Origin: Calditrichales bacterium MX18-03
Lineage (GTDB): Bacteria > Bacillota > Clostridia > Lutisporales > Lutisporaceae
NCBI GenBank assembly: GCA_021083345.1
Contig: JAJGRE010000003.1
Location: forward strand, 372,001-436,000
Length of the DNA stretch: 64,000 nt
Direction: 5' to 3'
Under the pieces are notes generated by a model. It worked only from the letters and a program-made list of their open reading frames with translations, did not search any database and was not told the origin of the DNA. How positions within the stretch are numbered: the stretch's first letter is position 1; the number at the start of each line of letters is the position of its first letter. Positions 1-64,000 of this stretch are shown here, piece after piece. The position numbers and the translations under genes are program-made.

Positions 1-141
1 CTCGGAAACATGAGGACACTTGTCAAGAGAGGTCTTCGATGCTGCCAAAGCCATTGCAAACGCAAGGCAGGTAGGATTCCCGCATTCCTTGCAGTTAGTT
101 TTGGGCAGCAGTTTGTAAATGTCTAAACCTGTCAACGCCAT
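1..141 (-). CDS. acsC: Corrinoid iron-sulfur protein large subunit, N-terminus (partial)
   Basis: Only the first 47 codons are present; the gene runs off the left edge. The start at 141 follows a strong AAGGAG site. The peptide opens MALTGLDIYKLLPKTNC and has cysteines at 17, 20, 25 and 42, the CX2CX4CX16C pattern that binds the [4Fe-4S] cluster in the corrinoid iron-sulfur protein. This protein carries the methyl group from methyltetrahydrofolate to acetyl-CoA synthase. It is the last visible gene of the leftward acs operon, after acsB and a small reading frame. Confidence 0.9.
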   Translation of the reverse strand, partial: MALTGLDIYKLLPKTNCKECGNPTCLAFAMALAASKTSLDKCPHVSE

Positions 142-178
142 ACATCACAACTCCTTCTTATAGTTTAACGGTCCATGC

Positions 179-340
179 CTATGCATGCCCGTGCTCAACG
201 ATTTCATGATACAACGCCTTGTAAAGCTCACACACAGCTTTGACCTTTTCCTCAGTCGTCATGTTCTCAAAGAACTTTTCATTCCGGACGACATTAACTA
301 CAATCTCTGTAACAATATTAGCATTGTTTACACCGCACAT
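179..340 (-). CDS. Unrecognised 53-residue protein between acsB and acsC
   Basis: A complete small reading frame starts at 340 with a good GGAGGG site and stops with TAG at 179-181. The product starts MCGVNNANIV, has a charged, probably helical middle (about residues 18-50), a second Cys at 37, and a His-rich end (HEIVEHGHA). I do not recognise the family. Its position, 38 bases before acsC and in the same direction as acsB, argues that it is translated as part of the acs operon. The Met-Cys start and terminal histidines resemble small metal-handling proteins such as CooT and HypC, but that is only an analogy. Structural or assembly roles are equally possible. Confidence 0.7.
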   Translation of the reverse strand: MCGVNNANIVTEIVVNVVRNEKFFENMTTEEKVKAVCELYKALYHEIVEHGHA

Positions 341-367
341 AGGAACCCTCCTCTCCAAGCGCCGATT

Positions 368-402
368 CCACCTGCTCCTCTTAAAAAACAGGGAACAGGT
401 GG
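368..402 (-). promoter_or_regulatory. Short intercistronic inverted repeat after acsB
   Basis: CCACCTG and CAGGTGG form a 7-bp stem around a 21-base loop, in the gap between the acsB stop and the ribosome binding site of the small gene. There is no T-run, so it looks more like an mRNA processing or stability element than a terminator. The support is weak. Confidence 0.3.
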
Positions 403-426
403 CCGGCAGACTGATTTATGAATTTT

Positions 427-2556
427 TTAGAATAACGGATCCATCGTCAGCGCCGGGTGACCTTTTTCTTCCAGGAAGGACAGGATTTGCTCCGTATCCG
501 TCCCGACGCTTTCATCAGCAACCTTGTCGATAAAATCTTCGCCCAGGCCTTCTTCGACGCTTCTCTTAATGAAATCCTCCCTGAGGAAATCCTTCAGATC
601 CTTTGGCATCCAGATGATTCTTCCCAGACCTCCGTCAGCCTTGATGAACTTCTTGCTGACGATATAGCGCTTGCCGATGCCCATGAAACCAGGAGACTGG
701 ACACCGCCGCCTACGGAACCGGCCAAAGTAGAGAAGGTCATGCCGCATGGAGTCATGCCGGAATGCTCTCTGGTGGTGATCATAAGGCCGTTGGCTTCGG
801 GGACCATGGCCATAATGGCTTCAAAGCAGCCGCAGGAGGTCATGGGCAGTTCCATCAGGGTGTAAAGTGCAACTTCTTCCAGCGTCCGGTTGGAGCTGTT
901 ATAAACAAATTCATTGACACTCCTCCAGATTCCCTTGTTCTCGTCGATCGTTCCCTCTTTCTTAATGGGCTGGTTGGGCCCTGTGGGTGTGATCTCAAAG
1001 GAAGCCTTGGCATCCAGCCAGCTGACTGCACCGCAAAGGCCTACACGCTCCGGCGCAACCACGCAGACATGATTGGGTGCGAAGGATTGACATAACGTAC
1101 AAGAGTAGAACACATCCACTGATTCGTCTGTCAGGCCCCTCAGCCTTTCATCTCTCTGATGGTAGGCAGCGCGCGCTTCCTTGATCCTTTCCTCCACCTG
1201 CTCCTTGTCGGTATAGATGATGACCTCCACACGGTCAACAATAGCAGGGAACTCCGACTTGTACTTGGCAATGAGGATCTCTCCAAAATGCCTGAATTTG
1301 AAGCCCTTTGCGTGAGCATCCTTATTGATCCTCACCCAGGCGATATCCCTCTGTGCCACATGCCACAAACCTTCACCGTAGTTGACGAAGTAGTGCACCC
1401 TTCTTTCAAGAACGCCTTCAAAATCCGGCTGCATCTTTCTTCCATAGATCTTGACGTATATGCCTAAAGGCAGCTTTGATCCTTCCTCAATATCATCTAT
1501 TTCAGGACCGACCACGGTAATCTTCCCGTCCTCGATTTCGTCCGGGCCAACCATCTTGACCAGCTCAAAGGCTGTAGTCCTTCCGCCGCCGAACTCAACA
1601 TAAGCATCGGCACCTCTGACGGTCTCACCTTCGAAAGCGGGACCGATGGTGATCGGTACATTGATATCCACTATCTTCAGCTTGATGCCCCTTAGTTCAA
1701 GGGAGTAGGGTACAATCTTTTCGTAGTCGGGCTGGTAGACGTACCAATCCGGCACTTCTTCCGCTATAGGCTGGTCGGTGATGACCGGGAAGCCCAGCAT
1801 GATGGCACCGAACTCCGCTGCTATCCTGACCTCGTCCTGCTCACCCAATGCCAATACAAATGCTCTGACTCGGTTCCTCTGGTATTCCAGCTGGGCAGCC
1901 TTGTTGCCGGGTGTTATGCCGCCGAATGCCAGACCGCCTCTCAATGCGAAATTGACGGCATGTATGGCCTGTGTGAAGTTCCCAAGCGGGAATGCGATGT
2001 AGTCGATGCCCAGCTTGACGTTCTCTTCCAGCAGCTGCTCGATGATCTCATTGCAGAGCATCAACATGATGCCTTTGCTTTGCAGTTCCTTGATCAGTCT
2101 TGCCGCAGCCTTGCTGTCCTTGGCTTTGCCGATGATAACGGCAACGCCGGGGATGGTGAAGTCCACCAACTGTATGCCGAACTTTCTTAATACCGGATCT
2201 GCCAAAAATCCTGTCCAGGGTTTGACGTGGGGGTTCTGTCCCTTCAAATATCTCAAGGCTTCAATGATTTCAGCCGCATAGAATGCCGCTTCGCCGTTTG
2301 TCTTTGCACCTTCCAGCGTCAGGTCCTCCTTGACGTTGGTGACTCTGATCCGGTTCAGGATCGGTACCAGATCCTTCAGTGTCTTGACATCCTCACCGCT
2401 TAAAGCTGTTATGACCGGCAGCTTGTAAGCCGTATCCGGATAACAGACGGGGGTGTCTTCGCCATGTTCTTTGATTGCCTGATTCAACAATATCTCGGCG
2501 TAACTGGTAGCGATGACCGCTCCGTCAAATGCCTGCTTATACAAATGATTTGCCAT
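427..2556 (-). CDS. acsB: Acetyl-CoA synthase (CODH/ACS catalytic subunit)
   Basis: 709-residue acetyl-CoA synthase, which joins CO, a methyl group from the corrinoid protein and CoA to make acetyl-CoA. The A-cluster cysteines are all present: 486, 489, 498 and 508 (CTLC...C...C) bind the [4Fe-4S] cubane, and the Cys-Gly-Cys at 575-577 binds the distal nickel. The length is close to the roughly 730 residues usual in bacteria. The start at 2556 has a GGAGGGGG site. The gene lies 14 bases after cooS, so the two are surely co-transcribed, as expected for the bifunctional CODH/ACS complex in the cytoplasm. Confidence 0.98.
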   Translation of the reverse strand: MANHLYKQAFDGAVIATSYAEILLNQAIKEHGEDTPVCYPDTAYKLPVITALSGEDVKTLKDLVPILNRIRVTNVKEDLTLEGAKTNGEAAFYAAEIIEALRYLKGQNPHVKPWTGFLADPVLRKFGIQLVDFTIPGVAVIIGKAKDSKAAARLIKELQSKGIMLMLCNEIIEQLLEENVKLGIDYIAFPLGNFTQAIHAVNFALRGGLAFGGITPGNKAAQLEYQRNRVRAFVLALGEQDEVRIAAEFGAIMLGFPVITDQPIAEEVPDWYVYQPDYEKIVPYSLELRGIKLKIVDINVPITIGPAFEGETVRGADAYVEFGGGRTTAFELVKMVGPDEIEDGKITVVGPEIDDIEEGSKLPLGIYVKIYGRKMQPDFEGVLERRVHYFVNYGEGLWHVAQRDIAWVRINKDAHAKGFKFRHFGEILIAKYKSEFPAIVDRVEVIIYTDKEQVEERIKEARAAYHQRDERLRGLTDESVDVFYSCTLCQSFAPNHVCVVAPERVGLCGAVSWLDAKASFEITPTGPNQPIKKEGTIDENKGIWRSVNEFVYNSSNRTLEEVALYTLMELPMTSCGCFEAIMAMVPEANGLMITTREHSGMTPCGMTFSTLAGSVGGGVQSPGFMGIGKRYIVSKKFIKADGGLGRIIWMPKDLKDFLREDFIKRSVEEGLGEDFIDKVADESVGTDTEQILSFLEEKGHPALTMDPLF

Positions 2557-2570
2557 GCTTTTCCCCCTCC

Positions 2571-4538
2571 TTAACCTTCATAAACGCGCGCCAGGTCGCT
2601 GTCATATTTTTCTGCCGTCTGGCGGTGTATTTTGAGCTTCCAAGCCCGCTTTTCCAGTCTGTCCAAAAGCTTTTTCGCCGCACTGGCAGGATCCGTATCA
2701 AATATAAAGTAACCGCCGAATACGTCTCTGGCTATCTGTGTCGCAACGCCGTACACCAACTCGCTGCCCTCGATTGGAGGCAGTACGCCGACATGAGTCG
2801 GTATTCCCATGGATATGACCCATGAACCGATGGAAATTGCCTTCTCTGACATGGCTTCCGGTGCACTGGCTACGAAAGGCAGCTGTGGTACGGTAATTTT
2901 CAGTTCTTCTGCCATGGCCGTCCATAGGTTCGCAATTCTTGTATTGTCAACACAGGAGCCCATATGGAATACCAGCGGCAGGCCTGCGTTCAGACCTGAT
3001 TTTTCTTCCAGCCTCTTGATGAACTTCTTCAAGCCTGGTCCGGCATAAGCTTCAACGCCTTCCGCCGAGAGCAGTCCCGCTTTTGCAAATGCACCGGCTG
3101 CGCAGCCTGTGGATACCAGGAAGACATCATTTCTTGCCAGTTCCTTTGCAATTTCAACAGATGCATGGTCATGGACCACCTTCTGGTTATTGCAGCCGGC
3201 GAAGCCGCATACCCCTTTGATTTCTCCGGCCAGAATGGCATCCGTCAGTACGCTGATGGGAGAATCCGGGTTAAGTTTTCCAAACAGATCCATCATGGTT
3301 TCAAAGCTGAAGCCGCCTACAACCTGTTTTTTATACGGTGGTATCTTGATTAGCTCAGGCTTTCTTTTTTTGTAGCGCTCTATAGCATGCCTGACGATTT
3401 TCTTGGCGTCTTCCATTGCTGTTGCTTCGTTGAACTCAATGTGAATAGAACCGGGAACCTTGGAAATATGCGAAGTCGAAACCAGGTGCGTATGGAAGCA
3501 GTTGCACAGGTCTTTCACTGCAGGCGCTATGCACTGTACGTCCATGATCATGGTGTCCAGTACGCCCGTCATGATGGCCAATTCCTGTGAACCGAAGTTG
3601 GTAGCTGTCGGCACACCTTCCCTCATCAGGACTTCATTGCCGGTGCAGCAGATGCCAACAAGGTTGATCCCTTTGGCCCCGATTGCAATGGCTTCGCCTT
3701 CCAGTTCTCTGGCTGCATAGACCACCATCTGACTGAGCAGCGGATTGTGTCCGTGTACGGCGATATTAACCTTCTCCGCATCCAGAACACCCAGATTAGC
3801 CTCCGTGACAACAGGTGTCGGTGTACCGAACAGGATATCAGTCAAGTCTGTAGCCAGGCTCATTCCCGTATAATCCGCCAATGCAGCCCTGAGACCGCCG
3901 AATATGATATTGACGGGGTCCGCATCCGTGCCTATATGGGTCTGATGCAGCAACTGTGCAATGGATCTGTCTATTGCAGTGGGTGCAATGGTGGTGTGCT
4001 TGAACTTGCGGTTCCTTTCCTCATCAATATTGGTGGTAAGCCAGGCGCAGGGCTCGCTGTCATACTTTCCGAAATCCTCCAACGCCTTGATGGCCACGCT
4101 TCTGGCTATATCGTTCAGTTCTCTTCCTTCGGTTTCAATACCGACTTTTTTTGCCACCTTCAGCAGCTTGTTCTTGTCGGTGATCTTATAATCCGGTGCA
4201 TGTCCTTCCGCCGTATGTAGGAGCGTATACGCAATTTCCCTGCCATGGTCCGAGTGGGCAGAAGCACCGCCTGCGATGTACCTGACCAGGTTTCTTGCTA
4301 CGATGGTGTATACACTGGCGCCGCATATCCCTTTGTCCATGCCTGGCTTTGTAGGAACAATCCTACAGGGTCCTTGTATACAGATGCGGCAGCATACGCC
4401 TGTGTTGCCGAATTTGCATTGGGGCTGCTGTGCCTTGTACCTGTCCCAGGCTGTCTGTATGCCTGCTGCCGCTGCAGCTTCCAGCATCTCTACCGCTGCC
4501 GGATCAATGGTTCTTCTATCGGGTGTTTGTGTTGACAT
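2571..4538 (-). CDS. cooS: Anaerobic carbon monoxide dehydrogenase catalytic subunit
   Basis: 655-residue nickel-iron CO dehydrogenase (also called AcsA in acetogens), which interconverts CO2 and CO and supplies CO to AcsB. The N-terminal cysteines at 41, 49, 50, 53 and 58 (CKFGNTGVCC...C...C) match the D- and B-cluster ligands. C-cluster ligands appear in order further on: GICCTGNEV, CGFAGCNN, STGCAAG and HMGSCVDN. The start at 4538 follows a GTAGGAGGTAG site. Because acsB is adjacent and downstream, I assign it to the ACS-type CODH rather than a hydrogen-evolving CODH; no hydrogenase genes are near. Confidence 0.97.
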   Translation of the reverse strand: MSTQTPDRRTIDPAAVEMLEAAAAAGIQTAWDRYKAQQPQCKFGNTGVCCRICIQGPCRIVPTKPGMDKGICGASVYTIVARNLVRYIAGGASAHSDHGREIAYTLLHTAEGHAPDYKITDKNKLLKVAKKVGIETEGRELNDIARSVAIKALEDFGKYDSEPCAWLTTNIDEERNRKFKHTTIAPTAIDRSIAQLLHQTHIGTDADPVNIIFGGLRAALADYTGMSLATDLTDILFGTPTPVVTEANLGVLDAEKVNIAVHGHNPLLSQMVVYAARELEGEAIAIGAKGINLVGICCTGNEVLMREGVPTATNFGSQELAIMTGVLDTMIMDVQCIAPAVKDLCNCFHTHLVSTSHISKVPGSIHIEFNEATAMEDAKKIVRHAIERYKKRKPELIKIPPYKKQVVGGFSFETMMDLFGKLNPDSPISVLTDAILAGEIKGVCGFAGCNNQKVVHDHASVEIAKELARNDVFLVSTGCAAGAFAKAGLLSAEGVEAYAGPGLKKFIKRLEEKSGLNAGLPLVFHMGSCVDNTRIANLWTAMAEELKITVPQLPFVASAPEAMSEKAISIGSWVISMGIPTHVGVLPPIEGSELVYGVATQIARDVFGGYFIFDTDPASAAKKLLDRLEKRAWKLKIHRQTAEKYDSDLARVYEG

Positions 4539-4560
4539 TGTTCTACCTCCTACTTTATTT

Positions 4561-4578
4561 ATGATTTAATTGAATCAT
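4561..4578. promoter_or_regulatory. Dyad upstream of cooS
   Basis: ATGATT and AATCAT form an 18-bp imperfect palindrome, 23 bases ahead of the cooS start and just upstream of its ribosome binding site. It could be an operator or part of the untranslated leader. No matching copy was noticed elsewhere in the window. Confidence 0.3.
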
Positions 4579-4599
4579 TTACATTTATAGCAGAATAAC

Positions 4600-4626
4600 G
4601 AGAAAGGCGGCATGACCGCATTTCTC
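4600..4626. promoter_or_regulatory. Hairpin in the cooC-cooS gap (proximal)
   Basis: GAGAAAGGCGG and CCGCATTTCTC pair over 11 bp with one mismatch around a 5-base loop. It lies between cooC and cooS in the 198-base intergenic stretch and has no T-run on either side. Together with the stem at 4691-4725 it makes a two-hairpin leader for cooS-acsB. Confidence 0.45.
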
Positions 4627-4690
4627 AGCCCATGTGCCATTTTTGAGCTTGTAAGAAAATACTGGCACGGGCAGTTAAATCAAGGTTTTT

Positions 4691-4725
4691 TATAGTGTAG
4701 GAAAGCTATACTTTCCTACACTATA
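4691..4725. promoter_or_regulatory. Hairpin with perfect 15-bp stem after cooC
   Basis: TATAGTGTAGGAAAG, a 5-base loop and its exact complement form a 15-bp stem. It can be extended outward by about 7 further pairs with one mismatch. It begins 12 bases past the cooC stop. In the direction of transcription (minus) the stem is followed by A-rich rather than T-rich sequence, so it does not look like an ordinary intrinsic terminator. An mRNA stabiliser between cooC and the highly expressed cooS is a reasonable inference. Confidence 0.55.
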
Positions 4726-4736
4726 AAGAAACCCAC

Positions 4737-5489
4737 TTAACCGATCACCTTGGTCAGTATCTCTTCCAGTTCTTTATTATCCAATTGCCTGTTCCCGCTG
4801 TCCTGTGGAAGCCCCATGGCTTTTTCGCTGATAGCCTCGTCATAGTGCACGACGCCCAGAAGCTCCTGTTTGTTGAAGCTTTCCTGGATAAAGGCTTCTT
4901 CCTTTTCCGTCCTGACCTTGTTTGCGATAAACCGGACCTTCTTCACCTTCAGGTCCTCGGCCAGGTTTTCTACGATTCTGGCCGTCTGTACGCTGGATTT
5001 GCTTGCCTCCGTCACGATAAGCATCAGGTCCACGCCCTGTGATGTGCCTCTCGTCAGATGCTCAATTCCGGCACCCATATCCAGGATGACCACATCCCGC
5101 GTATCCAGCAGCAGCGAATTGACGATGGCCCTCAGAAATGTGTTTTCCCTGCAGTAACAGTTGGAGCCGCCCTGCTTGATGCCTCCCATCCTCAGAAATT
5201 TGATGCCGTCCTTTCGGATGCTGAACCGGTCCGCTATATCATTGACCAGGGGATTCAAGGTATAGAATGCGCCGTCCCCTGCCATATCCCCTATAAGATC
5301 CCTCATTTCGATCACCGGCTTGATCCTGGCCAGCTGATCCTCACTGATCCCCAGTGCCAGCCCCAAACTGCTGTCGGGATCCGCATCAACTGCGTACACA
5401 TTGTAGCCTCTGCTGGCAAATAGCTTTGCCAGATTGGCGGAAACCGTGGTCTTGCCTACGCCACCTTTTCCTGAAACAGCAATTTTCAT
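4737..5489 (-). CDS. cooC: CO dehydrogenase nickel-insertion ATPase
   Basis: 250-residue P-loop ATPase of the MinD/NifH superfamily that helps load nickel into CODH or ACS. The signature-lysine Walker A motif GKGGVGKTT sits at residues 7-15. A CYC motif (GSNCYCRENTF) near residue 115 is the metal-binding dimer site known for CooC. I chose the ATG at 5489 because it follows GGAGGAACC and gives the canonical MKIAVSGKGG start. The longer upstream frame overlaps the previous gene. Start and upstream stop overlap as ATGA, so translation is probably coupled to the DUF3786 gene. Confidence 0.95.
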   Translation of the reverse strand: MKIAVSGKGGVGKTTVSANLAKLFASRGYNVYAVDADPDSSLGLALGISEDQLARIKPVIEMRDLIGDMAGDGAFYTLNPLVNDIADRFSIRKDGIKFLRMGGIKQGGSNCYCRENTFLRAIVNSLLLDTRDVVILDMGAGIEHLTRGTSQGVDLMLIVTEASKSSVQTARIVENLAEDLKVKKVRFIANKVRTEKEEAFIQESFNKQELLGVVHYDEAISEKAMGLPQDSGNRQLDNKELEEILTKVIG

Positions 5490-6136
5490 TGGTTCCTCCC
5501 TCCGCCGCTTTTGGCGGCTGCCATCAGTGCATACACCCCAAAACTGGCGGCGCACACAATATCTTCAGCCGGTAAAAAGCTTTCTATAGATTCATCAAAC
5601 AGGATGGTCCCTGAAGCAGCTATCTCTTCATCACCTTGCCATACCACATAAGTAACAGGAACCATGGGCAATACCTTGGCGGTAATGCTTGCATGCCCAT
5701 AGCGCTCAACCTCACCATCCAGCAGTGAGGCAGCTTTATAAAAAACTTCAAGATTGTTTGCGAAAGTCTTTACGAGGGGTGTGATTGCCCTTTTGTGAAA
5801 GGTCTGATAATAGATGGCTGCGCCGCTTTTAAGTTCCTTAAAGGATATTAGCCTGCCGGTCAGCGGCTTGTTTTGGGCATTCAAGAGATAATGAAGCAGC
5901 AGCACCTTGGTTGTATTAGGTACTTCTTCCCGGGTGCCTTCGAGGCTCACCTCGCCGGTCCGGCTGTCCACCTTGTATTCTCTGTTGAGATAGGTCAAAC
6001 GAAATGAACTGCTTTCTTTACCGAAAGCAGCATTGGAATTCATACAGATTTGTTCCGGGTCTCTGCTTGCCAATTCTTCACACGCCAGTTTATAAGCCGA
6101 TAGATATCCCTTCATGAGATTCATTTCCATTTCCAT
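5486..6136 (-). CDS. DUF3786 family protein
   Basis: 216-residue soluble protein matching the DUF3786 family by its central block (TTKVLLLHYLLNAQ, then LISFKEL, GAAIYYQTFHKRAITPL). This family recurs beside CODH, cobalamin and corrinoid genes in anaerobes, but its biochemical role is not established. No cysteine motif or membrane segment is evident. The start at 6136 has an ACGAGGTAAG site. It opens the DUF3786-cooC transcription unit, downstream of a terminator that closes the cooT operon. The link to CODH maturation is inferred from coupling with cooC. Confidence 0.75.
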   Translation of the reverse strand: MEMEMNLMKGYLSAYKLACEELASRDPEQICMNSNAAFGKESSSFRLTYLNREYKVDSRTGEVSLEGTREEVPNTTKVLLLHYLLNAQNKPLTGRLISFKELKSGAAIYYQTFHKRAITPLVKTFANNLEVFYKAASLLDGEVERYGHASITAKVLPMVPVTYVVWQGDEEIAASGTILFDESIESFLPAEDIVCAASFGVYALMAAAKSGGGRNQ

Positions 6137-6282
6137 ATCCGCTTACCTCGTTCTGTTAAATTGCATTTGAGCCGATATACATTGACTATATATTAACATT
6201 TTAATGGCTTGGAAAAATTTTCTCTTGTAATAATTTAGTATTCCTATAAAAATCTTAGCCACTTGTTAAATTGATGTCATGC

Positions 6283-6315
6283 AAAAGGCACCAACACAGA
6301 ATTGCGTTGGTGCCT
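6283..6315 (-). terminator. Intrinsic terminator after cooT
   Basis: On the minus strand AGGCACCAAC, a 10-base loop and GTTGGTGCCT form a perfect 10-bp stem followed by TTTT. It ends the cbiM-cbiQ-cbiO-DUF3842-cooT unit before DUF3786. Confidence 0.8.
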
Positions 6316-6341
6316 CTTATTTATGCTATGAAAAGATGTCC

Positions 6342-6536
6342 CTATTCCTTTTCCTCCAGGATGACCTTATGGTCAACCAGTGCCATTTCCTTGATCCTTG
6401 CCTTGACTTTGATCCGTTTGCAGAAGATGTTTTCAAGGAAAATCTCGTCTGCCTCCGGGATGATCTTGTCTACTGACTCCAGCAAAAGCTTTTCGTTCCC
6501 GTTCTTATCTATCAAATATACATTTGCTTCACACAT
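6342..6536 (-). CDS. cooT: CooT-type nickel-binding protein
   Basis: 64-residue protein starting MCEANVYLIDKNG, typical of the small CooT family, where Cys2 takes part in nickel binding and the protein supports CODH maturation. The ATG at 6536 is preferred over the in-frame GTG at 6545. It places Cys directly after Met, as in the family, and lies at good spacing from AAGGAGTG. The start overlaps the end of the DUF3842 gene by 8 bases. A terminator follows. Neighbouring metal transport and CODH genes fit a nickel role. Confidence 0.8.
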   Translation of the reverse strand: MCEANVYLIDKNGNEKLLLESVDKIIPEADEIFLENIFCKRIKVKARIKEMALVDHKVILEEKE

Positions 6537-6954
6537 TCCTATCACTCCTTATCATCTGCTCCAGCATACTTGCCAAATCCTCTATGTAATGGGGCAGCGG
6601 CTCGTTCTGCATGCCCGCCATAAAGATATTGCAACGGTTGAGCGGTATCAGCAGCTTCTTAGCCGGGCTCTCGGCAACGGCATTCGCGGCTCTTGGTGTC
6701 ATCTCGCCCAGCATTGAGTTGGGTACGATGATAGCCACTGTACCGGCAATGACATCCACCTTTGCAGCATTCTGTGCGATGGCATTCTCACCCGAAGCGC
6801 CCTCGTTGGCACCTGCCTTCAGCATCAAGGCGGTTGCAAGCGCATTGGTGCCCAGTGCCAGTATCTCAATTTCTTCTCCAAAGGACTTCCTCAGCTTTTC
6901 AACAATGGCCTTTCCGATTCCGCCGCCCTGCCCGTCGATTACTGCAATCCGCAT
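6529..6954 (-). CDS. DUF3842 family protein
   Basis: 141-residue protein with a glycine-rich start, MRIAVIDGQGGGIGKAIVEKL, resembling a nucleotide-binding Rossmann turn, which is diagnostic of DUF3842. The rest alternates short strands and Ala-rich helices and ends with a single Cys segment (NRCNIFMAGM). Function is unknown. Overlap with cooT downstream and closeness to cbiO suggest a role in metal or CODH handling, but nothing in the sequence proves it. Confidence 0.7.
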   Translation of the reverse strand: MRIAVIDGQGGGIGKAIVEKLRKSFGEEIEILALGTNALATALMLKAGANEGASGENAIAQNAAKVDVIAGTVAIIVPNSMLGEMTPRAANAVAESPAKKLLIPLNRCNIFMAGMQNEPLPHYIEDLASMLEQMIRSDRNV

Positions 6955-7040
6955 AGCTCTTCTCCTTCATCCTGCTGTAATTCTGATGTAAATCCCGTTT
7001 TTCATCATCTTCATTATACATGAAGGTAAAGCAGGATTCA

Positions 7041-7826
7041 CTACTTTTTTGAATGCTGGTGCTGCTGCGGCATTGCTTTACTGCCACAGACCGGGCAGTT
7101 CTGAAGGGCAAAAGGAAGCTCAAGCCCGCACGCATCCATTAGCGCTTCGTCGGCAAGAATTTCGACCGTAGGTCCGTCTGCGGCGATTTCGCCCCCCTTA
7201 ACCACAATGGTCCTTTCACAGAGGTCATAGATCATATCCAGATCGTGGCTGGTAATGAGCTTGGTATGCTCAAAGCTTTGAAGCAAACCCATCATGCGCC
7301 GCCGGGACTTGGGATCCAGGCCTGCTGAAGGCTCATCCATGATCAAGATATCCGGCTGCATGGACAGCACGGCGGCAATGGCAGCTGCCCGCTTCTCACC
7401 GCCCGAAAGCCGGAATGGCGCCCTATCCTTTAAGTGGGTGATGCCCACATGGTCCAAGGCAGTCATTACCCTTGCCTCCACTTCCTTTTCGCTCAGCTTG
7501 TAGTTGCGCGGACCAAAGGCTACGTCCTCATACACCGTGGTCATAAAAAGCTGATCATCGGGGTTCTGAAAAACCATCCCCATCCTTTCCCGGATCATCG
7601 GCAGGGTCTTCTTTGTCACTTCAACATCTCCTACAAGGATCATTCCCTTCTGCGGGAGCAGTATACCCATCAGCAGAAGCAACAATGTGGATTTACCGGC
7701 TCCGTTGGCGCCGATGATCCCGATTGACTCCCCGTGGCGAGCGCTGAAGGATATCCCGTTAACCGCCTTATGTCTGTCGGGATATGCAAAATGCAGTTCC
7801 CGCACCTCAAGCTTATGATGGCTCAT
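7041..7826 (-). CDS. cbiO: Cobalt/nickel ECF transporter ATPase
   Basis: 261-residue ABC ATPase energising the ECF-type cobalt or nickel importer. Walker A is GANGAGKST (about 40-48), the signature is LSGGEKR and Walker B is DILIMDEPSAGLD. The C-terminal tail is unusual: CPVCGSKAMPQQHQHSKK adds a CxxC and three histidines after the ATPase fold, a likely metal-binding appendage. The ATG at 7826 overlaps the cbiQ stop by 4 bases. Whether the cargo is cobalt (for the corrinoid protein) or nickel (for CODH/ACS) cannot be decided here. Confidence 0.9.
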   Translation of the reverse strand: MSHHKLEVRELHFAYPDRHKAVNGISFSARHGESIGIIGANGAGKSTLLLLLMGILLPQKGMILVGDVEVTKKTLPMIRERMGMVFQNPDDQLFMTTVYEDVAFGPRNYKLSEKEVEARVMTALDHVGITHLKDRAPFRLSGGEKRAAAIAAVLSMQPDILIMDEPSAGLDPKSRRRMMGLLQSFEHTKLITSHDLDMIYDLCERTIVVKGGEIAADGPTVEILADEALMDACGLELPFALQNCPVCGSKAMPQQHQHSKK

Positions 7827-8644
7827 TTTATCCCTCCCGTCACAACCAGTCCGAGCAGCCCAGGTATATCTACAAATCTAACGATAATGAAGAACATCAC
7901 CCATACTGCCATATAAGCCAGATCAGTCGTGCAAAAACGCTGCCCGTCACCTGTTCGGTACTCACCGTCAAAGCCTCTTAAACACATCGCACCGTATACT
8001 GACTGCGCCCGCTCAAAAGTCCGCAGAATAAGCTGTCCCGCCAGGGAACCCCAGGACTTCCAATGGATCCCTTTCTGACCGGGTGCTCTGAGGGCATAGG
8101 CATTCAGGATGCGCCCTACCTCCTCCAGAAGCACCGAGATATACCGGTATGTCAGCGTCAGCTGCAGGACAAACAGCTTGGGGATACCCAGCATCCTTAA
8201 AGCCGATGCCAGTCTGTCCATACCTGTGGTTGCAAGTAATATCAGCGCGGCAGCCACTGTCAGACCGCATTTGATGAATATGGAGAGAAACGTAATCCAG
8301 CCTCTGGATACGGCAACCCCGCCCAGCATCACTATGTGCTGGTCGAATAATGGGTTAAGTATTCCGATACCGATAATAAAGGGTTCAACCATGAGTATTC
8401 TTTTCACCATAGGCTTTATAGGAAGCTCTGCCAAAGCAAACACAATGACCGGATAAAAAAAGAAAGGCAGCAGCCCGCTTATTTCATACCTCTCCACCGA
8501 AACGACAGCAGCCAGAAAAGCCAGCGTCGACGCCAGCTTTGCAAGGGGATGAAGCCTGTGCACCAAGGTATTCCGTCGGGCAAGGTCATCCATGAACCGC
8601 ATGTTGTATAAAGCTTCCGAAATATTTGACATATCAGCACTCAA
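7823..8644 (-). CDS. cbiQ: Cobalt/nickel ECF transporter transmembrane protein
   Basis: 273-residue membrane protein, the T component coupling CbiO to the CbiM substrate-binding subunit. It has several hydrophobic segments (for example around residues 33-60 and 100-140). The coupling-helix region ALRAPGQKGIHWKSWG and the later AMCLRGFDG carry the A-R-G-type motifs of the family. Its start overlaps the end of cbiM and its stop overlaps cbiO, giving a tightly coupled M-Q-O order. Confidence 0.9.
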   Translation of the reverse strand: MSADMSNISEALYNMRFMDDLARRNTLVHRLHPLAKLASTLAFLAAVVSVERYEISGLLPFFFYPVIVFALAELPIKPMVKRILMVEPFIIGIGILNPLFDQHIVMLGGVAVSRGWITFLSIFIKCGLTVAAALILLATTGMDRLASALRMLGIPKLFVLQLTLTYRYISVLLEEVGRILNAYALRAPGQKGIHWKSWGSLAGQLILRTFERAQSVYGAMCLRGFDGEYRTGDGQRFCTTDLAYMAVWVMFFIIVRFVDIPGLLGLVVTGGIK

Positions 8645-9686
8645 ATCCTGCTCTTTTTCTTCTCTTCTTGATCATGTTGATGGTCAAGCCTGTCAGTGCT
8701 GCTGCAAGCAGCGTCAGCCCCCCTCCTAAGATACCGGAAACACTGGTTCCGGCATTGACCACGGGCCAGGCTTCTTCACCAGCGGCAGACGCCTCTTCAG
8801 AATCTGATGCTTTAAAGCTGTAGTCAGGTAAAAATGCCGTCTTGCTTTGTATATCGGACAATACGGCGTGAAGCTTATTTGTTGCTTCAAGTTCTGCCGT
8901 TCCTGCCGTTTTGAGCATTGCCCATTCCAGGCCGTCTGGATTTGCAGAGGCAAACCAGGAAAAAACACCGCCCACCAGGAGAACTGCAATCAGCAGCCCC
9001 GTCAGGACCTTTCTTGTGGAAATGCTGCCCAATGCTTTCTCTTTGGCGACATTTTCCAGTATATCCGGACTGGCCTTCCAGACAAAAGCAACCACTGCTG
9101 CCGTGACAAGTCCTTCCACCAACCCAATCGCAAGATGAATCGGCTGCATAAGCATAACGAAGGTCCCAAAAGGCAGCTCCGTCTTACCCGAAAAAACCGT
9201 TTGCAGGACAACACTGAATGCACCTAATTGCAGTCCTAACAATGTAGAAAGCAGTGATGCTGCAAAAATGCGCTTTTCAGAGTGGCCGTTCCGGGTCAAA
9301 CGCTTATATATCAACGGATATGCAATAAAACAAGTATAAAAGCCCAGGTTGAAAACATTGCAGCCAAAGGCCAGCAAGCCGCCATCCGCAAAGAAAAGCG
9401 CCTGTATGGCCAGTATGGAGGCCATTGTAAGAAAACCGGCCTGTGGTCCAAGCAGAACCGCAAGCAGCAGGCCGCCGCCGATATGCCCGCTGGAGCCGGT
9501 TCCGGGTATGGAAAAGTTTATCATCTGAGCTGCAAATACAAAGGCACCCATGACACCCATCATTGGGATTTTTTTCTCATCCAGGTCTACCTGTATCTTC
9601 TTCATGGAATAGGCTGCAACGCCTGAGGTCGCCGCCCACATTGCACCGCCTACCGCCGGTGAGATCAAGGCATCTGCCATATGCAT
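8634..9686 (-). CDS. cbiM: Cobalt/nickel ECF substrate-binding protein, CbiM-CbiN fusion
   Basis: 350-residue protein. Residues 1-210 are CbiM, with the N-terminal MHMADALISP whose histidine coordinates the metal, and GTGSSGHIGGGLL further on. Residues about 225-350 are a CbiN/NikN-like part, with one membrane segment (VLTGLLIAVLLVGGVFSW), an extracytoplasmic loop containing NPDGLEWAML, and a closing membrane helix. The ATG at 9686 is chosen over an upstream TTG because it gives the conserved Met-His start and sits 8-9 bases after AGGAG. It heads the operon behind a structured leader. Confidence 0.9.
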   Translation of the reverse strand: MHMADALISPAVGGAMWAATSGVAAYSMKKIQVDLDEKKIPMMGVMGAFVFAAQMINFSIPGTGSSGHIGGGLLLAVLLGPQAGFLTMASILAIQALFFADGGLLAFGCNVFNLGFYTCFIAYPLIYKRLTRNGHSEKRIFAASLLSTLLGLQLGAFSVVLQTVFSGKTELPFGTFVMLMQPIHLAIGLVEGLVTAAVVAFVWKASPDILENVAKEKALGSISTRKVLTGLLIAVLLVGGVFSWFASANPDGLEWAMLKTAGTAELEATNKLHAVLSDIQSKTAFLPDYSFKASDSEEASAAGEEAWPVVNAGTSVSGILGGGLTLLAAALTGLTINMIKKRRKRAGFEC

Positions 9687-9806
9687 CAATATCAACTCCT
9701 CAAAAAAATATAGACCGATAAAGGTGCCGTTTATAGACTAGCCCCTTCATGGGTCTATTGTTAATCCTCAGATATACGCGAGCAGAAACCTTCATGGTTC
9801 CCATAT
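9687..9806 (-). promoter_or_regulatory. Structured leader of the cbiM operon, possible riboswitch
   Basis: About 120 bases of untranslated leader. On the minus strand two small hairpins share the core CCATGAAGG (9789-9797 and 9744-9752, 45 bases apart). One copy of ATAGACC can pair either with a nearby GTCTAT or with a later GGTCTAT that is followed by a run of seven Ts just before the ribosome binding site. This is the layout of an antiterminator/terminator switch. I see no B12 box, so it is not an obvious cobalamin riboswitch. A metal-sensing class is possible but unproven. Confidence 0.5.
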
Positions 9807-9812
9807 AAAACC

Positions 9813-9842
9813 AATATAGCACATCACATATTCCCTTGTCAA
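9813..9842 (-). promoter_or_regulatory. Promoter of the cbiM operon
   Basis: On the minus strand TTGACA (9837-9842) and TATATT (9813-9818) are separated by 18 bases. This is a good sigma-A type promoter that would start the leader near 9805. The -35 box overlaps the end of the degenerate kinase gene. Confidence 0.7.
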
Positions 9843-10168
9843 TTAACGTTATAAATATCAGAAAACTCAACATTGATTCTCTCAGCCAGGCTGCGGTCGG
9901 AACAGCAATGCTGCTTCACATCAGGTACTTTTCCCACTGTGTCGTGCTCCTGTTTGACCAGTTCATAGTGACCCGCGCTGATTTTTGTGATATCAAGCAA
10001 GCTGTCCACAGCCGGACCAACCTCAGGCCGTTCTGCTTCATTGCCTTTAGAGCTTCTTAACGGATGCTTTCTCTATCGGCAAATCACTGCTGAAGTACAA
10101 GTTCAGAAGTTGGACAGCACTGAGTATCACATTCAGCGGCGTCCGCAGTTCATGGGATATATTGGCCA
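9839..10168 (-). pseudogene. Histidine kinase remnant with frameshifts and internal deletion
   Basis: Directly after the stop of the intact kinase, another frame reads NLANISHELRTPLNVILSAV, a kinase H-box, and stops at TAA. In a shifted frame follows MKQNGLRLVR, then a second shift leads to VDSLLDITKISAG. The remnant ends INVEFSDIYNVN, close to the intact kinase's tail EIEFSDIYF. The ATPase domain is missing. So this is a decayed paralogue with at least two frameshifts and a deletion, probably from a former tandem pair. Confidence 0.8.
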
Positions 10169-10170
10169 GG

Positions 10171-12249
10171 TTAAAAATAGATGTCGGAAAACTCTATTTC
10201 GGCTTTCTTCGTGTTCAGCATTTCTGTCACGTGCTTATCATCCACATCCTCAAGCAGGATGACCGGCAGCAGAATTTCAAACACGCTGCCTTTTCCATAA
10301 GTACTTTCCACACTGATGGATCCGCCATGAAGCTCAACCAGGGATTTTACCAGGGACAAGCCTATCCCGCTGCCTTCACTGACTCTGGAAATGGATTTGT
10401 CCACCTGCCTGAACCGATCGAATATCAACCCTTGCTTGTCTTTTGGAATCCCTATACCGGTATCTCTGACAGAAATCCGGATATGCTTTTCACCGTCCTG
10501 AATCCTGACGAAAATGCTTCCGCCCTTCTGAGTAAACTTCACACTATTTGAAAGCAAGTTCAAAATGACTCGCTCGATTTTCTCGGCGTCGCATGCCATC
10601 ATTTTCTCTTCCACGTCGGTGTCAAACTCTATATTGATTCCCTTGTTCTCAATCAATGCAGCAACGGACATCGTTGCATCCTCAATAATGCTGACGATAT
10701 TCTGATTCTTCTGCTGCAACTGCAGAAAGCCGGTGTCTGCCTTGGTAATATCGATTATATTGTTGACAAGCCTTGACAGCCTGTTTACATTCTGTTTGAT
10801 GCTGGTTATGGACTTGGCTATGCCATCCTTTATATCCTGCTGGGTGCCGCCCCTGGCCTTAAGCTCCAGAAGCTGTGCTGCAGCCAGGATCACGCTTAAG
10901 GGTGTCCTGAATTCATGGGACATGTTGGCGAAAAACTCTGTTTTAAGCTTGTCATATTCCTTGGCTTCATTCAGGAGCTTACGCTCCGTATAGTCATGCA
11001 GCACGATGATGATCCCTTCGACTTTTTCCTCCGGTCCCTTTATGGGATAAATGCTACACTCAATATTTATGGTTCCCTTACTGCCTTTCTCCCATATCAG
11101 GCTTTTCTTCCAGACGCTGCCTTGTATGGCTTGCAGGCACCCCTCGTATATAAAGCTGCTGTCCGCTTTGAAGCTTTCAATGGTCAGGCTTTCTTCCTTA
11201 TCGATCTGCAGCAGCTCCTTTGCAGCATGGTTTGCTCCTAGCACCTCCCCCTCTGTACTGAAGGCAATGATGCCGTCCAATATGCTCTCCAGGATTTTCC
11301 CTCTTAACCGGCTGCTTTGCTCCAGTCTTTCCTGCTGCCTGTACAATTCCTGGTTGACTGCTGCCAGCTCACTTGTCCTGCTATCGACGATTTTTTTCAA
11401 GCTTCTGTTCCAGTAGAACACCATGGAAATAACGATGATGACAACGACCAGTATGGAATTGACAATGATGATCAGTTTTTTCCATAGAATGCTGCGGTCG
11501 GTGACTGTCTCACCGAACCACTTGTTGTATATCCTGTCGTATTCTCCATTCTGCTTTAGCTTGCCGAGGCCTGTATTCAGCAGGCCGAGCAGCACTTCGT
11601 TTCCCTTCTGTGTTGCGGCGCAATATTCAGTGATATATAGCGGCTCTCCCACAATTTTGATCTTGTCGAACTGCTTCAGGCTTTGCAGTATGTAAAGGCC
11701 GGTAAGCCTGTTCCCGACGAAAGCATCTACCGTACCGTCAAGCAGTGCCCTTATAGCCTGTTCCTGATTGCTGTATATGATGACCTGCACCTCCGGTATC
11801 CTCTCCACCAGCTCTTCGCTGATATCTCCCGATTGTATTGCTATCGTGGATCCCTTAAGGTCATGCAGTTCTACGATGTTATCCGTCCCCTGCCTCACAA
11901 AAATTACCTGTGCATTTTGGAGCAGCGCATTGGTAAAGCTGAATTTCTCTTCTCTGCTGGCACTTCGGGTCATTCCTTGTATGGCATCCACTTTCCCTGC
12001 TTCAAGTGCTTCCAGAGCATCCTGCCATGGCATGGGTCTTATTTCCACACGGACTCCCAATTCATCCGATAACGCTTTCATCACATCAATATTAAAGCCT
12101 TTATAGGCACCGTTTTTGTCTACAAACTCATAGGGCGGATAGTTTTCATCTCCTGCTACTATAACGGTGGGGTGTACATCTGCACTTGCCTGTAGCAGCG
12201 CAAAAAAAATGACCGGTATCAAAAGCAGGATCCAATAGGTCTTTCTCAT
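10171..12249 (-). CDS. Membrane histidine kinase with solute-binding sensor domain
   Basis: 692-residue sensor kinase. Order: signal segment (about 1-22), a family-3 extracytoplasmic solute-binding domain (about 27-250, VIVAGDENYPPYEFVDKNG...), one membrane helix (about 265-287), a PAS domain, HisKA with the phospho-accepting His in ANMSHEFRTPLSV, and an ATPase with NLLSNSVKFT and GSGIGLSLV. The ATG at 12249 lies after AGAGGTG. An EvgS-like small-molecule sensor is the best description. No response regulator is adjacent, and the next gene downstream is a decayed kinase. Confidence 0.9.
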   Translation of the reverse strand: MRKTYWILLLIPVIFFALLQASADVHPTVIVAGDENYPPYEFVDKNGAYKGFNIDVMKALSDELGVRVEIRPMPWQDALEALEAGKVDAIQGMTRSASREEKFSFTNALLQNAQVIFVRQGTDNIVELHDLKGSTIAIQSGDISEELVERIPEVQVIIYSNQEQAIRALLDGTVDAFVGNRLTGLYILQSLKQFDKIKIVGEPLYITEYCAATQKGNEVLLGLLNTGLGKLKQNGEYDRIYNKWFGETVTDRSILWKKLIIIVNSILVVVIIVISMVFYWNRSLKKIVDSRTSELAAVNQELYRQQERLEQSSRLRGKILESILDGIIAFSTEGEVLGANHAAKELLQIDKEESLTIESFKADSSFIYEGCLQAIQGSVWKKSLIWEKGSKGTINIECSIYPIKGPEEKVEGIIIVLHDYTERKLLNEAKEYDKLKTEFFANMSHEFRTPLSVILAAAQLLELKARGGTQQDIKDGIAKSITSIKQNVNRLSRLVNNIIDITKADTGFLQLQQKNQNIVSIIEDATMSVAALIENKGINIEFDTDVEEKMMACDAEKIERVILNLLSNSVKFTQKGGSIFVRIQDGEKHIRISVRDTGIGIPKDKQGLIFDRFRQVDKSISRVSEGSGIGLSLVKSLVELHGGSISVESTYGKGSVFEILLPVILLEDVDDKHVTEMLNTKKAEIEFSDIYF

Positions 12250-12404
12250 CAACGCAACACCTCTTTTGCTGGTATGTTAAAAGACTTTTTTCGTCATTTT
12301 CCTACAGCCTTCATCCTCATTATACCATGTTCTGCACATTACGGTAAATTAATTGACAGTTATTATCAGAAAAGAAATTGCTGCCGTTGCAGCATCAGAC
12401 CTGC

Positions 12405-12433
12405 TTTCCAGGAAAGCAGACGTACTGTATAAT
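12405..12433 (+). promoter_or_regulatory. Likely promoter of the amidohydrolase gene
   Basis: TTTCCA and a perfect TATAAT are 17 bases apart, about 65 bases ahead of the amidohydrolase start. The -35 box falls inside the small inverted repeat CTGCTTTCC/GGAAAGCAG, which could be an operator. The rest of the 12250-12496 gap shows nothing else clear. Confidence 0.5.
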
Positions 12434-12496
12434 GGTAGTATTGTATCATATTAAGTATTGTAGCGATTTCCATTTTTTAATCAACGAGGTGCAAAA

Positions 12497-13372
12497 ATGC
12501 TGATTGACGCACATGTGCATATGGCCATGAATGGATTGACCCCCAGGCCACAGTGGCACTTGATCAATAATGATGAGAAGGTCCGGCTGGTGAGAGAGCT
12601 GATCCGGCAATACAAGCAGCGGGGTATTGCTGCTGCCAGAGACGGCGGTGATAATGCGTCCATATCCCAATTGGTCAGGGAATTAGCAGCTTCCGAAGGC
12701 TTTATCTATAAGACGCCTATCTATGCCTTGTACAAAACAGGCTGCTATGGCAGCTTCCTGGGAAAGGGCATTCCGGATATCGACTGCTTTAATGAAACGT
12801 ATAGGGTTTTACTGTCCCAAAAACCCGATCATTTGAAAATCATATTGACCGGCATCGTCAATTTCAAGCGATATGGGGATGTTGGAGAAACGGCGTTCTC
12901 AAAGGAAGAATTGGAATATATGGTGGAAACCGCAAGACAGGATAACCTTCCCGTCATGGTGCATGCCAACGGAAGCGAAGGGGTGCGGCGTGCCATCGAT
13001 GCACGTGTCACCACCATTGAACACGGCTATCTGATGACTGAAGCTGAACTGCATGGCATGGCAGAACATGGCATCGTATGGGTCCCTACGCTTTCACCCT
13101 TGGGAAACCTTCTGTCCGCCAACGATATTGGCTTCATGGCGGAAATGGAGACCATCCGGCGGGTATTTGAGCATCAGTTGAAAAACATTGAGCTGGGATA
13201 TCGTATCGGTGTCAAAATTGCGTTGGGCAGCGATGCCGGTGCTTACGGCGTTTCTCACGGCAGCGGCCTGCTGGATGAGGTGAAGCATTTTAAGAGAATC
13301 GGCTTCAGCAGGCAGCAGATTGAAAGGATGTGCATGGAAAATGGCAAGCTAACGATGGGAATAATCCCGTAG
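12497..13372 (+). CDS. Amidohydrolase family metal-dependent hydrolase
   Basis: 291-residue TIM-barrel hydrolase of the amidohydrolase superfamily. The metal-binding HxH is in IDAHVHM near the start. Further ligands are in VMVHANGSEG and TTIEHGYL, and the catalytic Asp is in LGSDAGAYG. It is shorter than imidazolonepropionase-type members (about 400), with the small N-terminal sandwich domain missing. The substrate is unknown. The start follows AACGAGGTG. It is a single-gene unit, divergent from the sensor kinase and closed by its own terminator. Confidence 0.8.
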   Translation: MLIDAHVHMAMNGLTPRPQWHLINNDEKVRLVRELIRQYKQRGIAAARDGGDNASISQLVRELAASEGFIYKTPIYALYKTGCYGSFLGKGIPDIDCFNETYRVLLSQKPDHLKIILTGIVNFKRYGDVGETAFSKEELEYMVETARQDNLPVMVHANGSEGVRRAIDARVTTIEHGYLMTEAELHGMAEHGIVWVPTLSPLGNLLSANDIGFMAEMETIRRVFEHQLKNIELGYRIGVKIALGSDAGAYGVSHGSGLLDEVKHFKRIGFSRQQIERMCMENGKLTMGIIP

Positions 13373-13402
13373 GCATTCTGAAGCACTGCCTACGGGATTT
13401 TT
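13366..13402 (+). terminator. Terminator of the amidohydrolase gene
   Basis: CCCGTAGGCA, an 11-base loop and TGCCTACGGG form a perfect 10-bp stem followed by ATTTTTA. It overlaps the TAG stop codon at 13370-13372 and lies between convergent genes, so it may work in both directions. Confidence 0.8.
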
Positions 13403-13403
13403 A

Positions 13404-13934
13404 TTAGCCTCTGTCAAAGTAAGGGCTTTTTCCGGAAACAGACAAGGGTACACCGTAGGCAATCTTCACATGCTCACTGAAATATCCAAGGTTCAATGCT
13501 GCTTTGCCTGCTGAGAAAAGGACTCTATTGTCAATTCTATGGTTTGCTGCTATGGAAACGGCCGAACCAATTGCGATACCCAAATCACCGGTATTGAATG
13601 CGCAAAAGCCGTCATTCGCCCGGTTCCCGGCACAGTTCTCATATCCGCAATACCCACAGTTGGGGCAATCAATGGGACCCTTTCTCGTTCCGAATAAAAC
13701 GACCAGGTGTGAGTTGTCCACATTACCGGCATCTCTTCCGAAGAAATCTATTTTCTTGTCATCACAGATGGCACGCATCTCCATAGCCAGTTTATCCTTT
13801 GCTTCACCCTCCACAATCAATAGCTCCAGCCTATCGATTCCGCAGCCCTTCGGCGCTGTTCTTGCTGCAGCAACCATAAGTTCGGCTACCTGCCTTGCTG
13901 CGTTTTTTTCAGCAACATTGCTTTTTGTAATCAT
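13404..13934 (-). CDS. DUF2148 ferredoxin-domain protein
   Basis: 176-residue protein of the DUF2148 family, common in strict anaerobes. The cysteine-rich core CPNCGYCGYENC plus a further Cys (GFCAF) suggests an iron-sulfur or other metal site. The C-terminal part (DLGIAIGSAVSIAANHRIDN) is the family's conserved block. The reaction is unknown. The start at 13934 has a weakly defined AAGGGGG site. It stands alone between the convergent amidohydrolase and the exported protein upstream. Confidence 0.8.
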   Translation of the reverse strand: MITKSNVAEKNAARQVAELMVAAARTAPKGCGIDRLELLIVEGEAKDKLAMEMRAICDDKKIDFFGRDAGNVDNSHLVVLFGTRKGPIDCPNCGYCGYENCAGNRANDGFCAFNTGDLGIAIGSAVSIAANHRIDNRVLFSAGKAALNLGYFSEHVKIAYGVPLSVSGKSPYFDRG

Positions 13935-14003
13935 GTATATTCCCCCTTAGCGTATTTTTTCTGGCTTGTACTTATTTTACCATAATTGTTTCAATTTCAC
14001 GAT

Positions 14004-14051
14004 AAGAAAGGTACTCCGGAGCGTTTTGAGCGCTATGGAATACCTTTTCTT
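14004..14051 (-). terminator. Hairpin after the exported FMN-binding-like gene
   Basis: AAGAAAGGTACTCC pairs imperfectly with GGAATACCTTTTCTT. On the minus strand it begins about 25 bases past the stop of the gene at 14076. The T-run is poor, so the terminator call is moderate. Confidence 0.5.
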
Positions 14052-14075
14052 GACTATAACTGTCTTGTATATGTA

Positions 14076-14831
14076 TTACTGTACCGGAATCGTAACCTCA
14101 TAGCGTTTTGCATAAGCTTCCTTGAGAGCGCTCAGGAAATCACCATGAGCATCCTTGAAGCTGATAGTTGCACCGGCCACTACGTCAGCCAGTACTTTCT
14201 TTTCTGCTGCTGTCAGCTTTTCGTACTTCGCCTTGTCTTCCGGCTTTGTTGTCTCTGTCGGAACCTTCAGGGGACGGCCGTTCAGGTCTGAGCAGTTCTT
14301 TGCAAACCAGGCTTCTATTTCGGCAACTGTTTTGCCTCTGAAGAAATTCTGCATGAAATTGACCTGCTTATACCATTCGTTCTTATCGTTCATGTGATAG
14401 TTGTCGCCACGCTCGCGCTTTGTTTTCCAGGCGTTGACTTCAGCAGCGATGCTTGCTTCCGTGTTGGCGGACTTCGCAACAATTTTGCCTTCCACATGCT
14501 CGGCTACATTGTACCCCGGTGTTCCAGGCCAGCCGGAGATATGGGGCATGCTGGCGCCGTCATAGTTAGGTGTGCTAATCTCATATGCATCAAAGTAAAC
14601 ATCAAGTATTTTGCCGTTCTTGTCAAAGGTGGCGTTGGCCAACATGATATTGAAGCTGTATACCGGAGTGCCTGTAACGTCCTTGCCGGGTCCTACGCGG
14701 AATGCTGTGTTCTGTCCCGACCCCATCCATACCTTCATGGTCTTTACCGCTGCCAGACTGCTGCAATCCCCTACCAGTGCCAAGGCCATAACCAGGATCA
14801 GAACTACTGAGATTACCTTAAGCTTTTTCAT
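14076..14831 (-). CDS. Exported FMN-binding-like protein
   Basis: 251-residue protein with a signal peptide (MKKLKVISVVLILVMALAL, with a Cys at about residue 22, so a lipoprotein is possible). The ATG at 14831 is chosen because it follows AGGAGGG and starts the signal sequence. Near the C-terminus DVVAGATISFKDAHGD resembles the D...GAT motif where ApbE attaches FMN to threonine in FMN-binding domains. A role as an extracytoplasmic electron carrier or pheromone-precursor-type protein is plausible. No ApbE gene is in the window. Confidence 0.6.
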   Translation of the reverse strand: MKKLKVISVVLILVMALALVGDCSSLAAVKTMKVWMGSGQNTAFRVGPGKDVTGTPVYSFNIMLANATFDKNGKILDVYFDAYEISTPNYDGASMPHISGWPGTPGYNVAEHVEGKIVAKSANTEASIAAEVNAWKTKRERGDNYHMNDKNEWYKQVNFMQNFFRGKTVAEIEAWFAKNCSDLNGRPLKVPTETTKPEDKAKYEKLTAAEKKVLADVVAGATISFKDAHGDFLSALKEAYAKRYEVTIPVQ

Positions 14832-15040
14832 ATGAACCCTCCTAACACAAATTAATATGCTTCCAATTATGGTATATATTAGAAGCGCATCTAACTTCAT
14901 TATAGAACCCAAAATTTGGGACGTCAACCGGATTTGTATAATAATTATCAAACAAGATTGTTAAATAAAAAATAAACATAATCAATCAAAAGTCTTACCT
15001 GTTGTCCAGAAGGAAAATCAATCCAGTGATAAATATAACA

Positions 15041-15085
15041 AAAGGCAAACACGCTTCCTGATTCCAGAAAACCGTGAATGCCTTT
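15041..15085 (-). terminator. Terminator after the MttB-family gene
   Basis: On the minus strand AAAGGCATTCACG pairs with CGTGTTTGCCTTT (two mismatches) across a 19-base loop and is followed by TGTTATATTT. The remaining bases of the 14832-15104 gap are AT-rich and show no other gene. Confidence 0.65.
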
Positions 15086-15104
15086 CATTTGAAACCTCAT
15101 ACGA

Positions 15105-16532
15105 CTATTTCAATAACGCTTCTACCCTTTTTTCCATAAACGCCTGGATCAAGCGTTCAACCTCGGGTTCCAATGCTGGAGGCTCATAGCTTGCCAGCAC
15201 ATCCTGCCACCTTCTGTGCGCACGCATGTTGGCATCAAGCTTTTCCTTCGCCCACCCGTCATAGGATTTCCTGTCGCTCAGCTCAGGACGGCGGAATTCC
15301 AGCTTGTGGTTTTCACAGGTATGTTCTTCACAAAGGAAATGACCGCCTGGTCCCACTTCGCTGATGACGTCATAAGCAAACTTATCCTCGGTAAAATCAA
15401 TCCCTTTTAGATATCTGAGAACCATCCCTGCTATCTCATCGTCTACCATGAATTTCTCATAGGACATAGCATTGAAGGATTGCAGGATCCCTGCCGTATG
15501 CAGTACAAAATTGATTCCTGTCGTACTGGCCGCCATCAGCACCATCATCGATTCATAGCCTGCCTGGGCGTCGGCCAGCTTGGCATCTGACAGGCCGCCG
15601 CCTCCGCGGGATGGCAGGCCATAGAACCTTGCCATCTGGGCACTGGCAGATGTAAACAGCGCGCACTCCGGATTGCCAATGGCCAGCGCCCCTGTCGACA
15701 TGTCCGTAATAGCGGAGGTTGAGCCATAAACCACCGGCGTCCCAGGATTGATGCTTTGGGCCAGGGCAATCCCCGCCAGTACTTCTGCGTTTTGTACAGC
15801 CAGTGCACCGGCTAATGCGGCAGGACCCGTGGAGCCGGACATGACCAGGGAGGCGATGACCATGGCCTGCCCTGCCTCTGCATAGGCCATCAGGGCACCC
15901 AGCATGCGCTCGTCATATTTTAGCGGTGTAACGGAGTTGATCAGGCAGATCAATGCCGGCTTTTCCTTTATGACCTCTCTGCCGCCAAAGAGCAAGGCGG
16001 CCATGTCGATGACATCCTTTGCTTTTTCATAGCCGGATGCACTGCCCATGAAGCATTTGTCGGAATTCACGATATGGCTGCGGACCATTCTCAGATGCCT
16101 GATCCGGTCATCCACATCCTTGGGCTCCACCACATTACCGCCGGTCATATGCAGGTTTTTGCTTGCTCCGGCCAGCTTGACTATATTGTCATAGTCCTCC
16201 ATGCTGGAGTCCCGCCTGGTTCCGTCCGCATCATGCACAAAAGGCGCGCCATAACCCGGCATGTAAATGATGTTGTCCCCGCCGCAAACCAGGTTATTCC
16301 TGGGGTTTCTGGCATGGAGAACAAATTCCGCCGGTGCCTTTTTTACCATTTTCTCTACGAAATCCTTGCTGAGAAAAACACGCTGCCCAACCACCCGTTG
16401 GCCTTGCGCTTTCAGTACTTCCATAGCAGGCTGATAGCATATGTCTATTCCGATTTCCTCCAGCATTCTCAAGGAATGCTCGTGTACTGCCTGAACCTGC
16501 TTCTCTGTCAATATATTAAACTTCGGCAACAA
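15105..16532 (-). CDS. Trimethylamine methyltransferase (MttB) family, non-pyrrolysine
   Basis: 475-residue TIM-barrel methyltransferase of the MttB/MtgB superfamily, which moves a methyl group from a quaternary amine to a corrinoid protein. There is no in-frame TAG, so it belongs to the non-pyrrolysine branch that includes glycine betaine, proline betaine and carnitine demethylases. Glycine-rich blocks such as YGLPSRGGGGLSDAK and the C-terminal EVGPGGHFLCEEHT are typical. A BCCT transporter gene ends 32 bases upstream, which supports a betaine-like substrate. No cognate corrinoid protein or MtqA is visible, so the acceptor must be elsewhere. Confidence 0.85.
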   Translation of the reverse strand: MLPKFNILTEKQVQAVHEHSLRMLEEIGIDICYQPAMEVLKAQGQRVVGQRVFLSKDFVEKMVKKAPAEFVLHARNPRNNLVCGGDNIIYMPGYGAPFVHDADGTRRDSSMEDYDNIVKLAGASKNLHMTGGNVVEPKDVDDRIRHLRMVRSHIVNSDKCFMGSASGYEKAKDVIDMAALLFGGREVIKEKPALICLINSVTPLKYDERMLGALMAYAEAGQAMVIASLVMSGSTGPAALAGALAVQNAEVLAGIALAQSINPGTPVVYGSTSAITDMSTGALAIGNPECALFTSASAQMARFYGLPSRGGGGLSDAKLADAQAGYESMMVLMAASTTGINFVLHTAGILQSFNAMSYEKFMVDDEIAGMVLRYLKGIDFTEDKFAYDVISEVGPGGHFLCEEHTCENHKLEFRRPELSDRKSYDGWAKEKLDANMRAHRRWQDVLASYEPPALEPEVERLIQAFMEKRVEALLK

Positions 16533-16564
16533 AATTGCATCTCTCCTTTCAAGTGAAACGCTAT

Positions 16565-18088
16565 CTACATCGCAGCATCATCATCGCGAAGCGCTTTATA
16601 AATGCTATAACACATAATCAGCATGATGAGCATGAATGGGAAGGCTGCTGCGATGGAGGCGGTTTGCAATGCTTTGAGCGCTGCAGTCCCTCCCACCAGG
16701 ATCAGCATGATGGTAATGGCACCCTGAGCAATCCCCCAGAAGCCGCGCAGCTTCTCACTGGGATTCATATTGCCGCCGGAGGTCAGCATTGCCAGTACAT
16801 AGGTTGCAGAGTTTGCCGCTCCTATGAAAGAAGCAATAATGAGTATGATGGCCAATGGAGCGGTAAGCGCATACAATGGCATCTGCTGCAGGGTGGCAAA
16901 CAACGCTGTGGTATAATCGGCGTTTACAGCTGCCTGTATCGCGCCGTTGGACAATTTGTCAAGGTTAAAAGCTGCTCCCCCGTATATGGAAAGCCAGATA
17001 AAGGAGAAGCCCACCGGCAGAAGCGTAACAGCCAGAACAAATTCACGTATGGTACGGCCTTTGGATACACGGGCTACAAACTGCCCTACGAAGGGTGCCC
17101 AAGCGATCCACCAGGCCCAGTAGAAGACAGTCCAGCCGTTGACCCAGCCGATATTTCCCATCCAGAAGGTCTGCCCGATAAAATTCTGCAGATAGCCGCC
17201 CAAGCTGTCGGTAAAATTATTCAGAATTGCAACCATGCCGCCAAACAGGAAAATAAAGACCATAAATCCGATGGAAAGCCAGATCTTAATGTTGGCAGCG
17301 GCTTGCATCGCCTTATGCAGCCCTGAGACGGTAGCCATGGTGAAAATAACCGTGATAACGGCAATAATGAGCGAGATCACAACCGGTGTCGCCTGGATTC
17401 CCCAGATGTACTGCAAGCCTGTCGCAATCTGGCTGGAGCCTAGACCCAAGCTTGTAGCTACGCCGAATACCGTAGCAAAAACAGACAGGACGTCAATGGC
17501 TTTTCCGATAGGTCCGTAGATCCGATCACCGATCAAAGGGTAAAAGGCCGAGCTGATCAGGAAGGGAAGACCTTTGCGGAACTGGAAATAAGCCAGAGCC
17601 AACCCAGCGATTGCAAAAATGACCCATGCATGAATTCCCCAGTGGAAGAACACGATGCGCATGGCTGTAGCCATTGCTTCAGGGGTTCCGCCTGTCCCCA
17701 CCGGTGGTGACAGATAGTGCATGATGGGCTCGGCAACAGACCAGAACACAAGGCCGATACCCATACCGCCGCCGAAAAGCATGGCAAACCATTGGAAGTT
17801 GGTAAATTCGGGCTTGTCATCTTCCTTCCCCAGTTTGATTTGCCCGAAGCGGCTGAATGCGATTCCGTAAGCGACAACGAGGAATATTGCAACCGATAGC
17901 AGGTAGAGCCAACCAAAATCATTTGTGAGGAATGCGAATACCTTATTGACAACGTCGTTCATCTGAGCCGGAAGAAACATACTGAAAAAAACGAAAAGCA
18001 GGACGATGGCAGCAGAAACATATAAAACCGTACGGTTTTCTGCCCCCTTCACATTTGGTACCGTATGCGCCTTTTCCTTAGGCATCAT
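16565..18088 (-). CDS. BCCT family betaine/carnitine/choline transporter
   Basis: 507-residue membrane protein with about twelve hydrophobic segments. The BCCT signature is GWTVFYWAWWIAWAPFVG, and GMGIGLVFWSVAEP is the substrate-site block. The ATG at 18088 follows GGGAGAGATAAAT; the longer open frame overlaps the upstream transporter and is rejected. It is a secondary importer of quaternary ammonium compounds and lies between a second BCCT gene and the MttB-family enzyme. Confidence 0.92.
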   Translation of the reverse strand: MMPKEKAHTVPNVKGAENRTVLYVSAAIVLLFVFFSMFLPAQMNDVVNKVFAFLTNDFGWLYLLSVAIFLVVAYGIAFSRFGQIKLGKEDDKPEFTNFQWFAMLFGGGMGIGLVFWSVAEPIMHYLSPPVGTGGTPEAMATAMRIVFFHWGIHAWVIFAIAGLALAYFQFRKGLPFLISSAFYPLIGDRIYGPIGKAIDVLSVFATVFGVATSLGLGSSQIATGLQYIWGIQATPVVISLIIAVITVIFTMATVSGLHKAMQAAANIKIWLSIGFMVFIFLFGGMVAILNNFTDSLGGYLQNFIGQTFWMGNIGWVNGWTVFYWAWWIAWAPFVGQFVARVSKGRTIREFVLAVTLLPVGFSFIWLSIYGGAAFNLDKLSNGAIQAAVNADYTTALFATLQQMPLYALTAPLAIILIIASFIGAANSATYVLAMLTSGGNMNPSEKLRGFWGIAQGAITIMLILVGGTAALKALQTASIAAAFPFMLIMLIMCYSIYKALRDDDAAM

Positions 18089-18156
18089 ATTTATCTCTCC
18101 CTTCTTACCTCGCATCAATTTTTTTTGCAGCCGTACTGCAGCAGTTCTTCTATCTT

Positions 18157-19713
18157 TCAGTGAACACCCCCTATCGAAGTCGTTTTGGATTGCCGTGCTG
18201 CGCATCCCACCTGAAAGCCTTCGGACTGAACAGTCTCACGAAGAACCTTCATCAGAGAGAAGCAGATGAAGAACATCAGCAGAAGAAAGGGGAAAGCACC
18301 GACGATGGAGGCCATCTGCAGCGCATTCAGCCCACCCATTGTCATCAGTACACCGGCAGAGACACCCATCACAATTCCCCAGAATATCTTCAGTCCGGTC
18401 CTCGGCTTTTCTTCACCGCAGCTGGACAGCATCGCGAGTACAATGGTACAGGAATCAGCTGAAACTACAAAAAAGGTGAACACCACCAGTATCGTGACGA
18501 CGGCAGTGATCGGTACCATTGGAAATTGCTGAAGCAGCACGTAGATTGAAGTAGCTACATTATCGTTGATCACAGCCTCCAGAATTCCTTTGGTCGCCTC
18601 CGTCATTTCCATTTTAAGCGCAGTGGAACCGAATACGCCGAAAAAAACAAAATCCAGCAGTGTCGGTGCGATCAGTGCGCCGAAAACGAATTCCCGAATC
18701 GTTCTGCCTTTGGAAATCTTGGCGATGAACATGCCCACAAAAGGCGCCCAGGCAATCCACCAGGCCCAGTAGAAAATGGTCCAGGAGCCTAGCCAGCCGC
18801 TCTTTTCTATGGGGTCCATCCAAAGGCTCATGAAAAAAAAGTTCTGTATATAGAGTCCCACCGCATTGAAGGAGTTTTCTATAATGAATTTCGTTGGGCC
18901 TAAAAAGAATATGTAGACAAGCAGGGCAAGGCATGCAACCATACTGATATTGGAGCCTGTTTTGATCCCTTTTTCAATAGGCAGACAGGCAGAAGCCAGA
19001 TAAAAAAGAATGACGATTGCCAGTATGGACAGGTTCAGGGCGCTGCTTTCTGTGAAACCATAATTGTAGGTGATGCCTGCACACAACTGCATGGTTCCGA
19101 GTCCGATGGTGGTAGCCATGCCGAAAAGCGAGGTCACTAAGGTGACACTGTCAATCAGCTTCCCGATCGGCCCATGGATCATATCGCCGAGAATCGGGTA
19201 GAAACAGGAGCTCATCAGTGTCGGCAGCCCCTTTCGGTATATGATGATGCCCATGGCCAGACCGATGATGACAAAAGTCGCCCACGCACTGATACCCCAG
19301 TGAAAATAAGATATGGGCAGAGCCCACTCTGCTGCTTTAGGACTTCCATGAGCTCCGGCGTAGGAGGGTCCCTGCAGGTAGTGGAAGATCGGCTCGGCAA
19401 TTGACCAGAATACAAGGCCTACACCCATCCCGCATCCAAAAAGCATGGCAAACCAGGAGAAATCTGAGTACTCGGGCACGTCAGCGCTGCTGCCCAGCTT
19501 AATGCTGCCGTATTTGCCCAACGCCAGATACAGAGAAAACAACACAAAAAAAAGGACACCCGCCAGGTACAGCCAGCCCCATTGATCCAGCAGATAGGCC
19601 AAAACAGCATTTGATACCCTGCCGAGACTGCTGTTGTCCAATGCGCCCCATAATACAAAGCACAAAGTCAATACGGCAGAGATTGTAAAAACGCTTGGAT
19701 CAATGCCGTCCAT
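18157..19713 (-). CDS. BCCT family transporter, second copy
   Basis: 518-residue paralogue of the adjacent transporter, with the same SWTIFYWAWWIAWAPFVG signature and GMGVGLVFWSIAEP block. The two differ throughout, so the duplication is old and substrates may differ. The ATG at 19713 lacks a clear ribosome binding site and the frame stays open about 85 bases further upstream, so a non-ATG start is possible. The upstream gap holds a strong dyad that is probably the TetR operator. Confidence 0.9.
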   Translation of the reverse strand: MDGIDPSVFTISAVLTLCFVLWGALDNSSLGRVSNAVLAYLLDQWGWLYLAGVLFFVLFSLYLALGKYGSIKLGSSADVPEYSDFSWFAMLFGCGMGVGLVFWSIAEPIFHYLQGPSYAGAHGSPKAAEWALPISYFHWGISAWATFVIIGLAMGIIIYRKGLPTLMSSCFYPILGDMIHGPIGKLIDSVTLVTSLFGMATTIGLGTMQLCAGITYNYGFTESSALNLSILAIVILFYLASACLPIEKGIKTGSNISMVACLALLVYIFFLGPTKFIIENSFNAVGLYIQNFFFMSLWMDPIEKSGWLGSWTIFYWAWWIAWAPFVGMFIAKISKGRTIREFVFGALIAPTLLDFVFFGVFGSTALKMEMTEATKGILEAVINDNVATSIYVLLQQFPMVPITAVVTILVVFTFFVVSADSCTIVLAMLSSCGEEKPRTGLKIFWGIVMGVSAGVLMTMGGLNALQMASIVGAFPFLLLMFFICFSLMKVLRETVQSEGFQVGCAARQSKTTSIGGVH

Positions 19714-19842
19714 TATTTTCCATGCTTTTGCAGGTACGCGCTTTCCCCGGGCCTTATCCGCATTCAGTCCTTCATTTCCCGTTACCCCATACTTGTATTA
19801 CCCCTTTCAATATCCGTACATTTTATCCACTTATTTAAAATA

Positions 19843-19898
19843 TACCATATAAATGGTAAAATATAAACATGGTTATATAATTATCATGTTTATATTTT
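19843..19898. promoter_or_regulatory. Operator dyads between BCCT and tetR genes
   Basis: Two adjacent perfect palindromes. TACCAT/ATGGTA spans 19843-19858. AAAATATAAACATG and CATGTTTATATTTT (14-bp arms, 13-base centre) span 19858-19898. They lie between the divergent BCCT and TetR genes, where a TetR repressor controlling both would bind. Confidence 0.6.
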
Positions 19899-19951
19899 AA
19901 AAATTTTCTATAAATTTGACCGGTTCTTTGTAATTTTGACCTTCATTCAAT

Positions 19952-19979
19952 TTCACACTTGTTTTTTTTGTGTTATAAT
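19952..19979 (+). promoter_or_regulatory. Promoter of the tetR-type gene
   Basis: TTCACA and TATAAT are 16 bases apart, 34 bases ahead of the TetR start. A TTTGACC direct repeat lies just upstream (near 19915 and 19935). Confidence 0.6.
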
Positions 19980-20013
19980 ATTGCTAAAAAACAGGAAATG
20001 ATTGGTGGCACAA

Positions 20014-20682
20014 ATGGATAAGAAGACGATACAGAAGAGGCGGATGATGAGCTACTTCATTGAAGCAACCCGTCAAATCATAGAAAAAAACGGCATTGAG
20101 ACAGTCAATATCAGAGAAGTGGCCGATCTGGCAGGCTACAACAGCGCAACCCTGTACAACTACTTCAACGACATTGACGACTTAATATTTTTTACTTCTT
20201 TAGGATATCTTAAGGATTATATTCAAGATTTAAATCATTACCTGAAGGGATCGAAAACGGCATTGGAAAGATACTTCAGTATCTGGCGGTGCTTCTGCCA
20301 TCACTCCTTTGCTCACCCCAGGATCTTTCACGCCATTTTCTTTGAAAAATACAGCAACACCCTGAACCATGACATCAAGGAATACTACACCATCTTTCCG
20401 GAGGAATTGGAGAATCAGGATGAGGACTTAAGGAGAATGCTGGTTGGAAACAATATCATCGAAAGAAACCTGACGATACTGCAGGCCTGCGTCAAGGAAG
20501 GCTCTCTGAAAGAAGAAAACCTTCCTGCCGTCAATGAAATGGCCATCCTGGTTTACCAGGGCATGCTGTCGCGTATTTTGTCCAAGCAGGCAGATTATTC
20601 AATCGAGGAAGCCACTGATAAGACTCTTGTCTATATGATGCAGATTCTGAAGGCTTATGGGCTTACAGGTGTAGACTGCTGA
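20014..20682 (+). CDS. TetR family regulator
   Basis: 222-residue regulator. The N-terminal helix-turn-helix reads TVNIREVADLAGYNSATLYNYFND. The C-terminal two thirds are the ligand-binding helices and match no family I can name. The ATG at 20014 (MDKKTIQKRR) is chosen over an in-frame TTG at 20002. It is divergent from the BCCT pair and MttB-family gene with an operator-like dyad between them, so it probably controls quaternary-amine uptake. Confidence 0.85.
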   Translation: MDKKTIQKRRMMSYFIEATRQIIEKNGIETVNIREVADLAGYNSATLYNYFNDIDDLIFFTSLGYLKDYIQDLNHYLKGSKTALERYFSIWRCFCHHSFAHPRIFHAIFFEKYSNTLNHDIKEYYTIFPEELENQDEDLRRMLVGNNIIERNLTILQACVKEGSLKEENLPAVNEMAILVYQGMLSRILSKQADYSIEEATDKTLVYMMQILKAYGLTGVDC

Positions 20683-20696
20683 TACATCACAAAATC

Positions 20697-20755
20697 AAAA
20701 TGAACCGCCCTTACTGCAAACACCCTTGGCAGTTGGGACGGTTCATTTTTTATGT
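20697..20755. terminator. Bidirectional terminator between tetR and the ribose-type importer
   Basis: AAAATGAACCG and CGGTTCATTTT flank an inner stem (ACTGC/GGCAGT) and are followed by a T-run on the plus strand and AAAA/TTTT on the minus strand. It sits between convergent genes and can serve both. Confidence 0.8.
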
Positions 20756-20772
20756 TTTAATGTCTTAGTCTT

Positions 20773-21750
20773 CTAAGCTTCATCCAGATCTCTGGACCGC
20801 AGCGAATCCATAAATACCGCTATGAGTAGAACAACGCCTTTTGCAATCTGCTGATAGAATGCAGGTACATTCATTAATACCATTCCATTGCCTAGCGTTG
20901 CCATCATCATAACACCGATCAGTGTTCCCACCAGGTTTCCCTTTCCACCGCTGAGACTGGTTCCTCCCAGAACCGCAGCTGCAATGACTTCCATCTCCAT
21001 CCCCTGACCGGCTGATGGCAGCCCGGAGCCTGTCTGGGCAGCCATCAATATCCCCCCTATGCCAGCGGTTAAGCCGGCCAATGTAAACACCGAAATGACC
21101 GTGTTTTTTACATTGACACCGGACAGATAGCTTGCTTTGCTGTTCCCGCCTATGGCATAAACCCTTCTGCCAAACTTGGTATTCCTAAGAATATATATGA
21201 AAATCCCATAGAAGATCACCATGATCCAGACACATACGGGCACACCGAGTATATATCCCCTGCCATACCAGCGGTAGCCGTCCGAGGTGATGATTTTTGA
21301 AAGACCTCCGCACAGGACAAAAGCCAAGCCTCTGAATATTGCCATTGTCGAGAGGGTTGCAATCAAGGCGTTAATGCGCATCCTTGTGATGATCAGGCCG
21401 TTAAGCAGACCACAAGCGATACCGATGGATATCCCCAGGATGATGGAAGCAGCAAAGGGCACACCCATCTCGATAAAGGATGCGACAGATACACCGATCA
21501 AGCCCATCAGTGCACCGACAGAAACATCAATATTCCCCGTCAACAACACCATTGTCATCCCGATGCCTGCTATCCCTACGATGGAACCATATAAGCCGAT
21601 GTTCAGAAAATTGTTCAGGCTAAAGAAATAGGGGGACATGAAGGAAAAAAAGGTACATAGGATGAAATACCCAATCAAAAGCGTAAGCTCAGTGGTCATT
21701 TTCTTTTTAATTGATAGTCCTATTTGCGATAATTTAACTTCCGGTATCAT
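20773..21750 (-). CDS. Ribose-type sugar ABC transporter permease
   Basis: 325-residue membrane permease of the RbsC/XylH family, with the signature TGNIDVSVGALMG and the EAA-like region VIAAAVLGGTSLSGGKGN. The start at 21750 overlaps the stop of the ATPase gene by 4 bases, so translation is coupled. It forms the membrane channel with the ATPase at 21747 and the lipoprotein at 23323. The sugar is not evident; PfkB kinase and mutarotase-like genes in the same run suggest a pentose or deoxyhexose. Confidence 0.9.
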   Translation of the reverse strand: MIPEVKLSQIGLSIKKKMTTELTLLIGYFILCTFFSFMSPYFFSLNNFLNIGLYGSIVGIAGIGMTMVLLTGNIDVSVGALMGLIGVSVASFIEMGVPFAASIILGISIGIACGLLNGLIITRMRINALIATLSTMAIFRGLAFVLCGGLSKIITSDGYRWYGRGYILGVPVCVWIMVIFYGIFIYILRNTKFGRRVYAIGGNSKASYLSGVNVKNTVISVFTLAGLTAGIGGILMAAQTGSGLPSAGQGMEMEVIAAAVLGGTSLSGGKGNLVGTLIGVMMMATLGNGMVLMNVPAFYQQIAKGVVLLIAVFMDSLRSRDLDEA

Positions 21751-23243
21751 AATAAAGTCCCTCCCATAGCAAGTAGAAGTAGTTTTTCTTCATCAGCCTC
21801 GCTTCGAACAAGCACGCCGTTCATCTCACCATCATGCAGGACCAGGATGCGGTCTGACATCTCCAGTATTTCCCGCATTTCAGACGTGATCAGAATGACC
21901 GAACCTCCTGAGCGCGCATATTCTTCCATTAGCTCATATATCTCCGCTTTGGCACCGACATCTATACCCCGTGTCGGCTCGGCCAATATCAGCACCTCCG
22001 GATTCATCTCAAGCCAGCGGCTTATAACCGTCTTCTGCTGGTTGCCTCCTGAAAGATTGCATATGGCATTCCGTATATCCGGCGTTTTGATGCGGAGCCG
22101 CTCTTTCCATTTTTCTGCTATCATACGGTCACAGGAGTGATTTAATAAAAATCGCGGCTTCGACTGGGTCATACTTGCCAGCACAATGTTTTCTTTGACG
22201 CTCATGCATGCAATGATACCGTCAATTTTTCGCTCGCTGGGTACGAAGGCAACCCCCTGGGCTATGGCTTCACAGGGAGAAGAATAGTTCACCGGCTTTC
22301 CGTTTAAGCGCAAATGCCCCCTGATCCATTTGTCCTTTCCGAAAAGCACTGTCCCCAGCTTTTGAATGCCGGAGCCCATCAGTCCGAAAACCCCCAGAAT
22401 CTCTCCCTTATGCAGCTGGAAGCTGATGTCTTGAATCCCCTTGGCCGTAAGCTTCTCAGCCTCCAACAACATGTTTCCGACTTCGTGCCGCCGCCTTGGA
22501 AACATCTCCACCAGCTTACGTCCTACCATCATGGTTACGATTTCCTCTTCGCTGGTCTCCTCTTTTTTCACCACGCCAACGTTTTTGCCATCTCTTAATA
22601 CCATGATGCGGTCTGATATCCGCATCACTTCATCCAGCCTATGAGAAATAAAGATGATTGCACCACCCATCCGTTTGATCCGGTCGATGACGCCGAACAG
22701 TTTATTGACCTCGGCTTCGCTGAGCGCGGATGTAGGCTCATCTGTGACCAGAATCCGGATATTCTGGGCAACTGCTTTGGCTATTTCAGTCATTTGCTTT
22801 TCAGCAACGGACAATTCTTTCATTCTTCTTCGCGGATCAATGTCAATGCCGATTTCTGAAAATAGCGCCTCAGCATCCTTTACCATCCGCTGCCAGTCTA
22901 TTCGCTTCAAAGGTCCCCTGACCGGCTGCCTCTCAAGATATATATTCTCTGCTACCGTCAAGTCAGGGATTTCGTTGAGTTCCTGGTATATGACTGCGAT
23001 CCCGCTCTCGATTGCCTGCCGTGTTGTTTTAAAATGAACCTCTTTGCCATCAATCTCAATGATGCCGCCGTCACGTTTATATGCAGCAGAAAGTATTTTC
23101 AGCAACGTCGATTTTCCGGCTCCATTTTCGCCAAGCAGGCAAAGAACCTCACTGCTATACAGTTCAAGATTGACATCATCCAGTGCAACCACGTTATTGA
23201 AGCGTTTCGTAATATGCTTCATGGACAATACGACTTCTCCCAT
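21747..23243 (-). CDS. Ribose-type sugar ABC transporter ATPase (two-domain)
   Basis: 498-residue RbsA-like protein with two nucleotide-binding domains. The first has a full Walker A (GENGAGKST) and LSVAEKQ signature. The second has the degenerate Walker A typical of the family (GLMGSGIQKLG) with LSGGNQQK and ILAEPTRGIDVGAK. The start at 23243 follows GGAGGAGG. It is separated from the binding-protein gene by a perfect 12-bp hairpin, which probably lowers its expression relative to the binding protein. Confidence 0.93.
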   Translation of the reverse strand: MGEVVLSMKHITKRFNNVVALDDVNLELYSSEVLCLLGENGAGKSTLLKILSAAYKRDGGIIEIDGKEVHFKTTRQAIESGIAVIYQELNEIPDLTVAENIYLERQPVRGPLKRIDWQRMVKDAEALFSEIGIDIDPRRRMKELSVAEKQMTEIAKAVAQNIRILVTDEPTSALSEAEVNKLFGVIDRIKRMGGAIIFISHRLDEVMRISDRIMVLRDGKNVGVVKKEETSEEEIVTMMVGRKLVEMFPRRRHEVGNMLLEAEKLTAKGIQDISFQLHKGEILGVFGLMGSGIQKLGTVLFGKDKWIRGHLRLNGKPVNYSSPCEAIAQGVAFVPSERKIDGIIACMSVKENIVLASMTQSKPRFLLNHSCDRMIAEKWKERLRIKTPDIRNAICNLSGGNQQKTVISRWLEMNPEVLILAEPTRGIDVGAKAEIYELMEEYARSGGSVILITSEMREILEMSDRILVLHDGEMNGVLVRSEADEEKLLLLAMGGTLL

Positions 23244-23272
23244 ATGGAAACCTCCTCCGTGAAGTTAGCCCT

Positions 23273-23308
23273 AGAAGAATACCGACCCGGTAGGGCCGGT
23301 ATTCTTCT
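23273..23308 (-). promoter_or_regulatory. Intercistronic hairpin between binding protein and ATPase
   Basis: AGAAGAATACCG and CGGTATTCTTCT form a perfect 12-bp stem with a 12-base loop and no T-run. Such hairpins usually protect the upstream binding-protein mRNA and reduce downstream expression. Confidence 0.6.
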
Positions 23309-23322
23309 CAAGCTATCACACT

Positions 23323-24345
23323 CTAAAATGCGTAATCGGGATAGTATGTTTTGATTGAGTCTTTGTCTATAACAACATTTTCAACAGCGCTGACTTCAGG
23401 AAGTGTGGCTTTCTCAACAAGTACCTTCTCCACCAGCGGGATCAGGTATTTTCCATAAAGCTCCGGTGTGAAGGCAACGGAAGCCTTCCATGGGCCTTCT
23501 CCCTTGGTTGCCTTGAACTGTTTCAGGAAGCTCGAATCGGCGCCAAGGCTGCACACGATGGCATTTTGGTCCCGCTTTGTGGTCTCAAGTGCCGCAAGGC
23601 CGCCTGCGCAAACCTGATCGTTGATACCAGTTACACAGATATACTTTGCATTGGGATGTGCGGTCAGTATGTTTGTCATGGCTTCTTGGGCAGGTGCTAC
23701 GTCGCTTTTCGCGTCAACACGGACAATTTTGTCAGACGGGAAATCCGGATAAACTTTTCTGAAGCCTGCTTCACAAGCGTTGCTGCGGTCAAAGGCATAC
23801 TTGCCTCCGGTGGGGTTATCCAGGATAACCAGAAGGTCCGGCTCCTGCTTCCAAACGTTCTGCGCATATTTGCCAAGGTATTCTCCACCCATTGATCCGG
23901 CTTTGGCATTATCAACACCGAAGAACGGGAAGTCGGGCATATAAATGTCAATTGCGATACCGGGTATTTTTGCTGCCTTAAGTTTGTCGGCGACAGCAGG
24001 CTGTGTTGAAGCATCAATATTGAACATGATGACATAATCCACTTTCTGCTGAATCAGCATATCGGTGTTCTGAATGGCCTTCTGGCCATCCAGGTTATTG
24101 TCCAGTGAAATGATATCCCAGCCACGGGCTTTGCATTCGTTTTCAATACTGTTTTTCACATTCATGCAGAATTCAATGGAATCCGCCATATTGGCAAAAC
24201 CGATTGTGAATTTCTTACTCTCCTCTTTCTTTTCCTCCTGTGTAGTTGGCGTAGGCGTCGCTTGGGCCGGTGCCGATTTTGCACAGCCTGAGAAGAGTGA
24301 CGCACACATTAGGATAACCAATAACAATGACAACAATTTTTTCAT
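23323..24345 (-). CDS. Sugar-binding lipoprotein of ribose-type ABC transporter
   Basis: 340-residue RbsB-like binding protein. The signal peptide ends in the lipobox LFSGC, so it is anchored outside the membrane. The periplasmic-binding-protein fold begins FTIGFANMADSIEFCMNVKNS, with hinge segments later (ILDNPTGGKYAFDRSNACEAG). The ATG at 24345 follows AGGGAGGG. It is followed by a hairpin and then the ATPase and permease of the importer. Confidence 0.9.
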   Translation of the reverse strand: MKKLLSLLLVILMCASLFSGCAKSAPAQATPTPTTQEEKKEESKKFTIGFANMADSIEFCMNVKNSIENECKARGWDIISLDNNLDGQKAIQNTDMLIQQKVDYVIMFNIDASTQPAVADKLKAAKIPGIAIDIYMPDFPFFGVDNAKAGSMGGEYLGKYAQNVWKQEPDLLVILDNPTGGKYAFDRSNACEAGFRKVYPDFPSDKIVRVDAKSDVAPAQEAMTNILTAHPNAKYICVTGINDQVCAGGLAALETTKRDQNAIVCSLGADSSFLKQFKATKGEGPWKASVAFTPELYGKYLIPLVEKVLVEKATLPEVSAVENVVIDKDSIKTYYPDYAF

Positions 24346-24398
24346 AAAAGTCCCTCCCTTTATTTTTACCCACGCTTTCACGTGTAGGCAGCCAAATG

Positions 24399-25481
24399 CT
24401 ATTTACGGTACATTTCGTCCGCAATAATGGGCAATACGCGGTCCCAGGTCCCCTCTGCCAGATCCTCGCTGACTTCCAGCATCAATGGGATGCCTTTGCT
24501 TTCCGCCAGCAGCCAGGAAATCCATTCCCGTATGTCTTCTTCCGGTGCATTGGAGAGGATGGAAGGAAAGTTGGGAACCACTGCCATATCTCTGAAGGCA
24601 GTCCTAGCCATATCAAGTGTCATATCCCCATTCATGACCGGCAGGGTAAAGGATTCGATTGCAGTAAAACCACTTTCTGAGATCTGCCATGCCAGCGCTT
24701 TCAATCTCCCGTCCATATGGGCTGCCACAGGTTTGTCCGCTTGCTTTGCCCATGCCGTAACAGTCTTATAATACTCAAGGCTGTACTCACTGTAGCAATC
24801 CGGCGGCGTCATATCACTGGTTACATTCTCAGGCAGCCATATAACCTCTGCAGGAGATGCAACAGCTATCGCAGCCTGTTCCAGCATTCTCCTGCGCATA
24901 GCTTCCATCAGAGCGACCGGCGCTTCCGAGTCGGTATACATGTCAACCAGAAACTGTTCACTGCTTGCAAGCTCGATTAGCAGTTTCTGAAACGGACTTC
25001 TGTCAAGTCTGCCAAATACTACCCCGTCCTCACCCAGAGCCTTCTTCCGTTGTTCCAGCATCGGGCTGTTGTTACCGAAAACAGTGTTCTCAACCAGGTA
25101 TTGCACAACACGGTAATCTTCTTCTGAGGATATGTAATGATGTGAGATATGCTCGCTTCCGGCGCCCACCGACTGGCCGATATCGGCATAGACGCTGCCG
25201 ACAGGCGTATCATAGGTTCTTCTTTCCCGGTACATGCCATTGCTCCAATAATACTCAACCTTCAGCTGTGCACCCTTTACTTCCGACAAATATCCAGGAT
25301 ACATATGCCATGGTGCAGCCAACTGCGTTGTAACAGGCACATAATCGATGATACCCATACCACTCTCTCGGACCAGTCTTTCCACTTTTCCACGCGGCAA
25401 ATACCTTGAGTAGATTCCCAGTACCGGCTCATCAGGCATTTTGTTCGCATAGACGGAGAGCATGCGTTCACGCTGTGTCAT
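24399..25481 (-). CDS. Uroporphyrinogen decarboxylase superfamily protein in a sugar operon
   Basis: 360-residue TIM-barrel protein of the UroD/MtaA superfamily (MTQRERMLSVYANK start, AIESFTLPVMNGDMTL and LMLEVSEDLAEGTWDR near the end). In corrinoid methyltransferases of this superfamily a H-x-C motif binds zinc. Here the matching segment is AAHMDGRLK, with Asp where Cys is expected, so methyltransferase activity is doubtful. The ATG at 25481 begins one base after the ribokinase-like TAG stop. Association with a sugar importer and kinase suggests a carbohydrate role that I cannot name. Confidence 0.75.
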   Translation of the reverse strand: MTQRERMLSVYANKMPDEPVLGIYSRYLPRGKVERLVRESGMGIIDYVPVTTQLAAPWHMYPGYLSEVKGAQLKVEYYWSNGMYRERRTYDTPVGSVYADIGQSVGAGSEHISHHYISSEEDYRVVQYLVENTVFGNNSPMLEQRKKALGEDGVVFGRLDRSPFQKLLIELASSEQFLVDMYTDSEAPVALMEAMRRRMLEQAAIAVASPAEVIWLPENVTSDMTPPDCYSEYSLEYYKTVTAWAKQADKPVAAHMDGRLKALAWQISESGFTAIESFTLPVMNGDMTLDMARTAFRDMAVVPNFPSILSNAPEEDIREWISWLLAESKGIPLMLEVSEDLAEGTWDRVLPIIADEMYRK

Positions 25482-25482
25482 C

Positions 25483-26421
25483 CTAATTACCACCTGCCTT
25501 AATCAGCTTATAGCTTTCTTCAACTTCAGTCCGTGCTGGAATTGCTTCCACCACACCCATCCGTTCAACGGATATGGAAGCTGCACAGTTTGCAAAGACG
25601 ATGGCATCATCCAGTGTGTACCCTTCTGCGAGAGCAGTCATAAAAGCTCCGCTGAAGACATCCCCTGCTCCGGTTGTATCAATCGCTTCCGCCTTAGGGC
25701 AAGTGAAATAACGTTCACGCTCTTCTTCCACCAGCACGGTTCCTTTGCTTCCAAGGGTTATAATTGCTGCTTGCACGCCTTTATCAACGAACCATCGGCC
25801 TGCTTTGTAAGCATCATCCACCGTATTGATCTGTATGCCGCTAAGCACGGCTGCTTCATGCTCGTTAGGCTTCAAATAGGTAATATAGGGAAATACATCC
25901 TCCGGCAGCCTGGCAGCAGGTGCCGGATCCAGAAGCGTCTTCAGGCCTCTGTTATGTGATGCCTTAATTGCTTGAACAACCGTTTGAATGTCACTTTCCA
26001 ACTGAAAACCAATCAGGAACGCACCCGGGTTCCTGTCTATGGCAGTCGTAATTTCATCAACAGACAAAGCCAGGTTGGCAGCCGGAACGATCATAATGGC
26101 GTTAGTGCCTGTTTCATCGATCAGGATAACACCGACACTTGTCTGCTGGTTGCTGTCTGTAATGATGCCATGGCCATGCATATCATATTTTTTGTACATC
26201 TCAACTGCGGCATCACCGTAAGAATCCTTACCGATCTTGCATACAAATTCAACATCTGCACCCAGGACCCTGGCTGCTATGGCCTGATTGGAACCCTTTC
26301 CCCCCGGCCCTTCAAAGAACCTGTTGCCAATGACGGTCTCTCCAGGCTTCGGCAGCGCTTTCCCCTTAAAGAACAGGCCGACACTGTAGCTTCCTGCCAC
26401 CATTAACTTCTTGATTTCCAT
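25483..26421 (-). CDS. PfkB family carbohydrate kinase, ribokinase-like
   Basis: 312-residue kinase. The first PfkB signature region is GGKGSNQAIAARVLGADVEF. The second, DTTGAGDVFSGAF, carries the catalytic Asp and anion hole. LKPNEHEAAVLSG is typical of ribokinase. It probably phosphorylates the sugar brought in by the downstream importer. The stop codon is TAG at 25483-25485 and the next gene starts at once. Gene order with the mutarotase-like gene (14 bases upstream) marks one operon. Confidence 0.88.
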   Translation of the reverse strand: MEIKKLMVAGSYSVGLFFKGKALPKPGETVIGNRFFEGPGGKGSNQAIAARVLGADVEFVCKIGKDSYGDAAVEMYKKYDMHGHGIITDSNQQTSVGVILIDETGTNAIMIVPAANLALSVDEITTAIDRNPGAFLIGFQLESDIQTVVQAIKASHNRGLKTLLDPAPAARLPEDVFPYITYLKPNEHEAAVLSGIQINTVDDAYKAGRWFVDKGVQAAIITLGSKGTVLVEEERERYFTCPKAEAIDTTGAGDVFSGAFMTALAEGYTLDDAIVFANCAASISVERMGVVEAIPARTEVEESYKLIKAGGN

Positions 26422-26435
26422 GCTGTTCTGCCCCC

Positions 26436-26798
26436 TTAAAATTGATTCAATTCACCATGCAGCTGCTGCTTCATGTCGAAGATTTTCTCACAATAGGCTG
26501 CTTTAGCTGTACCGTCAAACTTGGGTGTATTTGCAAACATGGGGGTCATGAGCTGAGTCCAGCTGTCACGGACCGGATTCTTTCCCAGGGTATCATAGCT
26601 TTCATCAATGTCGTCGCAAACATAGATCATGATAGCAAGGTTGTTGTATAGATAGACCATGCATTCTTCGGCACCGGCATCTTCCAGCACCTTCAACTGA
26701 GGCTGCCATTCGCTGAGATGCATTTCCATATGGAACTTGCGGTAAGCTTCAACGAATTCCGGCCTAAGCTCATTCACCACGAGATACCTTTTTTTCAT
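26436..26798 (-). CDS. L-rhamnose mutarotase-like protein
   Basis: 120-residue protein of the RhaM family (dimeric alpha-beta barrel). The conserved core is YRKFHMEMH, then MVYLYNNLAIMIYVCDD and DSWTQLMTPMF. RhaM interconverts anomers of rhamnose, and relatives act on other deoxysugars. The ATG at 26798 follows GAGAGGTG and replaces a longer frame with an unlikely leader (MMMDGRGEK). It is the first gene of the kinase/UroD/importer operon. A plausible promoter with an extended -10 (TGCTAGAAT) lies about 35 bases upstream. Confidence 0.75.
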   Translation of the reverse strand: MKKRYLVVNELRPEFVEAYRKFHMEMHLSEWQPQLKVLEDAGAEECMVYLYNNLAIMIYVCDDIDESYDTLGKNPVRDSWTQLMTPMFANTPKFDGTAKAAYCEKIFDMKQQLHGELNQF

Positions 26799-26880
26799 TT
26801 TTTCACCTCTCCCATCCATCATCATACTTCGATTCTAGCATCCGCCTCGACACTGTTCTATGGACATAACAAAAGCCTGT

Positions 26881-26940
26881 GGTGGATAAAGCAAAAGCCC
26901 CTCCTTCCGATTGGAAGGAGGGGCTTTTGCTTTATCCACC
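26881..26940. repeat. 60-bp hairpin with perfect 28-bp stem
   Basis: The block starts GGTGGATAAAGC, has a GATT loop at 26909-26912 and ends in its exact complement, giving 28 paired bases without mismatch. Its right arm contains the last codons and stop of the response regulator gene. It separates the YesMN unit from the sugar operon. No strong T-run follows on either strand, although the stem itself holds TTTT. It could be an unusually long terminator or a small palindromic mobile element. Confidence 0.7.
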
Positions 26941-28431
26941 GTGATTTGACTGCTCACGGTACTGACTGGGGCTTATACCGGTCACCTGTCTGAACTTCCT
27001 GCTGAAGTAGTGCTGGTCTTGATAGCCCACCATCTCAGCGATTTCCCAAAGAAGCATCGAGGTCCCGCTTAAGAGTTCCTTTGCCTTATCTATTCTTAGT
27101 CCGGTCAGAAAATCACAGAAGGACATCCCCTGATACTCGCGGAACAACCTGCTTATTGTGGGCTGGGATAATTGGAAGGCGGCACACAGATCCTGTATCA
27201 TGATCTGAGCCGAAAGGTTGCGGCGAATGTACGCCGTTATCTTTTCAAAGAGCGCCTGCCGCTGCACGTTAAGTTTTGGCGAATCCTCTTCCAGTATGGA
27301 TTCCAGCAGCTCTAAAAATTGCAGGATGACCTCGTTCATATCGCGTGCTTCGAGAAAAATATCATTCATTTGCATGTCGGTGCTGCTATTCACAAAACCA
27401 GGTAAAAACTTTTGCGCTGAAAGGAGCAGTTGATTGAATACCTGCTCTGTACCTGCCTGCGTAATCGAATCAGATTCCAGCCCCTTTAATGCCTTGATCA
27501 GATATGCGCGGAGCTCCGGCATCATGCGAGACTGCATATAGTATTCGGTCTGTCCCAGTGTTGTATCATCAAGCAGGACTGAGGCATCCGTCTTTACATC
27601 CAATAATAAACGCTGCTTTTTGCCGACAATAAGTGAATGCTCCATTGCACTGACAGCTTGTTTGGCCGTCGCCTGCAAATCATTTAAGGAAGTGAAAGGC
27701 ATGCTGTGCACATAAGTGACATATATCGGTGATTTGCAAGCTTCCTCAAATATGGAAATGGAAGCCTCTTCAACTTCCTTCTCATCATCGCCTGTTATAA
27801 GAATGTATTCTTCTTGATGATCACGACCTTTTAGTGTCCATATCCTGTTTTTCCCATATGCTTTTCGAAGGAGCGGCACATTTGCAGTGCCGCATCCAAC
27901 ACCGTTCCAGCTATTCCTGCGCAAACCGCCGCAGCGCAGCAATCCCACTGAGAAATACTTCCCGGGGAACAGGCGGGATTTATCCGGCTCAAGAATCTGC
28001 TCCCCCTGAAGGATAGCCCTGTCCAGCAGAAGCTGTCCGCGGGTCAGACAGGCTTCTTCAAGCTTTATGGATATGCTTTCAAGCACCTCAATGATCATTT
28101 CAGGCGCCACAGGCTTCAGCAAATATTCTGCCGCCGTTGTTTTCATTGCTTCACGGGCATATTGGAAATCATCATATCCACTGACAATGATGGTAATGAT
28201 CTCGGGAAAGCGGCTGTTAACCTGTTTGATCAGTGTGATGCCGTCCATTGCCGGCATTTTCAAATCAGTAAAAACCAGGTCCGGATGAAGTCTTTCGATG
28301 GCCTCCAGGGCATCGACACCGTTAAAAGCTTCTCCCACCACTTCAAAATTCGCACCATACCGGTCCAGAATCCGGCGGATAGAACGTATGGCCGGCGGTT
28401 CATCATCAACAATCAGCACCTTGTAGGTCAT
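26932..28431 (-). CDS. YesN-type response regulator with AraC DNA-binding domain
   Basis: 499-residue regulator. The receiver domain (1-120) has the phospho-accepting Asp in DLVFTDLKMP. A variable middle region follows, and a C-terminal double helix-turn-helix of the AraC type (IMIQDLCAAFQLSQPTISRLF...MVGYQDQHYFSRKFRQVTGISP). The start overlaps the kinase stop by 4 bases. It is the likely activator of the adjacent sugar operon in response to the kinase at 28428. Confidence 0.9.
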   Translation of the reverse strand: MTYKVLIVDDEPPAIRSIRRILDRYGANFEVVGEAFNGVDALEAIERLHPDLVFTDLKMPAMDGITLIKQVNSRFPEIITIIVSGYDDFQYAREAMKTTAAEYLLKPVAPEMIIEVLESISIKLEEACLTRGQLLLDRAILQGEQILEPDKSRLFPGKYFSVGLLRCGGLRRNSWNGVGCGTANVPLLRKAYGKNRIWTLKGRDHQEEYILITGDDEKEVEEASISIFEEACKSPIYVTYVHSMPFTSLNDLQATAKQAVSAMEHSLIVGKKQRLLLDVKTDASVLLDDTTLGQTEYYMQSRMMPELRAYLIKALKGLESDSITQAGTEQVFNQLLLSAQKFLPGFVNSSTDMQMNDIFLEARDMNEVILQFLELLESILEEDSPKLNVQRQALFEKITAYIRRNLSAQIMIQDLCAAFQLSQPTISRLFREYQGMSFCDFLTGLRIDKAKELLSGTSMLLWEIAEMVGYQDQHYFSRKFRQVTGISPSQYREQSNHGG

Positions 28432-30260
28432 TTCCGTTCACCCCCCATAATCGGCCCGCTAATTGCAATGCAGGCCCCCTTTTCCCTGTTCTTTATTTCA
28501 AACCTCAGCTGCCCGCTGAAAAAAAGCGTCAAACGTGCAAAGGTATTGGTCAATCCCATCCCGCCTATCGTCAGCTGTTGTACATCTTCATCCGAAAGCA
28601 GCCTGTTGGCGTAATTGCTGATGGAGGCTCTGAGGCTGGCCAGCTTTTCTGGTGTAAAACCATCTCCGTTATCCTCCACTGTCAGCTCCCAGGAGCCTTC
28701 CTGTATCCTTCCCCAGATGCGTATCCTCATGACATGCTCCATACTGTTCTCATAACCATGCATGATTGAGTTTTCTACAATGGGCTGCACCACAAACCTC
28801 GGAATACTGAAATCCAACATTTGCTCATCCATATCAATCTCCCAGACAAGCCTGTCTTCATAGCGTTTTTTCATTAGGAAGAGATAATCACAGGTATACT
28901 GAATCTCCTGCCGTATTGTTACGATGGTGTTTTCTTTGGGTATCGAATAGCGCAGCAGTTTGGACAGCCGGTGGCACACTTCTGCGATTTCATCATTTCC
29001 GGCTTCATCGGCCATCCCCACAATCACACTCAGTGTATTAAACAAAAAGTGCGGGTTGATGCATGCCTGAAGTGCCTCAAAGCGGGCGTTCAAATGCAGG
29101 GCTCGGGACTTGACCTCGGCTTCGATGGAATGGTCCAGACGCCTTACCATATTCCGGAAGGAATGGTTCAGCATCTCTATCTCGCTGTCATGCCTTTTAT
29201 CCATGCTGTTATCAGCCGACTCCCTGAACCTGCCCACACCGATTTGCTCCATATCTTTGGCAAGCTTGGCAAGAGGTGTTGTCAGCCGCCCTGCAAAATA
29301 ATAGAATACGGCCATGGATGCCGCCGCCATACTGATCCCGATGAGCATGATGGTGATGCGAAGGCTGTTGAGGTTCTTTTCAAAGTTATGGTCATTCTCA
29401 ATGACAAATACCTTCAGTCCATTATACTTCGAATTGCTGAAAGCCACCATCTCGCTGATTTTACTGATTGGGTTTGCCTCCGTCACGACGCCTTCTCCCG
29501 TTTGAGCAATCTGCATATAGTGATGGATCAGCATTTTATTCAGCAGCTTCCAGGTTGAATAGACGACGTTGTTTTTGCTGTCAATAATCGTGATGTTCAT
29601 ACTTGCCCCGATCCTTGTAGAGCATATCTGATCAAGGGTCGAGAGCTGCTGCTGGACCTCCACCCAGGCAATGTCCTGCCCCTGCTTCCGCATGCTCCTC
29701 TTGACTGAAAAAACCTGGATATGCTTGTCTGCAATCCATGGATCATAATGGATGCCGCTTAGCTTCAGTCCGGCGCCATGCCCTTCCTCAAAGTATTTGC
29801 GTTCCCTCAAAGCATTCAGTACAACCGGTTTCCCCACCTCCACAGGCCGGGATGAAACAATATCTCCGTTTGCATTTATAATGCTTACACGGTATACATC
29901 ACCAATGTATAGCATACTATTGAGGAATCTTGTACGCAATCCGCTGTCTTCCAGCATCAGGTTATCTTGAGTGATCTTGCTCCAGGTTTCTGAACTGACC
30001 GCCGGCATCCTGCTTACAATGGCATCATCCTCAGCAATCACATTTGCCACCGATTCCATTTCCCGCAGCGTAACGTCAAGCTGTTTCCGGGTGGAGACTG
30101 CTATTTGCATCAGCGCTTTACTGGCATTATCCTGTATGATGGATGCACTCAGGTTGTAGGTCAGCTCGCTCAGCAGTAAAAAGACTAACAGGGTAATCAC
30201 CACGTAGGTCATCATCATTCTTGATTTCAGATCATGCCACACAAACCATCTTTTCTTCAT
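28428..30260 (-). CDS. YesM-type sensor histidine kinase
   Basis: 610-residue membrane kinase of the LytS/YesM group: an N-terminal membrane helix (about 15-38), an extracytoplasmic sensor (about 40-290), a second helix (IMLIGISMAAASMAVFYYFA), HAMP, the His-kinase block with the phosphorylated His in ACINPHFLFNTL, and an ATPase domain with VEDNGDGF and GGMGLTNTFARL. It pairs with the response regulator at 26932 and lies 15 bases after a solute-binding-protein gene, suggesting sensing through that protein. Confidence 0.9.
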   Translation of the reverse strand: MKKRWFVWHDLKSRMMMTYVVITLLVFLLLSELTYNLSASIIQDNASKALMQIAVSTRKQLDVTLREMESVANVIAEDDAIVSRMPAVSSETWSKITQDNLMLEDSGLRTRFLNSMLYIGDVYRVSIINANGDIVSSRPVEVGKPVVLNALRERKYFEEGHGAGLKLSGIHYDPWIADKHIQVFSVKRSMRKQGQDIAWVEVQQQLSTLDQICSTRIGASMNITIIDSKNNVVYSTWKLLNKMLIHHYMQIAQTGEGVVTEANPISKISEMVAFSNSKYNGLKVFVIENDHNFEKNLNSLRITIMLIGISMAAASMAVFYYFAGRLTTPLAKLAKDMEQIGVGRFRESADNSMDKRHDSEIEMLNHSFRNMVRRLDHSIEAEVKSRALHLNARFEALQACINPHFLFNTLSVIVGMADEAGNDEIAEVCHRLSKLLRYSIPKENTIVTIRQEIQYTCDYLFLMKKRYEDRLVWEIDMDEQMLDFSIPRFVVQPIVENSIMHGYENSMEHVMRIRIWGRIQEGSWELTVEDNGDGFTPEKLASLRASISNYANRLLSDEDVQQLTIGGMGLTNTFARLTLFFSGQLRFEIKNREKGACIAISGPIMGGERK

Positions 30261-30275
30261 TCCGGTATCCCGCCT

Positions 30276-31241
30276 TTAATCCAAAGCCTTGCGGGCTTCA
30301 TCGACGTTGGATTGATCGATGAGCCTGACAGGCATTAGTATCTGCTTTTTTTCGCTGACATCAAACTCGATTTCCTGACCACTCAAGAATATATCGACGA
30401 TATCCGCACCGGTTTCCCCCATGGCATAAGGAAATTGCTGAATGGTTGCAAGCATATGCCCTTGGCTAATCAGTTTCAGTGCTTGTATATCACCGTTAAA
30501 TCCAATGATGCGGATATCGGATCTGTTCATCTCCTTGCAGGCGCGTACCACACCTATCGCCATTGGATCATTGGTGCAAAAGAAAGCTTTTATTTCCGGC
30601 CATTGGGAGAGCATGGAAAGCGTTACCCCATAGGCTGTTTCCTCTTCACCTTCCCCAATGTTGTCAAAAACCTGCCAGCCCAGCTCCTCTGCCACTTCAC
30701 GGAAACCGTCCCCGCGGCTGAAGGGTCCTTCATGGGTCGGGGGGTTCCGCAGGATCCCTACGGCGGTATCCTGGGGCAATAGACCTTCCTTGGTGAAAAC
30801 CTCCTGCAGGTACTGTGCTGCCATTCGCCCGCCTTCGATGCAATCCGATATGACGACAACATCGTAATCCGAATTCCCGCCGCCGATGTCATTCAGTATG
30901 ACAGGTATCTTTTTTTCATGTGCCGCATCAACGATAGAGCCCAAAACCTTAGGATTGATCGGCGAAATTATCAGTGCTTCAACACCCTGCTCGATCATAT
31001 CCATGCAGCCTTTGATCTGTAAGTCCGTGCGGCTTTTCTGATCATGTACGATCAGATCATATCCCAGATCGTCAAGCCGGCTGCGCATTCCTTTCTCCAT
31101 CTGCTTGTAGTAGTCAAACTTCATATCATAGCAGGAAAACCCTACTTTCCCAATGGGCTTTGGCTGGATGAAACGGAACACTGCTGCTCCGGAAATAAAC
31201 ACAAGGAGTATCGCCAAAAAAAGAAGGAGTTTTTTCTTCAT
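30276..31241 (-). CDS. Sugar-binding protein linked to the YesMN pair
   Basis: 321-residue RbsB-like periplasmic binding protein with an N-terminal membrane anchor (LLLFLAILLVFISGAAVF) and no lipobox Cys. The binding fold starts IGKVGFSCYDMKFDYYKQM, with FCTNDPMAIGVVRACKEMN later. No permease lies beside it; instead it heads the YesM-YesN unit. In such arrangements the binding protein presents ligand to the kinase, so it is more likely a sensor subunit than a transport subunit. Confidence 0.8.
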   Translation of the reverse strand: MKKKLLLFLAILLVFISGAAVFRFIQPKPIGKVGFSCYDMKFDYYKQMEKGMRSRLDDLGYDLIVHDQKSRTDLQIKGCMDMIEQGVEALIISPINPKVLGSIVDAAHEKKIPVILNDIGGGNSDYDVVVISDCIEGGRMAAQYLQEVFTKEGLLPQDTAVGILRNPPTHEGPFSRGDGFREVAEELGWQVFDNIGEGEEETAYGVTLSMLSQWPEIKAFFCTNDPMAIGVVRACKEMNRSDIRIIGFNGDIQALKLISQGHMLATIQQFPYAMGETGADIVDIFLSGQEIEFDVSEKKQILMPVRLIDQSNVDEARKALD

Positions 31242-31344
31242 ATGTTACATTCACCTGCTCTCATACTGATATTGTGTCCGTTGAAGGCTCTTTTCGAACT
31301 TCAGCGCACATTATCATTCTACCACCTTGCCCGCTGCCTCACAA

Positions 31345-31412
31345 TAAAAAAGAGAAGGGCAGTCCCCTCCGCTTACGAACTCCTAAGTGGAGAGGACTGT
31401 CCCTTTTTCTTT
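31345..31412. terminator. Long imperfect hairpin with GGACTGTCCC core
   Basis: GGGCAGTCCCCTCCGCTTA pairs with TAAGTGGAGAGGACTGTCCC around an 8-base loop, flanked by A-rich and T-rich runs (AAAAAAGAGAA, CCTTTTTCTTTTT). It sits at the 3' end of the dehydrogenase remnant. A related hairpin with the same GGACTGTCCC core lies at the same relative place beside the intact gene at 43504. Confidence 0.6.
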
Positions 31413-31550
31413 TTATACCCCGATCATCCCGCCGCTGACATCTATTGTCGAGCCGGTTGTATAGCTTGCCGCATCAGAGGCCAGAAACACAACGGCTTTT
31501 GCCACCTCTGACCCTTCGGCTACCCTTCCGATAGGGATCTCTTTTTTGTA
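31413..31550 (-). pseudogene. 3' remnant of a short-chain dehydrogenase gene
   Basis: 45 codons plus TAA encode [20 protein letters not shown] through to the C-terminal DVSGGMIGV. This differs from the end of the intact dehydrogenase at 43504 by one residue (Lys for Arg), with nearly identical DNA. Upstream of position 31550 similarity ends abruptly and no start exists. It is a duplicated gene tail, not an expressed protein. Confidence 0.85.
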
Positions 31551-31620
31551 TATACCGCCACTTTTGCGCATTCTGTAGTAAGGACCTTGGATTTATCCTG
31601 TATTCGTTTTTTGGGTATAA

Positions 31621-31672
31621 AAAGGAAACTGGTACACAACTAACTATTTGTTATTGTGTACCAGTTTCCTTT
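31621..31672 (-). terminator. Terminator of the flavoprotein gene
   Basis: AAAGGAAACTGGTACACAA and its exact complement form a 19-bp stem with a 14-base loop, followed on the minus strand by TTTTTAT. The stem overlaps the last base pairs of the flavoprotein stop codon. Confidence 0.85.
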
Positions 31673-33686
31673 ATTTAATGATTTCTCCCTCACGGAAGGC
31701 ATTCCACACGCTTTCGAACCAGTTGCCCTCCTCAGGAATGGGCCTCACCGGCTTCCACTCAGCGTTGCACTCATAGCAATCCGCATCCAATACCATCTCA
31801 CAAACCTTATCATTCAGCGTGCCATTATCCAGAGAAAACCTGAATTGGATGCCCAATCCCTCCAAAGGTATGTTTCCGCTTTCATCGTATACGAGATAGG
31901 AGCCTCTACTTCTTCCTCCTGCTGATATATAATGTTTTATGGCATTGAGATACACGTATTGTGTCACTAGAATATCGTGGTTCTGAAAAGCATATGGCAG
32001 ATCAGCGGCTTCCTTAATTTTCGTCCTTACCTTCATGTTCCTGATATCCTCCAAACACTCCTCGATTCCTTTTTCAGCCCCTTCAAGAGACCTGATAAGT
32101 GCACCAAGCTTCGTCATTCTTTCCTGAGCAGTCAACCTGAGCGCAATGACATTAGAGGTGCCTGACCTGTTGTCCATAAAACTTCGGGCCATTTCAAGCT
32201 TGGCCGCGGTTACTGCTTGACAAACTTCTATAAAGTCCTGCTTGCTCAGAGGTTCTTGTGCATAATTTGCGCTGATGTACTGCGCTGCCCTGAGGCTGCC
32301 AACCTGCGTCGAATTCAATGCGCTTCCGCCAGGACGGTAGATCCCGAAGGTGCCGTTTACTTCTCCAACAGGAAAGAAATGGCGGACATTGCTTTCCCAC
32401 CAAACATTCCCCACGAGTCCTCCGTTGTTATGCTGAGCGCATACGGCAATCTCCAAATACTCTTTTTCAAGATCTATGCCGTTATTTTTATAGAGTTCGA
32501 CAGCAGGCCGGTTCATTTTACTAAGCCGGTCAATGGGTGCTCCAAACAAAGCCCCGGAATTTGCAAGGTAGCTTAGTGTTTCCTGTCCCAGCAAGGAAAA
32601 ATCCAGTTCGCCGTTTGTACTGCCCCACGTATTGTTCCTGGTAAAATCCAGGTATACTTTCCTGTTTTTTACTTGTGTCTCATTGTATACCAGAACATCT
32701 ATGATGGACGAGCCGAAACCGCTGATTTTTCGTGGATCGAAGGGCCACTGGTAACCTTTCAGAAAAATGGCATCCAGCATTTTGCCGGGAGACTCAAAGT
32801 ATTCATTCAGGAATTCCTTTTCGTCTGTCCCATCACAGCTGACCGACACATATCGCGGCAGAACTTGCTGATACGTTCCCGAAAGGTTCCAACGGAACTT
32901 CGTTGATGCAATCCCGTATTGGGATTCCGTCAGATTAATCCCCTTTATGCCGGACTCAAAGGCTATCCCGGAGGCACCTGTCTGGCTTTCGGGGTAAACC
33001 GAGGTGGCGTATATCCCTGCCGGACCGCCTGTGGCATAAATGATATTGGTGCAGTTAAAAAGCGTAAACCCCATATGGGGCATGTCCAGCTCCTTCAAAT
33101 TCAGTGCGATCAGCCCCACCGCTTTTGCATCCCGCCCTTCGCCTGCCGTTGGTTTTTCCGTTATGATTGCAATGACCTGAAAACCGTCAAAAATACGGAT
33201 TGCTTTCTTTAGAACCTGCTTTTCCAGCTTTTCCGTCATATATCTGGAGGTCAGAGGTCCTGCAGAGGTTGCACGCTGTCTGGGGTCATGGTCGGTCTTG
33301 TAACCCACATATTCACCATACTTGTTATGAGGAAAAGGAACCCCGATATTCACCAGCTTGTAAAAAGCCCGGGCAGAAAGCGCCGCTTCCACTAGTGCGA
33401 TGTCCCCGTGCATGGCACCCCCTTGAAACAAATTCCTGGCCATTTCCACTACCGAATCGTTTGCATCGCCGCTCAACGTCAATTTATAGTAAGTCTGCTT
33501 ATCAGACCCAGTATTCCTTGAAGTCCCCATTTTCATGCCTTCAGTTATCACGGCAATGTCCCGCTGTCCCAGGTCGTGCAGACTATCGGCTGCATTAAAC
33601 CCGGCAGCACCGCTGCCGACGATGACGGTGTTCAAACGATGTACATCCAGCTCCAGACCCTCTATATTGATTTTGTATGTTTCCAT
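31671..33686 (-). CDS. Fumarate reductase/succinate dehydrogenase-like flavoprotein
   Basis: 671-residue FAD-binding oxidoreductase. The dinucleotide-binding fold is TVIVGSGAAGFNAADSL (about 18-34). The FAD-site block VGEVNGTFGIYRPGGSALN lies further on, and a C-terminal helical domain follows as in SdhA/FrdA. The ATG at 33686 follows AGGAGG; a longer frame overlapping the dehydrogenase upstream is rejected. No iron-sulfur (FrdB) or membrane subunit is near, so it may use another electron partner. It is the last gene of the importer-UroD-dehydrogenase run. Confidence 0.8.
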   Translation of the reverse strand: METYKINIEGLELDVHRLNTVIVGSGAAGFNAADSLHDLGQRDIAVITEGMKMGTSRNTGSDKQTYYKLTLSGDANDSVVEMARNLFQGGAMHGDIALVEAALSARAFYKLVNIGVPFPHNKYGEYVGYKTDHDPRQRATSAGPLTSRYMTEKLEKQVLKKAIRIFDGFQVIAIITEKPTAGEGRDAKAVGLIALNLKELDMPHMGFTLFNCTNIIYATGGPAGIYATSVYPESQTGASGIAFESGIKGINLTESQYGIASTKFRWNLSGTYQQVLPRYVSVSCDGTDEKEFLNEYFESPGKMLDAIFLKGYQWPFDPRKISGFGSSIIDVLVYNETQVKNRKVYLDFTRNNTWGSTNGELDFSLLGQETLSYLANSGALFGAPIDRLSKMNRPAVELYKNNGIDLEKEYLEIAVCAQHNNGGLVGNVWWESNVRHFFPVGEVNGTFGIYRPGGSALNSTQVGSLRAAQYISANYAQEPLSKQDFIEVCQAVTAAKLEMARSFMDNRSGTSNVIALRLTAQERMTKLGALIRSLEGAEKGIEECLEDIRNMKVRTKIKEAADLPYAFQNHDILVTQYVYLNAIKHYISAGGRSRGSYLVYDESGNIPLEGLGIQFRFSLDNGTLNDKVCEMVLDADCYECNAEWKPVRPIPEEGNWFESVWNAFREGEIIK

Positions 33687-33690
33687 ATTG

Positions 33691-34467
33691 TCATAACCTC
33701 CTGATATGGAATCCCCCATCCACATTGATGACTTCTCCGGTGGAAAAGCCCAGTTTGCCTGAGCAAATAACCGATACGGCATTTGCAATATCCTGTGGCT
33801 GCCCCCATCGTTTGATGGGTGTCAGACCGTTCCGGATCATCTGGTCGTATTTTTCCTTCACCACAGAGGTCATATCCGTGTTGATGACACCCGGCCTGAT
33901 TTCAAAAACACCGATACCGTACTCTGCAAGCCTGTCGGCATACAGAGTTGTGATCATGCTGACTGCCGCTTTCGAAATGCAGTACTCTGCCCTCTGGACG
34001 GATGAAGTATAGGCAGATACGGAAGAAATGTTGATGATCTGAGGTGATAGGCCTGGTATTCTTTGAATTTCTTCGATCATCAAATTGGCAACCAATTGTG
34101 TCAGAAAAAAGGTCCCTTTGAGATTGACGCCTAATACGTGCTCCATGCTGTCTTCTGTTGTTTCCAGGATGTCCATCCTGATCTTTGGCGCCACCCCGGC
34201 ATTGTTGACAAGCACATCAATCCTGCCGAAGTGTTCAAGAACGCTTTCCAGAATCCTTTTACGGTCGTCCTTCAAGGCAATGTTGCCCTTGACATATATA
34301 AACGGGTTGCCCCATTCTTTTACTTTTTCAAGACTTTCAGTAATACTGCTTTCCTCCGATGTACCCACCGCAGCTATTGCATAGCCCTCACTGGCAAGCT
34401 GGGCTGCTGTCGCATGGCCGATTCCCCTGGAAGCCCCTGTAACCAATGCTACTTTGTTTTCTATCAT
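33691..34467 (-). CDS. Short-chain dehydrogenase/reductase
   Basis: 258-residue NAD(P)-dependent oxidoreductase. The cofactor motif is TGASRGIG (11-18), NNAG occurs at about 88-91, the catalytic Ser is in INISSVSAYT, and the YxxxK is YCISK. The C-terminus ends GEVINVDGGFHIRRL. Its start overlaps the UroD-type gene stop by 4 bases. Substrate is unknown. The flavoprotein begins 4 bases after its stop, so the two may act on the same compound. Confidence 0.9.
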   Translation of the reverse strand: MIENKVALVTGASRGIGHATAAQLASEGYAIAAVGTSEESSITESLEKVKEWGNPFIYVKGNIALKDDRKRILESVLEHFGRIDVLVNNAGVAPKIRMDILETTEDSMEHVLGVNLKGTFFLTQLVANLMIEEIQRIPGLSPQIINISSVSAYTSSVQRAEYCISKAAVSMITTLYADRLAEYGIGVFEIRPGVINTDMTSVVKEKYDQMIRNGLTPIKRWGQPQDIANAVSVICSGKLGFSTGEVINVDGGFHIRRL

Positions 34468-35507
34468 GCTAACGACCCCTTTGAATATGGATTATGCTTC
34501 TCTACAATAGATTTTAGCTTAAGCACGTTTTCGGGTGCCGTGTTATAGCTGACGACCCCGCAGCCAAAGATAAAGCGTCCATTGGCGGCACAATTGCCTA
34601 CCACTTTCCTGACAGCTGCTTCCATCGCCGCCTCATCTCCGCTTTCGACCAGTTTGGATTCGACACTGGCTCTCAGGCTGATGCCCCATTTTTCACAAAG
34701 CTGTTTATATGCTTTCTGGTCGGTATTTGCATCTGCCATAAGCAGGGAAGTGCCTGTCTGCACAAGTGAGTCGGCAATGGGCGTCGTATTACCTCCGCTG
34801 ATCAGCGCTATGCTTTTCAGGCCGCTATCCTTGATATTGCCAATCAACGCTTTCTCGAATCCCAATACCTTTTCCCTGAATAAACTGGGTGATAAAAGCG
34901 GCGGCGTAATCCAAGACTCATTGATGGCGATTCCGATTCCCTTGCTGATGTAGGCTTTTGCAAAGGCCAAGCCCACCTGGGAAGCGAACCGCAGCTGCTC
35001 CTCTGCAAATTCCTCTTCATACAGCAGGTCCATGAGAAAGTTTTCGAAGCCTCTCAGAATGGCAGCCAGCGTAAAAGGTCCTACGATCGTTCCGCTGACA
35101 AGCACCTCGTTGCCCACTTTTTCATTGATCCGCTCACATGCCTCCAGGATCATAGGCATTCGGCCATCCTTCAGCGGATCAGGCGTCCGAAGGTTTTTCA
35201 GATCCGATGCCTCATTTATCACGATGCCGTTGGTAGAGGGAAGCGTTGCGTTCTCGTAGAAGATCATGGGACAGCCCAAGGCTTCCGCCTCAACATTGTA
35301 TATGTCCACCCCCACGGTTATCAAGTCGTGCCGATAGGTCTCATAGGCAGCCAACTGTCCTTCCACAAGCAGGTCCGGACTCTTGGCCATTTGTGACGGC
35401 GTCACATGAACCAGGCTGGCCGCATGTTCATAAATCGTCGGACAGAACGGGATTCTGGGCGGAATAACCCCTTTTCCCAGCTGTTGCATCATTTCTTTGC
35501 TATTCAT
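34464..35507 (-). CDS. Uroporphyrinogen decarboxylase superfamily protein (MtaA-like)
   Basis: 347-residue TIM-barrel protein of the UroD/methyltransferase group (MGVIPPRIPF-like start, SGTIVGPFTLAAILRG, FIFGCGVVSYNTAPENV near the end). The last block keeps a Cys in the place of a zinc ligand. The usual H-x-C of MtaA is replaced by ALISGGNTTP, so a canonical zinc-thiol methyltransferase is unlikely. The ATG at 35507 follows AGGAGG and overlaps the LivF gene stop by 8 bases (ATGAATAG). It is translated with an amino-acid-type importer. Confidence 0.75.
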   Translation of the reverse strand: MNSKEMMQQLGKGVIPPRIPFCPTIYEHAASLVHVTPSQMAKSPDLLVEGQLAAYETYRHDLITVGVDIYNVEAEALGCPMIFYENATLPSTNGIVINEASDLKNLRTPDPLKDGRMPMILEACERINEKVGNEVLVSGTIVGPFTLAAILRGFENFLMDLLYEEEFAEEQLRFASQVGLAFAKAYISKGIGIAINESWITPPLLSPSLFREKVLGFEKALIGNIKDSGLKSIALISGGNTTPIADSLVQTGTSLLMADANTDQKAYKQLCEKWGISLRASVESKLVESGDEAAMEAAVRKVVGNCAANGRFIFGCGVVSYNTAPENVLKLKSIVEKHNPYSKGSLA

Positions 35508-36222
35508 GGGCTTCCTCCTTTTTCTCACCAAGATAAGCCTTTTTGACTGCCGGATCGCACAAAAGCTTTCTTCCTTCACCCGACATGATGATCTTTCCAT
35601 TTTCCAGTACATAGGCATAGTCGCTGAGTGCCAAAGCTTTTTTTGCATTTTGCTCTACAAGCATGACCGTGATGCCGTTGTCTCTGATGGCCTGTATGAT
35701 CTTGAACACTTCCTTGGCCATGATGGGCGACAAGCCCAGTGAGGGTTCGTCCAGCAGCACCATTTTCGGCTCGGACATGAGACCCCTGCATATGGCCAGC
35801 ATCTGCTGCTCACCGCCGCTCAACGTACCGGCGTGCTGATCCTGCCGTTCCCGCAGGATGGGAAACATTTTGAACATCTTATCAATGTTCTCATTGAGCC
35901 GCTTCTTGTCCTTAAGCAGGTAGCCGCCCATGACAAGGTTTTCTTTGATCGTCAGCCCTGAAAACACCTTTCTGCCCTCCGGAACATGAACAATACCGCG
36001 CTTCACCACGTTCTGAGGTATCTGTCCCAAACTGCTGCCTTCGAACTCAATGACACCCTTCTTTAATTTCACCAGCCCCGAGATGGTATTCAGCATGGTC
36101 GTTTTTCCAGCACCGTTGGAGCCGATAATGCTTACGATGGAGCCTTCTCCGACATTCAGAGAAACATCTTTCAGTGCATCGATATGACCATAAGAGACCG
36201 AAAGGTTCTTTACAGCAAGCAT
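35500..36222 (-). CDS. livF: Branched-chain-amino-acid-type ABC transporter ATPase (LivF-like)
   Basis: 240-residue ABC ATPase. Walker A is GSNGAGKTT (36-44), the signature LSGGEQQML and Walker B MVLLDEPSLGLSP are intact, and the C-terminal SGEGRKLLCDPAVKKAYLG is LivF-specific. It stops with TAG at 35500-35502. The start overlaps the LivG gene by 13 bases. It is part of a complete LivHMGF set; such importers also serve amides, urea and aromatic compounds, so the ligand is open. Confidence 0.92.
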   Translation of the reverse strand: MLAVKNLSVSYGHIDALKDVSLNVGEGSIVSIIGSNGAGKTTMLNTISGLVKLKKGVIEFEGSSLGQIPQNVVKRGIVHVPEGRKVFSGLTIKENLVMGGYLLKDKKRLNENIDKMFKMFPILRERQDQHAGTLSGGEQQMLAICRGLMSEPKMVLLDEPSLGLSPIMAKEVFKIIQAIRDNGITVMLVEQNAKKALALSDYAYVLENGKIIMSGEGRKLLCDPAVKKAYLGEKKEEAHE

Positions 36223-36989
36223 TCTTCATCCTCCTCCCCGATATAGGCTTCCGTCACTTCCTGATTGTTCTGGATGTCGGTTGGCGTTCCGCTTGCCAGC
36301 AGCTCTCCGAAATTCAGAACATATATCCAGCGGCACAGCTCCATAATGACCTCCATCCGATGCTCAATGATCAGGATCGATAAGTCAAAATCCCTGTGCA
36401 GTCTTTTAACCAGTCCGATAAACTCACCCACTTCGCTGGGATTCAGGCCGGCCGCGGGCTCATCCAGCAGCAGCACCTTGGGGTTGGTTGCCAGGGCCCT
36501 TGCAATTTCCAGCTTTCTCTGCAAGCCGTAAGGGAGGCTCTCCGGGTTTTCATATGCCAAAGGCTTCAGACCTACGATGTCCAGGTAGTGCATGCTTTTT
36601 TCCCGGTTCTCCTCCTCCTGCCGCTTCCTTCTTCCCATACGGAATATGGACTCGAAAATGTTGTAGGAGGAATACGGATCTGCCGCAGTCATCACGTTTT
36701 CCAGGACATTGAGCCCTTTAAAAAGCCTTATGTTCTGAAAAGTACGGGCGATACCCGCACGAGTGATCTGATGCTGCCCTAGCCCCGTAAGGTCCCGGCC
36801 TTCCAGCAGGATCTTTCCGGAGTCCAGCTTATATACCCCGGAAATCAGGTTGAATGCAGTGGTCTTTCCCGCACCGTTAGGCCCTATGATGCCGACGATA
36901 TCATTTTGCCGGAGGTCCAGGGAAAAGTCTGTCACGGCTTGGATGCCGCCAAAGGCTTTGGATATGCTTCTAACTTCCAATCTGTTCAT
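36210..36989 (-). CDS. livG: Branched-chain-amino-acid-type ABC transporter ATPase (LivG-like)
   Basis: 259-residue ABC ATPase with Walker A GPNGAGKTT (about 35-43), a LivG-type signature region (LPYGLQRKLEIARAL, diverged from LSGGQ as in many LivG) and Walker B VLLLDEPAAGLNP. The ATG at 36989 follows AAAGGAG; the longer upstream frame overlaps LivM. It works as a heterodimer with LivF. Confidence 0.92.
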   Translation of the reverse strand: MNRLEVRSISKAFGGIQAVTDFSLDLRQNDIVGIIGPNGAGKTTAFNLISGVYKLDSGKILLEGRDLTGLGQHQITRAGIARTFQNIRLFKGLNVLENVMTAADPYSSYNIFESIFRMGRRKRQEEENREKSMHYLDIVGLKPLAYENPESLPYGLQRKLEIARALATNPKVLLLDEPAAGLNPSEVGEFIGLVKRLHRDFDLSILIIEHRMEVIMELCRWIYVLNFGELLASGTPTDIQNNQEVTEAYIGEEDEECLL

Positions 36990-36993
36990 CCCA

Positions 36994-37845
36994 TTATGCT
37001 CCTTTGCTGGTCTTCGTTCTGCCGTGTTTTGCAAAAAGCTCATACTCACCGAAAATGCCGGTAGGCCGGAAGTTCAGTATGATCAAAACGATGACGCAAT
37101 AAATTACAATCCGCCATTCGGAAGCAAACCTTAATATCTCAGGAAGAGAGGCCAGCGTCAATGCAGCCACAACCGCACCCGTCAAGCTGTTGATCCCCCC
37201 GAAGAAAACAATGATAATCCATTCGGCAGAAACACCCCAATCAAACATCCCTGGCTCTACATAGGTTGTATAATACCCGTACATGACTCCTGCATAGCTT
37301 GTAATGGCAGCAGCCAGCAGGAAAGCGGTCAGCTTGACCCGGTCCGCATCAATACCCATGGAGCGGGCAGCCAGTTCATCGCTTCTCAAGGCAAGACATT
37401 GCCTGCCGAACTTGGAATACTTGAAATTTGCAACAATATAAATGCATAGAGCGGCAGACAGTACCACCAGCCACAGGCTGGTATACTTGGGTATGCCGGA
37501 CAGTCCCATGGCGCCGCCGGTAAAGCTCACCGAGTTGTTCAGTATGGCGATGATGGCTTCACCGAATCCAAAGGTTACCAATGAAATGTAATCCCTTCGC
37601 AGCTTTATGGTAGGCAGGCCCACCAGCAGCCCCGCTGTCAGTCCGCACAGCACAGCTGCTGCAATTGCCAGCGGAAAAGGCATATGGTACTTGATGCCCA
37701 GGACACCTGCAACATACGCCCCTATAGCCATAAAAGACGCCTGACCGAAGGAGAAAAGGCCTGTCAGTCCTGTCACAACAAAGACGCCCATGACACCCAG
37801 CAATGTGATGCAGGTGAAAGTAATAACTGAAAAAACTAAATCCAA
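36994..37845 (-). CDS. livM: Branched-chain-amino-acid-type ABC permease (LivM-like)
   Basis: 283-residue permease with about eight hydrophobic segments. GLFSFGQASFMAIGAYVAG and the motif YGVMYGYY-to-GVSAEWIIIVFFGGINSL mark LivM. The start is a TTG at 37845, chosen because it lies right after AAAGGAGGAGTACCA and starts the first membrane segment; the longer frame has no such site. Confidence 0.9.
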   Translation of the reverse strand: MDLVFSVITFTCITLLGVMGVFVVTGLTGLFSFGQASFMAIGAYVAGVLGIKYHMPFPLAIAAAVLCGLTAGLLVGLPTIKLRRDYISLVTFGFGEAIIAILNNSVSFTGGAMGLSGIPKYTSLWLVVLSAALCIYIVANFKYSKFGRQCLALRSDELAARSMGIDADRVKLTAFLLAAAITSYAGVMYGYYTTYVEPGMFDWGVSAEWIIIVFFGGINSLTGAVVAALTLASLPEILRFASEWRIVIYCVIVLIILNFRPTGIFGEYELFAKHGRTKTSKGA

Positions 37846-37861
37846 TGGTACTCCTCCTTTA

Positions 37862-38752
37862 TCAAGCTTTTTCCTGAACGATCCTGCCTGCAATTCCCTG
37901 AGGCCGTACAAGCAAAAACACCAGCATGATGACAAAAATGAAGACCGGCGTCAGCCCTGAACCTACCAGGCCGATCAGAAGGACTTCGGTAAGACCCAGC
38001 AAAACAGCCCCTGCCACTGCACCTGTAATGTTTCCCAAGCCGCCTATGACCGAAGCAATAAAGCCCTTGACGATCAGCTTTCCAAGCTGTGGGTACAAGG
38101 TATAGTTGATCCCGAGGAAAACACCGCTGATTCCGCCAAAAACACCTGAAGCGAAGAATGTGGCCATGATGACGAAATTCGCATCCACCCCCATCAAGGT
38201 GGACGTATTCACATCAAAGGATAAAGCCCGGACGGCCACGCCAATCCTGGTTTTGTACAGAACCCACATAAGCGCAGTCAATGCGATAATGGAAATAACC
38301 AGCATATAGAAATCCGATGCTGCGAACGTAAAATCTCCGATTTGATATATTTGGGACCCCAGTGCAAAGGGGTAGGAGTAGAAATTGCTGCTTGCAAAAA
38401 TGGTAACCAGGTTTTCCAGAAGCATGCCCATGGTGATGGAAGAAACAAAATAATAGATGACCGGGCTTTTATTGACTCTAAGCCTTCTAAAGGCTGTCCT
38501 TTCCACGATAACAGCAACAAAGCCTCCCGCTAAAGCTGCCGCTATGACAGTAATGATCAGCAGGGGCGTAGATGTTATATGGTTTTTCAGGCCGATAGCT
38601 GCAAGATACCCTATATACGCAGTAGCTGTCATGACTCCGCCATGGGAAAAGTTCGAGAACTTCAGAACATTGAATATCAGCGCAAACCCGACCGCTATCA
38701 GCGCATACACCGAGCCCAGGGAAATGCCGTTTATTAGCTGCTGAACACTCAC
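37862..38752 (-). CDS. livH: Branched-chain-amino-acid-type ABC permease (LivH-like)
   Basis: 296-residue permease starting MSVQQLINGISLGSVYALIAVGF, the classic LivH opening. KGFIASVIGGLGNITGAVAGA near the C-terminus is the coupling region. The GTG at 38752 is chosen over a GTG 12 bases earlier because of its spacing to AAAGGAG and the match to the family start. It is separated from the binding-protein gene by a strong hairpin. Confidence 0.9.
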   Translation of the reverse strand: MSVQQLINGISLGSVYALIAVGFALIFNVLKFSNFSHGGVMTATAYIGYLAAIGLKNHITSTPLLIITVIAAALAGGFVAVIVERTAFRRLRVNKSPVIYYFVSSITMGMLLENLVTIFASSNFYSYPFALGSQIYQIGDFTFAASDFYMLVISIIALTALMWVLYKTRIGVAVRALSFDVNTSTLMGVDANFVIMATFFASGVFGGISGVFLGINYTLYPQLGKLIVKGFIASVIGGLGNITGAVAGAVLLGLTEVLLIGLVGSGLTPVFIFVIMLVFLLVRPQGIAGRIVQEKA

Positions 38753-38781
38753 TTTGGTAGCCACTCCTTTAAATTTTATTA

Positions 38782-38810
38782 GGAAGGCTCCCGGCTGACG
38801 GGAGCCTTCC
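38782..38810 (-). promoter_or_regulatory. Intercistronic hairpin between binding protein and permease
   Basis: GGAAGGCTCCCG and CGGGAGCCTTCC form a perfect 12-bp GC-rich stem with a 5-base loop and no T-run. This is the usual place for a stabilising hairpin that favours binding-protein expression. Confidence 0.65.
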
Positions 38811-38818
38811 GTTTCCGA

Positions 38819-39988
38819 TTACTGTTTATGTTCTTCCGGTATATATCTGCCCAGGTCCTTGTATTGACCTTTTTCTATCTGGTACATGACCATGGATAGC
38901 CCCACAGGACTGTGTGTCTTTTCCGATAGGGTAATGACACCTGTAGAGCCTTTAACGTCCTTTACTTTTTCCAGCGCCGATTTCAATGCTTCAGCGTCTC
39001 CTTTTCCGGCTTTCTTCAGTGCTTCCGCAACAACCAGCACTTTGTCATAGCCCAGGAAAGCTTTATTGATGGGGCTTTCATTGTACTTTGCCTTATAGGC
39101 TTCGTTGATTTCTTTCAATTGTGGCTCAGTATCTGAGTAATTGTTTGCAAAGTAAATATTGTCGGCAATTGCCGGGTCATTTACCATGCTGGCAAAAGGA
39201 GGTGCAAAATCAAGCCCGCCTATTAAAGGAATATTGATCCCCAATTGCTTTACTTGCTTGGTCAGCAAGACGCAGTCCTGCACATAGTTGGGGAAATAGA
39301 TGGCTTCGGCCTGACTGTCTTTAATTTTTGAAAGCTACGTCTTAAAGTCCTTATCCCCCTTCATGTAGATTTCTTCAACTGCTATTTGACCGCCCTTTTT
39401 TTGTACAAAGGCCATGAAGGGTTTAACCAGCGATACAGAGAATGCGTTGGACTGATCATACAGTACGGCTATTTTTTTTGCTCCTAGCTTTTCCATGGTG
39501 TAGCTGGCAAGTATTTCAGCATATTGGACACTGGTTGGCTGTACCAGGAACATATAGGGCTGCGGGGTTCCGTCTTCTTTTACTGTGACTCTTGGATCAA
39601 TAAAGCTTCCGACTACAGGCACTTTTTTCTCATTGGCAATAGGTGCCAGCGCAATTCCGATATTGCTGACCGGCGGACCTAAAACAACTGTTGCCTTGTC
39701 CTGTCCTGCCAGTCTGTTATATGCATTGATCGCTTCCTTTACATCGCCTTTGGTATCATAGGTCACCAGCTTCAGCATTTTTCCATTGATCCCGCCATCC
39801 TTGTTGATCTTTTCTACTGCCAGCTCTGCTCCGTTGGCAACGGCTTTGCCCCATACCGAGGTATTGCCGCTCAGATCTTGAATGTTTCCGATGACGATTT
39901 CGCCGCCTTGCGCAGTAGAACAAGCTGTCAAAGAAAGAAGGCCTAACACCAGAATGACCGATAGCAATAGTGAAACGATTTTTCTCAT
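38819..39988 (-). pseudogene. livK: Branched-chain-amino-acid-type binding lipoprotein interrupted by in-frame TAG
   Basis: 389-residue frame with a lipobox (LLSLTACST) and family opening EIVIGNIQDLSGNTSVWGKAV. Codon 218 (39335-39337) is TAG within KDFKT-stop-LSKIKDSQAEAIYFP. The frame before and after is the same, with no indel, and the downstream half continues the fold to the normal end. A single C-to-T change from CAG (Gln) explains it. Unless read through, the importer lacks a full binding protein. The start at 39988 has an AAGGGGG site. Confidence 0.85.
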
Positions 39989-40093
39989 GAATGAATCCCC
40001 CTTATTATTATTTATTTAAAGCAGTTGAATACAAAGCCTCCGACAGGTTTGGTCCGCCCCATATCCCCCTTTAAATCCCGTGTCTGTGTTGTA

Positions 40094-41089
40094 CTATGTC
40101 GTGCTTCTTATAACCAATTGTGCTTCCAATTCCTCAACCAGGGGTTTGAGTCTCTTCTTGCTGTTGATAATTTTCACCAGACGCTCCATTGCCTTCGCCC
40201 CCATCTCATAGGTAGGCTGAGACATTGTCGTAAGCGGCGGATCGATCATTTCCGTTGTGTCCAGGTCGTCAAAGCCAATAACCTTGACATCTTCGGGAAT
40301 GCGGATGCCTTTTTCCTTTAAGGCTTTCATAGACCCCATAGCCTTTCGGTCGCTGGTGGCAAAGAGGGCATCAAACGCTAGTCCTTCTTGAAGGATGGCT
40401 TTGCAAGCATTGTATCCCTCCCGTGCACCGCTCACACCCTGGGTAATCAGCTTTTCATTTATTGCAAGTCCCAGTTCCCGGTGTGCTTCTATGAAACCCT
40501 CCAGGCGCTCACGGTATACATTCACCTCCGGATTGCCGTTGATCAGTGCGATTTTTCTGCATCCCCGCCGAAGCAGCAGTGAGGTGGCATTATAAGCAGC
40601 CATATGATTGTTCACTACAACGGCATCTAATAGCATTTCCATTTTCCGCACCAATAGAACAACCGGGAATTCTTCTTTAACCAGCTGCAGTATGTGTGAG
40701 CTTTTGCTGGTGGCGGTTGCAAAAATCAATCCGTCCACCCAGCGCTTCTGCAGTTTATTGACGTAATCCATCTCTACCGGTATACTCTCGTCGGTATTGC
40801 ACAGTATGACCGTATAGCCATGCTTTCGCGCAACATCCTCCACACCTCTGGCTACAGCGGGAAAAATCGGATTTCGTATGTTGGGGATGATCAAGCCGAC
40901 TGTATAGGTCTTCCCTTCTTTCAGCCCTTTCGCCAGCGCATTGGGACAATAATTCAACTGTTGTACCGCTTCCAGAACCCGCTGCTTTGTCTCAGCATCG
41001 ACGGGAATTCTCCCGCTCAATGCTCTGGATACAGTGCTGGCCGAAACGCCTGCAAGCCGGGCAACGTCGTTTATCGTGGTTATTTCCAA
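40094..41089 (-). CDS. LacI family transcriptional regulator
   Basis: About 331 residues: N-terminal LacI helix-turn-helix (TTINDVARLAGVSASTVSRALSG) followed by a sugar-binding-protein-like effector domain (TYTVGLIIPNIRNPIFPAVARG). The start is uncertain. A GGGAGGTG site sits directly before TTG at 41089, too close for ideal spacing, and an ATA six bases later would fit spacing better. A TTG at 41116 has no site. It lies between the broken binding-protein gene and an Old Yellow Enzyme gene, and may control either. Confidence 0.85.
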   Translation of the reverse strand: MEITTINDVARLAGVSASTVSRALSGRIPVDAETKQRVLEAVQQLNYCPNALAKGLKEGKTYTVGLIIPNIRNPIFPAVARGVEDVARKHGYTVILCNTDESIPVEMDYVNKLQKRWVDGLIFATATSKSSHILQLVKEEFPVVLLVRKMEMLLDAVVVNNHMAAYNATSLLLRRGCRKIALINGNPEVNVYRERLEGFIEAHRELGLAINEKLITQGVSGAREGYNACKAILQEGLAFDALFATSDRKAMGSMKALKEKGIRIPEDVKVIGFDDLDTTEMIDPPLTTMSQPTYEMGAKAMERLVKIINSKKRLKPLVEELEAQLVIRSTT

Positions 41090-41108
41090 CACCTCCCAAT
41101 GCAATCCT

Positions 41109-41133
41109 TTGTGCAATCGTTTGTGCGTTGTGC
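41109..41133. repeat. Three TTGTGC repeats ahead of the LacI gene
   Basis: TTGTGC occurs at 41109, 41121 and 41128 in the 54-base gap between the lacI-type gene and the stop of the upstream oxidoreductase. The first two flank a central TCG. They could be operator half-sites for autoregulation. Short, so only suggestive. Confidence 0.3.
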
Positions 41134-41143
41134 ATGGTGAATC

Positions 41144-42478
41144 CTAACCGTTCCTGCATACCTTGCCATATATGGGCGCATAGATTTTGGAGTCCTTGAT
41201 GGCACATCCGGTGGTTCCGCCCGAACGCATAATATCCGTGCATTTTCCACAAGCGATGCAGCACTTCTCTTTTATCAACGATCCGTTTTTGATGATGTCC
41301 TTTGCAAAGTCGGGATAAGCAAAGCTTTCTCTGCCATATCCGATGATGGTGGCAAGCCCGTCTTCCAAGGTGCCTGCTGCAAGGCTTGCAGAAAACTGCC
41401 TTAACCAGCTGAATCCTGTCCCTACAACCGCCATTTGCGGAATGTCCTTCTGAATCTCCCCAATGCCGTTAATTAGCCGCGCTACGCCAACCAGCGGATG
41501 CTCTGGAGGTGTATACGGTCCCTTATCATAAGGCCGATTGACATGAGGATTATAGTAAGGGTTTCCCATGGTCAGATTCACTATCTTGACACCGCTTTCC
41601 CACAGTAGTTTAACCAGCAGCTTGGGTTCCGATAAGTCGTATTGCAGGAAGTCGGCCTTGTCTACGCCCCAGCCGTAAGGATACGGTATTGCGTCATAAA
41701 TATTTAAACGGGTGGTTACAATAAAATCCTTTCCCAGGCAGTCCTTTATTTTCCGCACCACATTTAGAAGAAACCGCGTCCGCCCTTCAAAGGTTTCCCC
41801 ATATCTGCCCTTTCTGGTAAAGGCTGAAAGCAGCTCGGAATTCAAGTAGCGATGACAGCATTTTATGTCCACCCCATGGAATCCGGCTTTATGAGCCAGT
41901 ACTGCAGCCTTCACATAGTGGTCTTCCAGTTTTTCCAGTTCATCGTCGAATAGGATGGGAACGTCGTCATTCAGCTTTTGTGCTGCATCCAGATACGGAT
42001 TCCGCGCTGCAAGGATGGGAACTGGCTTGTTATATGGCTTGCTATACCGGCCTGAATGGGTCAGCTGCATGATCAGCATCGGTGTGTGTCCGGATCCATG
42101 CTCTTCTTGTGCCTGTTGCAGCATTGCCGTTGCCAGCTTTTGAAATTGCGGAAGATTGTTCGCATGTATCCACAGCTGCCTCGGGTTTGCCCGGCCTTCC
42201 GGAACCACTGCCACCGCCTCAAACCAAAGTAGTCCGGCACCGCCCCGTGAAAACCGTTCATACCTTCTCTTTGTCAGCTCACCAGGCGCTCCGTCCAGCT
42301 CGCCGTCCGCACCTTCCATGGGGTGGACGGCTAAAGCGTTTGGCAGATCAAAACCGTCAATTTTTGCTTTTCTGGAAAGTATTTCAAGCTTGTCCGAAAA
42401 CTTCAATTTCACCCCCAGGGCCATTGCATCCTCAACAACCTCTTTCAGTTCCCCATACTTAAACTCTTTGTGGCCCAC
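41144..42478 (-). CDS. Old Yellow Enzyme family NADH:flavin oxidoreductase with C-terminal cysteine cluster
   Basis: 444-residue FMN TIM-barrel oxidoreductase. Family blocks include LTHSGRYSKP, GFHGVDIKCCHRYL, and the phosphate-binding end GYGRESFAYPDF. The C-terminal CCIACGKCTDIMRSGGTTGC resembles the [4Fe-4S] site of 2,4-dienoyl-CoA reductase-type members, but the large C-terminal FAD/NAD domains of those enzymes are absent. It begins with GTG at 42478; ribosome-site spacing is long. It is divergent from an AraC regulator that probably controls it. Confidence 0.82.
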   Translation of the reverse strand: MGHKEFKYGELKEVVEDAMALGVKLKFSDKLEILSRKAKIDGFDLPNALAVHPMEGADGELDGAPGELTKRRYERFSRGGAGLLWFEAVAVVPEGRANPRQLWIHANNLPQFQKLATAMLQQAQEEHGSGHTPMLIMQLTHSGRYSKPYNKPVPILAARNPYLDAAQKLNDDVPILFDDELEKLEDHYVKAAVLAHKAGFHGVDIKCCHRYLNSELLSAFTRKGRYGETFEGRTRFLLNVVRKIKDCLGKDFIVTTRLNIYDAIPYPYGWGVDKADFLQYDLSEPKLLVKLLWESGVKIVNLTMGNPYYNPHVNRPYDKGPYTPPEHPLVGVARLINGIGEIQKDIPQMAVVGTGFSWLRQFSASLAAGTLEDGLATIIGYGRESFAYPDFAKDIIKNGSLIKEKCCIACGKCTDIMRSGGTTGCAIKDSKIYAPIYGKVCRNG

Positions 42479-42617
42479 TGCTTTTCATCATCTCCCTTTT
42501 TTGTTATAATAGCCTTGATACTAATTATAATTATATTGATTCCCTGCTTCTAATTCTACAGATTCTTTGTCATAAAATTAGCGTTTTTTGCGTTAGTCTT
42601 TCAGAGGAGGTTGAAAC

Positions 42618-43433
42618 ATGTCCGATGCCATTGAAATATACTACAGGGAAAATTACCTGCCAATGGAGCTGAAGAACCATTTTCACAATTCCTATGAAAT
42701 GATTTATGTAGTTGAAGGAAAGGCTGAATTCCGGATAAACGATAAGCTATATACCGTCGGCAGAGATGATGTTGTCTTCATCAACAATCTGGAAAACCAT
42801 GAATTGAAAGTACTGGAGCTGCCCTATAGGAGGTCCTTTATCCTGATAAAACCGAATTGCTTTCAGACCTTGATCAGCAATCCCATCCTTGCCTCCATTT
42901 TTAAATACAGACCGGAACGCTTCGAGCACGTCATCCACTTGAATGATGAAAAAAGCCGTTCAATATGCCAAATCACATCAAAAATGACGGATGAATTCTC
43001 CATGAAGGCTGATTTTTGGGAGGCAGCATTGGAATCCTGCTTGCAACTGTTATTGGTATCCATATACCGAGCGTATAAAGAGCATTTCCCGTTAAAGACT
43101 CTCAACCGTTCCACAAACACCATACTGGAAATTCAGAAATATATTGATGCGCACCTTATTGAACCCTTGAGCCTTGAAGAAGTATCCAAATTGTTTTACA
43201 CGGATATGTACTATCTGTCCCATCTTTTCAAAAAAGTAACGGGCTTTAACTTCAAGGACTACATCATTCTGCAGCGGATATCAAAAGCCAAGGACCAACT
43301 GTATTATACTTCCGATGATGTGACGACGGTAGGGCTCAACTGCGGCTTCAACAATGTCAACCACTTCATAAGGACTTTTAAAAAGTATGCCGGAACCACA
43401 CCCTATCAATACAGAAAAATGCATACAAAATAG
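42618..43433 (+). CDS. AraC family regulator with cupin sensor domain
   Basis: 271-residue regulator: an N-terminal cupin-like effector domain (about 1-140, NHFHNSYEMIYVVEGKAEF) and two helix-turn-helix motifs at the C-terminus (LSLEEVSKLFYTDMYYLSHLF, VGLNCGFNNVNHFIRTFKKY). The start at 42618 follows AGAGGAGG and the stop is TAG. It is divergent from the Old Yellow Enzyme gene across a 139-base AT-rich gap that holds TATAAT at about 42506. Confidence 0.88.
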   Translation: MSDAIEIYYRENYLPMELKNHFHNSYEMIYVVEGKAEFRINDKLYTVGRDDVVFINNLENHELKVLELPYRRSFILIKPNCFQTLISNPILASIFKYRPERFEHVIHLNDEKSRSICQITSKMTDEFSMKADFWEAALESCLQLLLVSIYRAYKEHFPLKTLNRSTNTILEIQKYIDAHLIEPLSLEEVSKLFYTDMYYLSHLFKKVTGFNFKDYIILQRISKAKDQLYYTSDDVTTVGLNCGFNNVNHFIRTFKKYAGTTPYQYRKMHTK

Positions 43434-43482
43434 AAGGGGACGTGTCCATGCTGCTTGCTTGGCAGCGGGGACTGTCCCCTTC
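43433..43482. terminator. Hairpin with GGACTGTCCCC core between convergent genes
   Basis: GAAGGGGACGTGTCC pairs with GGGGACTGTCCCCTTC, with an inner GCTGC/GCAGC stem. It lies between the converging araC-type and dehydrogenase genes. Its core is shared with the hairpin beside the dehydrogenase remnant at 31345-31412. Confidence 0.6.
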
Positions 43483-43503
43483 GTGTTCCTGTTCATTCCC
43501 TTT

Positions 43504-44265
43504 TTATACCCCGATCATCCCGCCGCTGACATCTATTGTCGAGCCGGTTGTATAGCTTGCAGCATCAGAGGCCAGAAACACAACGGCTCTTGCCACCTCC
43601 GACCCTTCTGCTACCCTTCCGATGGGGATCTCTTTCTTGTACCGCTCCATGTTTTTTTCCAGGGTTTCGGCAACCATTTCGGTATGGATCATGCCCGGCG
43701 CCACAGCATTGACCCGTATTCCATACTGGGCAACCTCTTTTGCCAGAGACAGTGTAAAAGTCACAACGCCGCCCTTGCTGGCAGCATAGTGGGATTTACC
43801 CGTTCTTGACCCGTTGAATGCGGCCTGGGAGGCAATATTGACGATACAGCCGGTCCGGTTGCAGCCGATCAGGTGGTTCACCATTTCCCGGCTGGTCAGA
43901 AAAGTTCCGGTCAGGTTCGTCCGCAGAACGCTTTCCCATTCTGTCAGCGACATGTCCTTGATCATCGAAACCGGACATATGCCTGAGTTGTTGACCAGTA
44001 TGTCTATACGGCCAAAAAAACTGGCAACCTCCTCAAACATGCGCTGAACCTGCGCTTCATCCGACACATCACCGTGTATCGCCATAGCTTCCATGCCGAA
44101 TCTTTCTGCAATCTCATCAACCAGCTGCCCTGCTTTTCCGGGTTCCCTTCTGTAATTGACCGCCACCCTGGCGCCTTCCGCAGCAAGGGCGAGGCATATG
44201 GCCTTTCCCAAACCGTGAGATCCGCCTGTTACCAGTGCCACCTTATCCTTTAAATTCACATCCAT
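43504..44265 (-). CDS. Short-chain dehydrogenase, sugar/polyol type
   Basis: 253-residue NAD(P)-dependent oxidoreductase: cofactor site TGGSHGLGKAI (about 12-22), NNSG, catalytic YAASK, and end DVSGGMIGV. The ATG at 44265 follows GAGGTGG. It is the last gene of the long sugar operon that starts at 55875. A short copy of its 3' end lies at 31413. A second, more distant homologue is in the BMC operon (57252), so both may oxidise or reduce related polyols. Confidence 0.9.
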   Translation of the reverse strand: MDVNLKDKVALVTGGSHGLGKAICLALAAEGARVAVNYRREPGKAGQLVDEIAERFGMEAMAIHGDVSDEAQVQRMFEEVASFFGRIDILVNNSGICPVSMIKDMSLTEWESVLRTNLTGTFLTSREMVNHLIGCNRTGCIVNIASQAAFNGSRTGKSHYAASKGGVVTFTLSLAKEVAQYGIRVNAVAPGMIHTEMVAETLEKNMERYKKEIPIGRVAEGSEVARAVVFLASDAASYTTGSTIDVSGGMIGV

Positions 44266-44297
44266 ACCCTTTTCCACCTCTTGTAGCAGGCTTGCAT

Positions 44298-44648
44298 TTA
44301 TTTATATAAGAGGATGATTCCAAGTACATCAAGGGGTTCGTTTGAATTGTTCTCAATAGAGTGAGATGCGCCGTTTCCTGTGAGGATGACGTCGCCTTCC
44401 TTGACCTCCTGTCGGATGCCGTTGTCTTCCGCGATCCCTTTTCCTTTAAGGATATAGTAGATTTCCTCTTCATCCAGATGTTGGTGCAGTCCGATGGAAC
44501 AACCCGGATTGATGGTCATCCTGCCTACAAAACGGCAGTGTCCCCTCATCTGGATCTGGCGCAGAAGGTGGGTGATGCTGATTTCCCCTTTTCCGCCCTT
44601 CATACTATCCCTGACTTCGGTTTGCATCATGCTTGCTCTTTGTATCAT
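44298..44648 (-). CDS. Small cupin protein
   Basis: 116-residue single-domain cupin. The metal-binding motif is GCSIGLHQHLDEEEIYYILKG (GX5HXHX3,4E form) and GDVILTGNGASHSIENNS supplies the last His. Such proteins are often sugar isomerases or epimerases, or sensors, in catabolic operons. The start at 44648 follows GAAGGAG. It lies between deoC-like and dehydrogenase genes in the same operon. Confidence 0.85.
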   Translation of the reverse strand: MIQRASMMQTEVRDSMKGGKGEISITHLLRQIQMRGHCRFVGRMTINPGCSIGLHQHLDEEEIYYILKGKGIAEDNGIRQEVKEGDVILTGNGASHSIENNSNEPLDVLGIILLYK

Positions 44649-44662
44649 GATATCTCCTTCCG

Positions 44663-45397
44663 CTAGCGCGCAACGATTTTGACGGAGCCGCTTGCGCCTA
44701 TTGTTGTTCCGCCCGCTTCAATAACCGCTATGGCGGATTTATAATCCTTGATGCCGCCGTCGGCCTTTAACCCCATTTCCGGACCCACGACCTGCCTGAA
44801 GAACTTCATGTCGTCGGCATTTACACCCACCGGTCTTGTGGTTGCAGCGATCTTCAGAAAATCCGCACCGGCCAGCTTGGCGGTTACGGCAACCTTGATC
44901 TTTTCTTCATCCGTCAGCTGCCCCAGGTCTACAACGACCTTTATCAAGGCTCTCTTGCCAGCTGCCTTGACCACGGCCTCAATATCTTCCTTTACTGCCT
45001 TCATTTCGCCTGCTTTGACCATTCCCACATTGATGGGCAGGTCGATTTCCGATGCACCCTTGGCGATGACTTCGTTGGTCTCAAAAACCTTGGCTTCGGT
45101 GGATGCAATCCCCATGGGGAAAGCAACGGCAGTTGCCACCCTCACCTTTGTCCCTTTCAGCAGGCCTGCAGCCATCGGGACAAAGCAAGGCGCCAATGCG
45201 ACATTTCTAAATCCGTACCTGACTGCTTCCTCGCAGAACTGCTTTACCATCGCAGGCGTGGCATCGGGCCTGATCATGGAATGCTCCATGGCTGACGCCA
45301 GCTTTTCATCATAAGCACATTGGCAGGTATGACCCTTCTGCTTCATCGTTTCCTGGATGACTTCCTTCACAATTTTATCTATTAGGACAGCGTCCAT
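44663..45397 (-). CDS. DeoC-family aldolase, divergent copy
   Basis: 244-residue deoxyribose-phosphate-aldolase-family protein. Both catalytic lysines are present (ADFLKIAATTRP and GLKADGGIKD), and the Asp in SEIDLPINVG. The loop after the Schiff-base lysine is KIAATTRP instead of the KTSTG of normal DeoC, including the copy at 63260, so the substrate may differ. The ATG at 45397 follows AGAAGGG; an upstream ATG lacks a site. An N-terminal HTCQC segment adds two cysteines not needed for catalysis. Confidence 0.8.
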   Translation of the reverse strand: MDAVLIDKIVKEVIQETMKQKGHTCQCAYDEKLASAMEHSMIRPDATPAMVKQFCEEAVRYGFRNVALAPCFVPMAAGLLKGTKVRVATAVAFPMGIASTEAKVFETNEVIAKGASEIDLPINVGMVKAGEMKAVKEDIEAVVKAAGKRALIKVVVDLGQLTDEEKIKVAVTAKLAGADFLKIAATTRPVGVNADDMKFFRQVVGPEMGLKADGGIKDYKSAIAVIEAGGTTIGASGSVKIVAR

Positions 45398-45447
45398 CAA
45401 AATCCCTTCTTCCAATTTCATTACTTGTCAAGCAAGGCTTGCCTGTA

Positions 45448-45681
45448 TTATCCCCTGACCAGGAATTCCGTCAGCATTTCAAAATCCTCCGGCTCATGCA
45501 GGATGATATTGATGTCATCCATTCTGGCTTCGGTAAAGTAATCTGCCAAGGAAATGCATGCGCAGAGTTTTGATTTCAGGTTCAGCCTGTCACCCTGGGT
45601 GGTTACCAGCTCCACGTCGCCCTTGCAATGGCACACAACCTCCAGAAATTTTCCTGCATCCGTGATATTCTTGATTTTCAT
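45448..45681 (-). CDS. Small HPr-like protein
   Basis: 77-residue protein (MKIKNITDAGKFLEVV start) with the length and strand-helix pattern of HPr-like proteins (GDVELVTTQGDRLNLKSKL, then SLADYF). It lacks the phosphorylated His of true HPr at the expected place. The ATG at 45681 has an excellent AAGGAGG site. A regulatory or scaffolding role in the sugar operon is possible; the family assignment is tentative. Confidence 0.5.
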   Translation of the reverse strand: MKIKNITDAGKFLEVVCHCKGDVELVTTQGDRLNLKSKLCACISLADYFTEARMDDINIILHEPEDFEMLTEFLVRG

Positions 45682-45694
45682 ACCGATTACCTCC

Positions 45695-46546
45695 TTAAGC
45701 TTTATTATTGCTTCCAAACAACCGCATCTTTCTGACAGCTTCCTGCTTTACAGCATCCATTGTCACAGAAACGATCTGAGGGTATGATACCTTTCCCTCT
45801 TTTTCTCCGAAGACCGAATTCAGCTTCAGCATCGTTGCAGCGCATAAATCGGTAAATATATTGACTTTGTTGATTCCCAGCTTGATGCACTTTCTGAAGT
45901 CCTCGTCCGTAAGGCCTGAGCCCCCGTGAAGCACCAGCGGCACCGCTGCAATCTTCTTTATCTCCAAAAGTCTTGTAAAATCGAGGCATGGGGTCTTGAT
46001 ATAGTTTCCATGGGCATTGCCTATACAAACTGCAAGGGCATCGGTTCCTGTCAGCTCAATAAATCTCTCTACCAGCTTGACATCCGTCATAACGGTGGCT
46101 TGGGTGCTGTATAAGCCTTCTTCGCCGGGGACGGTTCCAAGCTCCGCCTCTACCGGAATACCCAATGCATGAGCGATTCTGACAATTTCTCTTGTCTGCC
46201 GGACATTCTCATCAAAGCTGAGATGGGATCCGTCGATCATGACGCCGCTGAAGCCCAGGTTCATGGCTTTCACAATACTGTCAAAGGTCATGCCGTGGTC
46301 AAGGTGTACCGCTACCGGCACCTTCGCTTCCCTGGCAAGCTTCAGTGTCGCCACCGACAAGGCTTCCCAGTCCGGCATGAACTGGAATAACAGTTCGGCG
46401 ATTTGAAGGATGACCGGTGACCGCTCCTCCTCCGCAGCCTGTATGATGGCCTTGGACATCTCAAGATTCAATGTATTGAATGCCCCCACGCCGTACATTC
46501 CCTTATCTGCTGCAACCAGCACTTCTTTCAAACTGACTAAAGGCAT
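45695..46546 (-). CDS. Class II fructose-bisphosphate aldolase family protein
   Basis: 283-residue zinc aldolase of the FbaA/GatY/KbaY group. Zinc-binding histidines appear in VHLDHGMTFDS, GNAHGNY and LHGGSGLTDED. The GatY-like start (MPLVSLKEVLVAADKGMYGVGAFN) favours cleavage of a ketose bisphosphate or ketose 1-phosphate. The start at 46546 follows AGGAG. It comes 21 bases after an FGGY kinase, giving a plausible kinase-then-aldolase pair. Confidence 0.88.
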   Translation of the reverse strand: MPLVSLKEVLVAADKGMYGVGAFNTLNLEMSKAIIQAAEEERSPVILQIAELLFQFMPDWEALSVATLKLAREAKVPVAVHLDHGMTFDSIVKAMNLGFSGVMIDGSHLSFDENVRQTREIVRIAHALGIPVEAELGTVPGEEGLYSTQATVMTDVKLVERFIELTGTDALAVCIGNAHGNYIKTPCLDFTRLLEIKKIAAVPLVLHGGSGLTDEDFRKCIKLGINKVNIFTDLCAATMLKLNSVFGEKEGKVSYPQIVSVTMDAVKQEAVRKMRLFGSNNKA

Positions 46547-46567
46547 AAATATTCTCCTATCTTCACT

Positions 46568-48079
46568 TTATAAACATTTCCATACCGGCTCAAGCTGTTT
46601 GACCAGCAGTTTATATGCCGTATATTTCTTTTCGTATACGGTCTTTTTCCCGGGATCAGGCTGGCAGGTATAGGCAACCTCCACCATGCTGCCGGCAGCC
46701 TTCTCAAAGGACGGGTAGATGCCTGCTGCAACACCGGCACATATAGCAGCCCCCAGCGTCCCAAGTTCAGCCCCTTTTACGACTTCAACAGGCAGCTGCA
46801 GGACATCTGCAAATATCTGCACCCATACCCTTGAACGGGACGCACCGCCGGAAATCCGGACAGACTGGGGTGCCTCCCTGGAGGCCAGCAGCTTTTCGAA
46901 GTGGTAGAGATGGCTGAATACAATACCTTCATAGACGGCTCTCAGCAGATTGGCTTTGGTATGTGAACCGCTAAGGCCGATGAAGCAAGCTTTCGCGTCC
47001 GGTGCTGCATTGGAGCCGAATAGGAAGGGAAGAAACAGAAGCTTGTTTTCCTCCGGTTCGATCTGAGCAACCATGTCATTGGTGAGATCAAACACCGATA
47101 AGCCGTTTTCTTCGGCCAGCTTGCTCTCTTCGCCACAGAGCTGCTCGATGAACCATTGCAGGTTGCTGGCAGAGGTGGGGCTTGCTTCTGTTATCAATCT
47201 ATATCCGTCAATACAATAATAGGTGTTCAGAAATAAATCTTTGGCGCTTACCGGCGCATGGTCTATATACTGATTGATGCTCCAAGTCCCGGCTACGATG
47301 CATGCCTTCTCTTCATTCACAATACCTGCAGCGATGGCGCAAGCATCAATATCGAACAGGCCGCCTGCCACTGGCGTCCCAGCTTTGAGCCCTGTCAGCG
47401 CCGCTGCTTCTGCCGTAACATAGCCGCATACTTCTGCTGAGCGTCTCAGGTTTGGGAGCATGTGAAGCGTATCATGGATACCGAATTCCGCCAATAGAGC
47501 TTCATCATAAATGCCATCCAGCAAATTCATCAGGTTGGTCCCCGACATATCGGTGATCTCAGCGTATATTTCACCAGTCAGGCAATACCGGATATAGTCC
47601 TTGCACATCAGCACCCATCTTGCTTTGCTGAGCAGCTCTGGCCTGTTTGCCTTCATCCAGGCCAGGAGTGCCACAGGCTGCCCTGCCCAGATTGCCTGCA
47701 TGATTTTGGGATGTACGCTGTCAAAGACACCTTCCTGATACCAGCTTGCTACTATATCCTTAGCCCGTGAATCGGTGGAATAGATGCCGCTGCACACCGG
47801 CTGTCCATCTGCATCGATCAAGTATAAGCCGTTGCCGTGGCCAGTTACCGCTACACCTGCAATCATACCCGGATCTATTGCAGTTTGTTCTATCAATTCT
47901 TTTATGACACGGCAATTGGCATCCCAAAGCACCTTCATATCCCGCTCAGCGAAGCCGTCTCCGCTGGTATACAGCATGACCCGGATGCCCGAAACGGCAA
48001 TTTCCCTGCCTTTGGTATCATAAATGCCTGCTTTCGTGACAGTACCACCATTGTCAATGCCCAATAAGTATCTGTTCAT
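46568..48079 (-). CDS. FGGY family carbohydrate kinase
   Basis: 503-residue sugar kinase: N-terminal phosphate loop GIDNGGTVTKAGIYD, a conserved C-terminal block ISGGASRSRVWVQIFADVL, and the nucleotide-site GAAICAGVA. Xylulokinase, L-xylulokinase or erythritol-kinase type activities are all possible. The start at 48079 follows GAGGGAG. A second FGGY kinase of different sequence is in the adjacent BMC operon (58062). Confidence 0.88.
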   Translation of the reverse strand: MNRYLLGIDNGGTVTKAGIYDTKGREIAVSGIRVMLYTSGDGFAERDMKVLWDANCRVIKELIEQTAIDPGMIAGVAVTGHGNGLYLIDADGQPVCSGIYSTDSRAKDIVASWYQEGVFDSVHPKIMQAIWAGQPVALLAWMKANRPELLSKARWVLMCKDYIRYCLTGEIYAEITDMSGTNLMNLLDGIYDEALLAEFGIHDTLHMLPNLRRSAEVCGYVTAEAAALTGLKAGTPVAGGLFDIDACAIAAGIVNEEKACIVAGTWSINQYIDHAPVSAKDLFLNTYYCIDGYRLITEASPTSASNLQWFIEQLCGEESKLAEENGLSVFDLTNDMVAQIEPEENKLLFLPFLFGSNAAPDAKACFIGLSGSHTKANLLRAVYEGIVFSHLYHFEKLLASREAPQSVRISGGASRSRVWVQIFADVLQLPVEVVKGAELGTLGAAICAGVAAGIYPSFEKAAGSMVEVAYTCQPDPGKKTVYEKKYTAYKLLVKQLEPVWKCL

Positions 48080-48092
48080 AACAATGACTCCC

Positions 48093-49145
48093 TCACATTT
48101 TCCAAACTCTCTTGAAGGTTTCCCGGTTTAATATGAATCTCGGCACTTCATTTACCCAAAGCTTGATCATATCCTCCGCCAGCAGCTTGGGTGAATTCAG
48201 AAATGCATCCACCGTCCCCCCTGCCATATGCGGTGTAATGGTCACATTCTCCAGCGTGACCAGCGGATAGTCCTTTCCTGGGGGCTCCACATTGAATACG
48301 TCCAGTGCCGCACCGGCAATCTGCTTTTCCTTGAGCGCCATATACAGGGCTTCCTCATCCACCAGGCCTGATCTGGATGTGTTGATCAGGTAAGCAGTGG
48401 GCTTCATGGTGCTGATCAATGCTTTGCTGATCAGCTTCTCGGTCTCTTTGGTCATCCTGGCATGGATGGTAACAAAGTCCGATGCCTGCATCAGATCCGG
48501 AAGGTCAACCAGCCTGACTCCTTCAGGCACATCCTTTGCATAGGGGTCAAATGCGATAACGTTCATATCAAAGCTTAAAAGTCGTTTCGCCACTTTCCTG
48601 CCGATCTCACCCAGTCCTACGATGCCTGCAGTTTTATCCATCAGGTCGGGAACAGAGGCTTTATTGGAAAAATCCCTGACCCAATTTCCGTTCTTCATCT
48701 CCATATGGCTTTTTGCAATGTTCCTGCATTCTGAAATCAGCAGTCCCACCGTAAAATCAGCCACAGCATTGGCATTTCTCCCTGGTGTATTGAATACTAC
48801 GACCCCTTTTTCATCTGCATAAGCCACATTGACATTCTCCACGCCTGCACGTAGTACGCCGATTGCTTTCAACTTTTTGCAATGGTCGATGACTCTTTTG
48901 GTAATGGTGCAAAACTGCGTTATCACAATATCCGCATCTTCAATAGCATCCAATATATACTGCGGCGGCTCGTAAGCTTCGCTGCCGCTCTTTTCGACCA
49001 GCAGGTTGATGTTCTGCAGCTCCTCATAGCCTTTCAGCTCCCACTGAAGGGTCTCTACCTCGACCCCATAGGCTTCAAGCCTTGAAAAGCCCTTTTTGAT
49101 ATAACCCTCAGGTATTAACAGATCTCCGATACCGACAATCTTCAT
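48093..49145 (-). CDS. D-isomer-specific 2-hydroxyacid dehydrogenase
   Basis: 350-residue NAD-dependent dehydrogenase. The Rossmann motif is GIVGLGEIGRKVAKRL (about 160-175). Catalytic Arg, Glu and His are in INTSRSGLVDEEAL, NVEPPGKDYP and TITPHMAGGT. Members act on phosphoglycerate, glycerate, erythronate phosphate and similar. In this operon it may oxidise or reduce a sugar acid. The start at 49145 follows an ACGGGGG site. Confidence 0.9.
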   Translation of the reverse strand: MKIVGIGDLLIPEGYIKKGFSRLEAYGVEVETLQWELKGYEELQNINLLVEKSGSEAYEPPQYILDAIEDADIVITQFCTITKRVIDHCKKLKAIGVLRAGVENVNVAYADEKGVVVFNTPGRNANAVADFTVGLLISECRNIAKSHMEMKNGNWVRDFSNKASVPDLMDKTAGIVGLGEIGRKVAKRLLSFDMNVIAFDPYAKDVPEGVRLVDLPDLMQASDFVTIHARMTKETEKLISKALISTMKPTAYLINTSRSGLVDEEALYMALKEKQIAGAALDVFNVEPPGKDYPLVTLENVTITPHMAGGTVDAFLNSPKLLAEDMIKLWVNEVPRFILNRETFKRVWKM

Positions 49146-49159
49146 GCTTTACCCCCGTT

Positions 49160-49921
49160 CTATGACCGCAGGTACTGCAGGACTTCCACCAGTGACTGCA
49201 TTTGGTCCTCATAAGATGGCCAATACTCAACACCGAAGTAGCCTTTGTACCCGGTCTTCTCAATCGCTTTCATAATATTGCGGTAGTCATTTTCTCCCAG
49301 GAACAGCTCGTTTCTGCCAGGCACGCCTGCTGAATGGAAATGGCTGATGGAGTCAATGTTCTTCTGAATGGAGTCAATGACGTTCCCTTCCATGATCTGA
49401 ATATGGTAAACATCATAAACCATTTTGATAAAGGGACTGTTGACACACTTGACGATTTCAAACCCTTTGTATTGTGAATCCAGATAATGCCCCTTGCATT
49501 CCACAATGGAATTCAACGGTTCGATGTTGATCATGACATTTTCCTTCTCTGCGACTTCTGAAAGCCTTTTCAGGTTTTCGATGATGATATTCTTCTGCGA
49601 ATCAGATTTGCCTTCGGTATTGCCGGAAAAGATGATCATGGAACCGCAGTCCATCTCCTTCATCAAGCCAATGGTTTCATTTACTGCTTTTAAGAGCACC
49701 GGGTAAGGATGATCCAGAACATATTTAAAGATACCATTGATGGTACACATTGCCACTTTGACATTGTTTTCTGCAGCGATCCTTCCCAGCCTTTTGACAT
49801 CCTTTACTTCAGAGTCCCAGAATTCAATCGCGCTGAATCCCAGCTCCGAGGCAACCTTGATCCTGTCGTAAAAATCCATGTGGGTCAGTACCGGTTCGAT
49901 GTTCAAGGACAAATTTAACAT
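49160..49921 (-). CDS. Sugar phosphate isomerase/epimerase (AP-endonuclease-2-like TIM barrel)
   Basis: 253-residue TIM-barrel protein of the xylose-isomerase-like superfamily. Metal ligands are suggested by MINIEPLNSI, KMVYDVYHIQIMEGN, HFHSAGVPGRNE and GYFGVEYWPS. It resembles hydroxypyruvate isomerases and tagatose epimerases. The start at 49921 follows AAGGGGG. It sits between the alcohol dehydrogenase and the 2-hydroxyacid dehydrogenase. Confidence 0.85.
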   Translation of the reverse strand: MLNLSLNIEPVLTHMDFYDRIKVASELGFSAIEFWDSEVKDVKRLGRIAAENNVKVAMCTINGIFKYVLDHPYPVLLKAVNETIGLMKEMDCGSMIIFSGNTEGKSDSQKNIIIENLKRLSEVAEKENVMINIEPLNSIVECKGHYLDSQYKGFEIVKCVNSPFIKMVYDVYHIQIMEGNVIDSIQKNIDSISHFHSAGVPGRNELFLGENDYRNIMKAIEKTGYKGYFGVEYWPSYEDQMQSLVEVLQYLRS

Positions 49922-49958
49922 GTTAATACCCCCTTTATCTATCTACGCCTTTCAGCTT

Positions 49959-51140
49959 CTAATATGCTTCCTTCAAAATATTCAGAACCTCTTCCATGCC
50001 GGCTTTCCGCGGGTCTAAAGCCACTGCACCGCTCATGTAGCCTACGGTATCCCTGGCTATGGCTTCCAGGTCATGCGCTTTGATACCGAGACGGTTCAAC
50101 CTGGTTTCCAGCCCGATATCCACAACGAGCTTAAGGATCTCGCTGATTCCGTCATTCAAGAGGTCATCTTCACTTTTATCTGCCAGGACTGCTTCATTTC
50201 TCAAAAGCATGCCCAGCTTTTTGTATTTCTCCGGTCTTGACTTCATGCTGAACTCCGCAAAGTACGGCGTCAAAACGGCCAAAACCTCGCCGTGGACTGT
50301 ATGGCAAATGCCGCCAACGGCGTGAGCAGCTGCATGGCACAGCGTCACTACAGCCACCGTAATAGAAAAGCCAGCCAGCGTATCTGCAAAAGCCAACGCC
50401 GTTCTTGCCTCAATGTCTGTTCCGTCTTTCACCGCTCTTGGCAAGTACCTTCCGACCAAACGGATGGCCTCCTCACAATAAAGGTCCGTTATCGGCGTTG
50501 AAAGATTGCTGGTGTAAGCCTCCAGCGAATGGGCAAATACATCGAAGCCTGTTGCAGCGGTGGTCTTAGGCGGCATAGTCACCATCAACTCGGGATCTAC
50601 GAAGGCGACTCTGGGATAAAGGTTGGGGCTTCCCAGCCCGGGCTTTTGCCGCGTCTCCTCATTGCTGACCACGGAGTAGCAGGTAATATGACTTCCTGTA
50701 CCTGAAGTCGTTGTCACTGCAATGATAGGCAAGGTTTTTTCCGTTATCTCCAAGGGATTCTCTACACAGCCGGCTGCAAAATTCCATATGGGCTTCCCGT
50801 GTCCCATGACCACTGCAATGGCCTTGGCAGCGTCGATTGCACTGCCTCCGCCCAGGCCGATCACCATATCGCAGCCCTTTTCCATTGCAAAGCCGGCGCC
50901 CTTATCTATCTGAAAGGAAGTTGGGTTTGGGCTCACTTCATTGAAGTATTCCGATTGGATTCCTTCAACGGAGAGGTATACCTGAAGTCTGCCGATCAGC
51001 CCGTTCCTCATGGATGAAGTACCTGTTGCAACGATCAGGGCCTTTTTTCCATACGCCTTAGCAATGGCTCCGATCTCCGATACACGCCCTGCTCCGAAGA
51101 TGACCCTGACAGGCACCTGATAATCAAAACGACCCAGCAT
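49959..51140 (-). CDS. Iron-dependent alcohol dehydrogenase
   Basis: 393-residue group III (iron-type) alcohol dehydrogenase. The NAD site is GLGGGSAIDAAKAI. The metal ligands are in TGFDVFAHSLEAY (Asp and His) and LCHAAAHAVGGICHTVHGEVL (two His). The start at 51140 follows GAGGTGAAAGG. It probably oxidises the imported polyol or reduces an aldehyde product. Nothing indicates an encapsulation tail. Confidence 0.92.
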   Translation of the reverse strand: MLGRFDYQVPVRVIFGAGRVSEIGAIAKAYGKKALIVATGTSSMRNGLIGRLQVYLSVEGIQSEYFNEVSPNPTSFQIDKGAGFAMEKGCDMVIGLGGGSAIDAAKAIAVVMGHGKPIWNFAAGCVENPLEITEKTLPIIAVTTTSGTGSHITCYSVVSNEETRQKPGLGSPNLYPRVAFVDPELMVTMPPKTTAATGFDVFAHSLEAYTSNLSTPITDLYCEEAIRLVGRYLPRAVKDGTDIEARTALAFADTLAGFSITVAVVTLCHAAAHAVGGICHTVHGEVLAVLTPYFAEFSMKSRPEKYKKLGMLLRNEAVLADKSEDDLLNDGISEILKLVVDIGLETRLNRLGIKAHDLEAIARDTVGYMSGAVALDPRKAGMEEVLNILKEAY

Positions 51141-51152
51141 TTCCTTTCACCT

Positions 51153-52118
51153 CTAATCTTCAATTCTTTCTTTGACCAATACATCGGTAACCACCGCAAC
51201 GATCAACACCAGTCCTTTGACAAGGGACTGAAAATACGGTTCCATGCCGATTACCTGCATCCCTGCCGTCAGGCACATGATGATCAGTACGCCGATGATC
51301 GTCCTAGCTACCGAGCCATCTCCTCCTGAGAAGCTGGTTCCGCCCAGAACCACAGCAATCATGGCGTCCAGTTCAATTCCGGAGCCTGTTACCGGGTCCC
51401 CCAGGGACAGCAGGCTGGTTCTGGCTATGCCCGCCAAAGCAGAGCAGAAGCCGACGATGATATAAAGCAGCCATACTGTTTTCACAACGTTGATTCCTGA
51501 AAGCTCCGCAGCGGTTTTGTTGCCGCCGATGGCTACAGCATACTTGCCCAGTACTGTTTTTTTCTGCAGCACCACCAGAACAGCGATGATCAGGACCGTT
51601 ACATAAAAGGAAATTGGCAAGCCCAATAAAAACGGGCTACGAGCGAATCGGATGATGCTATCGGGTAGTCCTTTGATCAACCCGATACCGCCTGGCGACA
51701 ACAGCTTCCCGAAGCCGATGCACAGGCTCATGGTGGCCAATGTTGCTATGACGGGTACGATGCGGAGTCTGACGACCAGGAAACCGTTGATATATCCAAG
51801 AAAGATTCCGAGAGCCAGAGTTAACAGGGTTGAAACCAAGTATCCCAACTGGGCTTTCACCAGCAATGAAAAGATAACGGAGGTGAGCCCCAGTATGCCG
51901 CCCACAGAAAGGTCGATATTCCCTGATATCATCAGCAGCGTTACCGCTGTTCCCACAAGCAGGAGCGGGACGGATTGCCGCATGATGTTGATGATGTTCG
52001 GACCTTCGATGAATTTTATTGAAACGGAGCTAAAGATCGCAACGATCAGTATCAATACGCTTAGGACATACAGGTTCTTTATCGTTGATTTCCAGGAAAT
52101 TTTTTTGACTAAATTCAC
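51153..52118 (-). CDS. Ribose-type ABC transporter permease, second of two
   Basis: 321-residue permease of the RbsC/XylH family, with SGNIDLSVGGILGLTSV and AMIAVVLGGTSFSGGDGS. The GTG at 52118 (MNLVKKISWK) is chosen because it follows GGGGGTGGGG and the stop of the preceding permease; the longer frame overlaps that gene. It forms a heterodimeric channel with the permease at 52132. Confidence 0.88.
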   Translation of the reverse strand: MNLVKKISWKSTIKNLYVLSVLILIVAIFSSVSIKFIEGPNIINIMRQSVPLLLVGTAVTLLMISGNIDLSVGGILGLTSVIFSLLVKAQLGYLVSTLLTLALGIFLGYINGFLVVRLRIVPVIATLATMSLCIGFGKLLSPGGIGLIKGLPDSIIRFARSPFLLGLPISFYVTVLIIAVLVVLQKKTVLGKYAVAIGGNKTAAELSGINVVKTVWLLYIIVGFCSALAGIARTSLLSLGDPVTGSGIELDAMIAVVLGGTSFSGGDGSVARTIIGVLIIMCLTAGMQVIGMEPYFQSLVKGLVLIVAVVTDVLVKERIED

Positions 52119-52131
52119 AGCCCCCACCCCC

Positions 52132-53148
52132 TTACACATTTCTCTTATCCAAGGCAAAGCGCAGCGCCAATATGGCGGTAATGATGACGAAGCCTTTAAC
52201 CAGCATCTGCATGGAGGGCTGGAAGCCGAGCATGTTGACCGAGGTACTCAGTATACCCAGTATAAAGGCGCCGACGACGGCACAGGTAACCGATCCGAAT
52301 CCGCCGAAAATACTGGTTCCGCCTAGCACGGTAACAACCAGGGCATCAAACTCATATCCCGTACCCAGAGCACAGTTGCCTGCATTGAACCTGGAAGCCA
52401 TGACGATGCCTGCAACCCCCGCCAAAAAGGCACTGACCACATAAAGCAGGGAAATCTGCTTTCCCACCTTGATACCTGACAAGTGGGCAGCAACCCGGTT
52501 GGCACCGATCAAGTAGATCCTTCTGCCGAAAACCGTCATATTTTCTATAACCAGCGCAGCCACTAGGAGTACCAGCATGATGACTACCGCCAGGTTGATT
52601 GTGCCGATAATGGTGAACTGTCCTATTGCCTTGAATTCCGGGGGCAAGCCTGTGATACGCTGGGCACCCTTTGCAACAATCATAGCGATGCCGCGGGCTA
52701 GTGCCATGGTACCCAGGGTAGCGATGACCGAATTCACCTTCAGCTTGACGACCAAGAATGCATTGAGTGCACCGATAACCATACAGCATATCAATGTAAG
52801 CACGATTGCCATACCGTAGCTCAAGCCCAAACCGCTTCCCAGATCACTGGCTGCTGCGCCCTGTGCCTGGCAGAAAAACGCTGAGAGAACTGCAGCCATT
52901 GAAATGATTCCGCCCACCGACATGTCAAAGTAACCGGATATCAATAGGAACGTAACGCCGATGCTCAGTATGATGATTTCTGCCTGCTGGGCAATCAGGT
53001 TTGATATGTTGTTGATATTGAAGAATCTTGGTACTACCAGGGATGCTATGATGAAGATAACCGCAAGAACGCATAACATAGCCAAATTGACAAAGGTCAG
53101 GTTGCTGATCTTCGAACCTGCCGTATTCCTTTTCTCCAAGCTTTGCAC
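52132..53148 (-). CDS. Ribose-type ABC transporter permease, first of two
   Basis: 338-residue permease with ISGYFDMSVGGIISMAAV (the usual GNIDLSVG box altered to GYFDMSVG) and ALVVTVLGGTSIFGGFGS. It starts at 53148, two bases after the ATPase stop. Two different permeases in one importer suggest a heterodimer. Confidence 0.88.
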   Translation of the reverse strand: MQSLEKRNTAGSKISNLTFVNLAMLCVLAVIFIIASLVVPRFFNINNISNLIAQQAEIIILSIGVTFLLISGYFDMSVGGIISMAAVLSAFFCQAQGAAASDLGSGLGLSYGMAIVLTLICCMVIGALNAFLVVKLKVNSVIATLGTMALARGIAMIVAKGAQRITGLPPEFKAIGQFTIIGTINLAVVIMLVLLVAALVIENMTVFGRRIYLIGANRVAAHLSGIKVGKQISLLYVVSAFLAGVAGIVMASRFNAGNCALGTGYEFDALVVTVLGGTSIFGGFGSVTCAVVGAFILGILSTSVNMLGFQPSMQMLVKGFVIITAILALRFALDKRNV

Positions 53149-53150
53149 GA

Positions 53151-54635
53151 TTATTCGCCTCCTGTTACTATATGGATAATCATTTCGCCGTTAATGTCAG
53201 TGCCGTTTTCGATCTCAGCTTTCACTCTTCCGTCATAGAGCAGGAATATCCTGTCACAATTGTTGATTATCTCAGGAAGCTCGGAGGAGAACATCATGAT
53301 GGACTTGCCTTCATTTGACAGCTGACGGATGATGCTGTATATTTCACCTTTTGCACCTACGTCGATGCCCCTGGTCGGCTCATCCAATATCAGAAGATCG
53401 GCGTCCGCAAACAGGCACTTGGAAAAGACAACCTTTTGCTGATTGCCGCCGGAGAGCTTTGCCGTCTCCTTCTCCATGCTGCTGGTTACGATATTCAGCT
53501 TCTTGATATATTCGCCGGCAATCTTTCTCTCTTTTGCGTTGTTGAGAAAGCCTGCCTTTGAAATCTTACCCATGTTCATGATGGGAATGTTTTCCCGGAT
53601 GGTCAATATGGTGAATACACCTTCGGTCCTTCTCTCTTCCGGCACCAGCACGATTCCGGCCTTGATCGCCTTGCTGGGCGTATCCCCCAGCTTGCTGCCC
53701 TTAAAAATAATCTCTCCGTCATATTTGTCCGCACCATATACGGCACGCGCCAATTCGGTCTTTCCTGCTCCCACCAACCCGTAGAAGCCTACGATCTCAC
53801 CCTTTTTGACGTCGAAGGAAATATCATGCAGCTTGCTGTTTGAAATGCCTTTTACTTCGAACAGGATCTCCTGGGACTTGGTATCCTTCGGAATATAGGA
53901 CTCGATGACCGTTTTGCCGATCATCATCCGGATCAGCTCCGACCGGTCCTTGACTTCTGCAACCGGCTTTGTTTCTATATGTTTACCGTCACGCATGACT
54001 GTGACATTATCGCCTAATTCAAATATCTCATCCAGTCTGTGAGAGATATAGATAACCGTTACATTCTTTTCCCTGAGGTTTTTTATGATCTTAAAAAGGC
54101 GCCTGATTTCTCCCTCTGATATGGCTGCCGTAGGTTCATCCATAATAATGATATCCGCTTCCGATGCCACTGCTTTTGCAATCTCTATGATCTGCTTCTT
54201 TGCCACACTCAGCCTTCCGACTTTTTGCTTTGGATTAATGCTGGGCTCGATGCTCTTCAGTACTTCCAGCATTTTTTTGATCTTAACGGATTTCTGTAAA
54301 AAACCGAATTTCGTATCCTCAATCCCGAGCGTTAGGTTTTCCTCAACGGTAAGCTGGTCTACCACGTTGAGCTCTTGGAAGAGCGTACTGATACCCTTGT
54401 TCTTTGCTTCCTTGGGATTATGGGCCGCATATTCTTCTCCGTTCAGCAGGATCGTCCCGCTGGTTCTGGCATACGCGCCGGTCAGAATTTTGATCAGTGT
54501 TGATTTGCCTGCTCCGTTTTCTCCAACCAGACAATGAACGGTATTCCTTCGAATATCAAAGCTGACATCGTCTATTGCACGGACCCCTGGGAAAACCTTT
54601 GTAAGATTTTTTATTTCCAATACGTTATCGCTCAT
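53151..54635 (-). CDS. Ribose-type sugar ABC transporter ATPase (two-domain)
   Basis: 494-residue RbsA-like ATPase. The first domain has Walker A GENGAGKST, LSVAKKQ and IIIMDEPTAAIS. The second has GLVGAGKTELARAVYG (here closer to a true Walker A than in the copy at 21747), LSGGNQQKVVFSK and DEPTRGIDVGAKGEI. The ATG at 54635 follows GGGAGAG. A perfect 13-bp hairpin separates it from the binding-protein gene. Confidence 0.92.
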   Translation of the reverse strand: MSDNVLEIKNLTKVFPGVRAIDDVSFDIRRNTVHCLVGENGAGKSTLIKILTGAYARTSGTILLNGEEYAAHNPKEAKNKGISTLFQELNVVDQLTVEENLTLGIEDTKFGFLQKSVKIKKMLEVLKSIEPSINPKQKVGRLSVAKKQIIEIAKAVASEADIIIMDEPTAAISEGEIRRLFKIIKNLREKNVTVIYISHRLDEIFELGDNVTVMRDGKHIETKPVAEVKDRSELIRMMIGKTVIESYIPKDTKSQEILFEVKGISNSKLHDISFDVKKGEIVGFYGLVGAGKTELARAVYGADKYDGEIIFKGSKLGDTPSKAIKAGIVLVPEERRTEGVFTILTIRENIPIMNMGKISKAGFLNNAKERKIAGEYIKKLNIVTSSMEKETAKLSGGNQQKVVFSKCLFADADLLILDEPTRGIDVGAKGEIYSIIRQLSNEGKSIMMFSSELPEIINNCDRIFLLYDGRVKAEIENGTDINGEMIIHIVTGGE

Positions 54636-54706
54636 GGCTTTCGCTCTCCCATCCAAGTAATCGTAATCTTGCTGTTGCTGATACAGCGCATAGCTGCCTC
54701 ATAATT

Positions 54707-54745
54707 CTATCGGGAGGGATCCATTCATGAAGTCCCTCCCGATAG
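54707..54745 (-). promoter_or_regulatory. Intercistronic hairpin between binding protein and ATPase
   Basis: CTATCGGGAGGGA and TCCCTCCCGATAG form a perfect 13-bp stem with a 13-base loop and no T-run. It lies in the 145-base gap after the binding-protein gene, like the hairpins at 23273 and 38782. Confidence 0.65.
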
Positions 54746-54780
54746 CCCTTATATTAATTTCGCGGGTAAAAACCTAGATC

Positions 54781-55875
54781 TTACTTATACTGCGGTACTG
54801 CCAAGCTGGCGCCGAACTGTTCGTTGTACCAGTCAACCGCTTCCTTGACATCTTTCTGTGACCAGAAGCCGATCAGCTTATTCGGTACATAGATGGTCTC
54901 CAAGCCTGCGTCTTCCTGCTTGAGTTCGCCGTTCTTTATCTTCATCATGGTATCAATTCTTACAATTGCAGTTTCCTTTGGAGGAAGTCCCATCGACATC
55001 TTGAGTGAGCTGTTGGGATCAAAGCAAGCAACCAGCTCGCTCTCGGGGCAGTCAACACTGACAAGGATCTCAGTCAGGGGCTTGCCGTTATCCATCTTGC
55101 CTCTGCCAAGCTGCTGAAGTGCCGGCAGTACGCCAACAGTCAGGTCTGCAGCTTCTGAGTAGATGATATTCAAACCGGGATTTGCCTGAACCAGGTCCTG
55201 TGTAACCTTGAAAGCGGCATCAGCGCCCTTGCTGGCGTCCATGCAGCCAAGGTATTTGGCATTGGGATCTACACTCTGTACACCTTTAACAAAAGGATTT
55301 GTACGTCCGTTAGTGACACCTTCATGCTCCGGCCAGCCGATGCATACAAACACGATGGGTTTGTCAGGATGTGCCTTCTTCCACTGTTCAGCGGCAATTT
55401 TGCCCATCTGCTCGGAGATTTCAGCTTCGCCCGGCATGATATGCGGGTTGGCGATATCCGGAATCTTGTCAAAGTAGGTGGTGATAACCATACCCTTGCC
55501 GATGGCTTCCTTTGCAGCGGCTTTTATGGATTCGCCCTGCCAGATGTGGAGGGATACCATATCCAATCCCATTGCGACAGCCTGATCGAAGTTCTGTGCC
55601 ATAACATTGGCGTCTGACTTGCCGTCAAATACCTGAACTTCTGCGCCGTACTTTTCCTGTGCATATTTCTTTGCCCAGGTTGCATGGGCCTGATGGAAGC
55701 CGTTGTTCAATGTGGATACGGCATAACCGATCTTTAGGGGCTTTGCTTCTGTCTTTTCTGCTGGTGCAGCCGGTGCAGCGGCAGCTGCAGGCTCCTGCTT
55801 GGGTGCGCAGCCAGCCAATGATACTAAACCAACCAGTAATACCAGACACATGATGATGGAAATAACCTTTTTCAT
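54781..55875 (-). CDS. Sugar-binding lipoprotein of ribose-type ABC transporter
   Basis: 364-residue RbsB-like binding protein. The signal peptide ends in the lipobox LVSLAGC, followed by an Ala-rich linker, then the fold KPLKIGYAVSTLNNGFHQAH. The start at 55875 follows AAAGGGGG. It is the first gene of the operon running to 43504. Its promoter (TTGACA, 17 bases, TATTAT) overlaps SorC-type dyads, so ligand-dependent repression is likely. Confidence 0.92.
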   Translation of the reverse strand: MKKVISIIMCLVLLVGLVSLAGCAPKQEPAAAAAPAAPAEKTEAKPLKIGYAVSTLNNGFHQAHATWAKKYAQEKYGAEVQVFDGKSDANVMAQNFDQAVAMGLDMVSLHIWQGESIKAAAKEAIGKGMVITTYFDKIPDIANPHIMPGEAEISEQMGKIAAEQWKKAHPDKPIVFVCIGWPEHEGVTNGRTNPFVKGVQSVDPNAKYLGCMDASKGADAAFKVTQDLVQANPGLNIIYSEAADLTVGVLPALQQLGRGKMDNGKPLTEILVSVDCPESELVACFDPNSSLKMSMGLPPKETAIVRIDTMMKIKNGELKQEDAGLETIYVPNKLIGFWSQKDVKEAVDWYNEQFGASLAVPQYK

Positions 55876-55903
55876 GAGTTTTCCCCCTTTATAAATTTTT
55901 ACA

Positions 55904-55983
55904 TGACATTTGTCAATTTAATAATAACCAAATTTATAACATATGTCAATATGCTTTTTGACATTTTGCGTAAATTTTGTCAA
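55904..55983 (-). promoter_or_regulatory. Promoter and SorC-type operators of the sugar importer operon
   Basis: On the minus strand TTGACA (55944-55949) and TATTAT (55921-55926) are 17 bases apart. The perfect dyad TGACATTTGTCA (55904-55915) lies at the expected start of transcription. Further half-sites TTGACA (55958) and TTGTCAA (55977) lie upstream. The same dyad occurs at 57216, before the sorC-type gene. Confidence 0.7.
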
Positions 55984-56060
55984 GAACCGCACCAGTGCCT
56001 CTCAGTGCTTGAAATCAGTGGTTTTTTTATATTTTGAAAAGCGAGGCTTTTCCAAAATAT

Positions 56061-56088
56061 AAAAAAACACCTCTAAACTCGAGGTGTT
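56061..56088 (-). terminator. Terminator of the sorC-type gene
   Basis: On the minus strand AACACCTC, a 7-base loop and GAGGTGTT are followed by five more Ts. It overlaps a second AT-rich hairpin (56022-56067, TTTTTTTATATTTTG against its complement) that may act on the other strand. The rest of the 55984-56115 gap shows nothing else. Confidence 0.8.
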
Positions 56089-56115
56089 AAATTATCATAG
56101 AACATCGGGATGGAT

Positions 56116-57078
56116 CTATTTCTGGCTGTCGGCTTTCAGGACACTTTTTGCGGTTTGCTCATCAGTAATAAAAATATTGAATATTCTGGTCTTCAGTGCG
56201 CCCAGGATGGCATTGACCTTTTCCGGGCCGGTGGATATTCCGATGGTGGTGCGTGCCTTTCGCAATTCTTCGATGGATATGCCAATGATCCTGTCAAAAT
56301 ATTCGTTCTCTATAAAGTTGCCGTCCCGGTCAAAATAGCGGGCACAAATATCACCGATAGCCTCGCTCTTTTCAAGGACACTGTAAACTTCAGACTCTCC
56401 GATATAGGTTTCACGCTCATGGGAGTTGAAGTCCGGCAGTGAACCCACCGCAGCTACGATTATATCCATATTCGCCCACTTTTCCTGAATGGGCTGCATA
56501 TAGGCGCTTCTCTGGAATATCATCTTCTCCTCGACTGTCGCATTCAATGAAGGCGCATAGATGAAATAGGGTGTTCCGCCTATTTTCTCGGCAAAAAGCC
56601 TGATCATTTCGTTCACCTGAAAATAATGGGCGATCTGATTGCTTCCCCCAATCAAGGGCACAACAGAAACGTCCTTATGCACTGATTCAGCGACATACTG
56701 GGTGATAAACTCATAACAGGTCCTGCCCCAGGATATGCCCACATTGGACTGCTCCTGCACTTCCTGGTTGAACACATCCCCGGCCCTCTGGGCGATCAGC
56801 TTTCTGAGGGTGTTCAAATCCTGCACTGCCGTTGGTACAATAATGCATTTCCGCAGGTTGAACTTTTCTTCAAAGGCCTTGGAAAGCTCTTCATTATTCA
56901 GTTGAGGATTCCGTACGTTTATCTGGACGATGCCGACTTCCTTAGCCTCTGTGAGGATCATGGAAATAAGGGATCTGGAAATCTGAAGCTCTCTGGCAAT
57001 CTCTTCCTGCTTCAAGCCGTCCATATAATACATTTGTGCGACCTTGACCATTAGTGAAACATCAAATTTTGAATCCAT
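56116..57078 (-). CDS. SorC/DeoR-type sugar-responsive regulator
   Basis: 320-residue SorC-family regulator: N-terminal helix-turn-helix (QEEIARELQISRSLISMILTEA, about 19-40) and a large sugar-phosphate-binding domain (NVGISWGRTCYEF, DIIVAAVGSLPDF, ARTTIGISTGPEKVNAILGAL). The start at 57078 follows AAGAGGAACC. It sits between the importer operon and the BMC operon. The dyad shared by its own promoter and the importer promoter makes it their likely controller, with a phosphorylated sugar as inducer. Confidence 0.92.
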   Translation of the reverse strand: MDSKFDVSLMVKVAQMYYMDGLKQEEIARELQISRSLISMILTEAKEVGIVQINVRNPQLNNEELSKAFEEKFNLRKCIIVPTAVQDLNTLRKLIAQRAGDVFNQEVQEQSNVGISWGRTCYEFITQYVAESVHKDVSVVPLIGGSNQIAHYFQVNEMIRLFAEKIGGTPYFIYAPSLNATVEEKMIFQRSAYMQPIQEKWANMDIIVAAVGSLPDFNSHERETYIGESEVYSVLEKSEAIGDICARYFDRDGNFIENEYFDRIIGISIEELRKARTTIGISTGPEKVNAILGALKTRIFNIFITDEQTAKSVLKADSQK

Positions 57079-57215
57079 AAACCGGTTCCTCTTATCATAA
57101 TATTTGTTCCTAGCCTTTTATACCACAGCGATTGGGGTCATGAGGCTATAGTAATATTATTACCATATTCAAGCAAATTTTTCAATGTTATTCTTACCTA
57201 TTCTGAATAATCCCA

Positions 57216-57228
57216 TGACATTTGTCAA
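57216..57228 (-). promoter_or_regulatory. SorC-type operator at its own promoter
   Basis: TGACATTTGTCA at 57216-57227 is identical to the dyad at 55904-55915, within the longer shared string CATGACATTTGTCAATT. On the minus strand it supplies TTGACA (57223-57228) as -35, 17 bases from CAGAAT, so binding would block the sorC-type promoter. Confidence 0.65.
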
Positions 57229-57251
57229 TTCATGGCACAATAGGCGAACTC

Positions 57252-58013
57252 CTACCGCATCAGCATGCCGCCTGTAACGTCAATAGTCGCTCCTGTAATG
57301 TAATCTGCCTTTTCTGAAGCAAGGAAAGCTACGGTATAAGCAACCTCCTTGGGGTCGGATATCCGTCCGAGGGGTATTCTCTTGATATATTCCGATTCCC
57401 TTTCCTCCAGTTCCTTCTTATTCATCGGTGTACGCATCATCCCCGGTGCTACGCCTACTACATTGATCCCGTATTTCGCAACCTCTCTGGCCAGCGAGAC
57501 AGTGAAGGTCACAACCCCCCCTTTGGCTGCCGCATAATGGGCGTGGCCGCTGGTAGACCCATGAAATGCCGCCTGCGAAACAATGTTGATGATCTTTCCC
57601 GGACTTTTTCTTGACACCAGGTGCTGCACGACCCGCTTGCTGAACATGAAGGGTCCTGTCAGGTTGATTCTGACAGTCCTGTCCCATTCCTCATCCGTCA
57701 TGTTTTCAACGAAGGCAGTTGGCCATACCCCTGCATTGTTGACCAGAATATCCACCTTGCCGTATATATCGACGGCACGTGCGATAATGTTATCGATATC
57801 ATCTGCTTTGGTAATATCGCCATATAAGGGAATGGCTTTTGCTGCGTACTTTTCGTTTAGTTGATCCACAAATTTGAAACTTCCCGGTTCATCAGCAATA
57901 TAGTTGACGATCACATTGCAGCCTTCTGCTGCCAGAACCTCGCTGATGGCAGCTCCCAGTCCGCTGCTGCCGCCTGTTACGATGGCAACTTTTCCTTTGA
58001 GGCTTAAGTCCAT
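57252..58013 (-). CDS. Short-chain dehydrogenase in the BMC operon
   Basis: 253-residue NAD(P) oxidoreductase: TGGSSGLGAAI (12-22), NNAG (about 92-95), catalytic YAAAK, and C-terminus DVTGGMLMR. It is homologous to the dehydrogenase at 43504 but clearly diverged. The start at 58013 follows GGAGGG. It is the last gene of the visible BMC operon, 48 bases after the FGGY kinase, and probably acts on the same sugar or polyol in the cytosol. Confidence 0.9.
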   Translation of the reverse strand: MDLSLKGKVAIVTGGSSGLGAAISEVLAAEGCNVIVNYIADEPGSFKFVDQLNEKYAAKAIPLYGDITKADDIDNIIARAVDIYGKVDILVNNAGVWPTAFVENMTDEEWDRTVRINLTGPFMFSKRVVQHLVSRKSPGKIINIVSQAAFHGSTSGHAHYAAAKGGVVTFTVSLAREVAKYGINVVGVAPGMMRTPMNKKELEERESEYIKRIPLGRISDPKEVAYTVAFLASEKADYITGATIDVTGGMLMR

Positions 58014-58061
58014 GAGAATCCCTCCATTCTAATCCGTTATAAGTGCTACATGAAATCAATC

Positions 58062-59546
58062 TTATCGTTGGTCGAATTTAAGCACTATGTTTTTAAACAT
58101 GTCATATTTCGTATCATAGGTTTCTTTATTCATAGGATCCGGTATGAACCGGTTCTTCTCCCGTACCATAGCCGCAATCGCTTCACTGAAATCCTTGTAT
58201 GCGCCTAAGGCGACCGCTGTACAGACAGCCGTTCCCAAAGCCCCTGCTTCAGTAGCTTCCGCCGTTGCAACTTCTATATTCAAAATATCCGCAAACATCT
58301 GACTCCATATAAGGCTCTTGGATGCACCGCCGGAAAGGACGGCGTACTCCCGCCGGATCCCTCCTTTTGCCAGATTCTCGATATGCATCCTGTGTGCAAA
58401 GACAACGCCTTCATAAATGGCTCTCAGCATGTGGAAAACGTTATATTCCGGTTTTAGTCCGAAAAAAGCACCATCCATATCGGCGAGATGGGACCGGTAT
58501 AAAAATGGCATGTAAATCAGTCCGGATGCTTTCGGATCTATTTCTGCAATCTTCTCGCCAATGATCCTGTGGTATTCACTGTCGTTCTGACTGGCAGGCA
58601 TAAAGCCCTTGATGACATTGTCCATGAACCAGCTCAGGTTCACAGCAGAAGTCGCACTGGATTCTACATAGAAATACCTGTCTATATCCGCATAAAGCGA
58701 ACACTTGATTGTTTCGCTGGGTTCGATGAGTTTGTCTTCTATGCCTGAGTTGATATTCCAGGTTCCTGCTATGATGCTGTACTTTTTATGATCGTAGACA
58801 CCGCTGCCCAGCGCGCAAGCGATGCAATCATAAATGCCTCCCATAACCGGCGTGCCTGCCCTTAGCCCTGTTTCCTGCTCTGCCTCTTTTGTCACATAAC
58901 CCGCAATATCCGTTGTTTTTCTTATTCTGGGGATCTTTCCCCAGATCTCCGGCAAGCCAAACTGCTCCAACAATTCTCTGTCAATGCTTTTGTCACGGGC
59001 ATTGATCAGCCCTGAATTGCTGGCATCGGTATAATCGATTCCGATGCTTCCGGTAAGCCGGTAAATGATCCAGTCCTTCACCATCATGATGCTGTTGATA
59101 TCCTGGTAGTTCTGTGGTTCTTGGCTTTTCAGCCAGCTGAGGATGGGGATGGCCTGCCCGCTCCAGAAATTCTGGCAGATCCTCTGATAGGGACTTCGCC
59201 CTTCCTTATTCCATTGGTCAATGATGGCATTGGTTCTTGCATCCATTGAAGAAATGGCTTTCCTGACAGGTTTGTTGTTCCCATCAAGGCAGTAAAGCCC
59301 CGCACCATGGCCGCTGTTGCCGACACCAATGATGTGGTCAGGGCATACGCCGGACTTTGATAGGCATGCGGCAATGACCTTAGCCGTATTTGCCCATTGG
59401 AGCTCCATATCGATCTCAGCATGGTCTCCTTTGCTCTCAACGACAGTATTGATATGACTGGATGCAACTTCCCTGCCGTCCAAGTCGAACAGCACCGCTT
59501 TTGTTGTGGTCAATCCATTGTCCACACTCAGCAAGTATCTATCCAT
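58062..59546 (-). CDS. FGGY family carbohydrate kinase in the BMC operon
   Basis: 494-residue sugar kinase with SVDNGLTTTKAVLFD at the start and LSGGASKSLIWSQMFADIL near the end. It differs from the kinase at 46568 in sequence throughout. Its placement between the dehydrogenase and small BMC-type gene suggests that it makes the sugar phosphate that feeds the compartment aldolase. The start at 59546 follows GGGAGAGG. Confidence 0.88.
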   Translation of the reverse strand: MDRYLLSVDNGLTTTKAVLFDLDGREVASSHINTVVESKGDHAEIDMELQWANTAKVIAACLSKSGVCPDHIIGVGNSGHGAGLYCLDGNNKPVRKAISSMDARTNAIIDQWNKEGRSPYQRICQNFWSGQAIPILSWLKSQEPQNYQDINSIMMVKDWIIYRLTGSIGIDYTDASNSGLINARDKSIDRELLEQFGLPEIWGKIPRIRKTTDIAGYVTKEAEQETGLRAGTPVMGGIYDCIACALGSGVYDHKKYSIIAGTWNINSGIEDKLIEPSETIKCSLYADIDRYFYVESSATSAVNLSWFMDNVIKGFMPASQNDSEYHRIIGEKIAEIDPKASGLIYMPFLYRSHLADMDGAFFGLKPEYNVFHMLRAIYEGVVFAHRMHIENLAKGGIRREYAVLSGGASKSLIWSQMFADILNIEVATAEATEAGALGTAVCTAVALGAYKDFSEAIAAMVREKNRFIPDPMNKETYDTKYDMFKNIVLKFDQR

Positions 59547-59559
59547 AGCAACCTCTCCC

Positions 59560-59886
59560 CTACTTATTCTCTACCGTGCAGCCCATTCTTTCAAGACTTG
59601 ATGCTACTATTTTAACCAATTCTTCCCGGGTAAGCAATCCCCCGGATTGGTTCATATTGCTTCTGACTGATTTTAACACACGCTTTAGCAGCTCCGTTTT
59701 TTCATCTTCTGTTTTCCCTGCACAAGCTGAAGCCTGGCATGCGCCGCCCTGAAGCATCACGACTTCCAGCCCATGTTCTGCCGCCCAGTCCTTCGCAGCA
59801 GGCGTCAGGATCATTCCCGCAGGAATTTCAACCTTTTTCATCCCGGCATATTGCATGATGTCCTTCTGTGCCATGACTTTTGCCAA
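59560..59886 (-). CDS. Small BMC-locus protein with TPAAKDWA motif
   Basis: 108-residue protein. The front half contains MKKVEIPAGMILTPAAKDWA and GLEVVML, a motif seen at the ends of some BMC-associated proteins. A related stretch, LYTPLARDAMKELKV, ends the PduL next door. The C-terminal helix (LTREELVKIVASSLERMGC) is amphipathic, as in encapsulation peptides. The TTG at 59886 is chosen because it has the right spacing from GAGGTG; a GTG 9 bases earlier lies inside that site. Function is not known. Confidence 0.6.
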   Translation of the reverse strand: MAKVMAQKDIMQYAGMKKVEIPAGMILTPAAKDWAAEHGLEVVMLQGGACQASACAGKTEDEKTELLKRVLKSVRSNMNQSGGLLTREELVKIVASSLERMGCTVENK

Positions 59887-59910
59887 TCTACTCACCTCAT
59901 TGTATTGATA

Positions 59911-60789
59911 CTATGCGGATCCTGCATGCTGTACGGCTTTTACCTTAAGCTCCTTCATCGCGTCCCGGGCAAGAGGGGTATAAAGCGTGTTCTTGCCGAC
60001 AACAAGCTGGGCATTTCTTTTCCATGCATCACGGACAATTTCTTCCGTAATAAGAGTTAAAGGCTTTTGAGTTGCCGGTACGGCCATTTCCATGCCCTTT
60101 TGGGTGATGTGCTTCTCTTCAGGCCAAGACTGATTGCCTGCCGGTACCAAAAGATATGCCGGATCACCGTTGCTGATGTCTGCCGCATTTGCCTCATCCA
60201 GATCAATATGGAACTCCAGGGCAAATTGGTCGCTTACCCGGACCACCACACGATCAAAAACCAAACCTCTGTCCTCACCGGCCCTGACCTTGACCGGTTG
60301 TCCGTCAGCCACGCCAAAAGCAGCCGCGTCCCTAGGCGTCATATGAATATGCCGTTGTGCTGTGATGGTCCCTTCGGCCAACTGAACGGTACCTTTGGGG
60401 CCGATAATCGTCAACCCGCACGAACCTTTCAGCTTTCCTGACTCACGGACAGGCGCTTTGATGCCCAGCTTGAAGGAATCTCCCCGTGAAATCTCCACCT
60501 GTGTTTGCTTCCTTACGGGGCCCAATACCCTGACCTGCTCAATGCAGCCCTTGGGCCCTGCCAGGATCACTGTCTCAACACCGGCAAACTGGCCGGGCTG
60601 AGACAGGTCCTTCTGATGCTTGAGGGCATACCCCGATCCGAACAAAACCGCCAGATCCGTTTCCGAGAGGTGCACATGCCTGTTAGAAACCCCGATGGGG
60701 ATAGGTCTGCTGTTTTCATGACCCAAAAAACCAGTGCCGATTTTGGACAAAACAGCAGATACGATCTTCTTTATCAATTCCTGTTCCAA
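59911..60789 (-). CDS. pduL: Phosphotransacylase PduL with C-terminal extension
   Basis: 292-residue PduL-type phosphate acyltransferase, which turns acyl-CoA and phosphate into acyl phosphate and recycles CoA in the compartment. Zinc-binding pairs are GVSNRHVHLSETD and AQRHIHMTPRDAA. The N-terminal helix (about 1-20, MEQELIKKIVSAVLSKIGTG) resembles the encapsulation peptide of PduL. Usual PduL is about 210-230 residues; here about 70 extra residues follow, ending in LYTPLARDAMKELKV. It starts with TTG at 60789 after GGTGGA. Confidence 0.92.
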   Translation of the reverse strand: MEQELIKKIVSAVLSKIGTGFLGHENSRPIPIGVSNRHVHLSETDLAVLFGSGYALKHQKDLSQPGQFAGVETVILAGPKGCIEQVRVLGPVRKQTQVEISRGDSFKLGIKAPVRESGKLKGSCGLTIIGPKGTVQLAEGTITAQRHIHMTPRDAAAFGVADGQPVKVRAGEDRGLVFDRVVVRVSDQFALEFHIDLDEANAADISNGDPAYLLVPAGNQSWPEEKHITQKGMEMAVPATQKPLTLITEEIVRDAWKRNAQLVVGKNTLYTPLARDAMKELKVKAVQHAGSA

Positions 60790-60827
60790 TACTATCCACC
60801 GCCTATAATTTCAACGCTTGTCAGCTC

Positions 60828-61100
60828 TTATTTGCCCGGCAGTATGCTTTCTACTTCCTTATGCGGACGCGGGATCACGTGGACCGACTTCAATTCGCCA
60901 ACTCGGGCTGCCGCTGCAGCACCGGCTTCTGTTGCCGCTTTGACTGCTCCTACATCGCCGCGCACCATGACGGTTACATATCCGCTTCCGATTTTCTCTT
61001 TGCCCACCAGCCGTACATTAGCTGCCTTCACCATAGCGTCTGCTGCTTCTATTGCACCAACCTCACCGATTGTTTCGATCATTCCCAATGCATTTTCCAT
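60828..61100 (-). CDS. BMC-H shell protein, KIGSG pore
   Basis: 90-residue hexameric shell protein with the single BMC domain ([12 protein letters not shown] start, [25 protein letters not shown]). The pore loop reads KIGSG, like PduA. The ATG at 61100 follows GCAGGAGG. It is one of three tandem paralogues and closest to the PduA pattern for small-metabolite passage. Confidence 0.95.
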
Positions 61101-61129
61101 ATCAAATACCTCCTGCAATTCTTTTTACT

Positions 61130-61405
61130 TTATATTTTATCAGGCAGTATGGATTCGACGTCCGAATGCGGCCGCGGAATCACATGGACTGATTTAAGCT
61201 CGCCTACTCTTTCTGCTGCAGCTGCACCGGCATCCGTTGCCGCCTTGACCGCTCCTACATCGCCTCTGACCATGACGGTTACCAATGCACCGCCGATGTA
61301 CTCCTTGCCCACCAATGTGACATTGGCTGCCTTGACCATAGCGTCCGCTGCTTCTATTGCAGCCACCAGACCTTTTGTTTCGATCATCCCTAAAGCATTT
61401 TCCAT
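61130..61405 (-). CDS. BMC-H shell protein, YIGGA pore
   Basis: 91-residue BMC-H protein almost identical in framework to its neighbour at 60828, but the pore loop is YIGGA, placing an aromatic residue where PduA has Lys. The start at 61405 follows AGGAGG. Recent tandem duplication with pore change suggests different permeability rather than redundancy. Confidence 0.95.
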
Positions 61406-61449
61406 ATCAATTGCCTCCTATCCTTTAACTCTTTTTTCCGTTCTTTGCA

Positions 61450-61770
61450 CTAAGCGGTTGTCTTTGACTGTCCCTTTGCTGCTTCAGCCTTTGCCGGCTC
61501 GTTCTTCGGAAGTATGGCTGCTACTTCATTATGCGGTCTCGGAATCACATGTACGGACTTCAGCTCGCCCACTCTGCCTGCTGCTGCTGCGCCTGCATCC
61601 GTAGCTGCCTTAACTGCGCCTACATCACCCCGTACGATGACCATCACCAGCCCGCCGCCGACGATTTCCTTGCCGATCAGCTGGACGTTTGCGGACTTAA
61701 CCATTGCATCCGCTGCTTCTATTGCACCTACCAGACCTTTTGTTTCGATCATGCCTATTGCTTCGCTCAT
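61450..61770 (-). CDS. BMC-H shell protein, IVGGG pore and C-terminal tail
   Basis: 106-residue BMC-H protein. The pore loop is IVGGG and there is a 15-residue Ala/Lys-rich tail after the domain ([17 protein letters not shown]) that its two neighbours lack; such tails may protrude from the shell. The start at 61770 follows AGGAGGG. Confidence 0.95.
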
Positions 61771-61787
61771 TATTTACCCTCCTATTT

Positions 61788-63224
61788 TTAATTCATGTCG
61801 ATGGCTTTCAGAATTTCAGCCATGGTGTACACGTAATTTGCTTTCAAATGGTTTGTCTTTTCACTCTCAACTGTCCGATGATAGGCTATCCGCTTTCTGT
61901 TGATCAGATGCAGCGGCGATACGTTATCCGATGTAATACTGCCGCCCCACGTTCCGCATCCTAGTGTCAGGGCAGGTGCAAGCCCGGTTGTATACCCGAT
62001 TGCACCCTGGGAAGAAGGTGTGTTTACCAAGATACGGAACACAGGTTTTTTAAGGCCGAATTCCCGGATGATGGCATCGTTGTTTGAGTGTATGACCATG
62101 GTATGGCCAAGACCGCCGTAGTTCAACAGTTCTATGCAGCGCTTGCAGCCGGCCTCCCAATCATTTACCACATAAAAGGACAGTACCGGACACAGCTTTT
62201 CTGCTGATAAGGGGTATTCCCTGCCGACGCCTTTCAGGGCTGCGCAAATGACTCTGGTCCCTTCAGGAATCTTTATGCCCGCCAGCTCAGCAATGGTCTT
62301 CGGCGATTGGCCTACCACCTTGGGGTTTACCCCGCCGCCTGGCTGAATGACGGTTTTTTCCAAAGCCTCCTGATCTGCGCCCGTTACAAAATGGCCTCCC
62401 TGTCTAACGACCTCCGCTATGACTTTCTCTGCTATGGCCGTTTCAGCGATGATGGCCTGTTCCGATGCACAGATGGTGCCGTTATCAAAAGTCTTGCTCT
62501 TGAATATTTTGTCTACTGCGTCGGCAATATCGGCCGACCGTTCGATGAATGCCGGTACGTTGCCGGGTCCCACTCCGTAGGCCGGCGTCCCGGAGCTATA
62601 TGCTGCCTTAACCATGGCGCTGCCGCCCGTAGCCAGTATAATGGAAGCCTTAGGGTGCTGCATCAGTGCGTCTGTCGCTTCCTTGGTGCATTGTGTCATG
62701 CACTTGATGATGCCCTTGGGTGCACCCGCTGATACAGCCGCCTCTTCCATGATGCGTGCCGCTTCGATGCAGCATTTTACCGATCTGGGGTGAGGAGAGA
62801 TAACGATTGCATTTCTTGATTTGATGGAGATGATGGCTTTGTACAGAACCGTCGACGTCGGGTTAGTGGTGGGGATCAATCCGACCACAACACCCATGGG
62901 TGCAGCGATTTCAATGACGCCTTTCTCCTGATCCTCAGCGATGATTCCGGCTGTTTTCATGTCTTTTATATAGTCATAAAGATTCCTGGTAGCAAAAACA
63001 TTTTTTACGATCTTGTCTTCAACAACGCCGATTCTGGATTCTTCAACCGCCATGCGTGCAAGCTTGCCGGCATTTTCATAGCCCGCGTCCACCATGGCTT
63101 TGACGATCCTGTCGATTCTGCACTGATCCAGTTCACCAAGCAGCTTCTGGCTTTCGAAAGCTTCATCCATCAACGCATTGGCTTCTCTCAATGACTTTTC
63201 TATGTTATCCATTTCATTGGCCAT
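61788..63224 (-). CDS. CoA-acylating aldehyde dehydrogenase of the BMC (PduP/EutE-like)
   Basis: 478-residue enzyme converting an aldehyde, CoA and NAD to acyl-CoA and NADH. The catalytic Cys is in FDNGTICASEQAII, and GLIPTTNPTSTVLYKAI and LATGGSAMVKAAYSSG are typical of the CoA-acylating group. The N-terminus (MDNIEKSLREANALMDEAF) or the C-terminal YVYTMAEILKAIDMN could target it to the shell. Linked to DeoC, the natural substrate is probably acetaldehyde. It lies 17 bases before the first shell gene in transcription order. Confidence 0.92.
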   Translation of the reverse strand: MANEMDNIEKSLREANALMDEAFESQKLLGELDQCRIDRIVKAMVDAGYENAGKLARMAVEESRIGVVEDKIVKNVFATRNLYDYIKDMKTAGIIAEDQEKGVIEIAAPMGVVVGLIPTTNPTSTVLYKAIISIKSRNAIVISPHPRSVKCCIEAARIMEEAAVSAGAPKGIIKCMTQCTKEATDALMQHPKASIILATGGSAMVKAAYSSGTPAYGVGPGNVPAFIERSADIADAVDKIFKSKTFDNGTICASEQAIIAETAIAEKVIAEVVRQGGHFVTGADQEALEKTVIQPGGGVNPKVVGQSPKTIAELAGIKIPEGTRVICAALKGVGREYPLSAEKLCPVLSFYVVNDWEAGCKRCIELLNYGGLGHTMVIHSNNDAIIREFGLKKPVFRILVNTPSSQGAIGYTTGLAPALTLGCGTWGGSITSDNVSPLHLINRKRIAYHRTVESEKTNHLKANYVYTMAEILKAIDMN

Positions 63225-63259
63225 CTTTTTTCACATCCCTTTTTGCTGCCGATCCGCCA

Positions 63260-64000
63260 TCAATAGTTGTCCTTTACCAGATGTGCATTGCCGGTGGGGC
63301 AGCCTTGTTTGCAGTTGCCGCAATTGACGCAGCTTGATTCTTCCGGCTTCTTGCCTGTCTGTATCAGCATTCCCTTGCTGGTGCCAAGCCTTGTAGCCCC
63401 TGCCCGGATCAGGTTCAATGCAATTTCCCTGTCATTGACGCCGGTTGAAGCCTTAACGCCCATTTGCGGTCCCACAGTCTTTCTCATCAGAGCGATATCC
63501 TCGACGGTAGCACCGCCTGTGCTCATACCTGTTGAGGTCTTGACAAAATCTGCTCCGGCATTCTTCGCCAGCAGACAGACCTTCATTTTTTCTTCATCGG
63601 TCAGCAGGCAAGTCTCTATGATGACCTTTACAAGGGCCTGCCCCCCGGCTGCGTCCACCACAGCTTTGATATCCTTGGATATCAGGTCGTAGTCTCCATC
63701 CTTCAATGCACCGATGTTGATAACCATATCCACTTCCTGTGCACCGTTGGCAATGGCATCCCTGGTCTCAGCCGCTTTAACGAAAGTTGTATTGGCTCCC
63801 AGAGGAAATCCGATAACGGTACAGACCTTGACATCTGTTCCTTTCAGCAGGCCGGCTGCCAGTTTGACATGGGTCGGATTGACACATACCGATGCAAAAC
63901 CCCATTCAGCTGCCTCCTTGCAGAATTTCTCAATGGTCTTCCGGGTGGTCTCCGGTTTCAGAACCGTATGATCCACAGTTTTTGCCAGATTGTTTATGTC
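63260..64000 (-). CDS. deoC: Deoxyribose-phosphate aldolase with ferredoxin-like C-terminal tail (5' end missing)
   Basis: 246 residues are visible; the frame runs off the right edge (it reads [17 protein letters not shown], so only a few residues are lost). It cleaves 2-deoxyribose 5-phosphate to glyceraldehyde 3-phosphate and acetaldehyde. Catalytic residues are present: Asp in [10 protein letters not shown], Schiff-base Lys in [10 protein letters not shown], second Lys in [11 protein letters not shown]. After the barrel a tail reads [16 protein letters not shown], a CX2CX2CX3CP motif that binds a [4Fe-4S] cluster in ferredoxins. That is unusual for DeoC. Confidence 0.93.

Follow-up and report, generated by a model that had tools for sequence, protein, structure and literature searches.

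The window, i.e., the whole stretch of 64,000 nt analyzed here, contains on its minus strand a leader (positions 9687-9806) directly ahead of the start codon of a cobalt/nickel-type importer gene. This raises the question whether the leader is a regulatory RNA, how such an RNA would act and which genes it would control.

Layout of the leader and its operon

The minus strand at the leader reads GGGAACCATGAAGGTTTC ... AATAGACCCATGAAGGGGCTAGTCTAT AAACGGCACCTTTATCGGTCTATATTTTTTT GAGGAG ... ATG. Its features are, from 5' to 3':

9813..9842 (-): sigma-70-type promoter TTGACA-18-TATATT with a TG ahead of the -10 element, from a consensus match
9785..9801 (-): P1 hairpin GGAACC AUGAA GGUUUC, core CCATGAAGG at 9797-9789, from folding and covariation
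9758..9784 (-): P1-P2 spacer, sequence and length unconserved in the alignments
9739..9757 (-): P2 hairpin, the proposed antiterminator, UAG-A-CCC AUGAA GGG-G-CUA, core CCATGAAGG at 9752-9744
9710..9758 (-): predicted intrinsic terminator hairpin, with P2 wholly within its 5' arm
9702..9708 (-): run of seven Ts 3' of the terminator, read from the sequence
9696..9701 (-): ribosome-binding site GAGGAG, by inspection

The first-pass annotation had described two hairpins of the same core, two GTCTAT copies and seven Ts, all of which are present on the minus strand. Both P1 and P2 are tipped by CC-AUGAA-GG. The promoter agrees with the consensus at 11/12 positions, where one site was found compared to 0.8 expected in shuffled sequences. 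Given this match, the transcript would start at about position 9806, i.e., just ahead of P1. Between the leader and an intact SBP3-PAS-kinase gene (10171-12252) lies what remains of another histidine kinase gene (9840-10170, minus strand), whose end carries the EFSDIY-like motif also found at the end of the intact one.

Folded alone, the terminator hairpin reaches -21.0 kcal/mol, where 0/200 dinucleotide shuffles were equally good (z = -5.15). Folding of the complete leader stands out less (z = -1.45). On energetic grounds, P2 and the terminator are mutually exclusive, because the 5' arm of the terminator is occupied by P2.

That the leader is switch-like and precedes a cobalt/nickel-type importer, as the annotation had put it, holds: the expression platform is terminator-based and the gene encodes a fused NikMN/CbiM-type permease. 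The operon is composed as follows:

8634..9686 (-): fused NikMN (CbiM/CbiN-like) permease, ATG at 9686
7823..8644 (-): NikQ/CbiQ, ECF T component, TIGR02454 over cut-off
7041..7826 (-): NikO/CbiO, ECF ATPase, a family-level match under the equivalog cut-offs
6529..6954 (-): DUF3842 protein, PF12953 with E 1.3e-55
6342..6545 (-): CooT family nickel-binding protein, PF10133 with E 2.1e-22, closest solved structure 6fan CooT
5486..6136 (-): DUF3786 protein, PF12654
4737..5555 (-): CooC-like P-loop ATPase, PF01656 CbiA/ParA-type match

By resemblance, the last of these may be CooC and act in nickel insertion. Besides the copy at 9687-9806, pattern and covariance searches identified no further element in the window's genome.

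Relatives and conserved structure

To find relatives, we combined pattern and covariance searches, which together provide about 50 intergenic relatives of the leader in Bacillota. A search of 391 genomes of the class for a pair of CCATGAAGG cores at a distance of 23-53 nt yielded 14, and the intergenic ones among them (G000, G007, G140, G344, G308, G329) sit before NikMN or FmdE. Scanning 84,980 public genomes for CCATGAAGGTT...CCATGAAGG gave 58 matches; those neither coding nor within tandem repeats precede NikMN, LarE, DUF3842, FmdE or an ECF S component. Matches of a viral scan were coding or repeats only. A first covariance model, built from 14 members of the public scan, identified more members in 35/391 class genomes, variant loops included. 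A second model, built on 25 sequences, gave 46 matches in 36/398 genomes of the phylum compared to about 8 expected by chance, where the latter number derives from the E-value cut-off and E-values are rough given a short calibration. About five of the 46 looked spurious. Many of the searched genomes are metagenome bins.

Across the 25 distinct sequences, 97.3% of the P1 cells are paired and 4/6 pairs are changed on both sides; the outer pairs of P2 also show double changes in relatives. Over the structure, we count 43 double-change cells vs. 16.9 in shuffles and a covariation of 0.372 vs. 0.173, with slid controls being far lower. RNAalifold independently recovers P1 and the P2 tip. For 50 members, the loop and its closing pairs follow the consensus Y-C-A-N-G-R-A-G-G, i.e., a pentaloop A-N-G-R-A. 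Since the core was prescribed in the initial pattern searches, the conserved loop of the members found that way is in part a product of the search; the covariance searches relaxed this constraint. The loop position N is unrestricted and shows no covariation between P1 and P2.

The cores are 21-82 nt apart (median 52 nt). Three hairpins of the same tip are found in seven loci (L091, L083, L067, L129, L200, L218, L221), while L202 carries two complete units in succession. An apparent single-hairpin form is seen in L140 (genome G377), where AAACCATGAAGGTTT directly overlaps a terminator and a Peripla_BP_2 ABC operon follows.

Next, we considered the overlap of P2 and terminator. A terminator that overlaps P2 and pairs with its core is found for 44/51 members compared to 26% with mononucleotide-shuffled downstream sequence. 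Similarly, the P2 core is complementary at at least 8/9 positions to the sequence ahead of the T tract in 39/50 members vs. 6.7% of dinucleotide shuffles. Members scored without terminator include the third-hairpin cases L136, L200 and L218. The overlap test also gave no terminator for the NikMN members L065 and L078, which may work in another way. In the NikMN leader of L011 (genome G015, 1530-1600), the 3' arm of the terminator (CCATCATGGGTTT) is kept, and what is left of the P2 core is CTCAGTATGGAG; this may be a lost element.

The annotation had further suggested that an ATAGACC segment can pair with either of the two GTCTAT copies. Of this, the competition of P2 and terminator is conserved, while the alternative with the first copy was unseen in the relatives inspected by eye and looks window-specific. 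In summary of the searches, the two-core layout is beyond chance: it recurs in other genomes with cores that are conserved, stems that covary and terminators that overlap.

Genes downstream of the element

One set of downstream genes comprises NikMN or CbiMNQO. The element is also found before NikA/NikB-type SBP_bac_5 ABC systems and before a weak NicO-like protein (under the Pfam cut-off). Other copies precede LarE, followed by LarB and LarC in L073, where the names of LarE, LarB, LarC and several other genes were assigned by reading the sequence and not by a curated model. LarE(-LarB-LarC) serve the nickel-pincer cofactor. Further targets are CooT, FmdE and DUF3842, the latter being the first gene 3' of the element in other genomes; in L063, the order is DUF3842-CooT-FmdE-CbiMNQO. 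A solved FmdE homologue from Desulfitobacterium carries mixed zinc/nickel at a His/Cys site (PMC2954224). Finally, copies are found before an ECF S component (PF12822), methyltransferases and Peripla_BP_2 transporters.

Gene context provides good support for the link to nickel. As judged from sequence, the element class appears to control a whole nickel regulon, which is beyond what the annotation had guessed.

Known RNA classes and rival explanations

That the leader matches no known riboswitch is borne out by scans with Rfam 15: the whole window gave no match at gathering score, and for 9500-10100 at E up to 10 we find only two irrelevant sub-threshold matches. Likewise, in 20 relatives no Rfam covariance model matched at the position of the element. 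With covariation found across relatives and no Rfam family, the suggestion of an undescribed class stands. The variant cobalamin sensor proposed alongside is not supported: cobalamin riboswitches are commonly upstream of cobalt/nickel importers, but the window contains no match. In L230, a DUF3842 gene is preceded by a copy of the element, with two true cobalamin riboswitches (2705-2891 and 3670-3855, minus strand) flanking it as separate features. The NiCo (czcD) riboswitch is likewise a metal-related cis-regulatory RNA in Clostridia; its architecture is a four-way junction. The element, in contrast, consists of two hairpins, precedes uptake rather than export genes and has no Rfam match.

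A direct sensor could nevertheless be formed if the A-N-G-R-A tips of the two hairpins dock onto each other, with Ni2+/Co2+ or the nickel-pincer nucleotide as the bound ligand, which we regard as rather unlikely. Such a riboswitch would explain that conserved residues are limited to two identical tips, that targets span nickel transport and nickel-pincer synthesis, that no Rfam class matches and that our co-occurrence tests gave no protein binder. Guanidine-II (mini-ykkC) is a precedent: its two tiny hairpins are identical, their short loop is conserved and the linker varies. Its loop is ACGR, unlike that of the element, which furthermore lacks an Rfam match, precedes nickel transport and assimilation genes and has a variable, non-covarying loop position 2. 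This free variation without P1-P2 covariation implies that there is no loop-loop pairing at that position. In addition, the spacing of 21-82 nt and the occurrence of three-hairpin and apparent single-hairpin forms speak against a riboswitch, and, since stabilization of P2 would antiterminate, binding of a ligand would activate importer and cofactor genes, i.e., the opposite of the usual feedback. The architecture is closest to the targets of phosphorylated ANTAR response regulators such as EutV, NasR and AmiR, which bind dual hairpins: two small hairpins separated by a variable spacer, a conserved loop A, sequence-specific closing pairs and a second hairpin that overlaps and excludes an intrinsic terminator (PMC3369931). 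But in ANTAR targets the loop has to be a hexaloop carrying A1 and G4, and the linker has to measure 5-12 nt, where extension to 14 impaired induction (PMC3369931), whereas we observe a pentaloop A-N-G-R-A with A1 and G3 and hairpins tens of nt apart (median core spacing 52 nt). Moreover, ANTAR targets precede ethanolamine, nitrate or amide genes and the element nickel genes. The domain (PF03861) was not found in the motif-bearing genomes G152 (a single contig, 99% complete), G007, G161, G205 and G329, and it shows no association with the element. We thus consider an ANTAR regulator very improbable and largely refuted as a general explanation.

Likewise very improbable is a pair of DNA operators, i.e., CCATGAAGG as a repressor-binding site with incidental hairpin potential. 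The core is short and partly symmetric, and the spacing in the window differs from that in L076 by 10 bp or about one helical turn; yet no helical phase is seen in the spacing elsewhere, the flanking stems covary, the terminator overlaps P2 in most members and, in the window, the sites are downstream of the promoter-like site. Finally, the modest z of whole-leader folding and the many coding or repeat matches of the exact-pattern scans could point to chance resemblance or an ordinary terminator without regulation. We give this a negligible probability, given that the intergenic, terminator-bearing matches all converge on nickel genes and covary.

Candidate binders

We also compared the occurrence of candidate binders and the element; respective numbers ignore phylogeny. 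ANTAR domains, of which the window's own genome encodes one protein, show a co-occurrence of 13/18 vs. 15/22 (Fisher p = 1.0). CooT is associated (13/18 vs. 3/22, one of the 13 being a weak partial match), yet missing from five motif-bearing genomes. DUF3842 is strongly associated (33/34 vs. 11/27), yet missing in G140, and 11 genomes have DUF3842 without an element near it. It is predicted to be Rossmann-like, with no fold match at E < 0.001 and no RNA-binding neighbor in the top list. The occurrence of CooT and DUF3842 thus follows that of the element, but neither of the two is required, nor does either suffice. FmdE was rejected as binder, being absent from the window's genome. Altogether, the tests of ANTAR, CooT, DUF3842 and FmdE singled out no binder, and no conserved regulator gene was seen upstream of the element. 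For NikR, no convincing copy was identified in the motif-bearing genomes tested: their NikR_C-like matches are weak (about 22-26 bits) and confined to short frames, with none in G000. A literature survey from 2009 infers NikR-independent nickel regulation (PMC2667541).

Proposed mechanism

Based on topology and gene context, we propose that the leader probably belongs to a nickel regulon and acts in cis by transcription antitermination, with a trans-acting factor that would operate on it at low nickel. By default, the much stronger terminator would win over P2 and transcription would stop. When nickel is scarce, the factor, most likely a dimeric RNA-binding protein, would grip both A-N-G-R-A tips and keep P2 closed, such that the terminator is blocked and RNA polymerase reads into nikMN. 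With P2 as antiterminator, its stabilization would turn the genes on. Importers should be switched on at low nickel; the factor would therefore be active without nickel, which argues against nickel itself as the stabilizing ligand. Protein-binding arrays typically look like this, with one hairpin present in identical copies, in some cases three, that are separated by spacers of varying length. Given the P2-terminator topology and one tiny repeated hairpin with little else conserved, a trans-acting factor fits at least as well as a riboswitch.

In either case, we likely face something new: a class of nickel- or nickel-pincer-nucleotide-sensing riboswitches with two 9-nt hairpin tips, or a family of nickel-responsive RNA-binding antiterminator proteins that replaces NikR in Clostridia and relatives. 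No published description of the element, DUF3842 or a nikM/larE leader was found in the open-access literature. Many nickel-dependent anaerobes (acetogens, users of CODH and hydrogenase) are without NikR; by naming a probable nickel regulon, the element makes their nickel sensing directly testable. The element also ties DUF3842, DUF3786, FmdE, an ECF S component and a methyltransferase family to nickel metabolism.

The uncharacterized ECF S component (PF12822) and the methyltransferases are regulon members at L057, L092, L131, L142, L208 and L235. A SAM-dependent methyltransferase follows the S component in L057, L092 and L131, while elsewhere methyltransferases stand alone. Contig C50 of G551 (139 kb, L200-L205) holds seven model matches and five of the genome's seven FmdE genes. 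Some of these matches precede genes of large surface proteins, of which one has a Cu amine oxidase N-terminal domain, and the contig looks like a nickel island.
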